Positions 1 through 44,238 of a stretch of DNA of 44,238 nucleotides are shown one piece after another. The position numbers were made by a program, and so were the translations under genes. The notes beneath the pieces were generated by a model. That model was not told where the DNA came from and did not search any database. It saw only the letters and a list, made by a program, of their open reading frames with translations. This stretch comes from Aneurinibacillus thermoaerophilus (GTDB taxonomy: Bacteria > Bacillota > Bacilli > Aneurinibacillales > Aneurinibacillaceae). Each line of letters begins with the position of its first letter. The stretch's first letter is position 1. The stretch spans positions 1-44,238 of the forward strand of contig NZ_FNDE01000033.1 in NCBI RefSeq assembly GCF_900099925.1. Direction: 5' to 3'.

Positions 1-189
1 ACCCATGCTGCCATACTTACAGGTGATAGTGACTTCCTCCCAGCAGTTGAAATTGCTAAATCTGAAGGTGTACATATCACTCTTTTCTACTCCGATAAAG
101 AAGGGTGTCTTCCTCACGATGAACTATTAGATATGGTAGACGCACGAAGAATAATCAATCAGGAAATGATCGACTCATGGAAAAGATAA
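1..189 (+). CDS. NYN/LabA-like (DUF88) protein, C-terminal end only
   Basis: The window opens inside this gene; 62 codons and the stop TAA (187-189) are visible. The first residues read ILTGDSDFLPAVEIAKSEG, which matches the LTGDSDF...A...G signature of NYN-domain (PIN-like fold) putative ribonucleases, where the two Asp residues help bind metal. The start and N-terminal half lie outside the window. It lies just before an integrase, so it may be cargo of the same element, but that is inference. A short hairpin with a T-rich tail follows. Family fairly sure; substrate and role unknown. Confidence 0.65.
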   Translation, partial: THAAILTGDSDFLPAVEIAKSEGVHITLFYSDKEGCLPHDELLDMVDARRIINQEMIDSWKR

Positions 190-198
190 CATATATCA

Positions 199-220
199 AG
201 CCCTCTAGGGCTCTTCTTTT
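199..220 (+). terminator. Short intrinsic terminator after the NYN gene
   Basis: A 14-base inverted repeat, AGCCCT-CT-AGGGCT (199-212), is followed by CTTCTTTTT. It lies 10 bases after the stop codon. The stem is short, so termination may be weak. Confidence 0.5.
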
Positions 221-297
221 TCACCACAAAATAGAACATACGCTCCTATTTATCAACAAGTTTATCCACAATATTCACATAAAGGAGAGGATGAAAA

Positions 298-1440
298 ATG
301 AAAGGATACTTCCGCAAACGTGGGACAAAGTGGTCATTTACTATCGATGTAGGCCGTGACCCCGAAACCGGGAAACGGAAACAGAAAACTGTATCAGGGT
401 TTAAGACGAAAAAAGAAGCTGAAAAAGCGTGCGCTGAAATGATTGCACAAATTGAGAATGGGGAATTCTTTGAGACAAGTAAGGATAGTCTCGCTGTTTT
501 TCTACAACAATGGCTGGATAACGCAGCAAAGCAAACAACCCGAGCGACAACTTTCGATGGATACAAGCGAACCATTCACCATCGAATTATCCCGGCTATC
601 GGTCATTTAAAATTGGCTGATATCAAACCTATTCATATTCAAAAATTTTATACACGACTTGTAGAAGAGGATCTTTCCAGCGAGTATATTCGTTTCATCC
701 ACTCCATTCTGCGTAGCGCATTTAATACGGCGCTCAAATGGCAGCTAGTCTCGAAAAATATTATGAGCAACGTGGAGGTTCCGAAACTTAAAAGAAAAGA
801 GAAAGGGATATGGACACTAGAACAGGCACAGCAATTTCTTAACTATGCAAAAGAAAAAGGAACCCGCCGTTACATCGTGTACCTGCTCGCCATTTATACA
901 GGAATGCGCCGTGGTGAAATCTTCGGGTTGCGTTGGAAGGACGTGGATTTAGAAAACGGGAAGATCAGCATCAATCAAACATTGAGCTGGGTAAGTGGTC
1001 AGGGGCTTATTTTTCAGGAAGCAAAAACAAAACGCTCGCACCGTAGTATCTCTATTTCTGATTTTGTGGTTCAAGAATTAAAAAACCACAAGCTTCAGCA
1101 ACGAAAAGAAAAACTAAGAATAGGAGAAGCATACAACGACCAAGATCTTGTGGCGGCCAGTGCATATGGGAATCCCATGAATCCGCGTGGGGTTACAGAT
1201 TATTTCCGGAAGTTGACTGTTGAAGCTGGTTTACCAGTCATTCGTTTTCACGACTTACGACATACACATGCAACCATTATGTTGAAACTGGGCGAGCATC
1301 CGAAAATCGTTTCTGAACGGCTAGGTCACTCCAATATCCAAATGACACTCAACCTTTATAGCCACGTCACTCCAGACATGCAAAAAGACGCTTCCCATCG
1401 ATTTGAAGAAGCAATGAAAAGTGCTCAAAACTCACTTTAG
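298..1440 (+). CDS. int: Phage/ICE-type tyrosine recombinase (integrase)
   Basis: A 380-residue site-specific recombinase that would integrate and excise a mobile element. Residues 1-50 resemble the AP2-like arm-binding domain (KGYFRKRGTKW..., KQKTVSGFKTKKEAE). Residues about 60-165 are the SAM-like core-binding domain. The catalytic domain follows, with first Arg in TGMRRGE, the box HDLRHTH (H-x-x-R), LGHS, and the nucleophilic Tyr in LNLYSHV. All expected catalytic residues are present and the length is normal for Tn916/phage integrases of Firmicutes. A strong ribosome site AAAGGAGAGG (281-290) fixes the start. The gene stops 94 bases before the terminator of zur, and direct repeats suited to integrase arm binding follow it. 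The element therefore probably extends leftward out of the window. Confidence 0.93.
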   Translation: MKGYFRKRGTKWSFTIDVGRDPETGKRKQKTVSGFKTKKEAEKACAEMIAQIENGEFFETSKDSLAVFLQQWLDNAAKQTTRATTFDGYKRTIHHRIIPAIGHLKLADIKPIHIQKFYTRLVEEDLSSEYIRFIHSILRSAFNTALKWQLVSKNIMSNVEVPKLKRKEKGIWTLEQAQQFLNYAKEKGTRRYIVYLLAIYTGMRRGEIFGLRWKDVDLENGKISINQTLSWVSGQGLIFQEAKTKRSHRSISISDFVVQELKNHKLQQRKEKLRIGEAYNDQDLVAASAYGNPMNPRGVTDYFRKLTVEAGLPVIRFHDLRHTHATIMLKLGEHPKIVSERLGHSNIQMTLNLYSHVTPDMQKDASHRFEEAMKSAQNSL

Positions 1441-1450
1441 TATACTAAAG

Positions 1451-1496
1451 GTGGTCAAAATGTGGTCAAAACACTATTTTCTAAGCGTTTGGTCAA
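1451..1496 (+). repeat. Direct repeats after int (candidate integrase arm sites / att region)
   Basis: GTGGTCAAAA occurs at 1451-1460 and again at 1462-1471, an 11-base (one helical turn) period. A partial third copy, TTGGTCAA, is at 1489-1496. Such repeats next to an integrase stop codon are typical of arm-type binding sites near the attachment site. The attachment core itself cannot be named without the other element end. Confidence 0.45.
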
Positions 1497-1509
1497 CTAT
1501 AAAAACAGA

Positions 1510-1534
1510 AAACCCCTTATAAATCAAGGGGTTT
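1510..1534 (-). terminator. Intrinsic terminator of the znu-zur operon
   Basis: Perfect 9-bp stem AAACCCCTT / AAGGGGTTT. On the minus strand it is followed by TCTGTTTTT. It touches the zur stop codon and separates the zinc operon from the integrase region. Confidence 0.8.
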
Positions 1535-1956
1535 CACACATGCTGCTCTTCACATTGCGAGCAATAACCATAAATTTCAAATTTATGCCCTGTAATCGTA
1601 AATCCTTCTGGCTCGCCAAATCCCCCATCCAGCGGACACAATCTAATATGGCGCGTCTTTCCGCAGGACAAGCAAATCAAATGATGGTGATGGTCTTCCG
1701 TTGAACAGCGGAAACGGTACTTCCGCTCTCCGCCTAGTTCGGTTACCTCCAAAATATTCAACTCCGCGAACAATGTTAAATTCCGGTATACAGTATCGAA
1801 ACTCAGCGCAGGATAATGCTCCTGCATATACTCAAGCATATCGCGAGCCGACAAATACCGCTTTTCTTCGGCGAAAATGCGGATCATCTCTTCCCGCTTG
1901 CCCGTATATTTATATCCACTTTTCTTTAAAATCTGCAAAGCCTGTTCCACGGTCAT
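1534..1956 (-). CDS. zur: Fur-family zinc uptake repressor (Zur)
   Basis: A Fur-family metal-sensing repressor. The N-terminal winged helix includes GYKYTGKREEMIRIF and a recognition helix around SFDTVYRNLTLF. The dimerisation domain has the metal ligands HHHHLICLSCGKT and a C-terminal CSQC pair (structural Zn site). Last gene of the znuA-znuC-znuB-zur operon, which argues for Zur rather than Fur or PerR. An in-frame GTG lies at 1965, but the ribosome site AAGGCGG covers it and is spaced 8 bases from the ATG at 1956, so I choose that ATG (about 140 residues). It should repress its own operon through the Zur box at 4666-4678. Confidence 0.88.
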   Translation of the reverse strand: MTVEQALQILKKSGYKYTGKREEMIRIFAEEKRYLSARDMLEYMQEHYPALSFDTVYRNLTLFAELNILEVTELGGERKYRFRCSTEDHHHHLICLSCGKTRHIRLCPLDGGFGEPEGFTITGHKFEIYGYCSQCEEQHV

Positions 1957-1981
1957 TATTTCCACCGCCTTTTACTTCACT

Positions 1982-2815
1982 TCAAGAGTTGCGTAGCCGC
2001 TTGCCGACAAGTACGCACACAAGCAGCAAGACGGCAACAAGTACAATCGTGCCGCCCGAAGCCAAATCAAACGTATAGGCAATTAACAGTCCGCTCAAAA
2101 CGGATACTTCTCCGAAGACAATTGCATAGATAAATGTCTGCCGGAAACTGCTGGCCAACTGCAACGCGGCCGCCACCGGTAACGTAATTAGCGCCGAAAC
2201 AAGCAAAATGCCCACCACCTGCATGGAGATGCTAATGACAAGCGCGACCAAAACACTGAATACAACGTTAATCAAATTGCGTGGAACGCCCGAAATGCGC
2301 GCTCCTTCTTCGTCAAATGAAAGATATAGCAATTCTTTGTAAAATAACCAAACAATTGCAATTACAACCAAGCTGGCGATCACAACCCGCACCAAGTCTT
2401 CTTCCGTAACAGACAACAAGCTGCCGAATAAATATCCGAACAAATCGACATTAAAGCCGTTCGCCAGGCTAATAAGCACTACACCAAGTCCGATACCGGT
2501 GGACAAAATAATCGGGATGGCAAGCTCCTGATAGAACCTGTACGCTTGACGCAGCTTATCTATCATAAAGGCGCCGCCTACCGCGAAAAACATTCCTGTA
2601 TAAACCGGGCTGATGCTCTGAAAGGACGGGATATACTGTGAAAGCAGCAACCCCGCCGCTACGCCCGATAGCGTGATATGAGACAGAGCATCCGCAATCA
2701 GCGACATCCGGCGTACTACAAGAAACACGCCGATTAGCGGGGCCACAAAACCGATAATTAACCCGGATAGCAGCGCATGCTGCATGAATTTGTAACTTAG
2801 TATCGCTTCAATCAT
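1982..2815 (-). CDS. znuB: Zinc ABC transporter permease ZnuB
   Basis: A 277-residue ABC-3 family membrane protein with about eight hydrophobic segments; it would form the zinc channel. The N-terminal part (FMQHALLSGLIIGFVAPLIG) and the central region (GLLLSQYIPSF, SISMQVVGILLVSALITLP) match the AdcB/ZnuB/MntB family. It lies between znuC and zur in the same operon, 17 bases after the znuC stop. Substrate assignment rests on the operon and on the His-rich partner ZnuA. Length normal, no defect seen. Confidence 0.9.
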   Translation of the reverse strand: MIEAILSYKFMQHALLSGLIIGFVAPLIGVFLVVRRMSLIADALSHITLSGVAAGLLLSQYIPSFQSISPVYTGMFFAVGGAFMIDKLRQAYRFYQELAIPIILSTGIGLGVVLISLANGFNVDLFGYLFGSLLSVTEEDLVRVVIASLVVIAIVWLFYKELLYLSFDEEGARISGVPRNLINVVFSVLVALVISISMQVVGILLVSALITLPVAAALQLASSFRQTFIYAIVFGEVSVLSGLLIAYTFDLASGGTIVLVAVLLLVCVLVGKRLRNS

Positions 2816-2832
2816 CGCTTTCTGATTCCCTT

Positions 2833-3588
2833 CTAATGGTTATGATGCAGCACATGTACATCGTAACCGTATGACTTCAACAAAATTTCGGGGCGTATCC
2901 GTTCGAATTCTTCGGCTCGTCCGTGAAAATGCAACTTGCGGTTTAGACAGGAAATGGAATGCATTTTCGTACTAATAGCCCCTAAATCGTGAGAAACAAG
3001 AATAATAGAGATGCGATTTTCTTCGTTCAAACGCTTCAGCAAGTCATAAAAATGCGCTTCTGATTGTGCGTCCACGCCGACGGTCGGTTCATCTAAAATG
3101 AGCACATCCGGATCGCTGACCAGCGCCCGTGCAATAAACACACGCTGCTGCTGTCCCCCGGACAGGCGACCGATATTCCGCCCTTCAAATCCACCCATAC
3201 CAACTGTCGCAATTGCCTCCCTGACCCGTTCTTTCTCCTTCTTGCCAGGCCTGCGAAACAATCCCATCTTCGCAGTCAATCCCATCATAACGACTTCGAA
3301 TACCGTGGCCGGAAATCCGGTATTAAAACTATTCGCTTTCTGCGAAACATACCCAATACGCGACCATTCGTCAAACTTGCGTAGCGGCTTACCGAACCAC
3401 GTAACATTTCCTTCCTGCAAGGGCAATGCGCCAAGAATAACTTTAAGCAAAGTAGACTTGCCAGACCCGTTAGGTCCGACAAGTCCCATCATTTCACCCC
3501 GATGCAGCTGTAAGGAAACATCTTCGAGTACGCGTTTGCTCCCATAACGGTGCGAAACATGCTGCACGTCTAAAACAATGTCACTCAC
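2833..3588 (-). CDS. znuC: Zinc ABC transporter ATP-binding protein ZnuC
   Basis: A 251-residue ABC ATPase that drives zinc import. Visible motifs: Walker A GPNGSGKS near residue 40, Q-loop region GYVSQKANSF, signature LSGGQQQR, Walker B VLILDEPTVGVD, and switch His in LVSHDLG. The start is a GTG at 3588 overlapping the znuA stop by four bases (GTGA), which indicates translational coupling. The C-terminal His-rich end (VHVLHHNH) is common in this group. Confidence 0.92.
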   Translation of the reverse strand: MSDIVLDVQHVSHRYGSKRVLEDVSLQLHRGEMMGLVGPNGSGKSTLLKVILGALPLQEGNVTWFGKPLRKFDEWSRIGYVSQKANSFNTGFPATVFEVVMMGLTAKMGLFRRPGKKEKERVREAIATVGMGGFEGRNIGRLSGGQQQRVFIARALVSDPDVLILDEPTVGVDAQSEAHFYDLLKRLNEENRISIILVSHDLGAISTKMHSISCLNRKLHFHGRAEEFERIRPEILLKSYGYDVHVLHHNH

Positions 3589-4616
3589 TGTACTTCCAGC
3601 ACCTTCTTCAACGTATTTAGATTTTCTTTCATTAAATCAATATAAGTCTTACCGGCGTCAAATTGCTCTTTCGTTACATTCTCAATCGTATAAAGTGTCA
3701 CAGCTTCCGCACCGGATTCCCGCTGTACCGTTTTTGCTACTTTATTCTCAACAAGTCCTTCAAATGCCACATATTTAATATTATGCGCTTTTACCGTATC
3801 AATCAAACTTTTTAATTGCTGCTGAGACGGCTCTTCTGAAGGAGAAAGACCAGATACAGACAACTGGATTAAACCATATTGTCTCGTTAAATATGCAAAC
3901 GCCTTGTGAGATACAACCAATTCTTTTTTCTTCGCTTTACCGATCACGTCTTTATATTCTTTGTCGAGCGCATCTAAATCCGCGGCAAGCTTCTTGTAAT
4001 TCGCTTCATATGCATCCTTATGAGCCGGATCAACCTCTGCTAGCGCATTTTTCACTTTCTCTGCTTGCTGTTTGGCTAACATCGGATTTAGCCAAACGTG
4101 CGGATCGTATTTTCCATGAGCATGCTCACTGTGATCCTCTTCATGCACCGATTCTCCTTTATGACTATGTTCCCCTTCATGAGCGTGCTCTCCCTCATGT
4201 TCATGCATTTCTGTTTCTATAAGCTGCAATCCCTGACTTGCATCCAGTGCTTTCGTTTTTTGCGGATCAAGATTTTTCGTGACGTTCTCAATCCATGTCT
4301 CATAACCTGCCCCATTGTAGATGAATAACTTCGCTTCATTTAATTTGGCCATATCTTTTGCTGACGGTTCGTAGTCATGACCTTCCGCTCCAGGCGGCAA
4401 CAAATTTGTCACCTGTACATGCTCACCGCCAATAGTCCGTGTAAAATCATATAAAGGAAATATACTTGTATATACTTGTATTTTTTCTCCATTTGCTTTC
4501 CCGGCAGAAGCAGCCCCTTCACCTTTTTGTCCACAGCCTATCAAAAAAACAGCCAGCACAAGGCTTAGTACGAATAAACTATAGAAAAGTTTCCAATAAC
4601 CTTTCACTTTTGTCAT
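3585..4616 (-). CDS. znuA: Zinc-binding lipoprotein ZnuA/AdcA
   Basis: Substrate-binding protein (cluster A-1) of the zinc ABC transporter, anchored outside the membrane. The signal peptide ends in a lipobox, FLIGCGQ (Cys near residue 28). Zinc ligands expected of the family are visible: His in PPGAEGHDYEPS, His after the His-rich loop in DPHVWLNP, and His in VVSHKAFAYL. The loop at about residues 138-168 is very rich in His and Glu, typical of ZnuA rather than Mn-binding MntA. The ATG at 4616 abuts the ribosome site GAGTGAGGG; the GTG three codons later has better spacing (9 bases), so the true start may be at 4607. First gene of a Zur-controlled operon. Confidence 0.92.
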   Translation of the reverse strand: MTKVKGYWKLFYSLFVLSLVLAVFLIGCGQKGEGAASAGKANGEKIQVYTSIFPLYDFTRTIGGEHVQVTNLLPPGAEGHDYEPSAKDMAKLNEAKLFIYNGAGYETWIENVTKNLDPQKTKALDASQGLQLIETEMHEHEGEHAHEGEHSHKGESVHEEDHSEHAHGKYDPHVWLNPMLAKQQAEKVKNALAEVDPAHKDAYEANYKKLAADLDALDKEYKDVIGKAKKKELVVSHKAFAYLTRQYGLIQLSVSGLSPSEEPSQQQLKSLIDTVKAHNIKYVAFEGLVENKVAKTVQRESGAEAVTLYTIENVTKEQFDAGKTYIDLMKENLNTLKKVLEVQ

Positions 4617-4658
4617 CCCTCACTCTGTAAATAAGATTTCTTCCGATTTCCAAAAAAC

Positions 4659-4687
4659 AGTATAACGTAATGATTACGATTTGTAAA
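4659..4687 (-). promoter_or_regulatory. znuA promoter with embedded Zur box
   Basis: On the minus strand, TTTACA (4682-4687) and TATACT (4659-4664) are separated by exactly 17 bases. The spacer holds the perfect palindrome CGTAAT-G-ATTACG (4666-4678), which fits the Bacillus Zur consensus TCGTAATnATTACGA with one outer mismatch. A bound repressor here would directly block RNA polymerase. Confidence 0.85.
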
Positions 4688-4704
4688 CAAAAAAATGAGA
4701 CATT

Positions 4705-4803
4705 AACTACCAAGAAGTTTCGAATACCGACATTGAATTTATCATGATGAATGCTGGATATGACCAGCTAAAAAATTATGAAGCGACTCATGAGCTAAAG
4801 GCA
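4705..4803 (+). pseudogene. IS transposase fragment
   Basis: One open frame reads FIMMNAGYDQLKNYEA followed by ELKAQAIIP. This resembles the D-A-G-Y-D-x-x-K-N-Y-E ... A-I-I-P stretch I recall from DDE-type transposases of Bacillales insertion sequences. Only about 30 residues are preserved; after AIIP the similarity stops, and no start, terminal repeat or second catalytic block is visible. It lies between the znuA promoter and the feoB stop. The rest of 4700-4970 holds nothing else I recognise except a tandem 12-base repeat at the right end. Confidence 0.45.
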
Positions 4804-4951
4804 CAAGCGATAATTCCTCAGACTTCTGGACTTTATTCAAATCCTTTTCTGATCGAGCCGTTCGCTTTTCCGTTTCACGTTCAAAAAGGAAAAGCTGAAA
4901 ATAGAGCGAAAGCAGCCCCTTACCACAGGTAGCTGCCTTCCTAACTTTATT

Positions 4952-4975
4952 ATCTATATCATGATCTATATCATG
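4952..4975. repeat. Tandem 12-bp direct repeat at the feoB stop codon
   Basis: ATCTATATCATG occurs twice without a gap (4952-4963 and 4964-4975). The second copy covers the stop codon of the feoB membrane gene (4971-4973). It may be a scar of the insertion event that left the nearby transposase fragment, or replication slippage. Confidence 0.6.
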
Positions 4976-6377
4976 CCACCCAACCGAAATAGCGGACAAT
5001 CTGAGTAACCACAAAGCAAACCACAATCGCAATGGAAAGCGGAATAAGAGCCGCAAGCACCGTCCATTTTGCACTTTTCGTCTCTTTCGCGATCGTATAT
5101 AGCGTCGTACCGCACGGATAATGCAAAAGCGAAAACAACATCACATTAAGCGCTGTTAGCCACGTCCAACCGTGCTCCAAAAACAATGCTTTAAGCGCAC
5201 TTAAATCTTCCAACTCTAACATTGCGCCGGAAGCCATATACGCCATGATAAGAATCGGCACAACAATTTCATTGGCCGGCAGTCCAAGTATAAACGCCAT
5301 CAAAATATATCCGTCCAGCCCAATCGCGTGTCCGAACGGCTGAAGCCAATTTACCGCATGCGCCAGCATGCTTTGCTCCCCAACCGTAATGTTGGCCAGC
5401 AACCACGTAATGACGCCAGCCGGGGCAGCGGTAATCACAGCACGCTTTAATACGAATAACGTTTTGTCAAATACCGAACGAACAAACGTGCGCACCACCT
5501 GTGGTTTACGGTACGGTGGAAGTTCCAGCGTGAAGTGGGACGGCACACCACGCAGCAATGTTTTAGAGAGCGCCCACGATACAAACAGCGTCATCATAAT
5601 ACCGAACAATACCATGCCAACCACAATTAGTGCAGCAACCGTTATGCTTTCACCTGTGCCGACCGCTGCGGTCATAAATAGCGACGACATCAAAATCAAC
5701 GTCGGCCATCTTCCGTTGCATGGCACAAAATTGTTCGTCAAAATCGCAATCATGCGCTCGCGAGGCGACTCGATAATCCGACAAGAAACAATCCCCGCTG
5801 CATTACATCCGAACCCCATCGCCATGGTTAGCGATTGCTTACCGTGTCCGCCCGCTCTTTTAAACAATCGGTCAAGATTGAACGCAACTCGCGGCAAATA
5901 ACCAAAATCTTCAAGCAATGCAAACAATGGAAAGAAAATGGCCATCGGCGGCAACATAACCGAAACGACCCAGCTAACACCTCTAAATAAACCAAGCACT
6001 AGAATGCCGTGCAGCCAGGCTGGAGCGCCAGCCCACATAAACAAAGCCGTCAATTTTCCTTCTAGCCAACCAAAACCGCTTGCCAGCAAATCCGACGGTA
6101 CGTTGGCCCCCGCAATCGTAATCCAGAACACTACCCCCAGCATGGCCAACATAATTGGAAATCCAAGGTAACGAGATGTCAAAATGTCATCCAGCTTGTT
6201 ATCCCAATCCATTCGTTTATTTTCATTCGTCTTGGTGACTTCTTCAGCAATTTTCTGAGAATACTGAAAAATTTGTTCTACCAGTACATCTCTTATCGGC
6301 TCTTTGTTCCCCATTTCAATTCGACGTGCAATCGCATACAAATGGTTCAAGTCGTTCTTCCCTATGCCTGCGGCCAT
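4971..6377 (-). CDS. feoB: FeoB membrane permease half (split FeoB)
   Basis: A 468-residue protein equal to the C-terminal part of FeoB: a helical linker (residues 1-75, including LNHLYAIARRIEMG), two Gate domains and a FeoB C-terminal region, with about eight or more membrane segments. The Gate-type stretches GFGCNAAGIVSCRIIESPRERMI (two parts) and LGLPANEIVVPILIMAY carry the conserved Cys and polar residues thought to line the iron path. It starts at its own ATG with ribosome site GGGGGT 9 bases upstream and overlaps the GTPase gene by 16 bases in another frame. So the two halves are separate, translated proteins. Would import Fe(II) with the neighbouring GTPase and FeoA. Confidence 0.87.
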   Translation of the reverse strand: MAAGIGKNDLNHLYAIARRIEMGNKEPIRDVLVEQIFQYSQKIAEEVTKTNENKRMDWDNKLDDILTSRYLGFPIMLAMLGVVFWITIAGANVPSDLLASGFGWLEGKLTALFMWAGAPAWLHGILVLGLFRGVSWVVSVMLPPMAIFFPLFALLEDFGYLPRVAFNLDRLFKRAGGHGKQSLTMAMGFGCNAAGIVSCRIIESPRERMIAILTNNFVPCNGRWPTLILMSSLFMTAAVGTGESITVAALIVVGMVLFGIMMTLFVSWALSKTLLRGVPSHFTLELPPYRKPQVVRTFVRSVFDKTLFVLKRAVITAAPAGVITWLLANITVGEQSMLAHAVNWLQPFGHAIGLDGYILMAFILGLPANEIVVPILIMAYMASGAMLELEDLSALKALFLEHGWTWLTALNVMLFSLLHYPCGTTLYTIAKETKSAKWTVLAALIPLSIAIVVCFVVTQIVRYFGWVA

Positions 6378-7165
6378 GATGGCGATACCCCCTGACTTAC
6401 AGAATGTAGTGGCAGCACGTCATCCGTCAAATATTTCTCCATATCTTCCAGCAACGTATGATCCCCATCCAGCAAGCGCAGCGCCACCCAGCGCGGATTA
6501 AGCACCCCTCGCAACAGCGGTGCGATCTCCGCTTCCAATTGCTCTACCGCCCGTTCTATCTGTTCACTATATCGGAGAATCAGTGGCTTCGGAACCACAC
6601 GACCGGTTGCCACATCGAACAGCGCATCCTGCAATTCCTTCAGTCCTTGCTTTTGACGGGCAGCTGTGGCAATGACCGGCACGCCCAACTTTTGCGAAAG
6701 ACGCTCTGTATCTACCGTAATTCCTTTTCGTTTCGCTTCATCCATCAAGTTTACGCATAGCACAATCTTATCAGTAATTTCCATCACTTGCAGTGCAAGA
6801 TTCAAGTTCCGTTCCAGCGCCGTCGCATCTACTACAACAAGCGTCACATCAGGACGACCAAAGCAGATAAAATCACGCGCTACCTGTTCATCCGCGGAAT
6901 TCGGCAAAAGAGAGTATGTGCCTGGCAAATCAACCATAAGAAACGACTCACCCCGATGTGTAAATGTTCCCTGCGCATTCCCCACCGTTTTTCCAGGCCA
7001 ATTTCCGGTGTGTTGATTCAAGCCCGTCAACGCGTTGAATACTGTACTCTTCCCTGTATTCGGATTTCCAGCAAGCGCAATGACAATCTGCTCAGATGTT
7101 GTCATCTCGATTCCAAATTTACTGTGTAAAAGCTCTTTTCTCCTCTCCGCTTGTAACCCTTTCAT
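6362..7165 (-). CDS. feoB: FeoB GTPase half (split FeoB)
   Basis: A 267-residue cytosolic G-protein equal to the N-terminal domain of FeoB. Visible motifs: G1 GNPNTGKST near residue 34, G2 Thr in NWPGKT, G3 DLPGTYSL, G4 NLMDEA, followed by the start of the helical GDI-like region (ALRLLDGD). In most bacteria this is fused to the permease; here a stop (6362-6364) ends it. Its ATG overlaps the feoA stop by four bases (ATGA). It should control iron passage through the separate permease. Confidence 0.9.
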   Translation of the reverse strand: MKGLQAERRKELLHSKFGIEMTTSEQIVIALAGNPNTGKSTVFNALTGLNQHTGNWPGKTVGNAQGTFTHRGESFLMVDLPGTYSLLPNSADEQVARDFICFGRPDVTLVVVDATALERNLNLALQVMEITDKIVLCVNLMDEAKRKGITVDTERLSQKLGVPVIATAARQKQGLKELQDALFDVATGRVVPKPLILRYSEQIERAVEQLEAEIAPLLRGVLNPRWVALRLLDGDHTLLEDMEKYLTDDVLPLHSVSQGVSPSWPQA

Positions 7166-7431
7166 TTGTCTTCCTCCTTATTTCGCAACGGTTCAACCAT
7201 GATCTTCATCGCGTCTTCCTTTCGTAATCCGATAAGCGTTCCACGCACCCGGTACGCCACCGGGTCGCCGATCGGGCTGCGCCGTACGGCTTCTACTACG
7301 GTCTGTGGCACAATTCCTAGATCCAGAAGCCGCCTGCGCACTAAACCCTCGCCAGACAGCGCTACTACTTTCGCTTTATCACCAGGTAAGAGCTCCGCTA
7401 AAGGGATAATTCCTTGCTTGCTGCCAACCAT
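7162..7431 (-). CDS. feoA: Ferrous iron transport protein FeoA
   Basis: Small SH3-like protein (89 residues from the chosen start) that works with FeoB. The family pattern is clear: LAELLPGDKAKVVAL, RRRLLDLGIVPQTVVE, DPVAYRVRGTLIGLRKEDA. The open frame extends upstream to 7563, but the ATG at 7431 has a good ribosome site (GAGGTG) and starts where the family starts. The ~200 bases upstream are AT-rich; I found no convincing Fur box or promoter there. Confidence 0.9.
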   Translation of the reverse strand: MVGSKQGIIPLAELLPGDKAKVVALSGEGLVRRRLLDLGIVPQTVVEAVRRSPIGDPVAYRVRGTLIGLRKEDAMKIMVEPLRNKEEDK

Positions 7432-7633
7432 CCAATCACCTCGAAACAACTTGACAATTAGCCAAGCGCTAAATATTTTACCAAGCTCAACTTTTTGTCT
7501 AAAAAAAGAAAAGGATATTATTTTCCTCATATAAATTATTTTGCATATGGGCAAAAAATGCAAGTAGTTTTTCTTTCCGTTACATTATTTACTGTATTTC
7601 CTATCCATCCTTTTTGTGCTATCCTCTCCATTT

Positions 7634-8374
7634 TCATGTCATATCCCTGTTTTTAAACTCGCGCAAGCCAAACGTCATGATGATAACAAACAGCGTAACG
7701 GCAATGCCATACATTAAGAGTCCTTTATCAAACCGTTCCATCGAAGGTGCGAAAAATGTAGTAATCGGATACGTCCACGGATAAAAAATCCACAGTTTTT
7801 CCGAGTTCGCAGCGAAAATTGCCGGCGCCGCAAATCCGACGCCAAGGGTCAACGGAATCCCGATGTGGGAAAAACGAAAACTTAGCACAAATTGAATCGC
7901 GATAATAGGCAACGCGGCCACAAACGCCAGTGCTCCTCTGCCCAGCAACAAACCATAAGGTGCCTGTCCTTCCGCTCCGGTGATCCATCCCCCTGCCAAC
8001 GTACCGCCGCTCAATACCGCCATATTAAGCAAAACAAGCATGCAGGCTATCACTAATTTCGCAACATAAACCTGACCGCGCGTCACCGGAAACGTCAATA
8101 ATTGTTTCCATCCGCCGTGAACATTTTCAACGCGCGCAAGCAAAGCGATCAGCACCGTAATGACAAGCGGCATCAGCATAGTAGGATACATAAACATGCA
8201 TTGTTCATACAGTATTTCCCATTCTGTGCGCGTGCTTCCGGCAAAAACCGTATCCCGATAACGAAGAAAATTCCCTACGCCCTGCACCACCAAAAACAGC
8301 GGCACAAGTACGGCGATCCATATCATGCCTGAACGGCGCAGTTTTAGCCATTCGGCCGCAAGCAATTGTTTCAT
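7634..8374 (-). CDS. ABC-2 type permease (lantibiotic/bacitracin exporter-like), second subunit
   Basis: A 246-residue membrane protein with about six hydrophobic helices, ending in FKNRDMT. It resembles LanE/LanG-type ABC-2 permeases of peptide self-protection transporters. The neighbour at 8390 encodes a paralogous permease with the same tail pattern (FKNRDIV), so the pair would form a heterodimer with the ATPase encoded upstream. It starts 15 bases after the previous stop with ribosome site AGGAAGGGAAGAGG. No bacteriocin gene is nearby, so the exporter may give resistance to antimicrobial peptides made by others. Substrate unknown. Confidence 0.75.
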   Translation of the reverse strand: MKQLLAAEWLKLRRSGMIWIAVLVPLFLVVQGVGNFLRYRDTVFAGSTRTEWEILYEQCMFMYPTMLMPLVITVLIALLARVENVHGGWKQLLTFPVTRGQVYVAKLVIACMLVLLNMAVLSGGTLAGGWITGAEGQAPYGLLLGRGALAFVAALPIIAIQFVLSFRFSHIGIPLTLGVGFAAPAIFAANSEKLWIFYPWTYPITTFFAPSMERFDKGLLMYGIAVTLFVIIMTFGLREFKNRDMT

Positions 8375-8389
8375 CCTCTTCCCTTCCTC

Positions 8390-9127
8390 CTATACAATGT
8401 CCCGGTTCTTAAATTCGTGCATTCCCAGCACCAGTAATAGCGGTCCAGCAATCAGCCCGCTCCATACGGGACGGTTGTTTGCAATGTCTTCTAATGGTGT
8501 CGCATAAAGAATCGTCACATGCGGAAAGAAACTAAGCATTTCGGATTGAGCAAAAAAAAGGGCGCATACGCTCAAGGTAATCCCAATCGCAATCGGTACA
8601 ATTACATTTTTAAAACGGGAGCTTAGCCAATGCTGGATGCTAACGATGCCAAGCACACCCAATGCCTGATATAAGGCATAGCGACCGTACAGCTCCCAGG
8701 CAAATGGTTCGGAAAATTCAAGTATTTTACCGACTACAAACAATCCGATAAACAAAACAAAAATAGCAAGATATGTAAGCAATAATATTAAAAACCACTT
8801 TGAAAAATAGACATTTCTTCTTGTCACCGGCAAACTCAACAAATGTTTCCACGCGTTTTCGCTGAACTCCCGGTAATGCACAATCGCAGCAATTAACGTA
8901 ACTCCAATCGGACAAAAAAACGCCCACAAAAACATTAACTCACCCAGTATAATTCCCCAGGAACCAAGTCCCGCATTGCTCTTCTTTGTAATTAAGTAAT
9001 CGTAACGGACACCTACATCAATCCATACGAGAGCCGCAATCAGCAGCGGGCCACCGATAACGAGCCACCACATCACACCGTTCTTCTGCTTATACATCTC
9101 AGTCATAAAAACAGCCAGGCGACTCAT
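8390..9127 (-). CDS. ABC-2 type permease (lantibiotic/bacitracin exporter-like), first subunit
   Basis: A 245-residue six-helix membrane protein. The first helix region is GVMWWLVIGGPLLIAALVW and the conserved central block reads AWKHLLSLPVTRRNVYFSKW; the paralogue downstream has the equivalent GWKQLLTFPVTRGQVYVAKL. This LLxxPVTR block is typical of LanE/MutE-like permeases. The start overlaps the ATPase stop by four bases (ATGA), so the three genes form a tightly coupled operon. Confidence 0.77.
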   Translation of the reverse strand: MSRLAVFMTEMYKQKNGVMWWLVIGGPLLIAALVWIDVGVRYDYLITKKSNAGLGSWGIILGELMFLWAFFCPIGVTLIAAIVHYREFSENAWKHLLSLPVTRRNVYFSKWFLILLLTYLAIFVLFIGLFVVGKILEFSEPFAWELYGRYALYQALGVLGIVSIQHWLSSRFKNVIVPIAIGITLSVCALFFAQSEMLSFFPHVTILYATPLEDIANNRPVWSGLIAGPLLLVLGMHEFKNRDIV

Positions 9128-10035
9128 ACGCTCTGCGCCTCCTTCGTTAGTTCAAGGAAAATATCTTCCAGCGATTTTCTCTCTTCGCTCAAATGCCATA
9201 CTTTATGACCGCTTAATACAAGATGACGGTTAACGTTAGCCGCTTCGCTTTTATCCGTATTAATGTAAAGAATATCCTCGCTTTTCTCTACGCGATACCC
9301 GGCATTAAACAACAGTCTCGCCGCTTCGTTCATCTTATCTGTTTCTACACGCAGCTTCGGCTTACTGCGGGCCTGCAATTCCGAAAGCTTGCCCTGAAAC
9401 AGCAATTGCCCTCGGTTGATGATCCCCACCCGATCAGCAATCAGCTCAACCTCACGTAAAATATGGCTTGATACAAGCACCGTAATATTCATGTGTTCAG
9501 GTAAACTGACAATTAAATCACGAATTTCGTGAATGCCCGCCGGGTCAAGACCATTCGTCGGTTCATCGAGAATGAGCAATTCCGGATTTCCCAATAGCGC
9601 CTGCGCGATGCCGAGCCGTTGCTTCATGCCCAGCGAATACGTTTTGGTCTTTTTGTTCTTCCATTCAGTCAGCCGGACAATGTCAAGCACACGATCAATA
9701 TCTTTTTTATCCGCGCCAAGCAGCCTGCGCGTCACTTCCAAGTTTTCATAGCCGGTCAAATGTCCATAATAGGAAGGCGATTCTACAAGAGAGCCGACTT
9801 TCCGGGCGATGTCCAGTCTATGGCTTGCCAATGGTTTACCGAAAATGCGAATGTCTCCTGACGTCGGCTTAATCAGCCCAAGCAACATCCGAATGGTTGT
9901 CGTTTTTCCCGCACCGTTCGGACCGAGAAATCCATACACTTCCCCTTTTCGCACTTGTAAGGAAAGGTTGTGAACCGGTGTAAATTTTTTAAATCTCTTG
10001 GTTAGTTGCTCTGTTTCGATTACAAATGAAGTCAT
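9124..10035 (-). CDS. ABC exporter ATP-binding protein (BcrA/LanF-like)
   Basis: A 303-residue ABC ATPase. Motifs: Walker A GPNGAGKTT near residue 38, signature SLGMKQRL, Walker B LLILDEPTNGLDP, switch His in VLVSSHILRE. It has the C-terminal extension found in BcrA/NatA-type exporters (ending LEDIFLELTKEAQS). It energises the two permeases downstream. Three in-phase CTTAAT repeats lie upstream (10089-10127) and may bind an OmpR-type regulator. Confidence 0.88.
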   Translation of the reverse strand: MTSFVIETEQLTKRFKKFTPVHNLSLQVRKGEVYGFLGPNGAGKTTTIRMLLGLIKPTSGDIRIFGKPLASHRLDIARKVGSLVESPSYYGHLTGYENLEVTRRLLGADKKDIDRVLDIVRLTEWKNKKTKTYSLGMKQRLGIAQALLGNPELLILDEPTNGLDPAGIHEIRDLIVSLPEHMNITVLVSSHILREVELIADRVGIINRGQLLFQGKLSELQARSKPKLRVETDKMNEAARLLFNAGYRVEKSEDILYINTDKSEAANVNRHLVLSGHKVWHLSEERKSLEDIFLELTKEAQSV

Positions 10036-10088
10036 GGCTATTCCCCCTATCCTCTCGATTTAATTTGACTTCATTGTACTGTCCGTAT

Positions 10089-10127
10089 CTTAATCTCCCT
10101 TTTAGCGTTCCTTAATTCTTTCTTAAT
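10089..10127 (-). promoter_or_regulatory. Helically phased CTTAAT repeats upstream of the ABC exporter
   Basis: CTTAAT (ATTAAG on the transcribed strand) occurs at 10089-10094, 10111-10116 and 10122-10127, spacings of 22 and 11 bases. Direct repeats with an 11-base period are typical of OmpR/PhoB-family operators. A possible -10 TACAAT lies at 10073-10078. A similar pair is found upstream of the two-component genes at 16425-16441. Confidence 0.45.
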
Positions 10128-10138
10128 TACGCTCTCGC

Positions 10139-10168
10139 AAAAAGAGCCTTCCTTCTCCGGAAGACTCT
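10139..10168 (-). terminator. Intrinsic terminator after the anti-sigma gene
   Basis: On the minus strand AGAGTCTTCC pairs with GGAAGGCTCT (one G-T pair) and is followed by TTTTTGCG. Hairpin 10143-10168. It ends the ECF sigma/anti-sigma transcript about 90 bases after the stop. Confidence 0.75.
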
Positions 10169-10258
10169 ATATAAATCACATTTGATATATCGACATCCTT
10201 GTATGGTTTAAGGGAAGAATCATGTACATAACATGCTCTACTTTACAACTATAGTACT

Positions 10259-11173
10259 CTATTGCTGTACGATAGAAAGCGCCACCTTCTCCAGTTCGGC
10301 TTTCGGAAGCGGACCGGACACATGAATATGGTACGCGCTTTGCTTTCCTTTTGCGGGAACGATGAGAGAGAGTCCATTTGCGTTGCGCTTGTCTTTTTCA
10401 CCATATAACGCCTGAAAACCTTCAAGCGTATACTCTTTTATATTGGAATACGTACCGAAGAGATGAATGTCATCCGGGTCTTCAAGCTCCTGCTGCAAAA
10501 TGCCGAGCCCTTCTTCTCCTTTCTCATAATAGATATTAATGACCGGCTTCCGTTCCTTTGTATCCTTGCTTACTGCTCCTACTTCGGTGCGCAGCACATA
10601 ACCTTCCGGTACATACGTCGGCTTTCGCACCGGAAATGTCAACAGCTTTTGCGACTCTTCCAAGGTCAAAGTGTCAACGGGGCTTTCTTCGGCCGCCATT
10701 ATTTTCGCCGAATAAGGGGCAAGCTCTTTTTCCAGTTGGTTGTAACGTTGTTTTTCCTCTTCGCTCAAACGGCTTGCATCAAGCGTTCCGTCCGGCCCCG
10801 CCATTTTCGCATGATAGCCCGCAGCTTCTTTCAACAAAGCTTCCATTTCCTTGTATTCTTTGCTGTTCAATACCCTTTTGGCCTGTGCCAGCTTTTCTTC
10901 AACATGCTGATATTCTGCTTTCGTGCCTCCCTGGGCAACGAAGTTCTCCTGAGAGCCGAAAATACCGTCCGACAAATATGAATAACCTGCGAATCCTGCC
11001 GTCGGAATCATAATTGCCGCTGCCGCAACTCCCGCTATCAAACGTTTTTTCATTCTCTTCTGTTCCCCCTTATATGAAATACTGCTTAAAATTCGGTTTC
11101 TCATCTCAGGTGTTCCTTTCATTCGTTCCGCCTCTGCTTTCAAAATCTGACGCAACCGATTCTCAATGTCCAT
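10259..11173 (-). CDS. Membrane anti-sigma-factor-like protein (DUF4367/DUF3600-like)
   Basis: A 304-residue protein with a cytosolic N-terminus of about 43 residues (MDIENRLRQILKAEAERMKG), one membrane helix (LIAGVAAAAIMIPTAGFAGY) and an extracellular part. The outer part holds a charged helical stretch (residues 85-165) and a C-terminal domain with FPVRKPTYVPEGYVL, a pattern seen in DUF4367/DUF3600-type partners of ECF sigma factors. It overlaps the sigma gene by 11 bases. The likely role is to hold the sigma factor inactive until an envelope signal arrives; family placement is from pattern only. Confidence 0.7.
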   Translation of the reverse strand: MDIENRLRQILKAEAERMKGTPEMRNRILSSISYKGEQKRMKKRLIAGVAAAAIMIPTAGFAGYSYLSDGIFGSQENFVAQGGTKAEYQHVEEKLAQAKRVLNSKEYKEMEALLKEAAGYHAKMAGPDGTLDASRLSEEEKQRYNQLEKELAPYSAKIMAAEESPVDTLTLEESQKLLTFPVRKPTYVPEGYVLRTEVGAVSKDTKERKPVINIYYEKGEEGLGILQQELEDPDDIHLFGTYSNIKEYTLEGFQALYGEKDKRNANGLSLIVPAKGKQSAYHIHVSGPLPKAELEKVALSIVQQ

Positions 11174-11753
11174 GACTTTCCCCCGCCTTTCCCAGAGAAT
11201 AAGCGTTCGTATACGATATGTTACGAAGCTTTTCGAGAGCGAAATGGAGCCGTGATTTTACCGTGCCAACCGGAATATCCAGAATACGCGCGATTTCCTC
11301 CTGTGAATACTCGTACAAATACCGCAGTACAATCACCTGTTTGTACTTATAAGGCAAATTGTCAACCAGGCGAATCACCTCAAGACTATCCAGCCTGTCC
11401 GCCACCTCCCCTGAAAAATCCGGCTCGGTTTCCTGAGAAGTATATTGTTGGTTTTTCGCCAATAGGCGAAATAAACGCCATCTTCGTCGCCGATAATTGT
11501 TCACTTGCCGAATGGCAATTCCGATAACCCAAGAGCGAAAAGATCGAGCCGGATTAAACTTCGGCAGCGATTTATATATTTCAATGTAAATCTCTTGAAT
11601 GACATCTTCAGCACTCGCTCTATCTTCAAGCAAAAAGCGCACAGTTCCCGTCACATCGCGCACCGTACAATCATAAATTCTAGCAAACGCTTCCCTGTCA
11701 CCAGCAATCGACCGCCTAATGTTCTCCAACAATTCTTCGTTTTCCTGCTCCAT
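11163..11753 (-). CDS. ECF-type RNA polymerase sigma factor
   Basis: A 196-residue sigma-70 family protein with only regions 2 and 4. Region 2 covers about residues 18-90 (FARIYDCTV, AEDVIQEIYIEIYKSLPKF, RSFRSWVIGIAIRQVNNYRRR). Region 4 covers about 130-180 (NLPYKYKQVIVLRYLYE, SQEEIARILDIPVGTVKSRL). The ribosome site GGGGGGTGAG lies just before the ATG. It forms an operon with the membrane protein that probably inhibits it. I could not identify a convincing ECF-type autoregulatory promoter in the 200 bases upstream. Confidence 0.88.
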   Translation of the reverse strand: MEQENEELLENIRRSIAGDREAFARIYDCTVRDVTGTVRFLLEDRASAEDVIQEIYIEIYKSLPKFNPARSFRSWVIGIAIRQVNNYRRRRWRLFRLLAKNQQYTSQETEPDFSGEVADRLDSLEVIRLVDNLPYKYKQVIVLRYLYEYSQEEIARILDIPVGTVKSRLHFALEKLRNISYTNAYSLGKAGESHGH

Positions 11754-11954
11754 CGCATCTCACCCCCCTTTTTGATTCTACATTTGATATTGGTTCAATC
11801 CATTTCCATCGTTCATTTTTCTTTGCAAAAGATACATTTTCTTTTCTATTGCGCTAATAGATGAGGAACTTTCCGCTTATTCCCCATTCTCCGTATACCA
11901 TCGCTAATGTATAATAAACGTTGAAAAAATTACATCAGGAAAAGAGGGAACAAA

Positions 11955-12185
11955 ATGACGGAAGAACAAATGACAATGTTTAAGCAAATGTTCGAAAATG
12001 CGCTTCAGTTGCCGGAAAAAGAGCAGCTGACGCTGTTTGAAGCAATGGCGCAAAACGCAAAAACATTTCTGGAAACGAACAAAGACTTTACGATAACACC
12101 GGAGATGCTGGAGATGTTCTCCCGTCTCTCGCCACAAGTGCAAGAAAGAGTGAAAGAATTCCTTGCTCCGTACATTAATAAATAG
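11955..12185 (+). CDS. Small helical protein of unknown function
   Basis: A 76-residue hydrophilic, mostly helical protein (MTEEQMTMFKQMFENAL..., ending EFLAPYINK) with no Cys and no membrane segment. A ribosome site (AAAGAGGG) and the TATAAT at 11911-11916 support expression. The codon use looks like its neighbours. A bidirectional terminator follows. I do not recognise the family. Confidence 0.7.
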   Translation: MTEEQMTMFKQMFENALQLPEKEQLTLFEAMAQNAKTFLETNKDFTITPEMLEMFSRLSPQVQERVKEFLAPYINK

Positions 12186-12241
12186 CTGAATTTCTTCCTC
12201 CACCATATGGCTAATCAACAAGTGTGCCTCTTAAATGACAA

Positions 12242-12279
12242 AAAGCCGATTATTTCTCCATCAAGAAATAACCGGCTTT
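12242..12279. terminator. Bidirectional terminator between convergent small genes
   Basis: AAAGCCGATTATTTCT pairs with AGAAATAACCGGCTTT (one mismatch) around a short loop. On the minus strand the stem is followed by a TTTTT run. It separates the 76-residue gene from a tiny minus-strand gene. Confidence 0.85.
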
Positions 12280-12286
12280 ACTTATG

Positions 12287-12385
12287 TCATAGAAAATCTT
12301 TATTATTTTTATAAAAAATCCAAATGGCTCCACCGAAAACGACAAGACAAATATGGACTATCCAAAGAAACATATTATCGCTCAT
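12287..12385 (-). CDS. Putative 32-residue single-span membrane peptide
   Basis: An ATG at 12385 opens a frame that starts MSDNMFLWIVHICLVVFGG, continues as one membrane helix and ends in the polar tail YKNNKDFL. GCGGTGGG lies just upstream of the ATG and the strong terminator sits 8 bases after the stop. Size, topology and placement suggest a real small protein, possibly regulated with the divergent MocR gene. No known family recognised. Confidence 0.5.
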   Translation of the reverse strand: MSDNMFLWIVHICLVVFGGAIWIFYKNNKDFL

Positions 12386-12401
12386 ATTCCCACCGCATTC
12401 C

Positions 12402-12440
12402 TTAACAATATTTACCTTCATATATTTTAACTTTTTTCAT
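12402..12440 (-). CDS. Possible 12-codon leader peptide
   Basis: GAGGGAGGAAAA followed by ATG (12440) starts the peptide MKKVKIYEGKYC, which stops at 12402, 17 bases before the next small ORF. The ribosome site is stronger than that of the following ORF. It may be a leader or coupling peptide, or chance. Confidence 0.3.
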   Translation of the reverse strand: MKKVKIYEGKYC

Positions 12441-12508
12441 TTTTCCTCCCTCTTCTACATCAAATCAGCCATTTATACCTTTAGAATAATTAAACATGAA
12501 AAAAATGG

Positions 12509-12552
12509 ACCATCCAATTCAACTTTTTATTTACCATCCACTTGTTTATAAT
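12509..12552 (+). promoter_or_regulatory. MocR promoter region with ACCATCCA direct repeats
   Basis: ACCATCCA occurs at 12509-12516 and 12533-12540 (24-base period), just before a TATAAT at 12547-12552. MocR/GabR regulators usually bind direct repeats in the gap between their gene and a divergent target. No good -35 hexamer is visible, consistent with an activator- or repressor-controlled promoter. Confidence 0.4.
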
Positions 12553-12595
12553 AGTTTTTATTCAACCCGGATTCATAAGAAAGAGGAATATGAAT

Positions 12596-14038
12596 ATGGA
12601 ATGGAAACCTGATCGTTTGCATGATAAACCTATTTATAAACAAATTGTCGAATATATCGAATACCGGATTTTCAACGGAGAATATCCTCCCGGAAGCTTA
12701 TTGCCTTCCGAACGCATTCTTGCCAAAGAATTGAACGTGAATCGAAGCACAGTGGTCACGGCCTATGAGGAACTGCGCGCATCAGGGCTTATTATTAGCA
12801 AACAAGGAAGCGGGACACGCGTGAGCCCATTTCTTGCGGAGAATTCTAAAGAACGGGTGCCGAATTGGAATCGATATGTGGTCGGAGGCTCTCTTTTACC
12901 CAACATACCATTAATCCGCCGCATCCTAAAAGAAGCGCTCAATAAAGATCTTATCGATTTAGCCACAGGAGAATTATCTCCTGATCTATTTCCGCAAGCA
13001 CAATTTCAACAAATAATAAAAACAGGAAACTTCAATTTTCATTTAGGATATGAAAATCCGCAAGGAAATTTCCAGTTGCGTGAAACGATTGCTAACCATG
13101 TAAAAAAATACAAAAACATTGATGCAACCGCATCCTCCATTCTCATTACTTCCGGCGCGCAACAAGCGTTGCATCTCATTGTGCAATGCCTGCTCAAACC
13201 GGGAGATTCGATCGCTATCGAAGATCCTTCGTATTGCTATTCACTGCCTATCTTTAAGTCAGTAGGTTTAAAAGTGCATTTGTTGCCGGTTGACCAGAAT
13301 GGAGTAAACCCTGATGATCTCCTGACTCTTCATAAAAAACATCGGCTTCGCATGATTTTTCTAAATCCAACTTTTCAAAATCCAACAGGAGTCAGTCTGC
13401 ATCCCGAACGTCGCAAGAAAATTCTCGATATCGCGGCAAAATACGGAATCCCTATTATCGAAGACGATCCGTATACGTTAACCGCTTTTGAACAGGAACC
13501 GTTTCCTACGCTAAAATCTATGGACCCTTATGGAATTGTTCTTTATATTAGCTCTTTGTCCAAGATCGTTTCTTCCGGCTTGAGAATAGGATGGATTACC
13601 GGGCCGCAACGGGTCATTAACCGCCTGTCCGATGCTAAACAGCAGATTGATTTCGGACATAGCATTTTTTCACAGTGGATAGCGAATGAATTTTTGACGT
13701 CTCCCTATTTTCATGAACATATAAATCAACTTGTATTGGAATTAAAAAAGAGGCGGGATGCTATGGTTTCTTCAATAAAGAATTATCTTCACGATCACGT
13801 CGAATTTTTTATTCCCAAAGGCGGAATCCATATGTGGTGTAAGATGAAAACTCCTATACATGAAGAAAAGTTACTCGAAACTGCGCTGAATTATGGAGTG
13901 ATTTTTGTACCCGGAAGTGCTTTAGGGACAAAAAAAGGATATGTTCGATTTACTTTTGGTCGAGCTTATGAGGATACGATTGAAGAAGCTATCTTCAAAT
14001 TTTCTGAAGCATTTTATAATCTGGCCAATAAAACTTAA
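12596..14038 (+). CDS. MocR-family transcription regulator (GntR HTH plus aminotransferase-like domain)
   Basis: A 480-residue regulator. Residues 1-75 form a GntR winged helix (YKQIVEYIEYRIFNGEYPPG, LPSERILAKELNVNRSTVV). The rest is a type-I aminotransferase fold: GAQQALHLIVQCLLKPGD, NPTFQNPTG, EDDPY, and the PLP-binding Lys in SSLSKIVSSGLRIGW. Members (PdxR, GabR, TauR) sense pyridoxal phosphate or amine substrates. I chose the ATG at 12596 because the site AAGAGG is 9 bases upstream; the ATG at 12590 would have only 3. Its target is not evident; the divergent tiny membrane peptide is the nearest candidate. Given the polyamine/GABA genes elsewhere in the window a link is possible but unproven. 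Confidence 0.85.
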   Translation: MEWKPDRLHDKPIYKQIVEYIEYRIFNGEYPPGSLLPSERILAKELNVNRSTVVTAYEELRASGLIISKQGSGTRVSPFLAENSKERVPNWNRYVVGGSLLPNIPLIRRILKEALNKDLIDLATGELSPDLFPQAQFQQIIKTGNFNFHLGYENPQGNFQLRETIANHVKKYKNIDATASSILITSGAQQALHLIVQCLLKPGDSIAIEDPSYCYSLPIFKSVGLKVHLLPVDQNGVNPDDLLTLHKKHRLRMIFLNPTFQNPTGVSLHPERRKKILDIAAKYGIPIIEDDPYTLTAFEQEPFPTLKSMDPYGIVLYISSLSKIVSSGLRIGWITGPQRVINRLSDAKQQIDFGHSIFSQWIANEFLTSPYFHEHINQLVLELKKRRDAMVSSIKNYLHDHVEFFIPKGGIHMWCKMKTPIHEEKLLETALNYGVIFVPGSALGTKKGYVRFTFGRAYEDTIEEAIFKFSEAFYNLANKT

Positions 14039-14203
14039 ATGATATAAAATTAATGTTTCGAAATTTATATGATGGTAAGAGGGGTAAAAAGGGAAAATGG
14101 GGAGAAGAAAAAGCAAGCCGGAGCCCCTTGTCTTTATGCAAAGCCCTTCTTCCTTCCTCTCTTACTTTCCCTTCCAAACAAATATCAAACCATGAACACA
14201 TAT

Positions 14204-15631
14204 TTATAATTTCTTGTCTTTCTGCCGCAAAAAAACAACACGAATCGCTGTTCCTTCCCCAAGTTTGCTTGTGACACAAATTTCACCGCCATGCGCGTCA
14301 ATAATTTGCTTGGCAATCGCCATGCCCAGACCGGAGCCCTGATGCCGCTCATTCGTGCTCGTCCCGCGGTAATAGCGGGTGAACAGCTTATCTATCTCTT
14401 CTTCCGCAATCCCTTTCCCACTGTCCCGAATAAGTACTGTCACCATTTCCGCTTCTTCTGTCACGGTTACACAGACACGGGTATCGGGCGGATTATGAAT
14501 AACCGCATTGTATATAAGATTGGTAAAAGCACGAGTGAAATAAGCCCGGTCCAGCAAAAGCGGTACATGCTCTTTGTTTGTAACAAATTCGATCGCTCTA
14601 TCTCCGTATTGCGGATCGTTCAACAAATCAATAATAATTTCCCGGACAAGCTCAACCACATTTTCTTCCTTTTTTTGCAACGGAAGCAGATTATTTTTTA
14701 ACTGGTATGTCAACCGTAAATCTTCCAATAATTTTTCCATATAGCTCGTTTTACCAACAATAATGTCGGCATATTTTCGCCTTTCGTCCGGTGAAATTTC
14801 ATAGTCTGAATCGGCCAGCACTTCCCCAAACCCTTTAATGGAAGCAAGCGGCGTTTTTAAGTCATGCGAAAGATTTGTAACCCATTCATCACGCATTTTC
14901 TCTAGCCGCATCCGTTGCACCTCGCTGGCCTTTAGGGCATCAGCCAGCTGATTCAAACTTTTATATACATCTTTATACAAACCACGTATGTTGTATTTTA
15001 TGGAATAATGCCCTTGTGCCAGTGCCTGTATACTTCCGATAATCTCGACCAAGGGCCGTGTCAACTTGCGGCCAAAAAAATACCCGATCGTAATCACCAT
15101 TAAGAATGTTAACACAAACACTGCCAAAATGACTTCTTTCCAAAAATTTATCATTTTGAACGGGCTAAACGACATCACATATCGGGAAATCGTATGATAA
15201 TGAAACCCAAGAATGTACGTCCATTTCGTGTCCTCATGAGTAACCCAGCTAACAAACAACGTCGAGTCTTGAATCGAAGCGGTATATCTGTAATAATGCA
15301 CAAGCTCTCCCGGCGTATAATGCTTTGGGGCAGCTTCCGGCTTATTCAGATTGTATACTTCAGTACCATTCGCATTAAGTATCTGAATCCAGGCTCGCTT
15401 CTTGCTTAGTTCTTTCTTTCCTTCAGGCGAAACTTGCGGCTTATCATCCACAAATACGATAAAACGGCCAAACTTCCGTGTATATTCCTCATAAGGAAAA
15501 AAGGAGATGAATGCGTTTTTCTCCGGTTCTGCCGATGAAAAATAAATAACGGCCGCTAAATTAATAAACGTAAATGCGACCGTCATCAAAATGAGCGGGA
15601 CAAGGAACAAACTGGTCATCTTCCACTTCAT
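14204..15631 (-). CDS. Membrane sensor histidine kinase
   Basis: A 475-residue sensor kinase. A first membrane helix (residues 8-32), an extracellular sensor of about 130 residues, a second helix (~166-188), a HAMP linker (GRKLTRPLVEIIGSI), the H-box NLSHDLKTPLASIKGFGEVL with the phospho-accepting His, then N-box (NLIYNAVIHNP), G1 (IRDSGKGIAEEE) and G2 (HQGSGLGMAIAK) of the ATPase domain. The start overlaps the regulator's stop by four bases, so they form one operon. Signal not known; a link to the ABC exporter is suggested by similar operator repeats. Confidence 0.9.
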   Translation of the reverse strand: MKWKMTSLFLVPLILMTVAFTFINLAAVIYFSSAEPEKNAFISFFPYEEYTRKFGRFIVFVDDKPQVSPEGKKELSKKRAWIQILNANGTEVYNLNKPEAAPKHYTPGELVHYYRYTASIQDSTLFVSWVTHEDTKWTYILGFHYHTISRYVMSFSPFKMINFWKEVILAVFVLTFLMVITIGYFFGRKLTRPLVEIIGSIQALAQGHYSIKYNIRGLYKDVYKSLNQLADALKASEVQRMRLEKMRDEWVTNLSHDLKTPLASIKGFGEVLADSDYEISPDERRKYADIIVGKTSYMEKLLEDLRLTYQLKNNLLPLQKKEENVVELVREIIIDLLNDPQYGDRAIEFVTNKEHVPLLLDRAYFTRAFTNLIYNAVIHNPPDTRVCVTVTEEAEMVTVLIRDSGKGIAEEEIDKLFTRYYRGTSTNERHQGSGLGMAIAKQIIDAHGGEICVTSKLGEGTAIRVVFLRQKDKKL

Positions 15632-16353
15632 GCTTGCACTTTCCCCTCATTCTGCAATTTATATCCAAGCCCCCGTACCGTCAGCAAATACACAGGAGCA
15701 GACGGGTTGTCTTCCAATTTTTCACGCAGATGTCGCATATGCACCATAATGGTGTTATCATAACCGAAATACTCTTCTTCCCAGACTGCTTCATACAGTT
15801 TGCTTTTGCTGAAAATTTGGTTCGGATGGCGCGCAAGAAACAATAGCAACTGATATTCCTTCGCAGTTAACGCTACCAGTTTCCCTGCCTTCCGCACTTC
15901 TCCACGCTTGGCATCAATTTCCACATCACCAAATGTGTATACTGTCTCTTCTTTTCTGCTTAAATAATAATGGCGGCGAAAATGAGCTTTTATCCGATAC
16001 GCTACTTCCTTTGGGCTGAACGGTTTCGTAATATAATCATCACCACCGAGCCCAAGACCAAGGATTTTGTCCGTATCCTCGTTTTTCGCCGATAAAAAAA
16101 GAATCGGTGCCACCGTAATGTCACGCAGGCGCCGGCATACTTCAAAGCCGTCCATATCAGGCAGCATAATGTCAAGCACGATAATATCCGGCTGATGCGC
16201 ACAGCACATATCAATTCCATCCCATCCGTTTGATGCCTTATAAATATGAGAGAATCCTTCTTTCTTTAACACGGTTTCCAGCAAATGCAAAATATCTATC
16301 TCATCATCGATCAGCAAAATTTTTTTGGCGGACATATCCGGCATCGCAAGCAT
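15628..16353 (-). CDS. OmpR/PhoB-family response regulator
   Basis: About 241 residues. Receiver domain: KILLIDDEID, acceptor Asp in IIVLDIMLPDMDGFEV, Thr/Ser and Lys in FLSAKNE and DYITKPFSP. The C-terminal winged helix is typical (GEVRKAGKLVALTAKEYQLL, NTIMVHMRHLREKLE). GTG at 16362 is in frame, but the ribosome site GAGGTG overlaps it and sits 6 bases before ATG 16353, which I take as the start. A -10 TATAAT (16397-16402) and TTAAG repeats upstream suggest autoregulation. Confidence 0.9.
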   Translation of the reverse strand: MLAMPDMSAKKILLIDDEIDILHLLETVLKKEGFSHIYKASNGWDGIDMCCAHQPDIIVLDIMLPDMDGFEVCRRLRDITVAPILFLSAKNEDTDKILGLGLGGDDYITKPFSPKEVAYRIKAHFRRHYYLSRKEETVYTFGDVEIDAKRGEVRKAGKLVALTAKEYQLLLFLARHPNQIFSKSKLYEAVWEEEYFGYDNTIMVHMRHLREKLEDNPSAPVYLLTVRGLGYKLQNEGKVQA

Positions 16354-16396
16354 TCCCGTCACCTCAACCTATCGTATGCGGCATGGATTTTCCGTC

Positions 16397-16441
16397 ATTA
16401 TAACACATTCCAAAATCCTCTTTCCTTAAGCCTGGCTTAAA
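16397..16441 (-). promoter_or_regulatory. Promoter of the two-component operon with 11-bp TTAAG repeats
   Basis: On the minus strand TTTAAG (16436-16441) and CTTAAG (16425-16430) are 11 bases apart and lie immediately upstream of the -35 position of a promoter whose -10 is TATAAT (16397-16402). The same nTTAAG-N5-nTTAAG arrangement is upstream of the ABC exporter. Confidence 0.45.
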
Positions 16442-16449
16442 TTTTGCAT

Positions 16450-16478
16450 AACAAAAAAGCCGTCCTCTAATAGGACAG
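16450..16478 (-). terminator. Intrinsic terminator
   Basis: On the minus strand GCTGTCCT pairs with AGGACGGC (one G-T) and is followed by TTTTTTG. It ends the hypothetical gene at 16484-16813. Confidence 0.75.
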
Positions 16479-16483
16479 CACGT

Positions 16484-16813
16484 TTATTCGATGTGCGAAT
16501 GCTCTTGAGCCAACGCTTTTTCCAGCAGATATACGATGTACGGATGCCGATAATTACTCTGGTGCTCCAAGCGATAGAGCTGACTCCACAGGGAGTTATA
16601 TGTACTTCTGTATTGTTCAGGTACATATTCTCCGAAGCAATGTTGCAAATGAACCAGACGCCATTTCGCATATGCCCTTTCCTGATGGCTATTTTTCTTT
16701 TTTCCTCCATCAATAAGCGCCATTTGCTCACTTGCTTCATGCAATAGTATCTCTACCATTTTTTCAAGACTGGCAAACTCTCTGCCGTCAAATTTGCAAG
16801 ATAAATTTGACAT
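16484..16813 (-). CDS. Hypothetical protein
   Basis: A 109-residue soluble protein starting MSNLSCKFDGREFASLEKMV and ending ALAQEHSHIE, rich in aromatic residues and His. The open frame extends to 16849, but GGGGGAGA sits just before the ATG at 16813. It has its own terminator. I do not recognise a family; it lies between the two-component system and the sigma-54 regulator with no evident tie to either. Confidence 0.65.
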   Translation of the reverse strand: MSNLSCKFDGREFASLEKMVEILLHEASEQMALIDGGKKKNSHQERAYAKWRLVHLQHCFGEYVPEQYRSTYNSLWSQLYRLEHQSNYRHPYIVYLLEKALAQEHSHIE

Positions 16814-16940
16814 TTTCTCCCCCATAATCAAAAATAAAAACATTTCCATGAGTTAAATATAAAAAATAGCCATACAACGAATATTATATAGGCCAAATAT
16901 GATAAATAACAAGATATATCCTCCTATTTTTGACCTTTTC

Positions 16941-16992
16941 ACCTAAAAAACCCGCCCATTCGCACCCCTCTCAGACTTGCGAACCAGCGGGC
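16941..16992 (-). terminator. Intrinsic terminator of the polyamine operon
   Basis: On the minus strand CCCGC pairs with GCGGG and, inside that, TTCGCA with TGCGAA, followed by TTTTTT. It lies just after the stop of the sigma-54 activator. Confidence 0.85.
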
Positions 16993-17000
16993 CAAACAAT

Positions 17001-19121
17001 TTATGCATGCATACTCGCCTGCTTTTGCACAATTTTTTGGTATTTGCGACTGACGGAAGACTGGCTAATGCCAAGCACCTTCGCCGCCATGGTGGTCGTT
17101 TTGTAACGCTCCATCGCCAGCAAAATTAACTGCTCCTCCACATCTTCGAGCGCTTCCTGCAATGGAATCAAATTCGTGATAATCGGTCTTACTTTCGTTG
17201 AAGCTTTTTTCCATTGCAGGAACCGATTCAGATGATCGGCGTGAATCATTTCTTCTTCGGTCGTCACGACCGCCCGTTCAATGATATTCTGCAACTCGCG
17301 GACATTCCCCGGCCAAGAATACACTTCAAGCAAATTAAGTGCGTCCGGACTCAATTGAATATCGCGGTGATACTTCTCGTTCAGCTTCTGCAAGAAATAA
17401 TAAGCTAATACCGGAATGTCTTCCGGGCGCTCTCGAAGCGGCGGAATATGAATCGGAATTACATTCAATCTATAAAATAAGTCTTCACGGAAGCTTCCTT
17501 CCTCTACTTTTTGTTCTAGGTTTTTGTTGGTTGCAGCGATAATCTGCACATCGACCGGAATCGTCTGTGTGCTGCCTACCGGAATCACTTCCCGCTCCTG
17601 CAGCACGCGCAACAGCTTTACCTGTAGTGACAGCGGCATTTCGCCAATCTCATCCAAAAAAAGTACGCCACCGTTCGCCTTTTGAAAATACCCTTCCTTC
17701 CCTCTCGGATCGGCGCCTGTAAACGCCCCTTTTTCATATCCAAATAATTCGCTCTCCAACAAATTTTCCGGGATCGCGCCGCAGTTGATTTTTAAAAACG
17801 GCTGGTTCACGCGTGCGCCCAATTGATGAATCGCCTTGGCAAACACCTCTTTACCAACGCCGGATTCACCGGTCAACAACACGGTGGAAGAAAATCGAGC
17901 AATCTTTTCAATTTCGCGCATAATACGGTCAATTTTGGGACTGCAATATACAACGCTTCGGTTTAACGTATGCCTGCTTTTCAAACTTTCCAATTCTTCT
18001 TTATACTGCTGGGACAGCTTTTTCATTTCTTTTAATTCGCTTTTTAGCTTTGTCGTTTCTGTAATATCGCGGGATGCAATGACAATCCGTTCAATGTTGC
18101 CTTCTTCATCAAACACTGGATTTCCAACTGCCAGCACTTTTCTTCCGTTACTCATATCCTGAATAACTGAAACTTTTCGTTTTCGCTCAAGCACAAGGCG
18201 TGTAACGGATGGTTTAAACAGCCCTTGATCTTCCAGTTCCAGCAAATTTTTGCCTACGAGATTTTCTAAATCATCCTGGCGAAAATTCAACGTGTTATTG
18301 TCGCTAAAACGCAACAATTCCCCTTTATGATTGACAACCAGAATCTCGTCATAAATGGTAGAAAGAATCGCTTTTAAATCTTTATTCAAATCTTTTACAT
18401 AATCAAGTTCCATCGCCATCTCTTCTAGCATCGGCAAATCCTGTACCACAATCACAACGCCTTTAACCTCATGTTCCGGACTAAGAATTGGACTATAATC
18501 AGCTAAAATTCCCATTTCAGGACGAATATGAAGTTGGTTAAGAATCGTCTCGCCTGTGGCGAATACACGTTCAATTTGTTCCGCGCCGAAAATTTCACGC
18601 GCTGGTCGATTATGAATTTTCTCTTTCTCACAGCGGATCATGCGCAATCCTTCATCGTTATAATTGATGATACTCCCCTGTTTATCCACCACAAAAATCC
18701 CCTTTGGAATCGATGAAAGAATCGTTCGGAACAGGTCAATATTGTGGTTGTCTTGCCGCAGGAGTTCTATCAAAATGTCTTCCCTACGCAAATATCCGCA
18801 TACTTCATCCTGCTTATTCTTTACAATAACAATCTCTTCCCCGAGCAGCTTAAATACATCAGATACAGATATATCGCAATAAATATGGTAAGCAAAATGC
18901 AGCGGTATCAAATGTGCCTGCCAGAAAGGAATTTCATTGTTTTCCGCTTCCTTATCGGACGATAAATCCTGGACACGAACATAGCCAATGACTTCCTCTT
19001 TTTTCTTGACAAACAAAACCGGTTCTTTTTGCTCTTCTAAATAACGTTCAACTTCAGAAAATGACATGTCTGTAGATATGGTATGAATTTTTCGTACATT
19101 CTCTTCGGTAAATACCAGCAC
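17001..19121 (-). CDS. Sigma-54-dependent transcription activator with CBS and PAS domains
   Basis: A 706-residue enhancer-binding protein. Residues 1-120 hold a CBS-type pair (VLFVKKKEEVIGYVRVQDL and IVIVKNKQDEVCGYLRREDI). Two PAS domains follow (about 130-240 and 245-360), then a coiled coil (~360-390). The AAA+ domain (about 400-640) has Walker A GESGVGKE, the sigma-54 contact loop GAFTGA and Walker B VLFLDEIGEM. The C-terminal Fis-like HTH includes MAAKVLGISQSSVSRKYQ. This resembles activators of amino acid and polyamine catabolism (RocR/PrdR type). It follows patA; two -24/-12 promoters occur in the window. Start GTG sits close to AAGGAGG, with a TATAAT at 19167-19172. Confidence 0.9.
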   Translation of the reverse strand: MLVFTEENVRKIHTISTDMSFSEVERYLEEQKEPVLFVKKKEEVIGYVRVQDLSSDKEAENNEIPFWQAHLIPLHFAYHIYCDISVSDVFKLLGEEIVIVKNKQDEVCGYLRREDILIELLRQDNHNIDLFRTILSSIPKGIFVVDKQGSIINYNDEGLRMIRCEKEKIHNRPAREIFGAEQIERVFATGETILNQLHIRPEMGILADYSPILSPEHEVKGVVIVVQDLPMLEEMAMELDYVKDLNKDLKAILSTIYDEILVVNHKGELLRFSDNNTLNFRQDDLENLVGKNLLELEDQGLFKPSVTRLVLERKRKVSVIQDMSNGRKVLAVGNPVFDEEGNIERIVIASRDITETTKLKSELKEMKKLSQQYKEELESLKSRHTLNRSVVYCSPKIDRIMREIEKIARFSSTVLLTGESGVGKEVFAKAIHQLGARVNQPFLKINCGAIPENLLESELFGYEKGAFTGADPRGKEGYFQKANGGVLFLDEIGEMPLSLQVKLLRVLQEREVIPVGSTQTIPVDVQIIAATNKNLEQKVEEGSFREDLFYRLNVIPIHIPPLRERPEDIPVLAYYFLQKLNEKYHRDIQLSPDALNLLEVYSWPGNVRELQNIIERAVVTTEEEMIHADHLNRFLQWKKASTKVRPIITNLIPLQEALEDVEEQLILLAMERYKTTTMAAKVLGISQSSVSRKYQKIVQKQASMHA

Positions 19122-19192
19122 TTTCCTTCCTCCTTCCGTTCAAGAAATTATGCATAAACTAATTTTATTATACACTACTGCATACATATGAG

Positions 19193-19238
19193 AACAAGCA
19201 GGAAAGCGTTAAAACTTGTTCCACACTTCCTGCTTGTT
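19193..19238. other. Perfect 12-bp hairpin between the frameshifted gene and the sigma-54 activator
   Basis: AACAAGCAGGAA (19193-19204) pairs perfectly with TTCCTGCTTGTT (19227-19238). The T-run follows on the plus strand, where no gene needs termination; on the minus (transcribed) strand there is no T-run. It may be an mRNA processing or stability element, or a plus-strand terminator that blocks antisense transcription. Confidence 0.5.
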
Positions 19239-19239
19239 T

Positions 19240-19516
19240 TTATTCATCCGCGCATAAATCGCTCATTTTGTCATTTTCATCATTTCCGGCTTGCGGGGCT
19301 TCTTCCCTAATATATGCGAGTACCATCCCTGGAATTATCCGATCCCCATTCGCTACTTCATAGGAATATAGTATCGGCTACGATTTCTTCGATCATTCCG
19401 TCACTCGTACGAATCAAGAACAATGTCTCCCATTCGTAAAAGTATGAGGCAGACGGATGTATAATCTTTTCTACTTTTCCATAATAAGGACTAAGCACCG
19501 GATACTGAATGACCAT
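19240..19516 (-). pseudogene. Frameshifted small biotinyl/lipoyl-like protein gene
   Basis: Starting at ATG 19516, 14 bases after the patA stop, a frame reads VLSPYYGKVEKIIHPS, YEWETLFLIRTSDG, EEIVAD and then stops. In the next frame the sequence continues at once as SYEVANGDRIIPGMVLAYI and runs to a stop at 19240-19242. Joined, the two parts make about 90 residues with the beta-hairpin pattern of biotinyl/lipoyl-like domains (V..GD.I..GM.LA.I). The break is in the stretch around 19370. Either the gene is decaying, there is a sequencing error, or frameshifting is used. No biotin/lipoate Lys motif (MKM or DKA) is seen. Confidence 0.6.
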
Positions 19517-19530
19517 CTACCTCACGCAGC

Positions 19531-20928
<1,398 letters not shown>

Positions 20929-21043
20929 TCATTGAATTTATTTAGCCAGAATGCATTTCTTTCCGCATCCGGCCTGCAATCTTACCGTTTTTTTTGCTTT
21001 ATGGCTTGATACGATATATAGAGATAGAAGAAAAATACCAGTA

Positions 21044-22570
21044 TTAGTTTTTGAACCAGCCAGTCGATTCTACCTGTAGATTGATATTAATTTGTTTTAC
21101 TTCCGTGTATTCTTCGTAACCGAATGTGCCGAGTTCGCGACCAATACCGCTCTGCTTATATCCACCCCACGGCGCTTCGTTGTAGGTCGGATGATAGCAG
21201 TTGATCCAAGTGATACCCGCGCGAAGCTTACGAATCACGCGCTGTGCTTTTGCACCATCCTGTGTAAACACCGCGCCAGCTAAGCCGTAAACCGTATCGT
21301 TTGCCAGTTTAATCGCTTCTGCTTCATCCCTAAACTTCTGTACAACCAGTACCGGTCCAAAAATTTCTTCCTGTACAATACGCATATCCGGTGTTGTGTC
21401 GACAAAGATCGTTGGTGCCACGAAGTACCCTTTGGCCAGCTCGCCTTTCGTAATGCGATATCCACCGCAAACAAGCTTCGCGCCTTCTTCCTGGCCGATC
21501 TTAATATAATTCAACACTTTCTCCATGTGCGCTTCGGAAACCAGCGGCCCCATCTCCGTCTCTTCTGCCAAGCCTGGCCCTACCTCGATTTTTTTTGCGC
21601 GTTCTACAAGACGCTCGATGAACTTGTCGTAAATGCTCTCTTCCAGCAAGAGACGAGAACCTGCGGAGCATACCTGCCCTTGGTTAACAAAAATACCAAA
21701 TAGTGCATAATCTACCGCTGTTTCAAAGTCTGCGTCCGCAAATACAATATTCGGGGACTTACCGCCCAACTCCAGCGAAATTTTCTTCAGGTTCCCAGTT
21801 GCAGCCTGCATAATGCTTCGACCAGTTTTCGTGCCGCCCGTAAACGCTACTTTGTCGATGTCATAGTTAACCGCAATCTCATGCCCCACCGTCTGACCTG
21901 CGCCAAGCACCAAGTTAACTACGCCAGCCGGGAATCCGACTTCTTCGAAAATGCCGAACAGCTTGATGGCAGTCAGCGGCGTTACTTCGGAAGGCTTAAA
22001 TACAACCGTGTTGCCCGCAGCCAGAGCCGGAGCGAGTTTCCAAGCAGCCATCAGCAGCGGATAGTTCCACGGGATAATCTGGCCGCAAACTCCGATTGGT
22101 TCACGGACAACCATTGCTTGTATCGGGTCCGCAACTTCGTATGTTTGACCGTGCGGTTTCGTGGCAAGCCCCGCATAATAACGAAAGCAAGCGACCGCGT
22201 CCGCCACGTCGATCCGAGTCTCACGCAATGGTTTACCATTATCTTGTGTTTCCAGTCTGGCAAATTCGTCCGCTCTTTGCTCCAGCTTGTTCGCAACTTC
22301 GAACAACAGACGCGCTCGTTCGCTCGCCGGAGTGTCCCACCAGCCATCTTCATAAAAAGCACGTTTTGCTGCTGCCACAGCTTTGCGCACATCTTCTTCA
22401 TTTCCTTCAGTCGTTACTGCGATTACTTCACCATTGGCTGGATTCACAACCTCGCGCGTATCGCCTGTTGAAGATTCGACCCATTGTCCGTCAATAAACA
22501 TTTTTAATACTTCAAAAGCGCCCGCTCCCTGTACGCTTTGCGACCCTTGTGTCTTTGCCACTTCTGCCAT
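21044..22570 (-). CDS. NAD-dependent aldehyde dehydrogenase, probably 4-aminobutanal dehydrogenase
   Basis: A 508-residue ALDH-superfamily enzyme. Visible: IIPWNYPLLMAAWKLAPALA, cofactor loop FTGGTKTG, general base Glu in SLELGGKSPNIVF, catalytic Cys in NQGQVCSAGSRL, and EEIFGPVL. It resembles the betaine/gamma-aminobutyraldehyde dehydrogenase group. Next to patA it should oxidise 4-aminobutanal to GABA; betaine aldehyde is a possible alternative substrate. The open frame runs to 22645, but ATG 22570 has GAGGAGG 7 bases upstream, and a sigma-54 promoter lies within the rejected extension. Confidence 0.88.
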   Translation of the reverse strand: MAEVAKTQGSQSVQGAGAFEVLKMFIDGQWVESSTGDTREVVNPANGEVIAVTTEGNEEDVRKAVAAAKRAFYEDGWWDTPASERARLLFEVANKLEQRADEFARLETQDNGKPLRETRIDVADAVACFRYYAGLATKPHGQTYEVADPIQAMVVREPIGVCGQIIPWNYPLLMAAWKLAPALAAGNTVVFKPSEVTPLTAIKLFGIFEEVGFPAGVVNLVLGAGQTVGHEIAVNYDIDKVAFTGGTKTGRSIMQAATGNLKKISLELGGKSPNIVFADADFETAVDYALFGIFVNQGQVCSAGSRLLLEESIYDKFIERLVERAKKIEVGPGLAEETEMGPLVSEAHMEKVLNYIKIGQEEGAKLVCGGYRITKGELAKGYFVAPTIFVDTTPDMRIVQEEIFGPVLVVQKFRDEAEAIKLANDTVYGLAGAVFTQDGAKAQRVIRKLRAGITWINCYHPTYNEAPWGGYKQSGIGRELGTFGYEEYTEVKQININLQVESTGWFKN

Positions 22571-22629
22571 GTGCAGTCCTCCTCGCTCTTTTCCATGTTT
22601 AAATTTTGCGATTCGCTTTTTAATTTCTC

Positions 22630-22645
22630 GCAAAACCTGTGCCAA
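22630..22645 (-). promoter_or_regulatory. Sigma-54 (-24/-12) promoter of the aldehyde dehydrogenase-patA operon
   Basis: The minus strand reads TTGGCAC-AGGTT-TTGC, a full match to TTGGCAC-N5-TTGC. It lies about 60 bases before the chosen start codon. Confidence 0.85.
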
Positions 22646-22741
22646 ATTTAAAAGCGAACGCTTATCTTTTTACGAATAGCATCATATCAACACTTTTTCA
22701 TAGCCTCGTAACCCTTTCATTTTTTATTAATTCAGACATTT

Positions 22742-22779
22742 TTATGCGTTTTTGAATAATTATATTCATATAAGCATAA
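22742..22779. promoter_or_regulatory. Perfect 38-bp dyad, candidate enhancer (UAS) for the sigma-54 promoter
   Basis: TTATGC-N6-GAATA-N4-TATTC-N6-GCATAA is symmetric in every arm and gap. Its centre is about 117 bases upstream of the -24 element, a usual position for enhancer-binding protein sites. The rest of 22646-22846 shows no gene. Confidence 0.45.
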
Positions 22780-22846
22780 TAATGATATTAGTATTGGGAA
22801 ACAGCCGGAGCGAATGCTGGTAACGCAGTTATAAAATTTGTGATGT

Positions 22847-23122
22847 TTAACACATCACACTCTTTCTCTGGCAGTTCCTGGTTGGAAATTGTATGGCTAA
22901 AAAGATGGGTAACGGCGCCGAATGAATCAATACCACCTCCGTATTTTCTTTTGATGTCTCAACATGGCACATATCATCCTTATTTTTTATAGAAACAAAA
23001 AACGTGCCAGAACCAAACAAAGCAACCATACGGCCATTTTGTATTTTTCCTTGAGCGGTAATCAAAATAACACAATCTAGCAAGATTAGCATCGTTCTTT
23101 TTAAAGTTATGCTTATTTGCAT
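22847..23122 (-). CDS. Unrecognised 91-residue ORF, possibly degenerate
   Basis: The frame reads MQISITLKRTMLILLDCVIL and later GRMVALFGSGTFFVSI and TEVVLIHSAPLPIFLAI, which looks protein-like. The ribosome site is poor (GAGGAAG, 16 bases away), and the same frame is open 12 codons further upstream to a TGA. A perfect hairpin GTGATGT/ACATCAC with a TTAAC loop overlaps the stop. It could be a remnant of a longer gene. No family recognised. Confidence 0.3.
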   Translation of the reverse strand: MQISITLKRTMLILLDCVILITAQGKIQNGRMVALFGSGTFFVSIKNKDDMCHVETSKENTEVVLIHSAPLPIFLAIQFPTRNCQRKSVMC

Positions 23123-23269
23123 AACACCAAAATATGCTTCCTCTTTCTGCGTCTGTGTTCACTTTCAACGAACAAAGTTTGTCTGTCCGCATCCTCAATC
23201 CAAAAGCAGTATCCACAAAATATCTAGTAAGCATCGAATGATCAACCGTTCTTTTTTCTATGCATAAAA

Positions 23270-23303
23270 AAAGAACGGTACCCACAGATACCGTTCTTTT
23301 CGT
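23270..23303 (-). terminator. Intrinsic terminator of the phoX-tatA operon
   Basis: On the minus strand AAAAGAACGGTA pairs perfectly with TACCGTTCTTTT and is followed by more T. A third copy of the GAACGG arm lies at 23243-23260 and could form a competing hairpin. Confidence 0.88.
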
Positions 23304-23308
23304 AACGA

Positions 23309-23527
23309 TTACGAAAGCTTCTTAACTTTCTCTTCAGAATTGACAAGCGCTGGCGTGCTTTTCTTCTCTTCGTCATCATCCTGCGTTAAATTTTTCGCCG
23401 CCGACTTAAACTCTGTTAGCGTACGACCAAACGCACGGCCGATTTCCGGCAATTTGTTCGGCCCAAATACGATGAGCGCAATCACAAGAATGAGAATCAG
23501 TCCCGGAATTCCGATATTTGATAGCAT
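23309..23527 (-). CDS. tatA: Twin-arginine translocase subunit TatA
   Basis: A 72-residue TatA/E protein with a short N-terminal membrane helix ([19 protein letters not shown]), the conserved hinge [14 protein letters not shown] and an amphipathic helix ([13 protein letters not shown]), then a charged tail. It follows the Tat substrate phoX by 24 bases, like the phosphate-starvation phoD-tatAd pairing in B. subtilis. No tatC is in the window. Confidence 0.93.
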
Positions 23528-23551
23528 AATGCTATTGCCTCCTCTATTTAA

Positions 23552-25189
23552 TTAAAATCCAGTAATCGCTACAACACCCGGGAGCGCGATGGAAGCGCCG
23601 CCACGCGGCCAGTGGCTAGTCGGTGCCGCGTATGATTCCAGGTTCTCACCTGGATGCTGTACAGACAGGAATAGTGTTTTTTCATCCGGCGTAAACCACG
23701 GGCCGGTCATTTCAGCACCGACTGGGGCAGACGCGAACTGTGAAGCGATCCCTTTATCCGGGCCTGACGTCGGGATGAAGAACAGACCGTTATTGCCAAA
23801 CGTTTTATAGATTCCGCTATTCATCGAACTGGAAGAAATATCGGTTACAACCCAGAGGTTGCCTGCACTATCAAAAGCAAGGTTATCCGGCGCAGCGAAT
23901 CCGCTCTGCGGACCGCCTGCCGCAAAAATTTCAAACGTAAACTCTTCAGCAGCGTGATTGTTATCTTCTTCGAATAATCTGATAACTTGACCGTAGAAAT
24001 TGCCATGCTTGGAGTTATTAGTCAGAGAGATAAATACCGTGCCGTCAATTGGATGTACTTCCAAATCCTCCGGCCGATCCATCGGCGTTGCACCTACTAC
24101 CTTCGCGGCCTCCCGACAATTAACCAACACATCAGCCTGTGATTTAAAGGCTTTTTGCAGCGCTTCATTCTTCTCATAGTCCAGGGCAATCCATTTCCCT
24201 TTGCCGAAATTAGCCACATATAACGTTCCTTCTTCAAGCAGTTTCGTGTTTGCTTTCCCTGCATCCTGCTTATATGTTCCTTTAGAAACATATTTGTATA
24301 CGTACTGGTCATTTGCGTCATCTCCCATGTAGACAACTAACTGTCCTCCCGGCGCGATGGTCATTGCCGTATTTTCATGAGAGAAACGGCCAAGTGCCGT
24401 ATGCTTCTTCGGCGTGGAATTCGGATCAAACGGATCAACTTCTACCACCCAGCCGTAATGTGTTGCATCTTTTCGTTTCGTGTCTTCAACAACGCTGTCA
24501 AAGTTCTCTTCACAAGAAAGAATGGTGTTCCAGAGCGTAACCCCGCCGGAACAGTTGGCGAATGTGCCAATCACTTCGCGTGTGCCGCCTACCGCTGGAG
24601 AACCAGCGGCCGGTCCTGTTAATGTATGCTTGGTCAGACCACTAACACGCCGTCCGTATTTCGAATCAGAAATCAAGCGCCACTGCCCGTTTTCTTTCTT
24701 AACTTCAATGACAGAGCCCCCCAGCGAGTACAGGTACTTTTCGATTTGCTCGGCCGTGCGTTTATTATTTTTCGGATCAGCATTTAGAGCATCGTACCCA
24801 GTCACATAGTATTCAAGCTCGCCAAGGTATTCATGGTTCACCCAGAGTAGACCATGTTCACTGCTACCGTTTATCGGCAGAAAACAGGTAAAGTCTGCGT
24901 TGAACCCAAATGTATCACCTTTTGCATTAATTTTATCTCCATACAAAGCGACAATGTCATATTTGTATCCTTGCGGAAGCACAAGATCATCTTTATCTGT
25001 TGCCTGGATTGGTTTAAACTTTACTTTCGTTGGCTTACACTTATCCTCACTTAAACCAAAAAGATGGTTCGCCGTTCTCTCGGATAATGTTTTTTCAGCG
25101 GCAAAGGCCGGAATTCCTGTTGCAATAGAAGCCAAAGCAGCCGTTCCGGCGCCTAAGTATGTAAGAAATTCCCTCCGGTTCATCTCCAT
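23552..25189 (-). CDS. PhoX-like (DUF839) Tat-exported phosphatase
   Basis: A 545-residue exported protein. The N-terminus MEMNRREFLTYLGAG has the twin-arginine motif, followed by a hydrophobic stretch and an AFA cleavage site. The mature part matches the DUF839/PhoX group: LVLPQGYKYDIVALYGDKI, NHEYLGE, GWVVEVDPFDP, LGRFSHENTAMT, DRPEDLEVHP, SVQHPGE. PhoX phosphatases are Ca/Fe-dependent and monomeric. The Tat signal and the downstream tatA support co-export. The ATG at 25189 has AGGAGTG upstream; the open frame to 25240 is not needed. I saw no convincing Pho box. Confidence 0.88.
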   Translation of the reverse strand: MEMNRREFLTYLGAGTAALASIATGIPAFAAEKTLSERTANHLFGLSEDKCKPTKVKFKPIQATDKDDLVLPQGYKYDIVALYGDKINAKGDTFGFNADFTCFLPINGSSEHGLLWVNHEYLGELEYYVTGYDALNADPKNNKRTAEQIEKYLYSLGGSVIEVKKENGQWRLISDSKYGRRVSGLTKHTLTGPAAGSPAVGGTREVIGTFANCSGGVTLWNTILSCEENFDSVVEDTKRKDATHYGWVVEVDPFDPNSTPKKHTALGRFSHENTAMTIAPGGQLVVYMGDDANDQYVYKYVSKGTYKQDAGKANTKLLEEGTLYVANFGKGKWIALDYEKNEALQKAFKSQADVLVNCREAAKVVGATPMDRPEDLEVHPIDGTVFISLTNNSKHGNFYGQVIRLFEEDNNHAAEEFTFEIFAAGGPQSGFAAPDNLAFDSAGNLWVVTDISSSSMNSGIYKTFGNNGLFFIPTSGPDKGIASQFASAPVGAEMTGPWFTPDEKTLFLSVQHPGENLESYAAPTSHWPRGGASIALPGVVAITGF

Positions 25190-25256
25190 GAAAGATATCA
25201 CTCCTGATTTGTTAAATTCGTGTCCCTTTCTTCCTTCCAACCACGCAAGAATATCG

Positions 25257-25274
25257 AAATATCAAATGATATTT
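25257..25274. promoter_or_regulatory. Palindrome upstream of the PhoX-like gene
   Basis: AAATATCA-AA-TGATATTT is a perfect 8-bp inverted repeat about 70 bases before the start codon. It is a possible operator; the cognate regulator is unknown. Confidence 0.35.
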
Positions 25275-25358
25275 ATGTACATTCACCTTTATTTTACAAG
25301 CCGTTTTTTATAGAACTTTTAATTTTGATTTAAGTACATGTAAAGATTATGCAAACAC

Positions 25359-25389
25359 AAAAAAGACCGCCCGCTTTCGGAACAGTCTT
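25359..25389 (-). terminator. Intrinsic terminator
   Basis: On the minus strand AAGAC...CCG pairs with CGG...GTCTT with a small internal mismatch, followed by TTTTTT. It ends the truncated gene at 25396. Confidence 0.7.
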
Positions 25390-25395
25390 GTCTCG

Positions 25396-25830
25396 TCACT
25401 TTTTCCCTACTATTATTTCTCCCGTATGCGCCTCGATAAAACGCAACTCACCCGGTATCGAAGGAAATATAGGCACATATGCTAGCTCGTAGTACTCTTT
25501 GTTATCCTCCGTATACTCTTTTCTCCACTGCAACTCAAAATCCAATTTGGAACAAAAACATGCTACTGCTTGTTCATTTGAAACAGATGGCACAGGGGAA
25601 ATCGCCTCAAATTCCTCAGGAAACACATCAAGCCCCAGATATTGATCGAGCTTGCCTGTTGTTCGATTTACGCAAATCACCACACTTCCAAACCGAAGCG
25701 GAACTTCATGATGAAAGGCGCAAAATCGAAAGAAAACTCTCGCCTCTTCTGTTTCACTCTCGCTTTTTTCTAAGCGAAGAAATTCGTCTGCACAAAGTAT
25801 ACAGGCGGTGTTTCACAAGTATTTGTTTGC
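25396..25830 (-). pseudogene. 5'-truncated protein with YcdB/YcdC- or PepSY-like C-terminus
   Basis: The tail reads RTTGKLDQYLGLDVFPEEF, ELAYVPIFPSIPGELRFI and EAHTGEIIVGKK, a pattern like the YcdB/YcdC repeat (a Tyr-rich strand then an x-x-TGE turn). The longest ATG/GTG frame starts at GTG 25683, but the same frame is open and protein-like to about 25820, where no start codon exists. The IS605-like element begins at that point, so the insertion or a linked deletion probably removed the 5' part. Its terminator remains. Confidence 0.5.
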
Positions 25831-25838
25831 AACCGTCT

Positions 25839-26180
25839 GAAAACCCACGGTTTTCATCATGGGATAAAAGGCGGCGTTGCTCTGTATCCCATCCATGGGT
25901 ATGCTTAGAGCAACCATTTCCTGTATAATTAAATATATGAGCGACACTTATCCTACTGGTAGTAGGTCACATGTTCCTGTGGACGTCATGGTATAAGGTT
26001 CTGATAGCGAAGTAAAACCATGGGAGTGAACGCACGAATAGCGTACTGGTGGTACGCTGCCCATGTGGGTACATGCGGTGTAGTATGGGATGGGATGACA
26101 CCCCACCCTGAACTTGTGCGTTGTCCAAAGCGAACGGCGGGCGCTAATGCCCCAAGAATCCCACGGCTTTAGCCGTGTGG
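25839..26180 (+). mobile_element. IS200/IS605-like non-autonomous element with structured, omega-RNA-like interior
   Basis: The right end has the hairpin CCACGGC-TTTA-GCCGTG(TGG) preceded by CCCCAAGAATC, which looks like the right end of IS605-family elements that carry tnpB. The left end has the perfect hairpin GAAAACC-CAC-GGTTTTC (25839-25855). Next is a nested hairpin: GTTGCTCT (25876-25883) with AGAGCAAC (25907-25914), enclosing CCCAT/ATGGG. No tnpA or tnpB frame exists inside; instead many short stems (CGTACTGGTGGTACG, GGGATGGGATGACACCCC) fill the 340 bases. In TnpB elements the right end is transcribed as a guide (omega) RNA whose guide comes from flanking DNA. Exact ends are estimates. 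Confidence 0.6.
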
Positions 26181-26325
26181 AGTATCATCTTAGTCATTCA
26201 GCATTCATAACATAACGAGAAAAATAAGAGAGCAGGAAACGTTGCGACTAACGAACTAGTTAAATACCTCTTGCACTTGGCTTAGGAAGGACAATTTTAA
26301 AAATATAAACAGGAGGTGATGAAAA

Positions 26326-26667
26326 ATGAACGATAGGTTTGATTTGATTTTGTCAGCTTTACAAGGAGTCCAAAGTGAGGTTCAAAACCTAAACCAACGT
26401 ATTGATACTTTTGAAAAAGAGGTGAATCAGCGCTTTGACGAACTAAAAGATTCTATTAACTGCAAACACATTGAAAGTATCAAAGCCGATGAATTGATTC
26501 TTCAATCTTTAGAAACTGGACAACAGAAATTACTTTCCCGAATTGAAGACGTAGAACGAGGTATGTATCGCCTGGAACGAATGGAGCTGCGCCAGAATCG
26601 AATGGCAATGAAAGTGGACGAGCTAGAAGCGGATATCGCCCTGCTCCGCGATAAACTGCAAAATTAA
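26326..26667 (+). CDS. Coiled-coil protein of unknown function
   Basis: A 113-residue protein that is helical and coiled-coil nearly throughout (VQNLNQRIDTFEKEVNQRFD, RIEDVERGMYRLERMEL, VDELEADIALLRDKL), with one Cys and no membrane span. Ribosome site AGGAGGTGATG is excellent. Such small heptad-repeat proteins occur in Bacillales and phages; no function can be given. A weak hairpin with TTTTTT follows (26672-26706). Confidence 0.7.
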   Translation: MNDRFDLILSALQGVQSEVQNLNQRIDTFEKEVNQRFDELKDSINCKHIESIKADELILQSLETGQQKLLSRIEDVERGMYRLERMELRQNRMAMKVDELEADIALLRDKLQN

Positions 26668-26867
26668 TCTTTTAGAAGTCGGCCATGAAAATGTCGGGGC
26701 TTTTTTATACAACATTTGCTCATTTTTTCTTGCATCAAGCAAAGCCCCTCCCCCCTTTTCTTTCCACTGCCTCTCCTCTCTTTTGCCACATATAAGTAGT
26801 AAAACAGTACGCTTAAATAAGTACAAAGAGATATCGTATTGTTTTTTTCGTGAAACTAATATTCCGG

Positions 26868-27062
26868 TCATCTTTTTAAACATAAACGAATGCCGTCAAC
26901 CATAACTTCTTTATCCGTATCTTCGATGGATTCCTCCAGAGCCATCTCATAGTTGGGGCCTCCTCAACCAGCTCCAGCAATAAAAATGCGGAGAATATCT
27001 TGCTTCGGATATTCCATTGTCTCCTTCAGCTTCGCAATCGCTTCCGGAGTTACGCGAAGCAT
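26868..27062 (-). CDS. HesB/IscA-like protein with in-frame UGA, probable selenoprotein
   Basis: From ATG 27062 (ribosome site GAAGGTGA) the frame reads MLRVTPEAIAKLKETMEY, LRIFIAGAG, then TGA (26964-26966), and continues as GGPNYEMALEESIEDTDKE to a second stop at 26868. HesB/IscA-like iron-sulfur proteins have AGxGCxGP here, so the TGA falls exactly on the conserved Cys. HesB-like proteins are a known selenoprotein family. A candidate SECIS hairpin follows. The protein is short (64 residues); the usual last ~25 residues are missing, so decay of a former selenoprotein gene is the alternative. It would act in Fe-S or sulfur handling. Confidence 0.65.
26925..26946 (-). promoter_or_regulatory. 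Candidate bacterial SECIS element
   Basis: In the mRNA GAUGG (26946-26942) pairs with CCAUC (26929-26925), enclosing a 12-base loop that contains UGGAGG. The loop G residues are about 26 bases after the UGA, within the range reported for bacterial SECIS elements. Structure was folded by eye. Confidence 0.45.
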
Positions 27063-27194
27063 ATCTTCACCTTCTTTCTGCTTCACAGCGGATGCATTTA
27101 TTTTCTCACCAAATACCCTTGCATTATTCTTTTGCCCATTTCCCCAGTAAATTTTCAATCCCGTATAGCATATGTCCAAATAGTAAATACCCTA

Positions 27195-27237
27195 TATACC
27201 CCTTGTGGTATATTATAAAAATTTTTTATGTTGTCAA
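27195..27237 (-). promoter_or_regulatory. Promoter of the HesB-like gene with CsoR/CstR-like operator
   Basis: On the minus strand TTGACA (27232-27237) and TAATAT (27210-27215) are 16 bases apart. Overlapping the -10 is TATACC-CCTTGT-GGTATA (27195-27212), an inverted repeat like the ATACC...GGTAT operators of CsoR/CstR-family copper or persulfide sensors. A further ATACCC half-site is at 27187-27192. Confidence 0.55.
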
Positions 27238-27345
27238 TCCACTATAAACTAAAAACCATCTGTGGAAATTTCTGTTTGCAAAAAGAGAAGTACGGCAGGG
27301 TACGCTAAAAACGACCGTCTCAATAAGATAAAAAGGAGCTTTCAT

Positions 27346-28539
27346 ATGAAACAAACAGGAAAACTGGACAGACAGTCCTGGCTTCTTCTGCTAATGAATA
27401 CGCTATACCTTATCTCCGTCGGCCTCTCCAACACTTTCGTCAATATCTACCTGTGGAAAGTAAAAAAAGACTATGCCATGATCGGATGGTTTAACTTTTT
27501 TACCTTCTTTTCTATTCTAGCTACATTTTGGATCGGCGGTCACCTTATAAAAAGATGGGATCGTGTCATAAGCATTCGCCTCGGCGTTTTCATTCTGGCC
27601 ATATTTTATCTAACTGTCCTCATGCTCGGTCCGTCAGCCACAAACTATGTCGCTCTGCTTGGCCTTTTGCTTGGCATAGGAGCCGGCTTCTATTGGCTTG
27701 GATATTACGTTATGTATTTTGAAATTACCGGGCCAGAAAACCGAGATGTTTTTAACGGGGTGAACGGACTGCTTATGTCGATGGCCGCCGGAGGTGCCCC
27801 GTTGCTTGCTGGATGGCTCGTCTCACACCAAGCAAATGGATACCGGCTTATTTTTTCTATTTCGCTCATCATTTTCACTTTGGCGGTAGTGGTCAGCTTC
27901 TTTATCACCAAAAGAAAATGCGAAGGACACTTTTCATTGCGCAGTGTATGGAATGATACCCGCAACGTTTCACGTTGGCATTACGTCGTGTTTTCCTATT
28001 TTTTCTGGGGTATGCGAGAAGGCGTAGTTGTCTTTCTCGTCGGTTTACTGGTGTTTATCGCCTCTTCAAGCGAATTGACAGTAGGAATATACGCATTTCT
28101 TACGTCTACTCTGTCACTTGTGTCTTACTATATTGTGGGAAAATGGATTCGTCCTCACAAACGGGAATATTCACTTTTTATCGGAGCTTTCATGCTCATA
28201 GTGGCCGTTTTGCCACTGCTCTCGCAAATCCGCTTCAGCACACTGCTTTTGCTTGGTATCGGTACCGCTCTGTTTTACCCTTTTTTTGCCGTGCCCCTTG
28301 TTTCCACATCATTTGATGTGATCGGGGAAAGCATGGAGAAAGCAAAATTAAGGGTAGAATATATCGTTATTCGCGAGTTTGCTTTCAGCCTGGGGCGTCT
28401 GCTCAGCACGCTATTATTCGTATTGCTCGTCATGGCGACCACAGCTACCAAAGCGCTCGTACTGTATCTGATCGGGTTAAATTTACTGCTTATGCTCTGT
28501 TGGGTTTTTATGCGAAACGTTTTTCCAACTCGCGCATAA
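27346..28539 (+). CDS. Major facilitator superfamily transporter (YqgE-like)
   Basis: A 397-residue polytopic membrane protein with about 12 hydrophobic segments (LLLLMNTLYLISVGLSNTFV, YVALLGLLLGIGAGFYWLGY, LLLLGIGTALFYPFFAVPL). The N-terminal GLSNTFVNIYLWK and central YFEITGPENRD blocks resemble B. subtilis YqgE and related MFS proteins of unknown substrate. Ribosome site AAAAAGGAG fixes the ATG at 27346; the open frame to 27262 lacks one. Divergent from the HesB-like gene, with about 280 bases between them. Confidence 0.8.
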   Translation: MKQTGKLDRQSWLLLLMNTLYLISVGLSNTFVNIYLWKVKKDYAMIGWFNFFTFFSILATFWIGGHLIKRWDRVISIRLGVFILAIFYLTVLMLGPSATNYVALLGLLLGIGAGFYWLGYYVMYFEITGPENRDVFNGVNGLLMSMAAGGAPLLAGWLVSHQANGYRLIFSISLIIFTLAVVVSFFITKRKCEGHFSLRSVWNDTRNVSRWHYVVFSYFFWGMREGVVVFLVGLLVFIASSSELTVGIYAFLTSTLSLVSYYIVGKWIRPHKREYSLFIGAFMLIVAVLPLLSQIRFSTLLLLGIGTALFYPFFAVPLVSTSFDVIGESMEKAKLRVEYIVIREFAFSLGRLLSTLLFVLLVMATTATKALVLYLIGLNLLLMLCWVFMRNVFPTRA

Positions 28540-28618
28540 ATACGAATAAAACCGTGAACAATAAAAGCATAAGTCTGAATGTTACGGAAAGGATGCGACA
28601 TGTTTTGTGACATGTTTA

Positions 28619-28786
28619 ATGAAGGAACGATATATCCTCGCTTACTTTAATACACCCGAACAGGCGGAAAATATCCGACAGCAGTTCGCGTTAGCCGATG
28701 GAATTATTGACACACAGGTGAACCGCATCGGATTGTACCCAGAGCCCCAAACAAGTCATTTCATAAAATACCATTACAGAGAATAA
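28619..28786 (+). CDS. Small hypothetical protein
   Basis: A 55-residue ORF starting MKERYILAYFNTPEQAENIR and ending SHFIKYHYRE. It has good codon use and an alpha/beta look (a strand, then the helix TPEQAENIRQQF). The ribosome site (GGAAAGG) is distant, so it may be a fragment of a longer gene or use GTG 28607. ACATGT palindromes flank the start. Family unknown. Confidence 0.4.
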   Translation: MKERYILAYFNTPEQAENIRQQFALADGIIDTQVNRIGLYPEPQTSHFIKYHYRE

Positions 28787-29190
28787 CGAAAGGGTACGAT
28801 TCGGCTAACCCCTAGTCGATCGGCCATTTTTGCCAATGATAAATTCGGATGAGCCGAACTAAAGAATACTCAAAGTCAAATGAATGAATTTCATAACTAA
28901 AATTCCTTGAACCGTAAGGCTCAATTGGCATAAAAAAAGAGTACCTTCCCAAATCTCGAATAGAGTAGTTGTCCAGACAACTCAATGAGAAAGGTTGGTC
29001 TCCTCATGCACTTTATTCACTAAGGACATTTATCTTCTCTGCAAAATGTATTAGATTTAGAACGTACGATCATTACACAGCGATTTTCGATGGCGCCAAT
29101 ATTGTGCCATTGCTTAATTATGCCCTTTATACAATGCTTCATAACGTGGTTCAAGGTGAGAAAGTTGAACTACCAAATAACAGAAAAAAT
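28787..29190. other. Gene-poor, degenerate stretch
   Basis: No intact gene is supported. On the minus strand about 28800-28860 encodes LSLAKMADRLGVSR, an HTH-like scrap. AGTTGTC-CA-GACAACT (28967-28982) is a perfect dyad like GntR/FadR-type operators. A plus-strand frame of 84 codons (28969-29223) has no ribosome site and no recognised motif. Confidence 0.4.
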
Positions 29191-29193
29191 GGC

Positions 29194-29212
29194 TGGATTC
29201 TTAACGAATCCA
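29194..29212. terminator. Bidirectional terminator downstream of puuP
   Basis: TGGATTC-TTAAC-GAATCCA hairpin, with TTTTT following on the plus strand and TTTTTT a little further on the minus strand. Confidence 0.6.
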
Positions 29213-29232
29213 ACGCTTTTTAAATATAAAAG

Positions 29233-30660
29233 CTATGCGTTTTTAGCCTGATTAATCTCTCCTGTTTCCTCAACCGCAAATGATTTCTCTTCTTCATCGA
29301 TGTAACTAGAAGGATGCATTTCCTCCATCTCTTCAAAGTGAATGCTCGCCGGCTTAACTTTAAATAACTTCGTAATATACAATAAATAGATAAAACCGAC
29401 AATAGCCCACCCAATTCCGAGCATTAAAGAACTTTTTTCTAAATTTGCCCAAAGAATAGCTACAGCACCAGCGCCCAAAAGCGGCATAACCAGATAAGAG
29501 AAAAATCCCTTGAATGTTTTATGCATTTTCTTACGAACAACATAGTACGAAATAACAGAAAGATTCACAAATGTAAACGCAATCAATGCACCAAAATTAA
29601 TAAAAGAGGCAGCCGTAGCCAAATCGAAAAAAACCGCGGTCACAGAAATCAAGCCAACGAGCACAATATTTGCAACCGGAGTTCTCCAGCGCGGATGAAT
29701 ATACCCGAACAGTTTATTCGGAAGCACACTGTCCCGTCCCATTACATACAGCAAACGCGAAACACTGGCGTGCGATGCCACCCCGGAAGCAAGCGTTCCT
29801 GCAAGTCCTCCTGCAAGGAAAAATACCTGAAATGCCAGGCCGCCCATATACGCAGCAATCTCAGGAGAAGAGGCTTCCGGGTCTTTAAAATGGGCCGCGG
29901 TCGGAAATACTGATTGAATAAAGTAAGACGTTATAATAAACATAGCACCGCCAATCAATGCTACAAGAAAAATCGCGCGTGGAATCGTTTTCTTTGGATT
30001 GGGTGTTTCCTCTGAAAGTGTTGTCACCGCATCAAATCCTAAATAAGAAAAACACATCAAGGTCGCGCCAGCGATAAGCGCCGAAGTATTAATTCCTTCT
30101 TTATAGAATGGTTCTATGGAGAACAGCATTCCTGTACCATCCCCATTCAGCAGCCTCTTTATGGCTACCCCGATGAAAACAACCATGATTAGTGTTTGAA
30201 AAACAACAAGCATTGTATTGAAATTAGCTGTAAAGTTTACACTAAAAATATTAACTAACGTTACAATAGCGACAAATCCAATAACCCATATCCACGCAGG
30301 AAGCCCAGGAAAAGTAGCAGAAAGATAAATTTGAGCAATCAAAGCATTTACCATTGGCAAAAATAAATAATCCATTAACGCGGCCCAACCGACAAGAAAC
30401 CCAATATGCGGACTGATAGTTCTTTGTGTATACGTATATGCAGAACCAGCATTTGGAAATACCTGTATCATCTTACCGTAACTAGCAGCTGTAAATAACA
30501 TTGCTACCAATGCAAGAATATAAGCTGTGGGTACATGCCCCCCGGTCGTCTCAGAAGCAATTCCAAACGTGTCAAACACAACCATCGGCGTCATATATCC
30601 AATGCCCATTAAAACAATGTGCCACAACTTCAAAGAACGCTTTAAAGTTACTTTTTCCAT
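29233..30660 (-). CDS. puuP: Putrescine importer of the APC family (PuuP/PlaP-like)
   Basis: A 475-residue, 12-helix amino acid-polyamine-organocation permease. It matches E. coli PuuP and PlaP along its length: LKRSLKLWHIVLMGIGYMTP, VVFDTFGIASE, SYGKMIQVFPNAGSAYTYTQ, MDYLFLPMVNALIAQIYLS, CFSYLGFDAVTTLSEETPNP, ASGVASHASVSRLLYVMGRD, FGYIHPRWRTP and INFGALIAFTFVNLSVISYY. These relatives import putrescine by proton symport. A sigma-54 promoter lies about 60 bases upstream, matching the regulation of patA. Ribosome site GGAGGA. Confidence 0.9.
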   Translation of the reverse strand: MEKVTLKRSLKLWHIVLMGIGYMTPMVVFDTFGIASETTGGHVPTAYILALVAMLFTAASYGKMIQVFPNAGSAYTYTQRTISPHIGFLVGWAALMDYLFLPMVNALIAQIYLSATFPGLPAWIWVIGFVAIVTLVNIFSVNFTANFNTMLVVFQTLIMVVFIGVAIKRLLNGDGTGMLFSIEPFYKEGINTSALIAGATLMCFSYLGFDAVTTLSEETPNPKKTIPRAIFLVALIGGAMFIITSYFIQSVFPTAAHFKDPEASSPEIAAYMGGLAFQVFFLAGGLAGTLASGVASHASVSRLLYVMGRDSVLPNKLFGYIHPRWRTPVANIVLVGLISVTAVFFDLATAASFINFGALIAFTFVNLSVISYYVVRKKMHKTFKGFFSYLVMPLLGAGAVAILWANLEKSSLMLGIGWAIVGFIYLLYITKLFKVKPASIHFEEMEEMHPSSYIDEEEKSFAVEETGEINQAKNA

Positions 30661-30718
30661 ATATCTTCCTCCTTGTAACTACTACATAAATCGAAATTTT
30701 TCGAACAACATATTGATA

Positions 30719-30736
30719 AAGCAAACACCATGCCAT
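30719..30736 (-). promoter_or_regulatory. Sigma-54 (-24/-12) promoter of puuP
   Basis: The minus strand reads ATGGCAT-GGTGT-TTGCTT, matching TGGCAC-N5-TTGCT with one change. GG and GC have the exact 10-base gap required. Confidence 0.78.
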
Positions 30737-30902
30737 GTAAGAATATTAAAATTGTTCTAATTATTGAGAGGAAAATATATCGCAGTATTTTGCGCGATTT
30801 ATGCGTAAAACAAAAAAGAATACATTTAAATTTTACAAATAATTATGTAATAACAATTATGAATAATAGAATAACTTATGCAATTTTGGGTATGAATTTT
30901 TT

Positions 30903-30968
30903 GCTCATGCTGTTGACCTGTACTTTGTCAACAGCATGAGCGTAGATGTTGTAGCACCTACGCTCATG
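30903..30968. other. Two overlapping, mutually exclusive perfect hairpins
   Basis: GCTCATGCTGTTGAC (30903-30917) pairs with GTCAACAGCATGAGC (30927-30941), 15 of 15 bases. CATGAGCGTAG (30935-30945) pairs with CTACGCTCATG (30958-30968), 11 of 11. The two share CATGAGC, so only one can form. No T-run follows on either strand. It sits between the agmatinase stop and puuP, about 170 bases upstream of the puuP -24 element. No gene is seen in 30737-31032. Confidence 0.7.
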
Positions 30969-31032
30969 TACGTATAGACATTTCCTTAACATTTGCTTAC
31001 GGAAAGCCTGTTTGTCTTATTTATTACACCTT

Positions 31033-31968
31033 CTATTTTTTCTTTCTATTCAACGCTACCAGACTGGCAAAGTCATGCACTAATGTTGCAGCCAGAAGAG
31101 AGGTGATTTGCGTCGGATCATAAGGAGGCAAAACTTCTACCAAATCAAAACCGACATAGTTAAAACCGGTGAAAGAACGAATCATTTCAAGCGTTTCAAG
31201 ACTGTTAAAGCCGCCCACTTCCAATGTGCCGGTTCCAGGTGCGCAGGAAGGATCAACAAAATCGATATCAAAGCTTAAAAAGCAAGGGGTGTTACCAATT
31301 GTCTCTTTTACTTGTTGGACAACATCCTCTACCCCACGTTTACGCAGCTCTTGAGTCGTGATCACATTGTAGCCCAAATCTACACTCGCCTGCACATCTC
31401 CAGGATGATTGAGCGTGCCCCGAATTCCGATTTGGAACACTTTATCTGACTGCAATAATTTTTCTTCATATGCACGGATAAAGGTAGAACCATGCCAATA
31501 TTTTTCATCATAGTACGTATCCCACGTATCTGTATGAGAATCAAAATGAATCAAAGCAACAGGACCGTATACTTTGGCCGCCGCGCGTAAGCTTGCCAAT
31601 GTGACAGAATGGTCTCCGCCCAATCCAATCGGCACAATTTCCTCATTCATTAGATTCAATACAGTCTCTTCGATAAGCTCATAACTACGGTGAATATTGT
31701 GTGGAATAACAGGTACGTCCCCTATGTCAATGGCATTTGTATCTTCAAAAGGATACACATCATTCACTGGATGGTAAGGGAATAATGTCATTGACGCCTG
31801 ACGAATTGCCTGCGGCGCAAATCTGGCGCCTACCCTAAAGGAAGCAGCTGTATCAAAAGGCATGCCAAGAATAGCAACCTTTGCGTTTTCACGTTTAGAA
31901 GGCAGTCTCATAAAAGAACCGGTTGTACAAAATTCCGGTTGTACATCCGGTGAAAGCGGATATTGCAT
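31033..31968 (-). CDS. speB: Agmatinase-family ureohydrolase
   Basis: A 311-residue Mn-dependent ureohydrolase. The binuclear metal ligands are all present: GLGGDHSVT, LIHFDSHTDTWD and FLSFDIDFVDPSCAPGTGT. FRVGARFAPQAIRQAS and the late Glu in GFDLVEVLPPYDP also fit. Agmatinase (agmatine to putrescine and urea) is the best call because puuP and patA are close; guanidinobutyrase or guanidinopropionase cannot be excluded. Ribosome site GGAGGG. I did not find a -24/-12 promoter upstream. Confidence 0.85.
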   Translation of the reverse strand: MQYPLSPDVQPEFCTTGSFMRLPSKRENAKVAILGMPFDTAASFRVGARFAPQAIRQASMTLFPYHPVNDVYPFEDTNAIDIGDVPVIPHNIHRSYELIEETVLNLMNEEIVPIGLGGDHSVTLASLRAAAKVYGPVALIHFDSHTDTWDTYYDEKYWHGSTFIRAYEEKLLQSDKVFQIGIRGTLNHPGDVQASVDLGYNVITTQELRKRGVEDVVQQVKETIGNTPCFLSFDIDFVDPSCAPGTGTLEVGGFNSLETLEMIRSFTGFNYVGFDLVEVLPPYDPTQITSLLAATLVHDFASLVALNRKKK

Positions 31969-32059
31969 GATCTCGGTCCCTCCATTTATCTTTGTTGTCC
32001 ATATTTATATAAAACAAAACATCAAATGCATTCTTGAGAACCGGCTCCGTTAATTACAT

Positions 32060-32116
32060 TTACGCAGGTAAAATCATGGAAAGTAGAACAGCGATTAGAA
32101 ATAGTTTGTTTTGCAT
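32060..32116 (-). CDS. Putative 18-residue hydrophobic peptide
   Basis: ATG 32116, with GGAG 8 bases upstream, starts MQNKLFLIAVLLSMILPA, then TAA. It would be a minimal membrane peptide, 91 bases before the agmatinase gene. Ribosome site and spacing are good, so it may be translated, either as a small membrane peptide or as a leader. Confidence 0.35.
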   Translation of the reverse strand: MQNKLFLIAVLLSMILPA

Positions 32117-32269
32117 AACATCAACTCCTACTCCATGAAATAAGAGAATGAACATAAAAAATCATTTCATCTCTTTTTACAATAGATATACAAAGCAATT
32201 ATTATGCCAATTTCAATATAAGTCAAAGTAATTAAAAAATTAGGAAGAATGCCTTTTAACTTTCCGCAC

Positions 32270-32359
32270 ATATGCATATACGCATAATTCTATGCATATA
32301 AAAAAAGAGGGGGCCCAAAGTGATAGGGCCCCCTTTTTGTGTTGCTATATATGCATATA
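32270..32359. repeat. Three ATATGCATATA palindromes around a terminator
   Basis: Copies lie at 32270-32280, 32291-32300 (one base shorter) and 32349-32359. They flank the GC-rich terminator in the gap between fdh and the agmatinase gene. They may be operators or chance AT-rich repeats. No gene is seen in 32120-32445. Confidence 0.45.
32308..32339. terminator. Strong bidirectional terminator
   Basis: AGGGGGCCC (32308-32316) pairs with GGGCCCCCT (32326-32334), with TTTTT on the plus strand and a T-run (AAAAAA at 32301-32306) on the minus strand. Confidence 0.9.
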
Positions 32360-32445
32360 CAAAACAATAAATAATCTACACATTGTATTCTATTTATAAT
32401 CAGATAACCGTTTGAGACAGTTTCTTTCTTTGTATTTGGATGAAG

Positions 32446-32919
32446 TTACAACTTTTGCCCCATCCCTTTCAGAAAGCTCAACATAATCGTTATAGCACGA
32501 TTTACATCCGGATCTTTATAAGCTTTTATTAAATCAAACAAGCTCATTTTTTCGTCCGCTCTCGCTTTTTCGACGGAACAACGCATGCCATTAACAATGC
32601 CTTCCACTACTTTTTTAATTGTTTCAGGCTCCATTTCCCCCAACATTCCGACCACACTCATAACACTATTAATACCACGGGTCATCGTAGGTTTGGAAAG
32701 CTGGGAAATACCGATTTCTACAACTTTCTCTCGCGCCTGGATTAGCCCCCCAATGATCTCTAAGGCTCCGCTTTCATACAAAAGGCGAATCACTTTCAGT
32801 AATTCCTGCAGCGCTTCACCGTTTTTGGCGATAAGACCAGTCAATTCCTCGAGCGCCTGCGCCTGAAGTTCGGCTTCGGTCGGTTCGTGCTTCTTGATCG
32901 TGGTTGTAGGTTTTGCCAT
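32446..32919 (-). CDS. DUF1641 protein (YrhD-like), formate dehydrogenase partner
   Basis: A 157-residue mostly helical protein. The pattern LLKVIRLLYESGALEIIGGL and the C-terminal FDLIKAYKDPDVNRAITIML match DUF1641 proteins, which in Bacillus (YrhD) sit next to the formate dehydrogenase YrhE and were proposed to be a small subunit. The ATG directly follows the fdhA stop and its ribosome site lies within the end of fdhA, so the genes are coupled. Confidence 0.87.
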   Translation of the reverse strand: MAKPTTTIKKHEPTEAELQAQALEELTGLIAKNGEALQELLKVIRLLYESGALEIIGGLIQAREKVVEIGISQLSKPTMTRGINSVMSVVGMLGEMEPETIKKVVEGIVNGMRCSVEKARADEKMSLFDLIKAYKDPDVNRAITIMLSFLKGMGQKL

Positions 32920-35874
32920 TTACTTCTCCCCCTGTCCAGCGGTTTCCAATGCCTTATAATCCGCACGCTTCCATTTCCGCTCCACTTCTACCCCGCGCTG
33001 CGGATTGCGTTTGCCAAAACGAGAGTTATAGCGGGGAAGCGGACTTTCACCTTCCACCTGGAGCACTTGCATTTTTACCCTTGTTTCTTTATAAGCAGGC
33101 GTATGTGTCACCAAATCATAGAAGCTGTTCGTCAAAAGGTTAACCGCCGAATCTTCATTGGTCGAATTCATCGGCACATACACTTCGTTCCCTCGCACGC
33201 GGTCAGTAACTATGACACGCAGTTTTACAGCACCGTATTCAGATTCGAGCCGGACAAGGGACCCGTCTTTGATCCCGCGCTCTTTCGCAAGTTCCGGCGA
33301 TACCTCCACAAACGTATCCGGCACTTTGTATAAAAGCCCCCTGGACTTATTGGTCATATTTCCTTCATGGAAGTGCTCAAGCAAACGACCGTTATTTAAC
33401 ACCAGGTCATATTCGTCCCCTGTTTTCACAGGTGGAACCCAGTCAGTCGGCATAAGCTGCGCTTTTCCATCCGGGAATGGGAAGCGCTCTGTATACAACA
33501 GCGGTGTATCTGTTCCGTCCGCATTTACCGGCCAGAGCAAGCTATTCCATCCTTCCAGGCGCTCATACGTTACACCAGCAAACAGCGGCGTAAGGCTTGC
33601 CGCTTCTGCCATAATTTCTCCTGGATGCTCATAACACCAATGCGCGCCAAGGTGATTCGCCAAGGCGGTAATGATTTTCCAATCTGGAAGGGATTCACCT
33701 AGCGGTTCCAGTGCCTGATACAGACGCTGAATACGGCGCTCCGTGTTCGTAAATGTGCCTTCTTTCTCAAGGCTCGGGCTAGCTGGAAGTATAACATCGG
33801 CGAACTGAGCCGTTTTTGTGAAAAACACGTCCTGAACGACGAAGAACTCCAGCTTTTCCAGTGCGGCATGAATATGGTTCGCATTGGAGTCAACCCATGC
33901 CATATCTTCCCCCATTAGATACATAGCTTTCAGCTTGCCTTTATGAATGGCTTCAACCATACCGGGATTATCAAGCCCTTTTTCTCGCGGCAATTTTACG
34001 TTCCAGGCTTTTTCATAACGCTCACGCACCGCATCGTCCGTTACAAGTTCATAACCCGGAAAGAAGTTCGGAAGCGCCCCGAAGTCGCACGCCCCCTGTA
34101 CGTTGTTATGTCCGCGCAGCGGGAATGCGCCGGCATTCGGACGGCCAAAGTTTCCCGTCACAAGCAACAGATTGCTGATCGCCGTACTCGTTTCGCTGCC
34201 ACCACAGTGCTGAGTAACGCCCATCGCCCAGAAAATAGCTGTTCCATCAGCTTCATAAATCATATTCGCTGTCTGGATTAGCTGTTCTTTCGGAATACGA
34301 GTGACTTCTTCCGCATACTCCAGCGTATATTTTTCTAGCGATTTCACGTACTCATCAAAACCGTTTACGCGCTTGGTGAGAAACTCCCTGTCATGCCATC
34401 CCTGGTCAATGATGTATTTTGTGACGGCGGACAGCCAGACATGATCCGTCCCCGGCGCCGGACGCAGGAATAAATCCGAGCGTTCTGCCATCTCGTTTTT
34501 GCGCAGATCGGCAACGATAAGCTTCTGTCCATTTAATTTATGAGCGCGCTTCAGACGCGTAGCGATAACCGGATGTGCTTCTGCCGGGTTGGCGCCAACG
34601 ATAATGGCTAGGCCGGCTCCTGCCATGTCATAAATCGTGCCCGCATCACCACCATATCCGACCGTACGGAACAATCCCGTTGTCGCCGGGGATTGGCAAT
34701 AGCGGGAGCAATTATCGACATTGTTCGTTCCGATAACCGCGCGCGCGAACTTTTGCATTAAATAGTTTTCTTCATTCGTGCATTTAGAAGATGAAATAAA
34801 ACCAAACGCGTCCGCACCGTCGCGTTCTCTGATTTCTTGGAATTTGTTTGCAATCAGCTCCAATGCTTCTTCCCATGTCGCTTCATAAAACTCATCGCCT
34901 TTACGGATAAGTGGCTTCGTCAGCCGCTCTTCACTGTTAATGAAATCCCAGCCGAATTTTCCTTTCACACAAGTGGAAATACCGTTAACCGGCGCATCCG
35001 GAGTCGGCTGGATTTTGAGAATTTTGCGTCCTTTGGTCCATACTTCAAACGTACAGCCGACACCACAAAACGTACAAACCGTTTTCGTCCTTTTTATGCG
35101 GGTTGCGCGCAGTGTTGCTTCCAATTCAGATACGGCAAAAATGCCGCTATACCCCGGCTCCACTTCTTTTACAAAGTCAATCATCGGGCCAAGCAACTCC
35201 TGCTTCATGCCTGTCATAATGCCAGCCTCGCCAAGCATTGATTTTTCCATCAGCGCATTACATGGACATACGTTTACACAATGGCCGCAAGATACACAGG
35301 ATGATTCGTTAATCGGAACGTCATCGTCCCATATAACCCGCGGATGCTCGCGTTCCCAATCGATGGACAGCGTTTCATTTACCTGAACATTCTGGCAAGC
35401 CTCCACGCATTGACCACAAAGAATGCATTGATCCGGATCATAGCGGTAGAACGGATGGGACATATCCACTTTGTACGGCTTTGGCTTATATGGATATTTT
35501 TGATGCTCGATTTGCATCATCTCGACCGTATTATGAATGCGGCAGTTTCCGTTGTTGTTGTCACAAACAGTGCAATAAAGCTGATGGTTTTCCAGAATGC
35601 GATCCATCGCTTCCACTTGCGCCGCCCTCGCCATCGGTGATTTTGTCTCTACATTCATGCCGTCCTCTACTTTCATCGCGCAAGCACGCGCCAGCTTACC
35701 GTTGATTTCCACCATACAAGTATCACACGTTTGAATCGTGCCCAGGTTCGGGTGATAACAGATGTGTGGAATATCAATGCCGCTCGCCTTAATCGCATCA
35801 ATGACATTCTGTTCTTCGATCGCCTTTACCTCCTGCCCATCAATACGAATAGACACTTTTACTGTAGAACTCAT
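32920..35874 (-). CDS. Molybdenum-dependent formate dehydrogenase, catalytic subunit (YrhE-like, Cys type)
   Basis: A 984-residue enzyme that oxidises formate to CO2. Order: N-terminal 2Fe-2S domain (CYHPNLGTIQTCDTCM, ~38-53), His-Cys 4Fe-4S region (HQLYCTVCDNNNGNC), a two-cluster ferredoxin domain (CILCGQCVEAC, CVSCGHCVNVCPC), a further 4Fe-4S site (CTFCGVGC, then STCVKGKFG), then the molybdopterin domains. The metal ligand is Cys in NCSRYCQSPATTG, not selenocysteine. The C-terminus has the cofactor-binding domain (MTNKSRGLLYKVP, PAYKETRVKM). Molybdenum versus tungsten cannot be told. A structured leader lies upstream; fdhD is 3.5 kb away on the other strand. Confidence 0.93.
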   Translation of the reverse strand: MSSTVKVSIRIDGQEVKAIEEQNVIDAIKASGIDIPHICYHPNLGTIQTCDTCMVEINGKLARACAMKVEDGMNVETKSPMARAAQVEAMDRILENHQLYCTVCDNNNGNCRIHNTVEMMQIEHQKYPYKPKPYKVDMSHPFYRYDPDQCILCGQCVEACQNVQVNETLSIDWEREHPRVIWDDDVPINESSCVSCGHCVNVCPCNALMEKSMLGEAGIMTGMKQELLGPMIDFVKEVEPGYSGIFAVSELEATLRATRIKRTKTVCTFCGVGCTFEVWTKGRKILKIQPTPDAPVNGISTCVKGKFGWDFINSEERLTKPLIRKGDEFYEATWEEALELIANKFQEIRERDGADAFGFISSSKCTNEENYLMQKFARAVIGTNNVDNCSRYCQSPATTGLFRTVGYGGDAGTIYDMAGAGLAIIVGANPAEAHPVIATRLKRAHKLNGQKLIVADLRKNEMAERSDLFLRPAPGTDHVWLSAVTKYIIDQGWHDREFLTKRVNGFDEYVKSLEKYTLEYAEEVTRIPKEQLIQTANMIYEADGTAIFWAMGVTQHCGGSETSTAISNLLLVTGNFGRPNAGAFPLRGHNNVQGACDFGALPNFFPGYELVTDDAVRERYEKAWNVKLPREKGLDNPGMVEAIHKGKLKAMYLMGEDMAWVDSNANHIHAALEKLEFFVVQDVFFTKTAQFADVILPASPSLEKEGTFTNTERRIQRLYQALEPLGESLPDWKIITALANHLGAHWCYEHPGEIMAEAASLTPLFAGVTYERLEGWNSLLWPVNADGTDTPLLYTERFPFPDGKAQLMPTDWVPPVKTGDEYDLVLNNGRLLEHFHEGNMTNKSRGLLYKVPDTFVEVSPELAKERGIKDGSLVRLESEYGAVKLRVIVTDRVRGNEVYVPMNSTNEDSAVNLLTNSFYDLVTHTPAYKETRVKMQVLQVEGESPLPRYNSRFGKRNPQRGVEVERKWKRADYKALETAGQGEK

Positions 35875-35921
35875 CTTTCTCCTCCTTATCCGATATTCGA
35901 TCGAATTCGACGAACCGCTCC

Positions 35922-36039
35922 GAGGTTCCTACCTCTTCATTTGTGCGATTTCTCGCACCCATAAGTAAATAAACAAAAAATCCCATCACAAAACAGCTTT
36001 ATAGAGAAACTAACCTCTATAACAACCGTTTCATGATGG
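35922..36039 (-). promoter_or_regulatory. Structured fdhA leader with terminator-like hairpin (candidate riboswitch or attenuator)
   Basis: In the minus-strand direction there is first a long hairpin (36039-35983): CCATCA/TGATGG, AAAC/GTTT and GTTATAGAG/CTCTATAA, followed by a T-run (35974-35980). Then GTGCGA-GAAA-TCGCAC with a GNRA loop (35943-35958) and GAGGT-AGGA-ACCTC (35922-35935), ending near AAGGAGGAG. A possible promoter TTGATA-N18-TACACT lies upstream (about 36060-36090). This fits a leader with conditional termination, as in Mo-cofactor riboswitches, but the consensus was not confirmed. It could instead simply terminate the epimerase transcript. The rest of 36040-36283 shows no gene. 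Confidence 0.5.
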
Positions 36040-36283
36040 AATAGCCTTCGGCCACGCAGTGTATCTAAAACCAGTCCGCCATATCAAAAAACAAAAGAGA
36101 AAAAGCTAATAGAATGCGCTTCAACAATCTATCTTCAACTTAACCCTATATATGTTTCTTTATTCAACATCTTTTGTTATTATTTTCATATATTATACCA
36201 ATGGTTCCGCTAACTGTCCAGTGAAATTGTAACGAATCATTCCACGCCATATTTGGCAAGAATCCATTAAAAAATATCTTCCC

Positions 36284-37363
36284 CTACCACTCTTTTTCCC
36301 TTGTAATTCCAAGACCAGGTACATCAACTAACTGTATATTTCCTCCGTTATAGATCATCCCCTCTGGCTCCTCAACAAGCCAAAGCGGAGCATCTAAATC
36401 ATAAAACTTAATATTTGGATGTCCTGCGGCAAAATGTGCAGCCGCAGCTACTGACAATGATGACTCCATCATACTCCCAATCATACATGCTATTCCATTG
36501 GCTTCAGCAATGCTTGCTAGTTTAATAGCTTCATCGATTCCTCCGCATTTCATAAGCTTAATGTTTAGTAGATCTACATATCGTCCGGAGACAAGCATTA
36601 AGGCATCACTTGCAGAAAATAAACTTTCATCTGCCATAATCGGTGTGTTTACCCGATCCGTTACAAACTTTAAACCTTCAAGATCTCTTGCATGGACGGG
36701 TTGTTCAACTAATTCAATTCCGAGCTCTAAGTTTTCCATTTCACGAATAAGACGAACAGCTTCTTTTGGTGTCCATCCTTGATTAGCATCTAAACGAATT
36801 TTGATAGTTGCAGGGATTCGTTCTCTTATAGCTTGTATCCGCGCGATATCTAACGTTGGGTCATTCCCCACTTTTATTTTTAAAACTTTAAACCCGTCCT
36901 TCACCGATTTTTCTGCATTCGCAGCCATTACGTCTGGATCGTCAACCCCGACTGTCATATCTGTTTCAATCGTTCCTTTCCCACCTAGTAAAGCATAGAG
37001 CGGGAGTTGCAGTAGTCGAGCATAAAGATCGTGAAGAGCAACATCTGCCGCAGCTTTTGCACTCGTATTGCCAATACAGCATTTTTGTACTTTTTTTAAC
37101 ACCTTCTTAAAATTGGTTATATCCTCATCGATAATAGCTGAACGAATAGGGCCTAGCAATGCCGCCTTAATACTCTCACTGGAATCACCCGTAATCACCC
37201 AAGTTGGCACTGCCGCTCCAATTCCGGTTAATCCATTCTCCAATTCAATCATAACTTCTAAACTTTCAATATCGACAGCTGTACGAAGAGCTGTTTTAAA
37301 AGGTACACGCAGTGGTAAATGGCGTTGTTTTACATACAACTCTCGAATAATCATAAAATTCAT
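36284..37363 (-). CDS. ykfB: Enolase-superfamily dipeptide epimerase (L-Ala-D/L-Glu epimerase, YkfB-like)
   Basis: A 359-residue enzyme. Catalytic pattern of the muconate-lactonising subgroup: KIKVG (first catalytic Lys), metal ligands Asp in RLDANQGW, Glu in ELVEQPV and Asp in IMADES, second Lys in NIKLMKCGG. The C-terminal DLDAPLW matches the DxD motif that binds the substrate ammonium group in L-Ala-D/L-Glu epimerases. It would recycle murein dipeptides. Five bases after the DUF819 gene, so in its operon. The listed start 37363 codes MNFMIIRELYVK; ATG 37354 is an alternative. Confidence 0.87.
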   Translation of the reverse strand: MNFMIIRELYVKQRHLPLRVPFKTALRTAVDIESLEVMIELENGLTGIGAAVPTWVITGDSSESIKAALLGPIRSAIIDEDITNFKKVLKKVQKCCIGNTSAKAAADVALHDLYARLLQLPLYALLGGKGTIETDMTVGVDDPDVMAANAEKSVKDGFKVLKIKVGNDPTLDIARIQAIRERIPATIKIRLDANQGWTPKEAVRLIREMENLELGIELVEQPVHARDLEGLKFVTDRVNTPIMADESLFSASDALMLVSGRYVDLLNIKLMKCGGIDEAIKLASIAEANGIACMIGSMMESSLSVAAAAHFAAGHPNIKFYDLDAPLWLVEEPEGMIYNGGNIQLVDVPGLGITREKEW

Positions 37364-37368
37364 CCTTT

Positions 37369-38538
37369 CTACAAACTTGACAAAATTTTACCGACTAACA
37401 TTCCAAAATATGTTCCTGTAAATGAACCTAGCAGAGCCATTATGACACCAATCGGAATGAGCGAACGATTATAAGAAGCAGCAAGCATTGGTGCGGATGC
37501 CATTCCACCGATATTGGCAAGACTTGCAACACCTAATGTAAACAAGTCGTATTTGAACAATTTTCCAAGTAAAATCATAACGATTAAATGAATGAGCAGA
37601 ATTAAGAAGCCTGACAACAGATAAATCGGAGCTTGTGTAATATTAGAAAAGTCCGATTGTGATGCAATGAGTGCAATTACGATATATAACATAACATTGG
37701 ATATATCCATTGAACCTGGTATTTTCGCAACCGGCGTTACAGCAAGTATAAGTCCAACAACCGAAGCAATCATGATGGTCCATGTTGTTGCATTGATAAC
37801 ATCACCGATGACAGGCAAATGATTTCCTGCGAAAGTGGAAAGTGAAGAAATAAGTAACCCAATTCCTAACAAATATAATATATGCTGAAAGGATGGGCCT
37901 TCTTTTTCATTTTCTTCTTTTGCCGCTGAAACTTCTATTGAATGATTTAAAAAGCCGACATCAGCTTTTGTCCAACGATTGAATTTTCCTGCAAATGGAA
38001 CAAGCCAGAACATAAACATAACCCAAACTGCATAGTTAATCGTATCCATCATTAAAGCATAACCAAATATGTTTTCTGGGACATGGAAAATCCCCTGCAA
38101 CGCTACCATGTTTGCTGAACCACCCGTCCAGCTTCCCGCCAATGCTCCAAAAGCCTTCCACGTATCTTGAACATAAAACCCTTTAAATATTACATATGTG
38201 ACAGTAAACCCTATTAAAATACTAAACACTGCTGAAAAAAAGGCACCTAACATTCTGGGGCCGAGCTTAAACACTTCACGAATATCACATTTCAATAACA
38301 TTAAAGCTAGCATACCAGGTAATAAAGCACTTCGAATTGTCCTATTTGTTGAACTAATTGAATCACTTTCAGAAAATAGACCAAATGTATTCATCAATGC
38401 AGCTCCAATATAAATAAGAACAATTCCCGGAATAAACTTAAATAATCCTTTAGTGCGGAAACGCTTTTCTAACGCAACCATTACTGCCGCAAGTGCAACA
38501 AGTACACTTAAATACATAAATCCATCTTTAATCATCAT
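37369..38538 (-). CDS. DUF819 family membrane protein (YjcL-like)
   Basis: A 389-residue integral membrane protein with about ten helices. The motif GSWTGGSANMVALQGIF and the C-terminal ASLANIGGMASAPMLAASY are the signature repeats of DUF819, a putative permease family related in layout to anion symporters. It lies directly before the epimerase, so it may import the dipeptide substrate or a breakdown product; this is inference. Ribosome site GAGGAGGG. A promoter TTGAAA-N18-TATTAT is visible about 60-100 bases upstream. Confidence 0.85.
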   Translation of the reverse strand: MMIKDGFMYLSVLVALAAVMVALEKRFRTKGLFKFIPGIVLIYIGAALMNTFGLFSESDSISSTNRTIRSALLPGMLALMLLKCDIREVFKLGPRMLGAFFSAVFSILIGFTVTYVIFKGFYVQDTWKAFGALAGSWTGGSANMVALQGIFHVPENIFGYALMMDTINYAVWVMFMFWLVPFAGKFNRWTKADVGFLNHSIEVSAAKEENEKEGPSFQHILYLLGIGLLISSLSTFAGNHLPVIGDVINATTWTIMIASVVGLILAVTPVAKIPGSMDISNVMLYIVIALIASQSDFSNITQAPIYLLSGFLILLIHLIVMILLGKLFKYDLFTLGVASLANIGGMASAPMLAASYNRSLIPIGVIMALLGSFTGTYFGMLVGKILSSL

Positions 38539-38629
38539 CTGGCCCTCCTCGTAGTAAAAAAAGTTCCATAACCATTACAGTAACACAGTAAATATTTATA
38601 ATATTTGTAATAATATGTATTTTTCAAGA

Positions 38630-38666
38630 TAAAAAATCCAGTCTACCATATTGACGGTCAGACTGG
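38630..38666 (-). terminator. Intrinsic terminator of the DUF3870 gene
   Basis: CCAGTCT (38638-38644) pairs with AGACTGG (38660-38666); on the minus strand ATTTTTT follows. Confidence 0.85.
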
Positions 38667-38679
38667 ATTTTGTCTAGGT

Positions 38680-39009
38680 TTATTTAGACAAAGCAGCGGT
38701 GAAAATTTGATTATACTTCTTTCGAGCATCCTTTAATGCGACAATTAGAGCTTTTTGCGAAGAACCAAAATAACGGTTCGCAATTTCATCAACAAGACCT
38801 TCATCTTGTATCCGCCGTCCAACAAATAATGACTGAACAAATTTCGCCGTAAGTTGAATCGTTGCAGAACATTCCGCATCAACGATCTTACCAGTAGATC
38901 GATCGACAACTAGTGCTAGGAAATAGGACTTATACTGCTCGGTTATTGGATTATTTTGTGGAGCTTTGACATCCCCGATTAAATAAATTGTATCTTTGTC
39001 ATAATACAC
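38680..39009 (-). CDS. DUF3870 domain protein
   Basis: A 109-residue protein matching DUF3870: IYLIGDVKAPQNNPITEQY, FLALVVDRSTGKIVDAECS, TAKFVQSLFVGRRI, IANRYFGSSQKALIVAL. The family has a conserved Cys (here in DAECSAT) and is often found near amino acid or organic acid catabolic genes. The start is GTG 39009 with GGGGGA 8 bases upstream. It has its own promoter and terminator but lies in line with the DUF819-epimerase operon. Function unknown. Confidence 0.82.
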   Translation of the reverse strand: MYYDKDTIYLIGDVKAPQNNPITEQYKSYFLALVVDRSTGKIVDAECSATIQLTAKFVQSLFVGRRIQDEGLVDEIANRYFGSSQKALIVALKDARKKYNQIFTAALSK

Positions 39010-39111
39010 AATCGATGTCCCCCAATAAAGATACAGACGTCATAAGCGACAATCAAACGGAAATTTGTTGAAACTTATGACATGTATACGGTTTCATTTG
39101 GAGTTAATTTT

Positions 39112-39140
39112 ACTATATCATTGAACTAATTTTTTGACAA
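39112..39140 (-). promoter_or_regulatory. Sigma-A promoter of the DUF3870 gene
   Basis: On the minus strand TTGTCA (39135-39140) and TATAGT (39112-39117) with a 17-base spacer. Confidence 0.7.
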
Positions 39141-39155
39141 CCATTTTTTACTAAC

Positions 39156-39254
39156 TCATAAATCAGCTAATCTATTGCCTTTCTGCTTTTCATTATTATA
39201 GTAATCACCGCATTGAACGGGCGATCCGTCACCGCTATATCCATATTTATCCAT
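39156..39254 (-). CDS. Possible 32-residue small protein
   Basis: ATG 39254 follows GGAGGAAGGAGAAGG and opens MDKYGYSGDGSPVQCGDYY, ending GNRLADL. The purine-rich ribosome site is strong and the composition (Tyr, Gly, Asp, one Cys) is not random. It lies between the divergent fdhD and DUF3870 genes. An alternative overlapping frame from ATG 39242 also exists, so coding is uncertain. Confidence 0.3.
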   Translation of the reverse strand: MDKYGYSGDGSPVQCGDYYNNEKQKGNRLADL

Positions 39255-39317
39255 TCCTTCTCCTTCCTCCCTTCTTCAGGGTTAACACGTTTCCAGAGCG
39301 AATGTAAGAGTCGTAGT

Positions 39318-39345
39318 TTGACTTTTGAAAACGGAAGAATAAAAT
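39318..39345 (+). promoter_or_regulatory. Sigma-A promoter of fdhD
   Basis: TTGACT (39318-39323) and TAAAAT (39340-39345) with a 16-base spacer, 31 bases before the fdhD start. Confidence 0.6.
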
Positions 39346-39376
39346 TAAGGAATAAAAAAAGACGGAAGTGATTATC

Positions 39377-40174
39377 ATGCCCTATCCTGTAGTCCGCACG
39401 CGCCAAATCTTACGCTATAAGAATAACGAACTGTATGAATGCCAGGACGAGGTGGTAAACGAGTTTCCATTGACCATTTTTCTTGACGAAGAAGAATTCG
39501 CTACCGTGGTATGCACACCTGAATACGTTGATGATCTTGTCATCGGTTTTCTGGCTTCCGAAGGCGTTATCCGTTCCTATCAAGACATCAAAAACTTGAT
39601 CATTCAGGAGCAGGAAGGATTCGCTTATGTAGAATTGCATAAAGCTCATAAAATCAGCCAACAATTCTATTCTAAACGCTATATTTCCTCCTGCTGTGGT
39701 AAAAGCCGACAAAACTTCTATTTCTATAACGATGCCCGTACGGCCAAAGTAATGACTGAAAAGAATGTAACACTTACTATTGAAGAGTGTTTTCGTTTAA
39801 TCCGCCTCATGCAGGAAGCTTCCGCCCTGTTTCAAAGCACAGGCGGCGCGCATAACGCCGCACTATGCGACCGGAACGGGATCGTTCTTGCTCGTACAGA
39901 TATCGGACGCCACAACGCGCTGGATAAAATTTACGGTTTCTGTCTGAAAAACGCAATCCCTGTGCATGATAAAATCATCGCTTTCAGCGGTCGTATTTCT
40001 TCTGAAGTTCTGTTGAAAGTGGCGAAAATCGGCTGTGAAATCGTACTGTCCAAATCGGCTCCAACCGAACTGGCTCTCCAGCTAGCCGAAGACCTGAGCA
40101 TTACCGCTGTTGGTTTTATTCGTGATTCTTCTTTGAATGTGTACACGCATCCTGAACGAATCAAAAAGCCATAA
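39377..40174 (+). CDS. fdhD: Formate dehydrogenase accessory sulfurtransferase FdhD
   Basis: A 265-residue FdhD. It transfers sulfur from a cysteine desulfurase to the molybdenum cofactor of formate dehydrogenase. Visible: FLDEEEFATVVCTPEYVDDLVIGFLASEG (in parts), the mobile Cys loop SSCCGKSRQN, TGGAHNAALCD, ARTDIGRHNALDKIYG and SGRISSEVLLKVAKIGC. The ATG at 39377 with GGAAGTGA upstream is preferred to GTG 39368. Serves the fdhA product encoded nearby. Confidence 0.93.
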   Translation: MPYPVVRTRQILRYKNNELYECQDEVVNEFPLTIFLDEEEFATVVCTPEYVDDLVIGFLASEGVIRSYQDIKNLIIQEQEGFAYVELHKAHKISQQFYSKRYISSCCGKSRQNFYFYNDARTAKVMTEKNVTLTIEECFRLIRLMQEASALFQSTGGAHNAALCDRNGIVLARTDIGRHNALDKIYGFCLKNAIPVHDKIIAFSGRISSEVLLKVAKIGCEIVLSKSAPTELALQLAEDLSITAVGFIRDSSLNVYTHPERIKKP

Positions 40175-40622
40175 CGAAAAAATTAAGAAAAAAGCAGGAA
40201 AACAATGTCCCTCACCTTTTTCTTATTTTATCTATTGTATCAAAACTTGATCGCAAAGTACCCGCTAATGTAAACGAATTTATGAGAAAAGTCCACTCCA
40301 AGTAATCTGAAGCGGCCTAAGCTCTGAAAAAAAGACCTGCTCGGCTTATTTCCTTACAGGAAATAAGTCGCAGGTCTTTTTATTTTCAATTCGAAAGAAC
40401 AAAGAATCATATTTAGGAAAAAACAAGCAAATTTCCTCCATCGTTTGCATAAAGCCATAAAATACGTTATCATAAAACGCGCGTTATGTTATGTTGAATA
40501 AAGAAAAATTTTATATTTATTATAATTCAGTCCATTTTGTTGACTAAAGATTGTGGAATAGAGAAAAAAGGATAAAAATGTTATTCTTATAAATTTTTAA
40601 ATGGGAGATGGTGTAAAGAACA
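40175..40622. other. Intergenic region between fdhD and the NAGGN amidotransferase gene
   Basis: It holds the terminator at 40331-40379. Upstream of the amidotransferase gene is AT-rich sequence with a TATAAT-like hexamer (near 40522-40527) and a TTGACT (near 40540) but no clean promoter pair. A short frame ending VNEFMRKVHSK near 40265-40302 might be a gene scrap. No intact gene seen. Confidence 0.5.
40331..40379. terminator. Strong bidirectional terminator
   Basis: AAAGACCTGC pairs with GCAGGTCTTT and, inside, CTTATTTCC with GGAAATAAG. T-runs follow on both strands. Confidence 0.9.
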
Positions 40623-42389
40623 ATGTGCGGCATTTGTGGAGTGATTCGTTATGATAAAGACCATACGGATGAAACTCTTATAGAAAAAATGCTTCCGGCT
40701 CTTGAAACACGCGGGCCGGATGATGAAGGAATCTATACAAAAGACGGAGTAAGCTTCGGACATAAGCGCCTGAGCATTATCGACCTATCAGAAAACGGCC
40801 ACCAACCAATGATCGACAAAGAGTTAAAACTAGCGATCGTTTATAATGGCGAAATCTACAATTTCCAGGAACTACGTGATGAATTACGAAAAAAAGGATA
40901 CTCGTTCCGCTCAACCAGCGATACGGAAGTTCTGCTGAAAGCTTATCACGCCTGGGGTGATGAATTCGTCAAACGGTTAAACGGAATGTTTGCCTTCTGC
41001 ATTCATGATGAGACGCGTGGACGCTTTCTGTTAGGCCGAGATCGACTTGGTATTAAACCTTTATATTACGTTGAGGAAGGAAGAGCATTTTATTTTGCCT
41101 CCAACACGCAAGCGCTAAAAAGCGTCGGAGTCATTCGTCCGGAGCTCTCTCCCGAAGCACTTCACTATTACTTGAGCTTTCACGCGGTAGTACCGGCTCC
41201 GCATACCATTTTTAAAAACGTAAAAAAGCTGCAACCCGGGACTGTGATGAGCATCGACGCAAACGGAGAAAAAAAGATATTCTCCTACTGGGACGTAACG
41301 TTTGAACGGAGGGAAACACTATCGGAAGCAGAGTGGATTGAGCGCGTGCTGAATGGATTAAGGAAAAGCGTAAAGCGACGCATGGTCAGCGACGTGCCTG
41401 TAGGCGCCTTGCTTAGCGGCGGTCTCGATTCCAGCCTGATTGTTGCGCTTATGGCTGAATGCAATCCCTGCTCTCTCCACACCTATTCCATTGGCTTCGA
41501 AGACGTTGGAAATGAAGAAGGAAATGAATTCTATTACAGTGATCTGATCGCGAAAGAATTCAGAACCAAACATCAAAAGATTTTCATTGATTCCCGCCGC
41601 CTCCTTCCCAATATCGAAAAATCCGTTACCGCCATGGCGGAACCGATGGTTAGCCACGATGCGGTCGCTTTTTACCTTCTGTCGGAGGAGGTCAGCAAGC
41701 AAACGAAAGTGGTACTGAGCGGTCAAGGTGCCGATGAAGTGTTTGCCGGCTACCATTGGTATCCGAAGATGATGAACGGTACGCGCGATGCCGTAACAGA
41801 ATATAAAAAAGCTTTCTTCGATCGCACGCACGAAGAAATAATAGACGCCCTACAGCCGAAATACCATGGCTCCGATGTGTCTGGAAAGTTCGTATCTACG
41901 CACTTTGCCGCACCGGGCGCCACAATACCGGTGGATAAAGCGTTGCGACTGGATACGCGGGTTATGCTGATCGATGATCCGGTAAAGCGCGTAGATAATA
42001 TGACCATGGCATGGGGTCTTGAAGCGCGCGTGCCTTTTCTCGACCATGAACTTGTAGAGCTGGCGGCTTCGATTCCGCCAGAATTGAAAGTGGCTAGCAG
42101 CGGAAAACATATTCTGAAAAAAGCGGCGGAACGATTGATTCCGCATGAAGTGATCTATCGAAAGAAAGGTTATTTTCCTGTGCCTGCCCTGAAATACTTG
42201 CGTAATGAATATCTTGATTTTGCACGCGACATTTTGACGACAGAAAAAGCGAAAAAACGCAATCTATTTAACCCGGCTTATGTGGAAAAGTTGCTGGGTG
42301 CGCCGGAAGAGCACATAACCGTATTGGGCGGAAGCAAGCTCTGGCAGTTGACCGTGCTGGAATTATGGCTGCAAAAGATGGGGTGTTAA
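40623..42389 (+). CDS. asnO: N-acetylglutaminylglutamine amidotransferase (asparagine synthase family)
   Basis: A 588-residue class-II glutamine amidotransferase with nucleophile Cys2 (MCGICGVIRYD). Glutaminase motifs TRGPDDEG, FGHKRLSIIDLS and YNGEIYNF lead to the synthetase domain with PP-loop LLSGGLDSSLIVAL and SGQGADEVFAGYHWYPKMM. The HWYP stretch, the length and the next gene (NAGGN synthetase family) assign it to the osmolyte trio amidotransferase group rather than ordinary AsnB. It would amidate N-acetylglutaminylglutamate to NAGGN. The next ATG is 2 bases after the stop. Whether it has a substrate here is doubtful because the next gene is deleted. Confidence 0.85.
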   Translation: MCGICGVIRYDKDHTDETLIEKMLPALETRGPDDEGIYTKDGVSFGHKRLSIIDLSENGHQPMIDKELKLAIVYNGEIYNFQELRDELRKKGYSFRSTSDTEVLLKAYHAWGDEFVKRLNGMFAFCIHDETRGRFLLGRDRLGIKPLYYVEEGRAFYFASNTQALKSVGVIRPELSPEALHYYLSFHAVVPAPHTIFKNVKKLQPGTVMSIDANGEKKIFSYWDVTFERRETLSEAEWIERVLNGLRKSVKRRMVSDVPVGALLSGGLDSSLIVALMAECNPCSLHTYSIGFEDVGNEEGNEFYYSDLIAKEFRTKHQKIFIDSRRLLPNIEKSVTAMAEPMVSHDAVAFYLLSEEVSKQTKVVLSGQGADEVFAGYHWYPKMMNGTRDAVTEYKKAFFDRTHEEIIDALQPKYHGSDVSGKFVSTHFAAPGATIPVDKALRLDTRVMLIDDPVKRVDNMTMAWGLEARVPFLDHELVELAASIPPELKVASSGKHILKKAAERLIPHEVIYRKKGYFPVPALKYLRNEYLDFARDILTTEKAKKRNLFNPAYVEKLLGAPEEHITVLGGSKLWQLTVLELWLQKMGC

Positions 42390-42391
42390 TC

Positions 42392-43180
42392 ATGCCTTAT
42401 CGAGAAGAGAGAAAACGATTCCGGCTAGAATGTTTTATGACCCCTTCCTTGCATAGCTGGGGAGAGAACATTCCTGAAATAAAGAAAAAAGATATGCAGT
42501 CCGATATTGCTATAGACTGCGGTTGGGGTCACCTCATTTTCGGGCAAACCTTTGATGACGATCGCAAGCTTATCGAGCTTTTTCTAGAGGAAGAGACAGG
42601 GCGGCGCGACTTGGCAATTTACGTGCGCAACCACCATGTTCTGCTTTCCAAAGCACCTAACCTCCTGTTCGTTGACCCGTCCATTACATTCCGTCTTTGG
42701 CTTCATAACTATCGCATGTCAAAAAAGAAGCCCGAAGGATTCCGTATCCGCTTCATGACAGATGAACGTGATGCAGAGCGCGTGAATGAGATTTATAGGA
42801 AAAGCAATATGGTGGAGGCGGACCCAGTTTTAATGATGAAAAATCAGTATAGCCATGTTTTTAACTATTTTGTCGCGGAAGACCCGGAGGATGGAGAAAT
42901 TATCGGAACGATTACCGGCATCGATCATAAAGCGGCGTTTAACGATCCGGACAACGGTGCAAGCTTTTGGGCGCTTGCCGTCGATCCGAACAGACGGGCG
43001 AAAGGGATCGGCCGCGCGCTAAACATTCCGGTTGTAGGGTTGGATTTGCTGGTGCCTGATTTCACAGGCGAAGAATACGTGATTATTGAAGCCAACGAAC
43101 GGCCTGGGCTCGCCAATCATGAACCGCAGCCTACCGCCCAGCATTTCATTGACTTTTTGTTCCCGGAAACAAAAAAATAA
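42392..43180 (+). pseudogene. ngg: N-acetylglutaminylglutamine synthetase with large internal in-frame deletion
   Basis: Full-length family members (about 550-600 residues) have a GNAT acetyltransferase domain then an ATP-grasp ligase domain. Here residues 1-215 match the start: DCGWGHLIFGQTFDD, RRDLAIYVRNHHVLLSKAP, and the GNAT block FWALAVDPNRRAKGIGRAL. It then jumps directly to the extreme end of the ATP-grasp domain, NIPVVGLDLLVPDF, IEANERPGLANHEPQPTAQ and HFIDFLFP. The last third of GNAT and most of ATP-grasp are missing, about 300 residues, yet the frame is kept (262 residues). The junction is near 43011-43024. It should not make the dipeptide. Deletion between short repeats (…RAL…) is a likely cause. 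Confidence 0.82.
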
Positions 43181-43193
43181 GGGACGAAGGAAA

Positions 43194-43225
43194 AAGTCAG
43201 GTTATTACGCCTGGCTTCTGTTTTT
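43194..43225 (+). terminator. Intrinsic terminator of the NAGGN operon
   Basis: AAGTCAGG (43194-43201) pairs with CCTGGCTT (43210-43217, one G-T), followed by CTGTTTTT. Confidence 0.75.
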
Positions 43226-43289
43226 ACCAGCGGGAGCCTGAAAGAATCTGTAGAGGCATTTCCTTGCTGTCTAACTCCCGGTATAGAGG

Positions 43290-43311
43290 GAGGAGAGAAG
43301 AAGCTCTCCTC
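43290..43311. other. Perfect hairpin after the small membrane gene
   Basis: GAGGAGAG-AAGAAG-CTCTCCTC has an 8-bp perfect stem but no T-run. It is just downstream of the minus-strand small gene and may act as a weak terminator or mRNA 3' end. Confidence 0.5.
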
Positions 43312-43320
43312 TTCAAAGGC

Positions 43321-43452
43321 TTACTTTTTGCTTCTGAACCATGTGCTTGCTCGGGTTTTCTTCGGGCTTTCCGGGTGCGTCGGATCATAAAACCATTTCC
43401 TTTGAACAGTTACAAATGCCAGGATAGCTCCGATTAGAATCAACCACTCCAA
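43321..43452 (-). CDS. Small single-span membrane protein
   Basis: A 43-residue protein: a hydrophobic N-terminus (EWLILIGAILAFVTV) then a basic tail (RKWFYDPTHPE, RASTWFRSKK). The start is probably TTG 43452, six bases after AGGGGGTG; GTG 43461 overlaps that site. Composition and placement support a real gene. Family not recognised. Confidence 0.55.
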   Translation of the reverse strand: MEWLILIGAILAFVTVQRKWFYDPTHPESPKKTRASTWFRSKK

Positions 43453-43550
43453 GCGGTTCACCCCCTGGGCATATTGTGTCCTGCCAGCCTGAAAATTCCC
43501 TAGAAAAATTTTTGCTTGTGAAGTAACAAATGCCTGCGGTCATTGTCGAT

Positions 43551-43578
43551 AAAAAAAGCTGCCACGTTAAGCGACAGC
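43551..43578 (-). terminator. Intrinsic terminator of sspH
   Basis: On the minus strand GCTGTCGC pairs with GTGGCAGC (two G-T pairs), followed by TTTTTTT. Confidence 0.8.
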
Positions 43579-43587
43579 CTCTACTTT

Positions 43588-43776
43588 TTAATGATGTTCC
43601 AATTCTTTCAGTTCGGATAGCGCGACTGTTTTGCGATCCGCAGGATTGTCCAAGGTATGTATTCTAGCTGTTTTGCTCCGTTCATCGATCGAATCAATCC
43701 AAACCTGCACCCCCTCGAAACCAACATCGATTTTATCATGTGAATTCAAAATTTCTTTTGCGCGTCTTACTTCCAT
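43588..43776 (-). CDS. sspH: Small acid-soluble spore protein, SspH family
   Basis: A 62-residue protein matching the H-type SASP family: MEVRRAKEILNSHDKIDVGF, VQVWIDSIDERSKTARIHTL and DNPADRKTVALSELKELE line up with B. subtilis SspH (MNVQRAKEL..., VDEDNETARIY..., NPEKEMSVPVKSLEE). It is made in the forespore and packaged in spores; a sigma-G promoter is expected but I could not pick one with confidence. AAGGAGTGA precedes the ATG. It is direct evidence that the organism forms endospores. Confidence 0.9.
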   Translation of the reverse strand: MEVRRAKEILNSHDKIDVGFEGVQVWIDSIDERSKTARIHTLDNPADRKTVALSELKELEHH

Positions 43777-43839
43777 TGTTTATCACTCCTTGGTCTTTAT
43801 TTTTTGTTCTTAGGCCGAATTTATACAAAAAGAAAACAG

Positions 43840-43885
43840 CCCTTTATCTAAAAAAACACGTTTCAGACAAAAGGCTGTTCTCTTT
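43840..43885 (-). terminator. Terminator of the rRNA operon
   Basis: On the minus strand AACAGCCTTT pairs with AAAGGGCTGTT (small mismatch), with TCT/AGA inside, and TTTTCTTTTT follows. It is the first hairpin after the 23S gene. Confidence 0.75.
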
Positions 43886-43945
43886 CGTTATACCTTGAAA
43901 ACTGAATCAGAAGAAACATGACGCACAGGACATCCAGTCTATCTT

Positions 43946-44238
<293 letters not shown>

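Follow-up and report, generated by a model that had tools for sequence, protein, structure and literature searches.

A short reading frame on the minus strand of the window, as we call the whole 44,238-nucleotide stretch of Aneurinibacillus thermoaerophilus DNA analysed here, is very probably a recent pseudogene of a HesB/IscA-like selenoprotein, the relic of a lineage that lost the entire selenium trait. The TGA that interrupts the frame is homologous to the selenocysteine (Sec) codon of its relatives, the gene is truncated, the genome holds no Sec machinery above family cut-offs, and fossil pieces of selB and mnmH occupy the positions of a relative's live genes. From this pattern we infer the order of the losses, their recency, and the lack of a functional product.

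A HesB/IscA-Like Frame with an Internal TGA

The features of the frame are these:

26868..27062, minus strand: probable HesB/IscA-like relic; ATG at 27062-27060, 32 codons, TGA, 31 codons, then TGA
26964..26966, minus strand: in-frame TGA, the ancestral Sec codon, at the conserved AGxG-U-GGP position; same codon in relatives
26868..26885, minus strand: LCLKR plus stop, the codons past VDGIR, where aligned similarity to relatives ends
27067..27074, minus strand: GAAGGTGA, upstream of the ATG and still present; putative, ribosome-binding-site-like, its function assigned by eye only

With the TGA taken as Sec, the translation is MLRVTPEAIAKLKETMEYPKQDILRIFIAGAG-U-GGPNYEMALEESIEDTDKEVMVDGIRLCLKR, followed by a TGA stop, and the frame has a HesB/IscA-like domain with the in-frame UGA at the U-x-G-P position. 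Read thus, it matches TIGR00049 (E 4.9e-9) and NF038090 (IscA_HesB_Se, E 9e-9), in both cases below the curated cut-off. Because these matches span both sides of the TGA, the frame is more than a chance opening. The Pfam Fe-S_biosyn match (E 2.4e-4) is also below its cut-off. The frame scores 22.8 bits against TIGR01911 (cut-off 66.35) and 35.6 bits against NF038090 (cut-off 85); the intact ortholog in A. tyrosinisolvens falls short of both as well, at 42.4 and 50.4 bits, respectively.

The first-pass annotation, made from the letters alone, had placed an in-frame TGA at the conserved cysteine of a HesB/IscA-like gene, and the matches to TIGR00049 and NF038090, together with the TGA at the same codon in A. 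tyrosinisolvens, bear this out. Its statement that the frame stays open for 31 more codons agrees with our count of 31 sense codons; the strand, which it left unstated, is minus. The C-terminus is indeed shorter than usual, with 64 codons in the window copy compared with 94-97 residues in five intact relatives.

Its candidate SECIS element fared less well:

26925..26946, minus strand: GAUGG...CCAUC hairpin of the first-pass annotation, possibly a weak SECIS remnant; letters present, fold z -0.83

The letters are there, at 26946-26925, but the GAUGG/CCAUC hairpin is not the minimum-free-energy structure of the 51 nt from the TGA on, and that stretch folds no better than shuffled sequence (42 of 200 shuffles are as good). 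The minimum-energy folds of five relatives agreed on no common structure (the stretch from locus L022 began just past its TGA). Sub-folds of A. tyrosinisolvens and of genome G091 (loci L020 and L022) include a short hairpin that has a longer stem and a bulged U; since it overlaps the conserved protein motif, we draw nothing from it.

Relatives and the Missing C-Terminus

Homologs were sought in 101 genomes, among them that of the window (G000), and 46 of the 101 had a match to the frame; none of the six genus-mates did. The best match beyond G000 is in A. tyrosinisolvens (G007), 72% identical over residues 1-60 and with a TGA at the same codon. G007 is strain LL-002, the DNA being identical letter for letter over 12,183 bases, and is counted here as belonging to a different genus within the same family. 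Three loci came from the scan of named genomes, two of them being the DNA of G007 and G091. The A. tyrosinisolvens ortholog has 96 residues and ends in ...GAANC. Four genomes of a single genus in another family (G077, G091, G026 and G063) share the TGA arrangement, with 51-58% identity and lengths of 94-97 residues. Identity to the window frame is lower, at 41 and 40%, for the TGA-containing HesB-like genes of G009 and G010, which may represent another branch of the family.

The window copy can be aligned as far as VDGIR and ends five residues on, so that about 37 C-terminal residues are missing. These include the terminal cysteine, which all five intact copies (94-97 residues) retain. Apart from this loss, the 59 homologous codons contain no frameshift and no other stop. 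A DNA remnant of the lost portion could not be demonstrated after the break: a likeness to A. tyrosinisolvens of the form ATGTTT...GACCGG...TTCAC was dropped, since 335 of 500 shuffles score as well. Plasmids yielded no mobile source for the gene, as the ten matching records among 72,556 were all less than 60% identical.

The Locus

27349..28539, plus strand: transporter, MFS-type by eye; ortholog of the transporter near the intact hesB-like gene in A. tyrosinisolvens

The transporter, which we take to be MFS-type, has orthologs in G005 (79% identity), G002 (79%), G003 (78%), G001 (75%), A. tyrosinisolvens (63%), G004 (60%) and G006 (59%). Because of the orthologs in genus-mates, the contig can be assigned to the genus Aneurinibacillus. 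The transporter ortholog of A. tyrosinisolvens is separated from the intact hesB-like gene by about 1.6 kb and two other genes, and the relative orientation is the same as in the window. This linkage, common to the window and A. tyrosinisolvens, is thus probably ancestral. Beside the same transporter, within the flanks compared, none of the six genus-mates shows a trace of hesB; in G001 a gene matching, by eye, window positions 23552-25240, beyond the relic, directly adjoins the transporter.

Other features of the window were also noted. A 59-residue frame on the plus strand at 28607-28786 is a second truncated gene, less than 2 kb from the relic: a 48-residue stretch of it (28619-28762, 71% identity) matches the start of a 124-residue protein beside the same transporter in G005, and the rest is unmatched nearby. 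The stretch 26020-26185, ending in CCCACGGCTTTAGCCGTGTGGAGT, resembles what we take to be the end of an IS200/IS605-type element; Rfam searches of the window and of 25700-27400 gave no RNA that would explain 26000-26200. The 3′ end of a 23S rRNA gene lies at the contig edge (43945-44238, minus strand). A formate dehydrogenase alpha subunit is encoded at 32920-35874 on the minus strand, with a cysteine within NVDNCSRYCQSPATTGL at what is presumably the usual Sec/Cys place of that subunit. Formate dehydrogenase was considered as a further lost selenoprotein and rejected, because none of 25 places in 10 of the 11 genomes of the family has an internal stop.

Selenium Machinery in the Genome and Its Relatives

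The machinery was surveyed in 15 genomes: G000, its six genus-mates, four others of the same family, and four more distant carriers. G000 is a 103-contig draft of 3,658,529 bases, 99.99% complete, with contamination given as 1.15%. None of selA, selB, selD and tRNA-Sec exceeds its family cut-off there. Across the survey, selB and selA each pass in eight genomes, none of the seven of the genus and all eight others (the G091 copy of selA is split over two contigs); tRNA-Sec was found in seven, again none of the genus and seven of the eight others, G091 being the miss. The more widespread selD is present in 11 of the 15 and absent from G000 (best 66.6 bits, cut-off 125), G002, G003 and G005. The six genus-mates, two of which are single-contig assemblies, thus have neither selA, selB nor tRNA-Sec. 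G000 aside, all seven tested genomes that have a TGA-containing HesB-like gene (G007, G009, G010, G077, G091, G026 and G063) also have selA and selB.

Weaker matches in G000 were set aside. The best eight of 21 tRNA-Sec-like places are genes for tRNA-Ser, Gly, Trp and Leu, and the strongest matches (45.5 bits, gathering score 47) are to tRNA-Ser with anticodon tga; the program that gave these ordinary tRNAs called tRNA-Sec in A. tyrosinisolvens. Seven selB-like matches below the cut-off are presumably other translation GTPases. According to the consulted part of PMC7996765, just three of nine Aneurinibacillus genomes (A. soli, A. terranovensis and A. tyrosinisolvens) have selenophosphate synthase, and just two of the nine (A. 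terranovensis and A. tyrosinisolvens) have selenocysteine synthase; the nine include the single-contig strain XH2, close to A. thermoaerophilus L 420-91T (dDDH 98.4% by d4). Because that survey, so far as consulted, agrees with our searches, a gap in the assembly is disfavoured.

In three genus-mates, G006, G004 and G001 (loci L057, L058 and L059), a selD gene without internal TGA adjoins mnmH, and selA, selB and tRNA-Sec are lacking above cut-offs. It is possible that selenouridine use outlived Sec use in these genomes.

Remnants of selB and mnmH

The genes tuf, ftsW and rpsJ are named here as we recognised them from their sequences, not by family search. The order in A. tyrosinisolvens is tuf, mnmH (tRNA 2-selenouridine synthase; NF008750, E 4.2e-103), selD (with a TGA of its own), selA and an ftsW-like gene; rpsJ is preceded by tRNA-Sec and selB. 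In G000 the corresponding places hold fragments:

Contig C79, 45466-45714 (computed): mnmH fossil (locus L073), between tuf and the ftsW-like gene
Contig C63, about 26452-26825: selB fossil (locus L108), before rpsJ

The mnmH fossil covers residues 332-407, 83 columns of the C-terminus, with one stop and 38.6% identity (E 9e-11). The selB fossil covers residues 518-642, is split between two frames and interrupted by two stops, and has identities of 44.3% and 61.9% (E 3.6e-30). Neither selA nor selD has a match in the slot between tuf and the ftsW-like gene of G000. None of the six genus-mates has a piece of selB at rpsJ (about 1.5 kb searched on each side); matches elsewhere are at chance level, two of them with E 0.93. 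Nor is there a piece of mnmH in the tuf slot of the three genus-mates searched (G001, G004 and G006).

The arrangement in A. tyrosinisolvens recurs in G010: in both genomes (loci L077, L078, L074 and L075) selB with tRNA-Sec precedes rpsJ, and mnmH, selD and selA come after tuf. The sel genes of both thus lie at either end of what resembles a split str-S10 region.

Selection and Timing

Comparison of the window copy with that of A. tyrosinisolvens over 26 codons beyond the TGA gives 2, 1 and 13 differences at first, second and third positions, respectively (dN 0.077, dS 1.99); for the 32 codons before it the counts are 10, 4 and 19 (dN 0.264, dS saturated). Against equal rates, the surplus of third-position differences beyond the TGA has P of about 1e-4, a value pooled over the two branches, of which one is under selection in any case. 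Since these differences are mostly synonymous, it is likely that UGA was decoded until fairly recently. Outgroups place six of the 16 on the window branch (five synonymous, one non-synonymous) and two on the other; the remaining eight, of which four are non-synonymous, are of ambiguous branch. Nor is there clear acceleration: after the TGA, dN to G077 and G063 is 0.29 and 0.32 for the window copy and 0.26 and 0.25 for the intact ortholog. By this comparison UGA would have been decoded for most of the gene's history, and the decay would be young; the numbers are small, and the timing is weak because only six of the 16 differences can be placed on the window branch.

In a tree of four proteins the splits around G000 are weakly supported (ultrafast bootstrap 49, 61 and 86), and G004 and G006 group on the side of the other genera. 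Separate losses of Sec in the genus-mates are likely.

Discussion

The first-pass annotation had judged the frame a probable selenoprotein, and it could still be a working one only if its machinery were present in the cell and missing from the draft assembly and if the short form were functional. The TGA at the family's Sec position, the relatives with sel genes, and the mostly synonymous change across 26 codons compared beyond the TGA all speak for such a protein. Yet four separate genes (selA, selB, selD and tRNA-Sec) are absent above cut-offs from a genome that is 99.99% complete, and broken remnants are found where selB and mnmH natively sit. The six genus-mates, including two single-contig assemblies, lack selA, selB and tRNA-Sec; the consulted part of PMC7996765 gives selenocysteine synthase for just two of nine genomes, both of other species; and the C-terminal third is missing. 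We consider a working selenoprotein extremely unlikely. The annotation had held that a lack of sel genes, together with a lack of relatives continuing through this frame, would tell against it; the sel genes are lacking, but relatives do carry the TGA. The rival it entertained, a decaying former selenoprotein, agrees with the truncated copy and with selB and mnmH fossils at the places of the A. tyrosinisolvens live genes. One might still suppose ordinary near-cognate suppression at the TGA, giving a 64-residue product with a new role. The 59 codons free of any other stop or frameshift, and the mostly synonymous change beyond the TGA, would suit such a product; however, past Sec decoding explains that conservation equally well, and the lost part holds the C-terminal cysteine kept in all five intact copies, which leaves suppression exceedingly improbable.

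Two further alternatives concern the origin of the DNA. If the gene came by horizontal transfer into a lineage without Sec, it would have been dead on arrival, and the absence of any trace beside the same transporter in six of six genus-mates, within the flanks compared, would follow readily. The hesB-transporter linkage common to the window and A. tyrosinisolvens and the selB and mnmH fossils at native sites together show that this lineage formerly had the trait; transfer is very unlikely. Contamination of the assembly by a contig from another, Sec-decoding organism is scarcely credible. It could draw on the same lack of a match in six of six genus-mates and on the 1.15% contamination given for the assembly, but the adjacent transporter is 75-79% identical to those of four genus-mates and 63% identical to that of A. 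tyrosinisolvens, the fossils lie on other contigs of G000, beside rpsJ and tuf, and the gene is truncated in any case.

The favoured reading, a pseudogene left by the loss of the trait, would begin with an ancestor in which SelB, with Sec-tRNA-Sec, read UGA as selenocysteine in a protein of about 96 residues that had Sec at its active site and a C-terminal cysteine. The lineage would then have lost its use of selenium entirely, with selA, selB, selD, tRNA-Sec and mnmH. In a cell without SelB, UGA would be a plain stop, and the hesB-like gene would have lost its function and then its last third. At most a 32-residue peptide containing neither Sec nor Cys would be expected today. Two changes disable the window copy, a UGA in a genome without SelB and the loss of the C-terminal third. 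A clean frame of 59 codons is unusual for a pseudogene, and this, the intact start codon, the intact ribosome-binding-like sequence and the 103-contig state of the draft are among the points against a relic.

It is also possible, although we put this forward tentatively and at slightly less than even chances, that the genome is a snapshot of how the 21st amino acid was lost, completely, in steps and very recently, and that other members of the genus lost it separately. The machinery would have been deleted at two ribosomal-operon loci, and the frame of the selenoprotein would have outlived it nearly unscarred. If so, Aneurinibacillus would be a natural series in which the steps of Sec loss could be put in order and dated.

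Comparison with Known Systems

Absence is the usual ground for concluding that the Sec trait has been lost. Here a single genome preserves three fossils (a selenoprotein gene, selB and the gene for selenouridine synthase) where relatives have the live copies, and for that reason the order and age of the loss are open to study. The case also carries a warning: a TGA at the right cysteine and conservation downstream of it do not make a selenoprotein unless sel genes are present, and a prediction from the gene alone could call the window frame one. A search of the literature on Aneurinibacillus selenocysteine or selenoproteins, on selenoprotein pseudogenes and on Sec loss found no account of this relic; subscription literature was scarcely covered, and one may be in print. 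The consulted parts of PMC13188914 and PMC5029168 describe no comparable relic.

The window frame resembles the HesB-like selenoprotein family in that it matches both models (TIGR01911 and NF038090) and has the Sec codon at the same U-x-G-P position. Its A. tyrosinisolvens ortholog is complete, whereas the window copy is truncated, lies below both curated cut-offs, and sits in a genome without Sec machinery. HesB-like proteins are listed among the selenoprotein families lost in sister organisms in the consulted part of PMC1794560.

That Sec decoding can be lost with leftovers is already known in print. In Yersinia pestis CO92 and Mediaevalis, selB is a pseudogene and a UGA is left in the gene for formate dehydrogenase O (PMC1273633, as far as consulted), a recent loss with a leftover UGA gene like that described here. 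By that partial account, Y. pestis keeps selA, selC and selD, whereas the genome of the window lacks them, has selB and mnmH only as fragments, and has a truncated selenoprotein gene. The lone selA of Helicobacter pylori likewise survives from the Sec trait in an organism that has given up Sec decoding; in the portion of PMC4607533 consulted, that gene is intact and is argued to be functional, whereas the leftovers in the genome of the window are broken.
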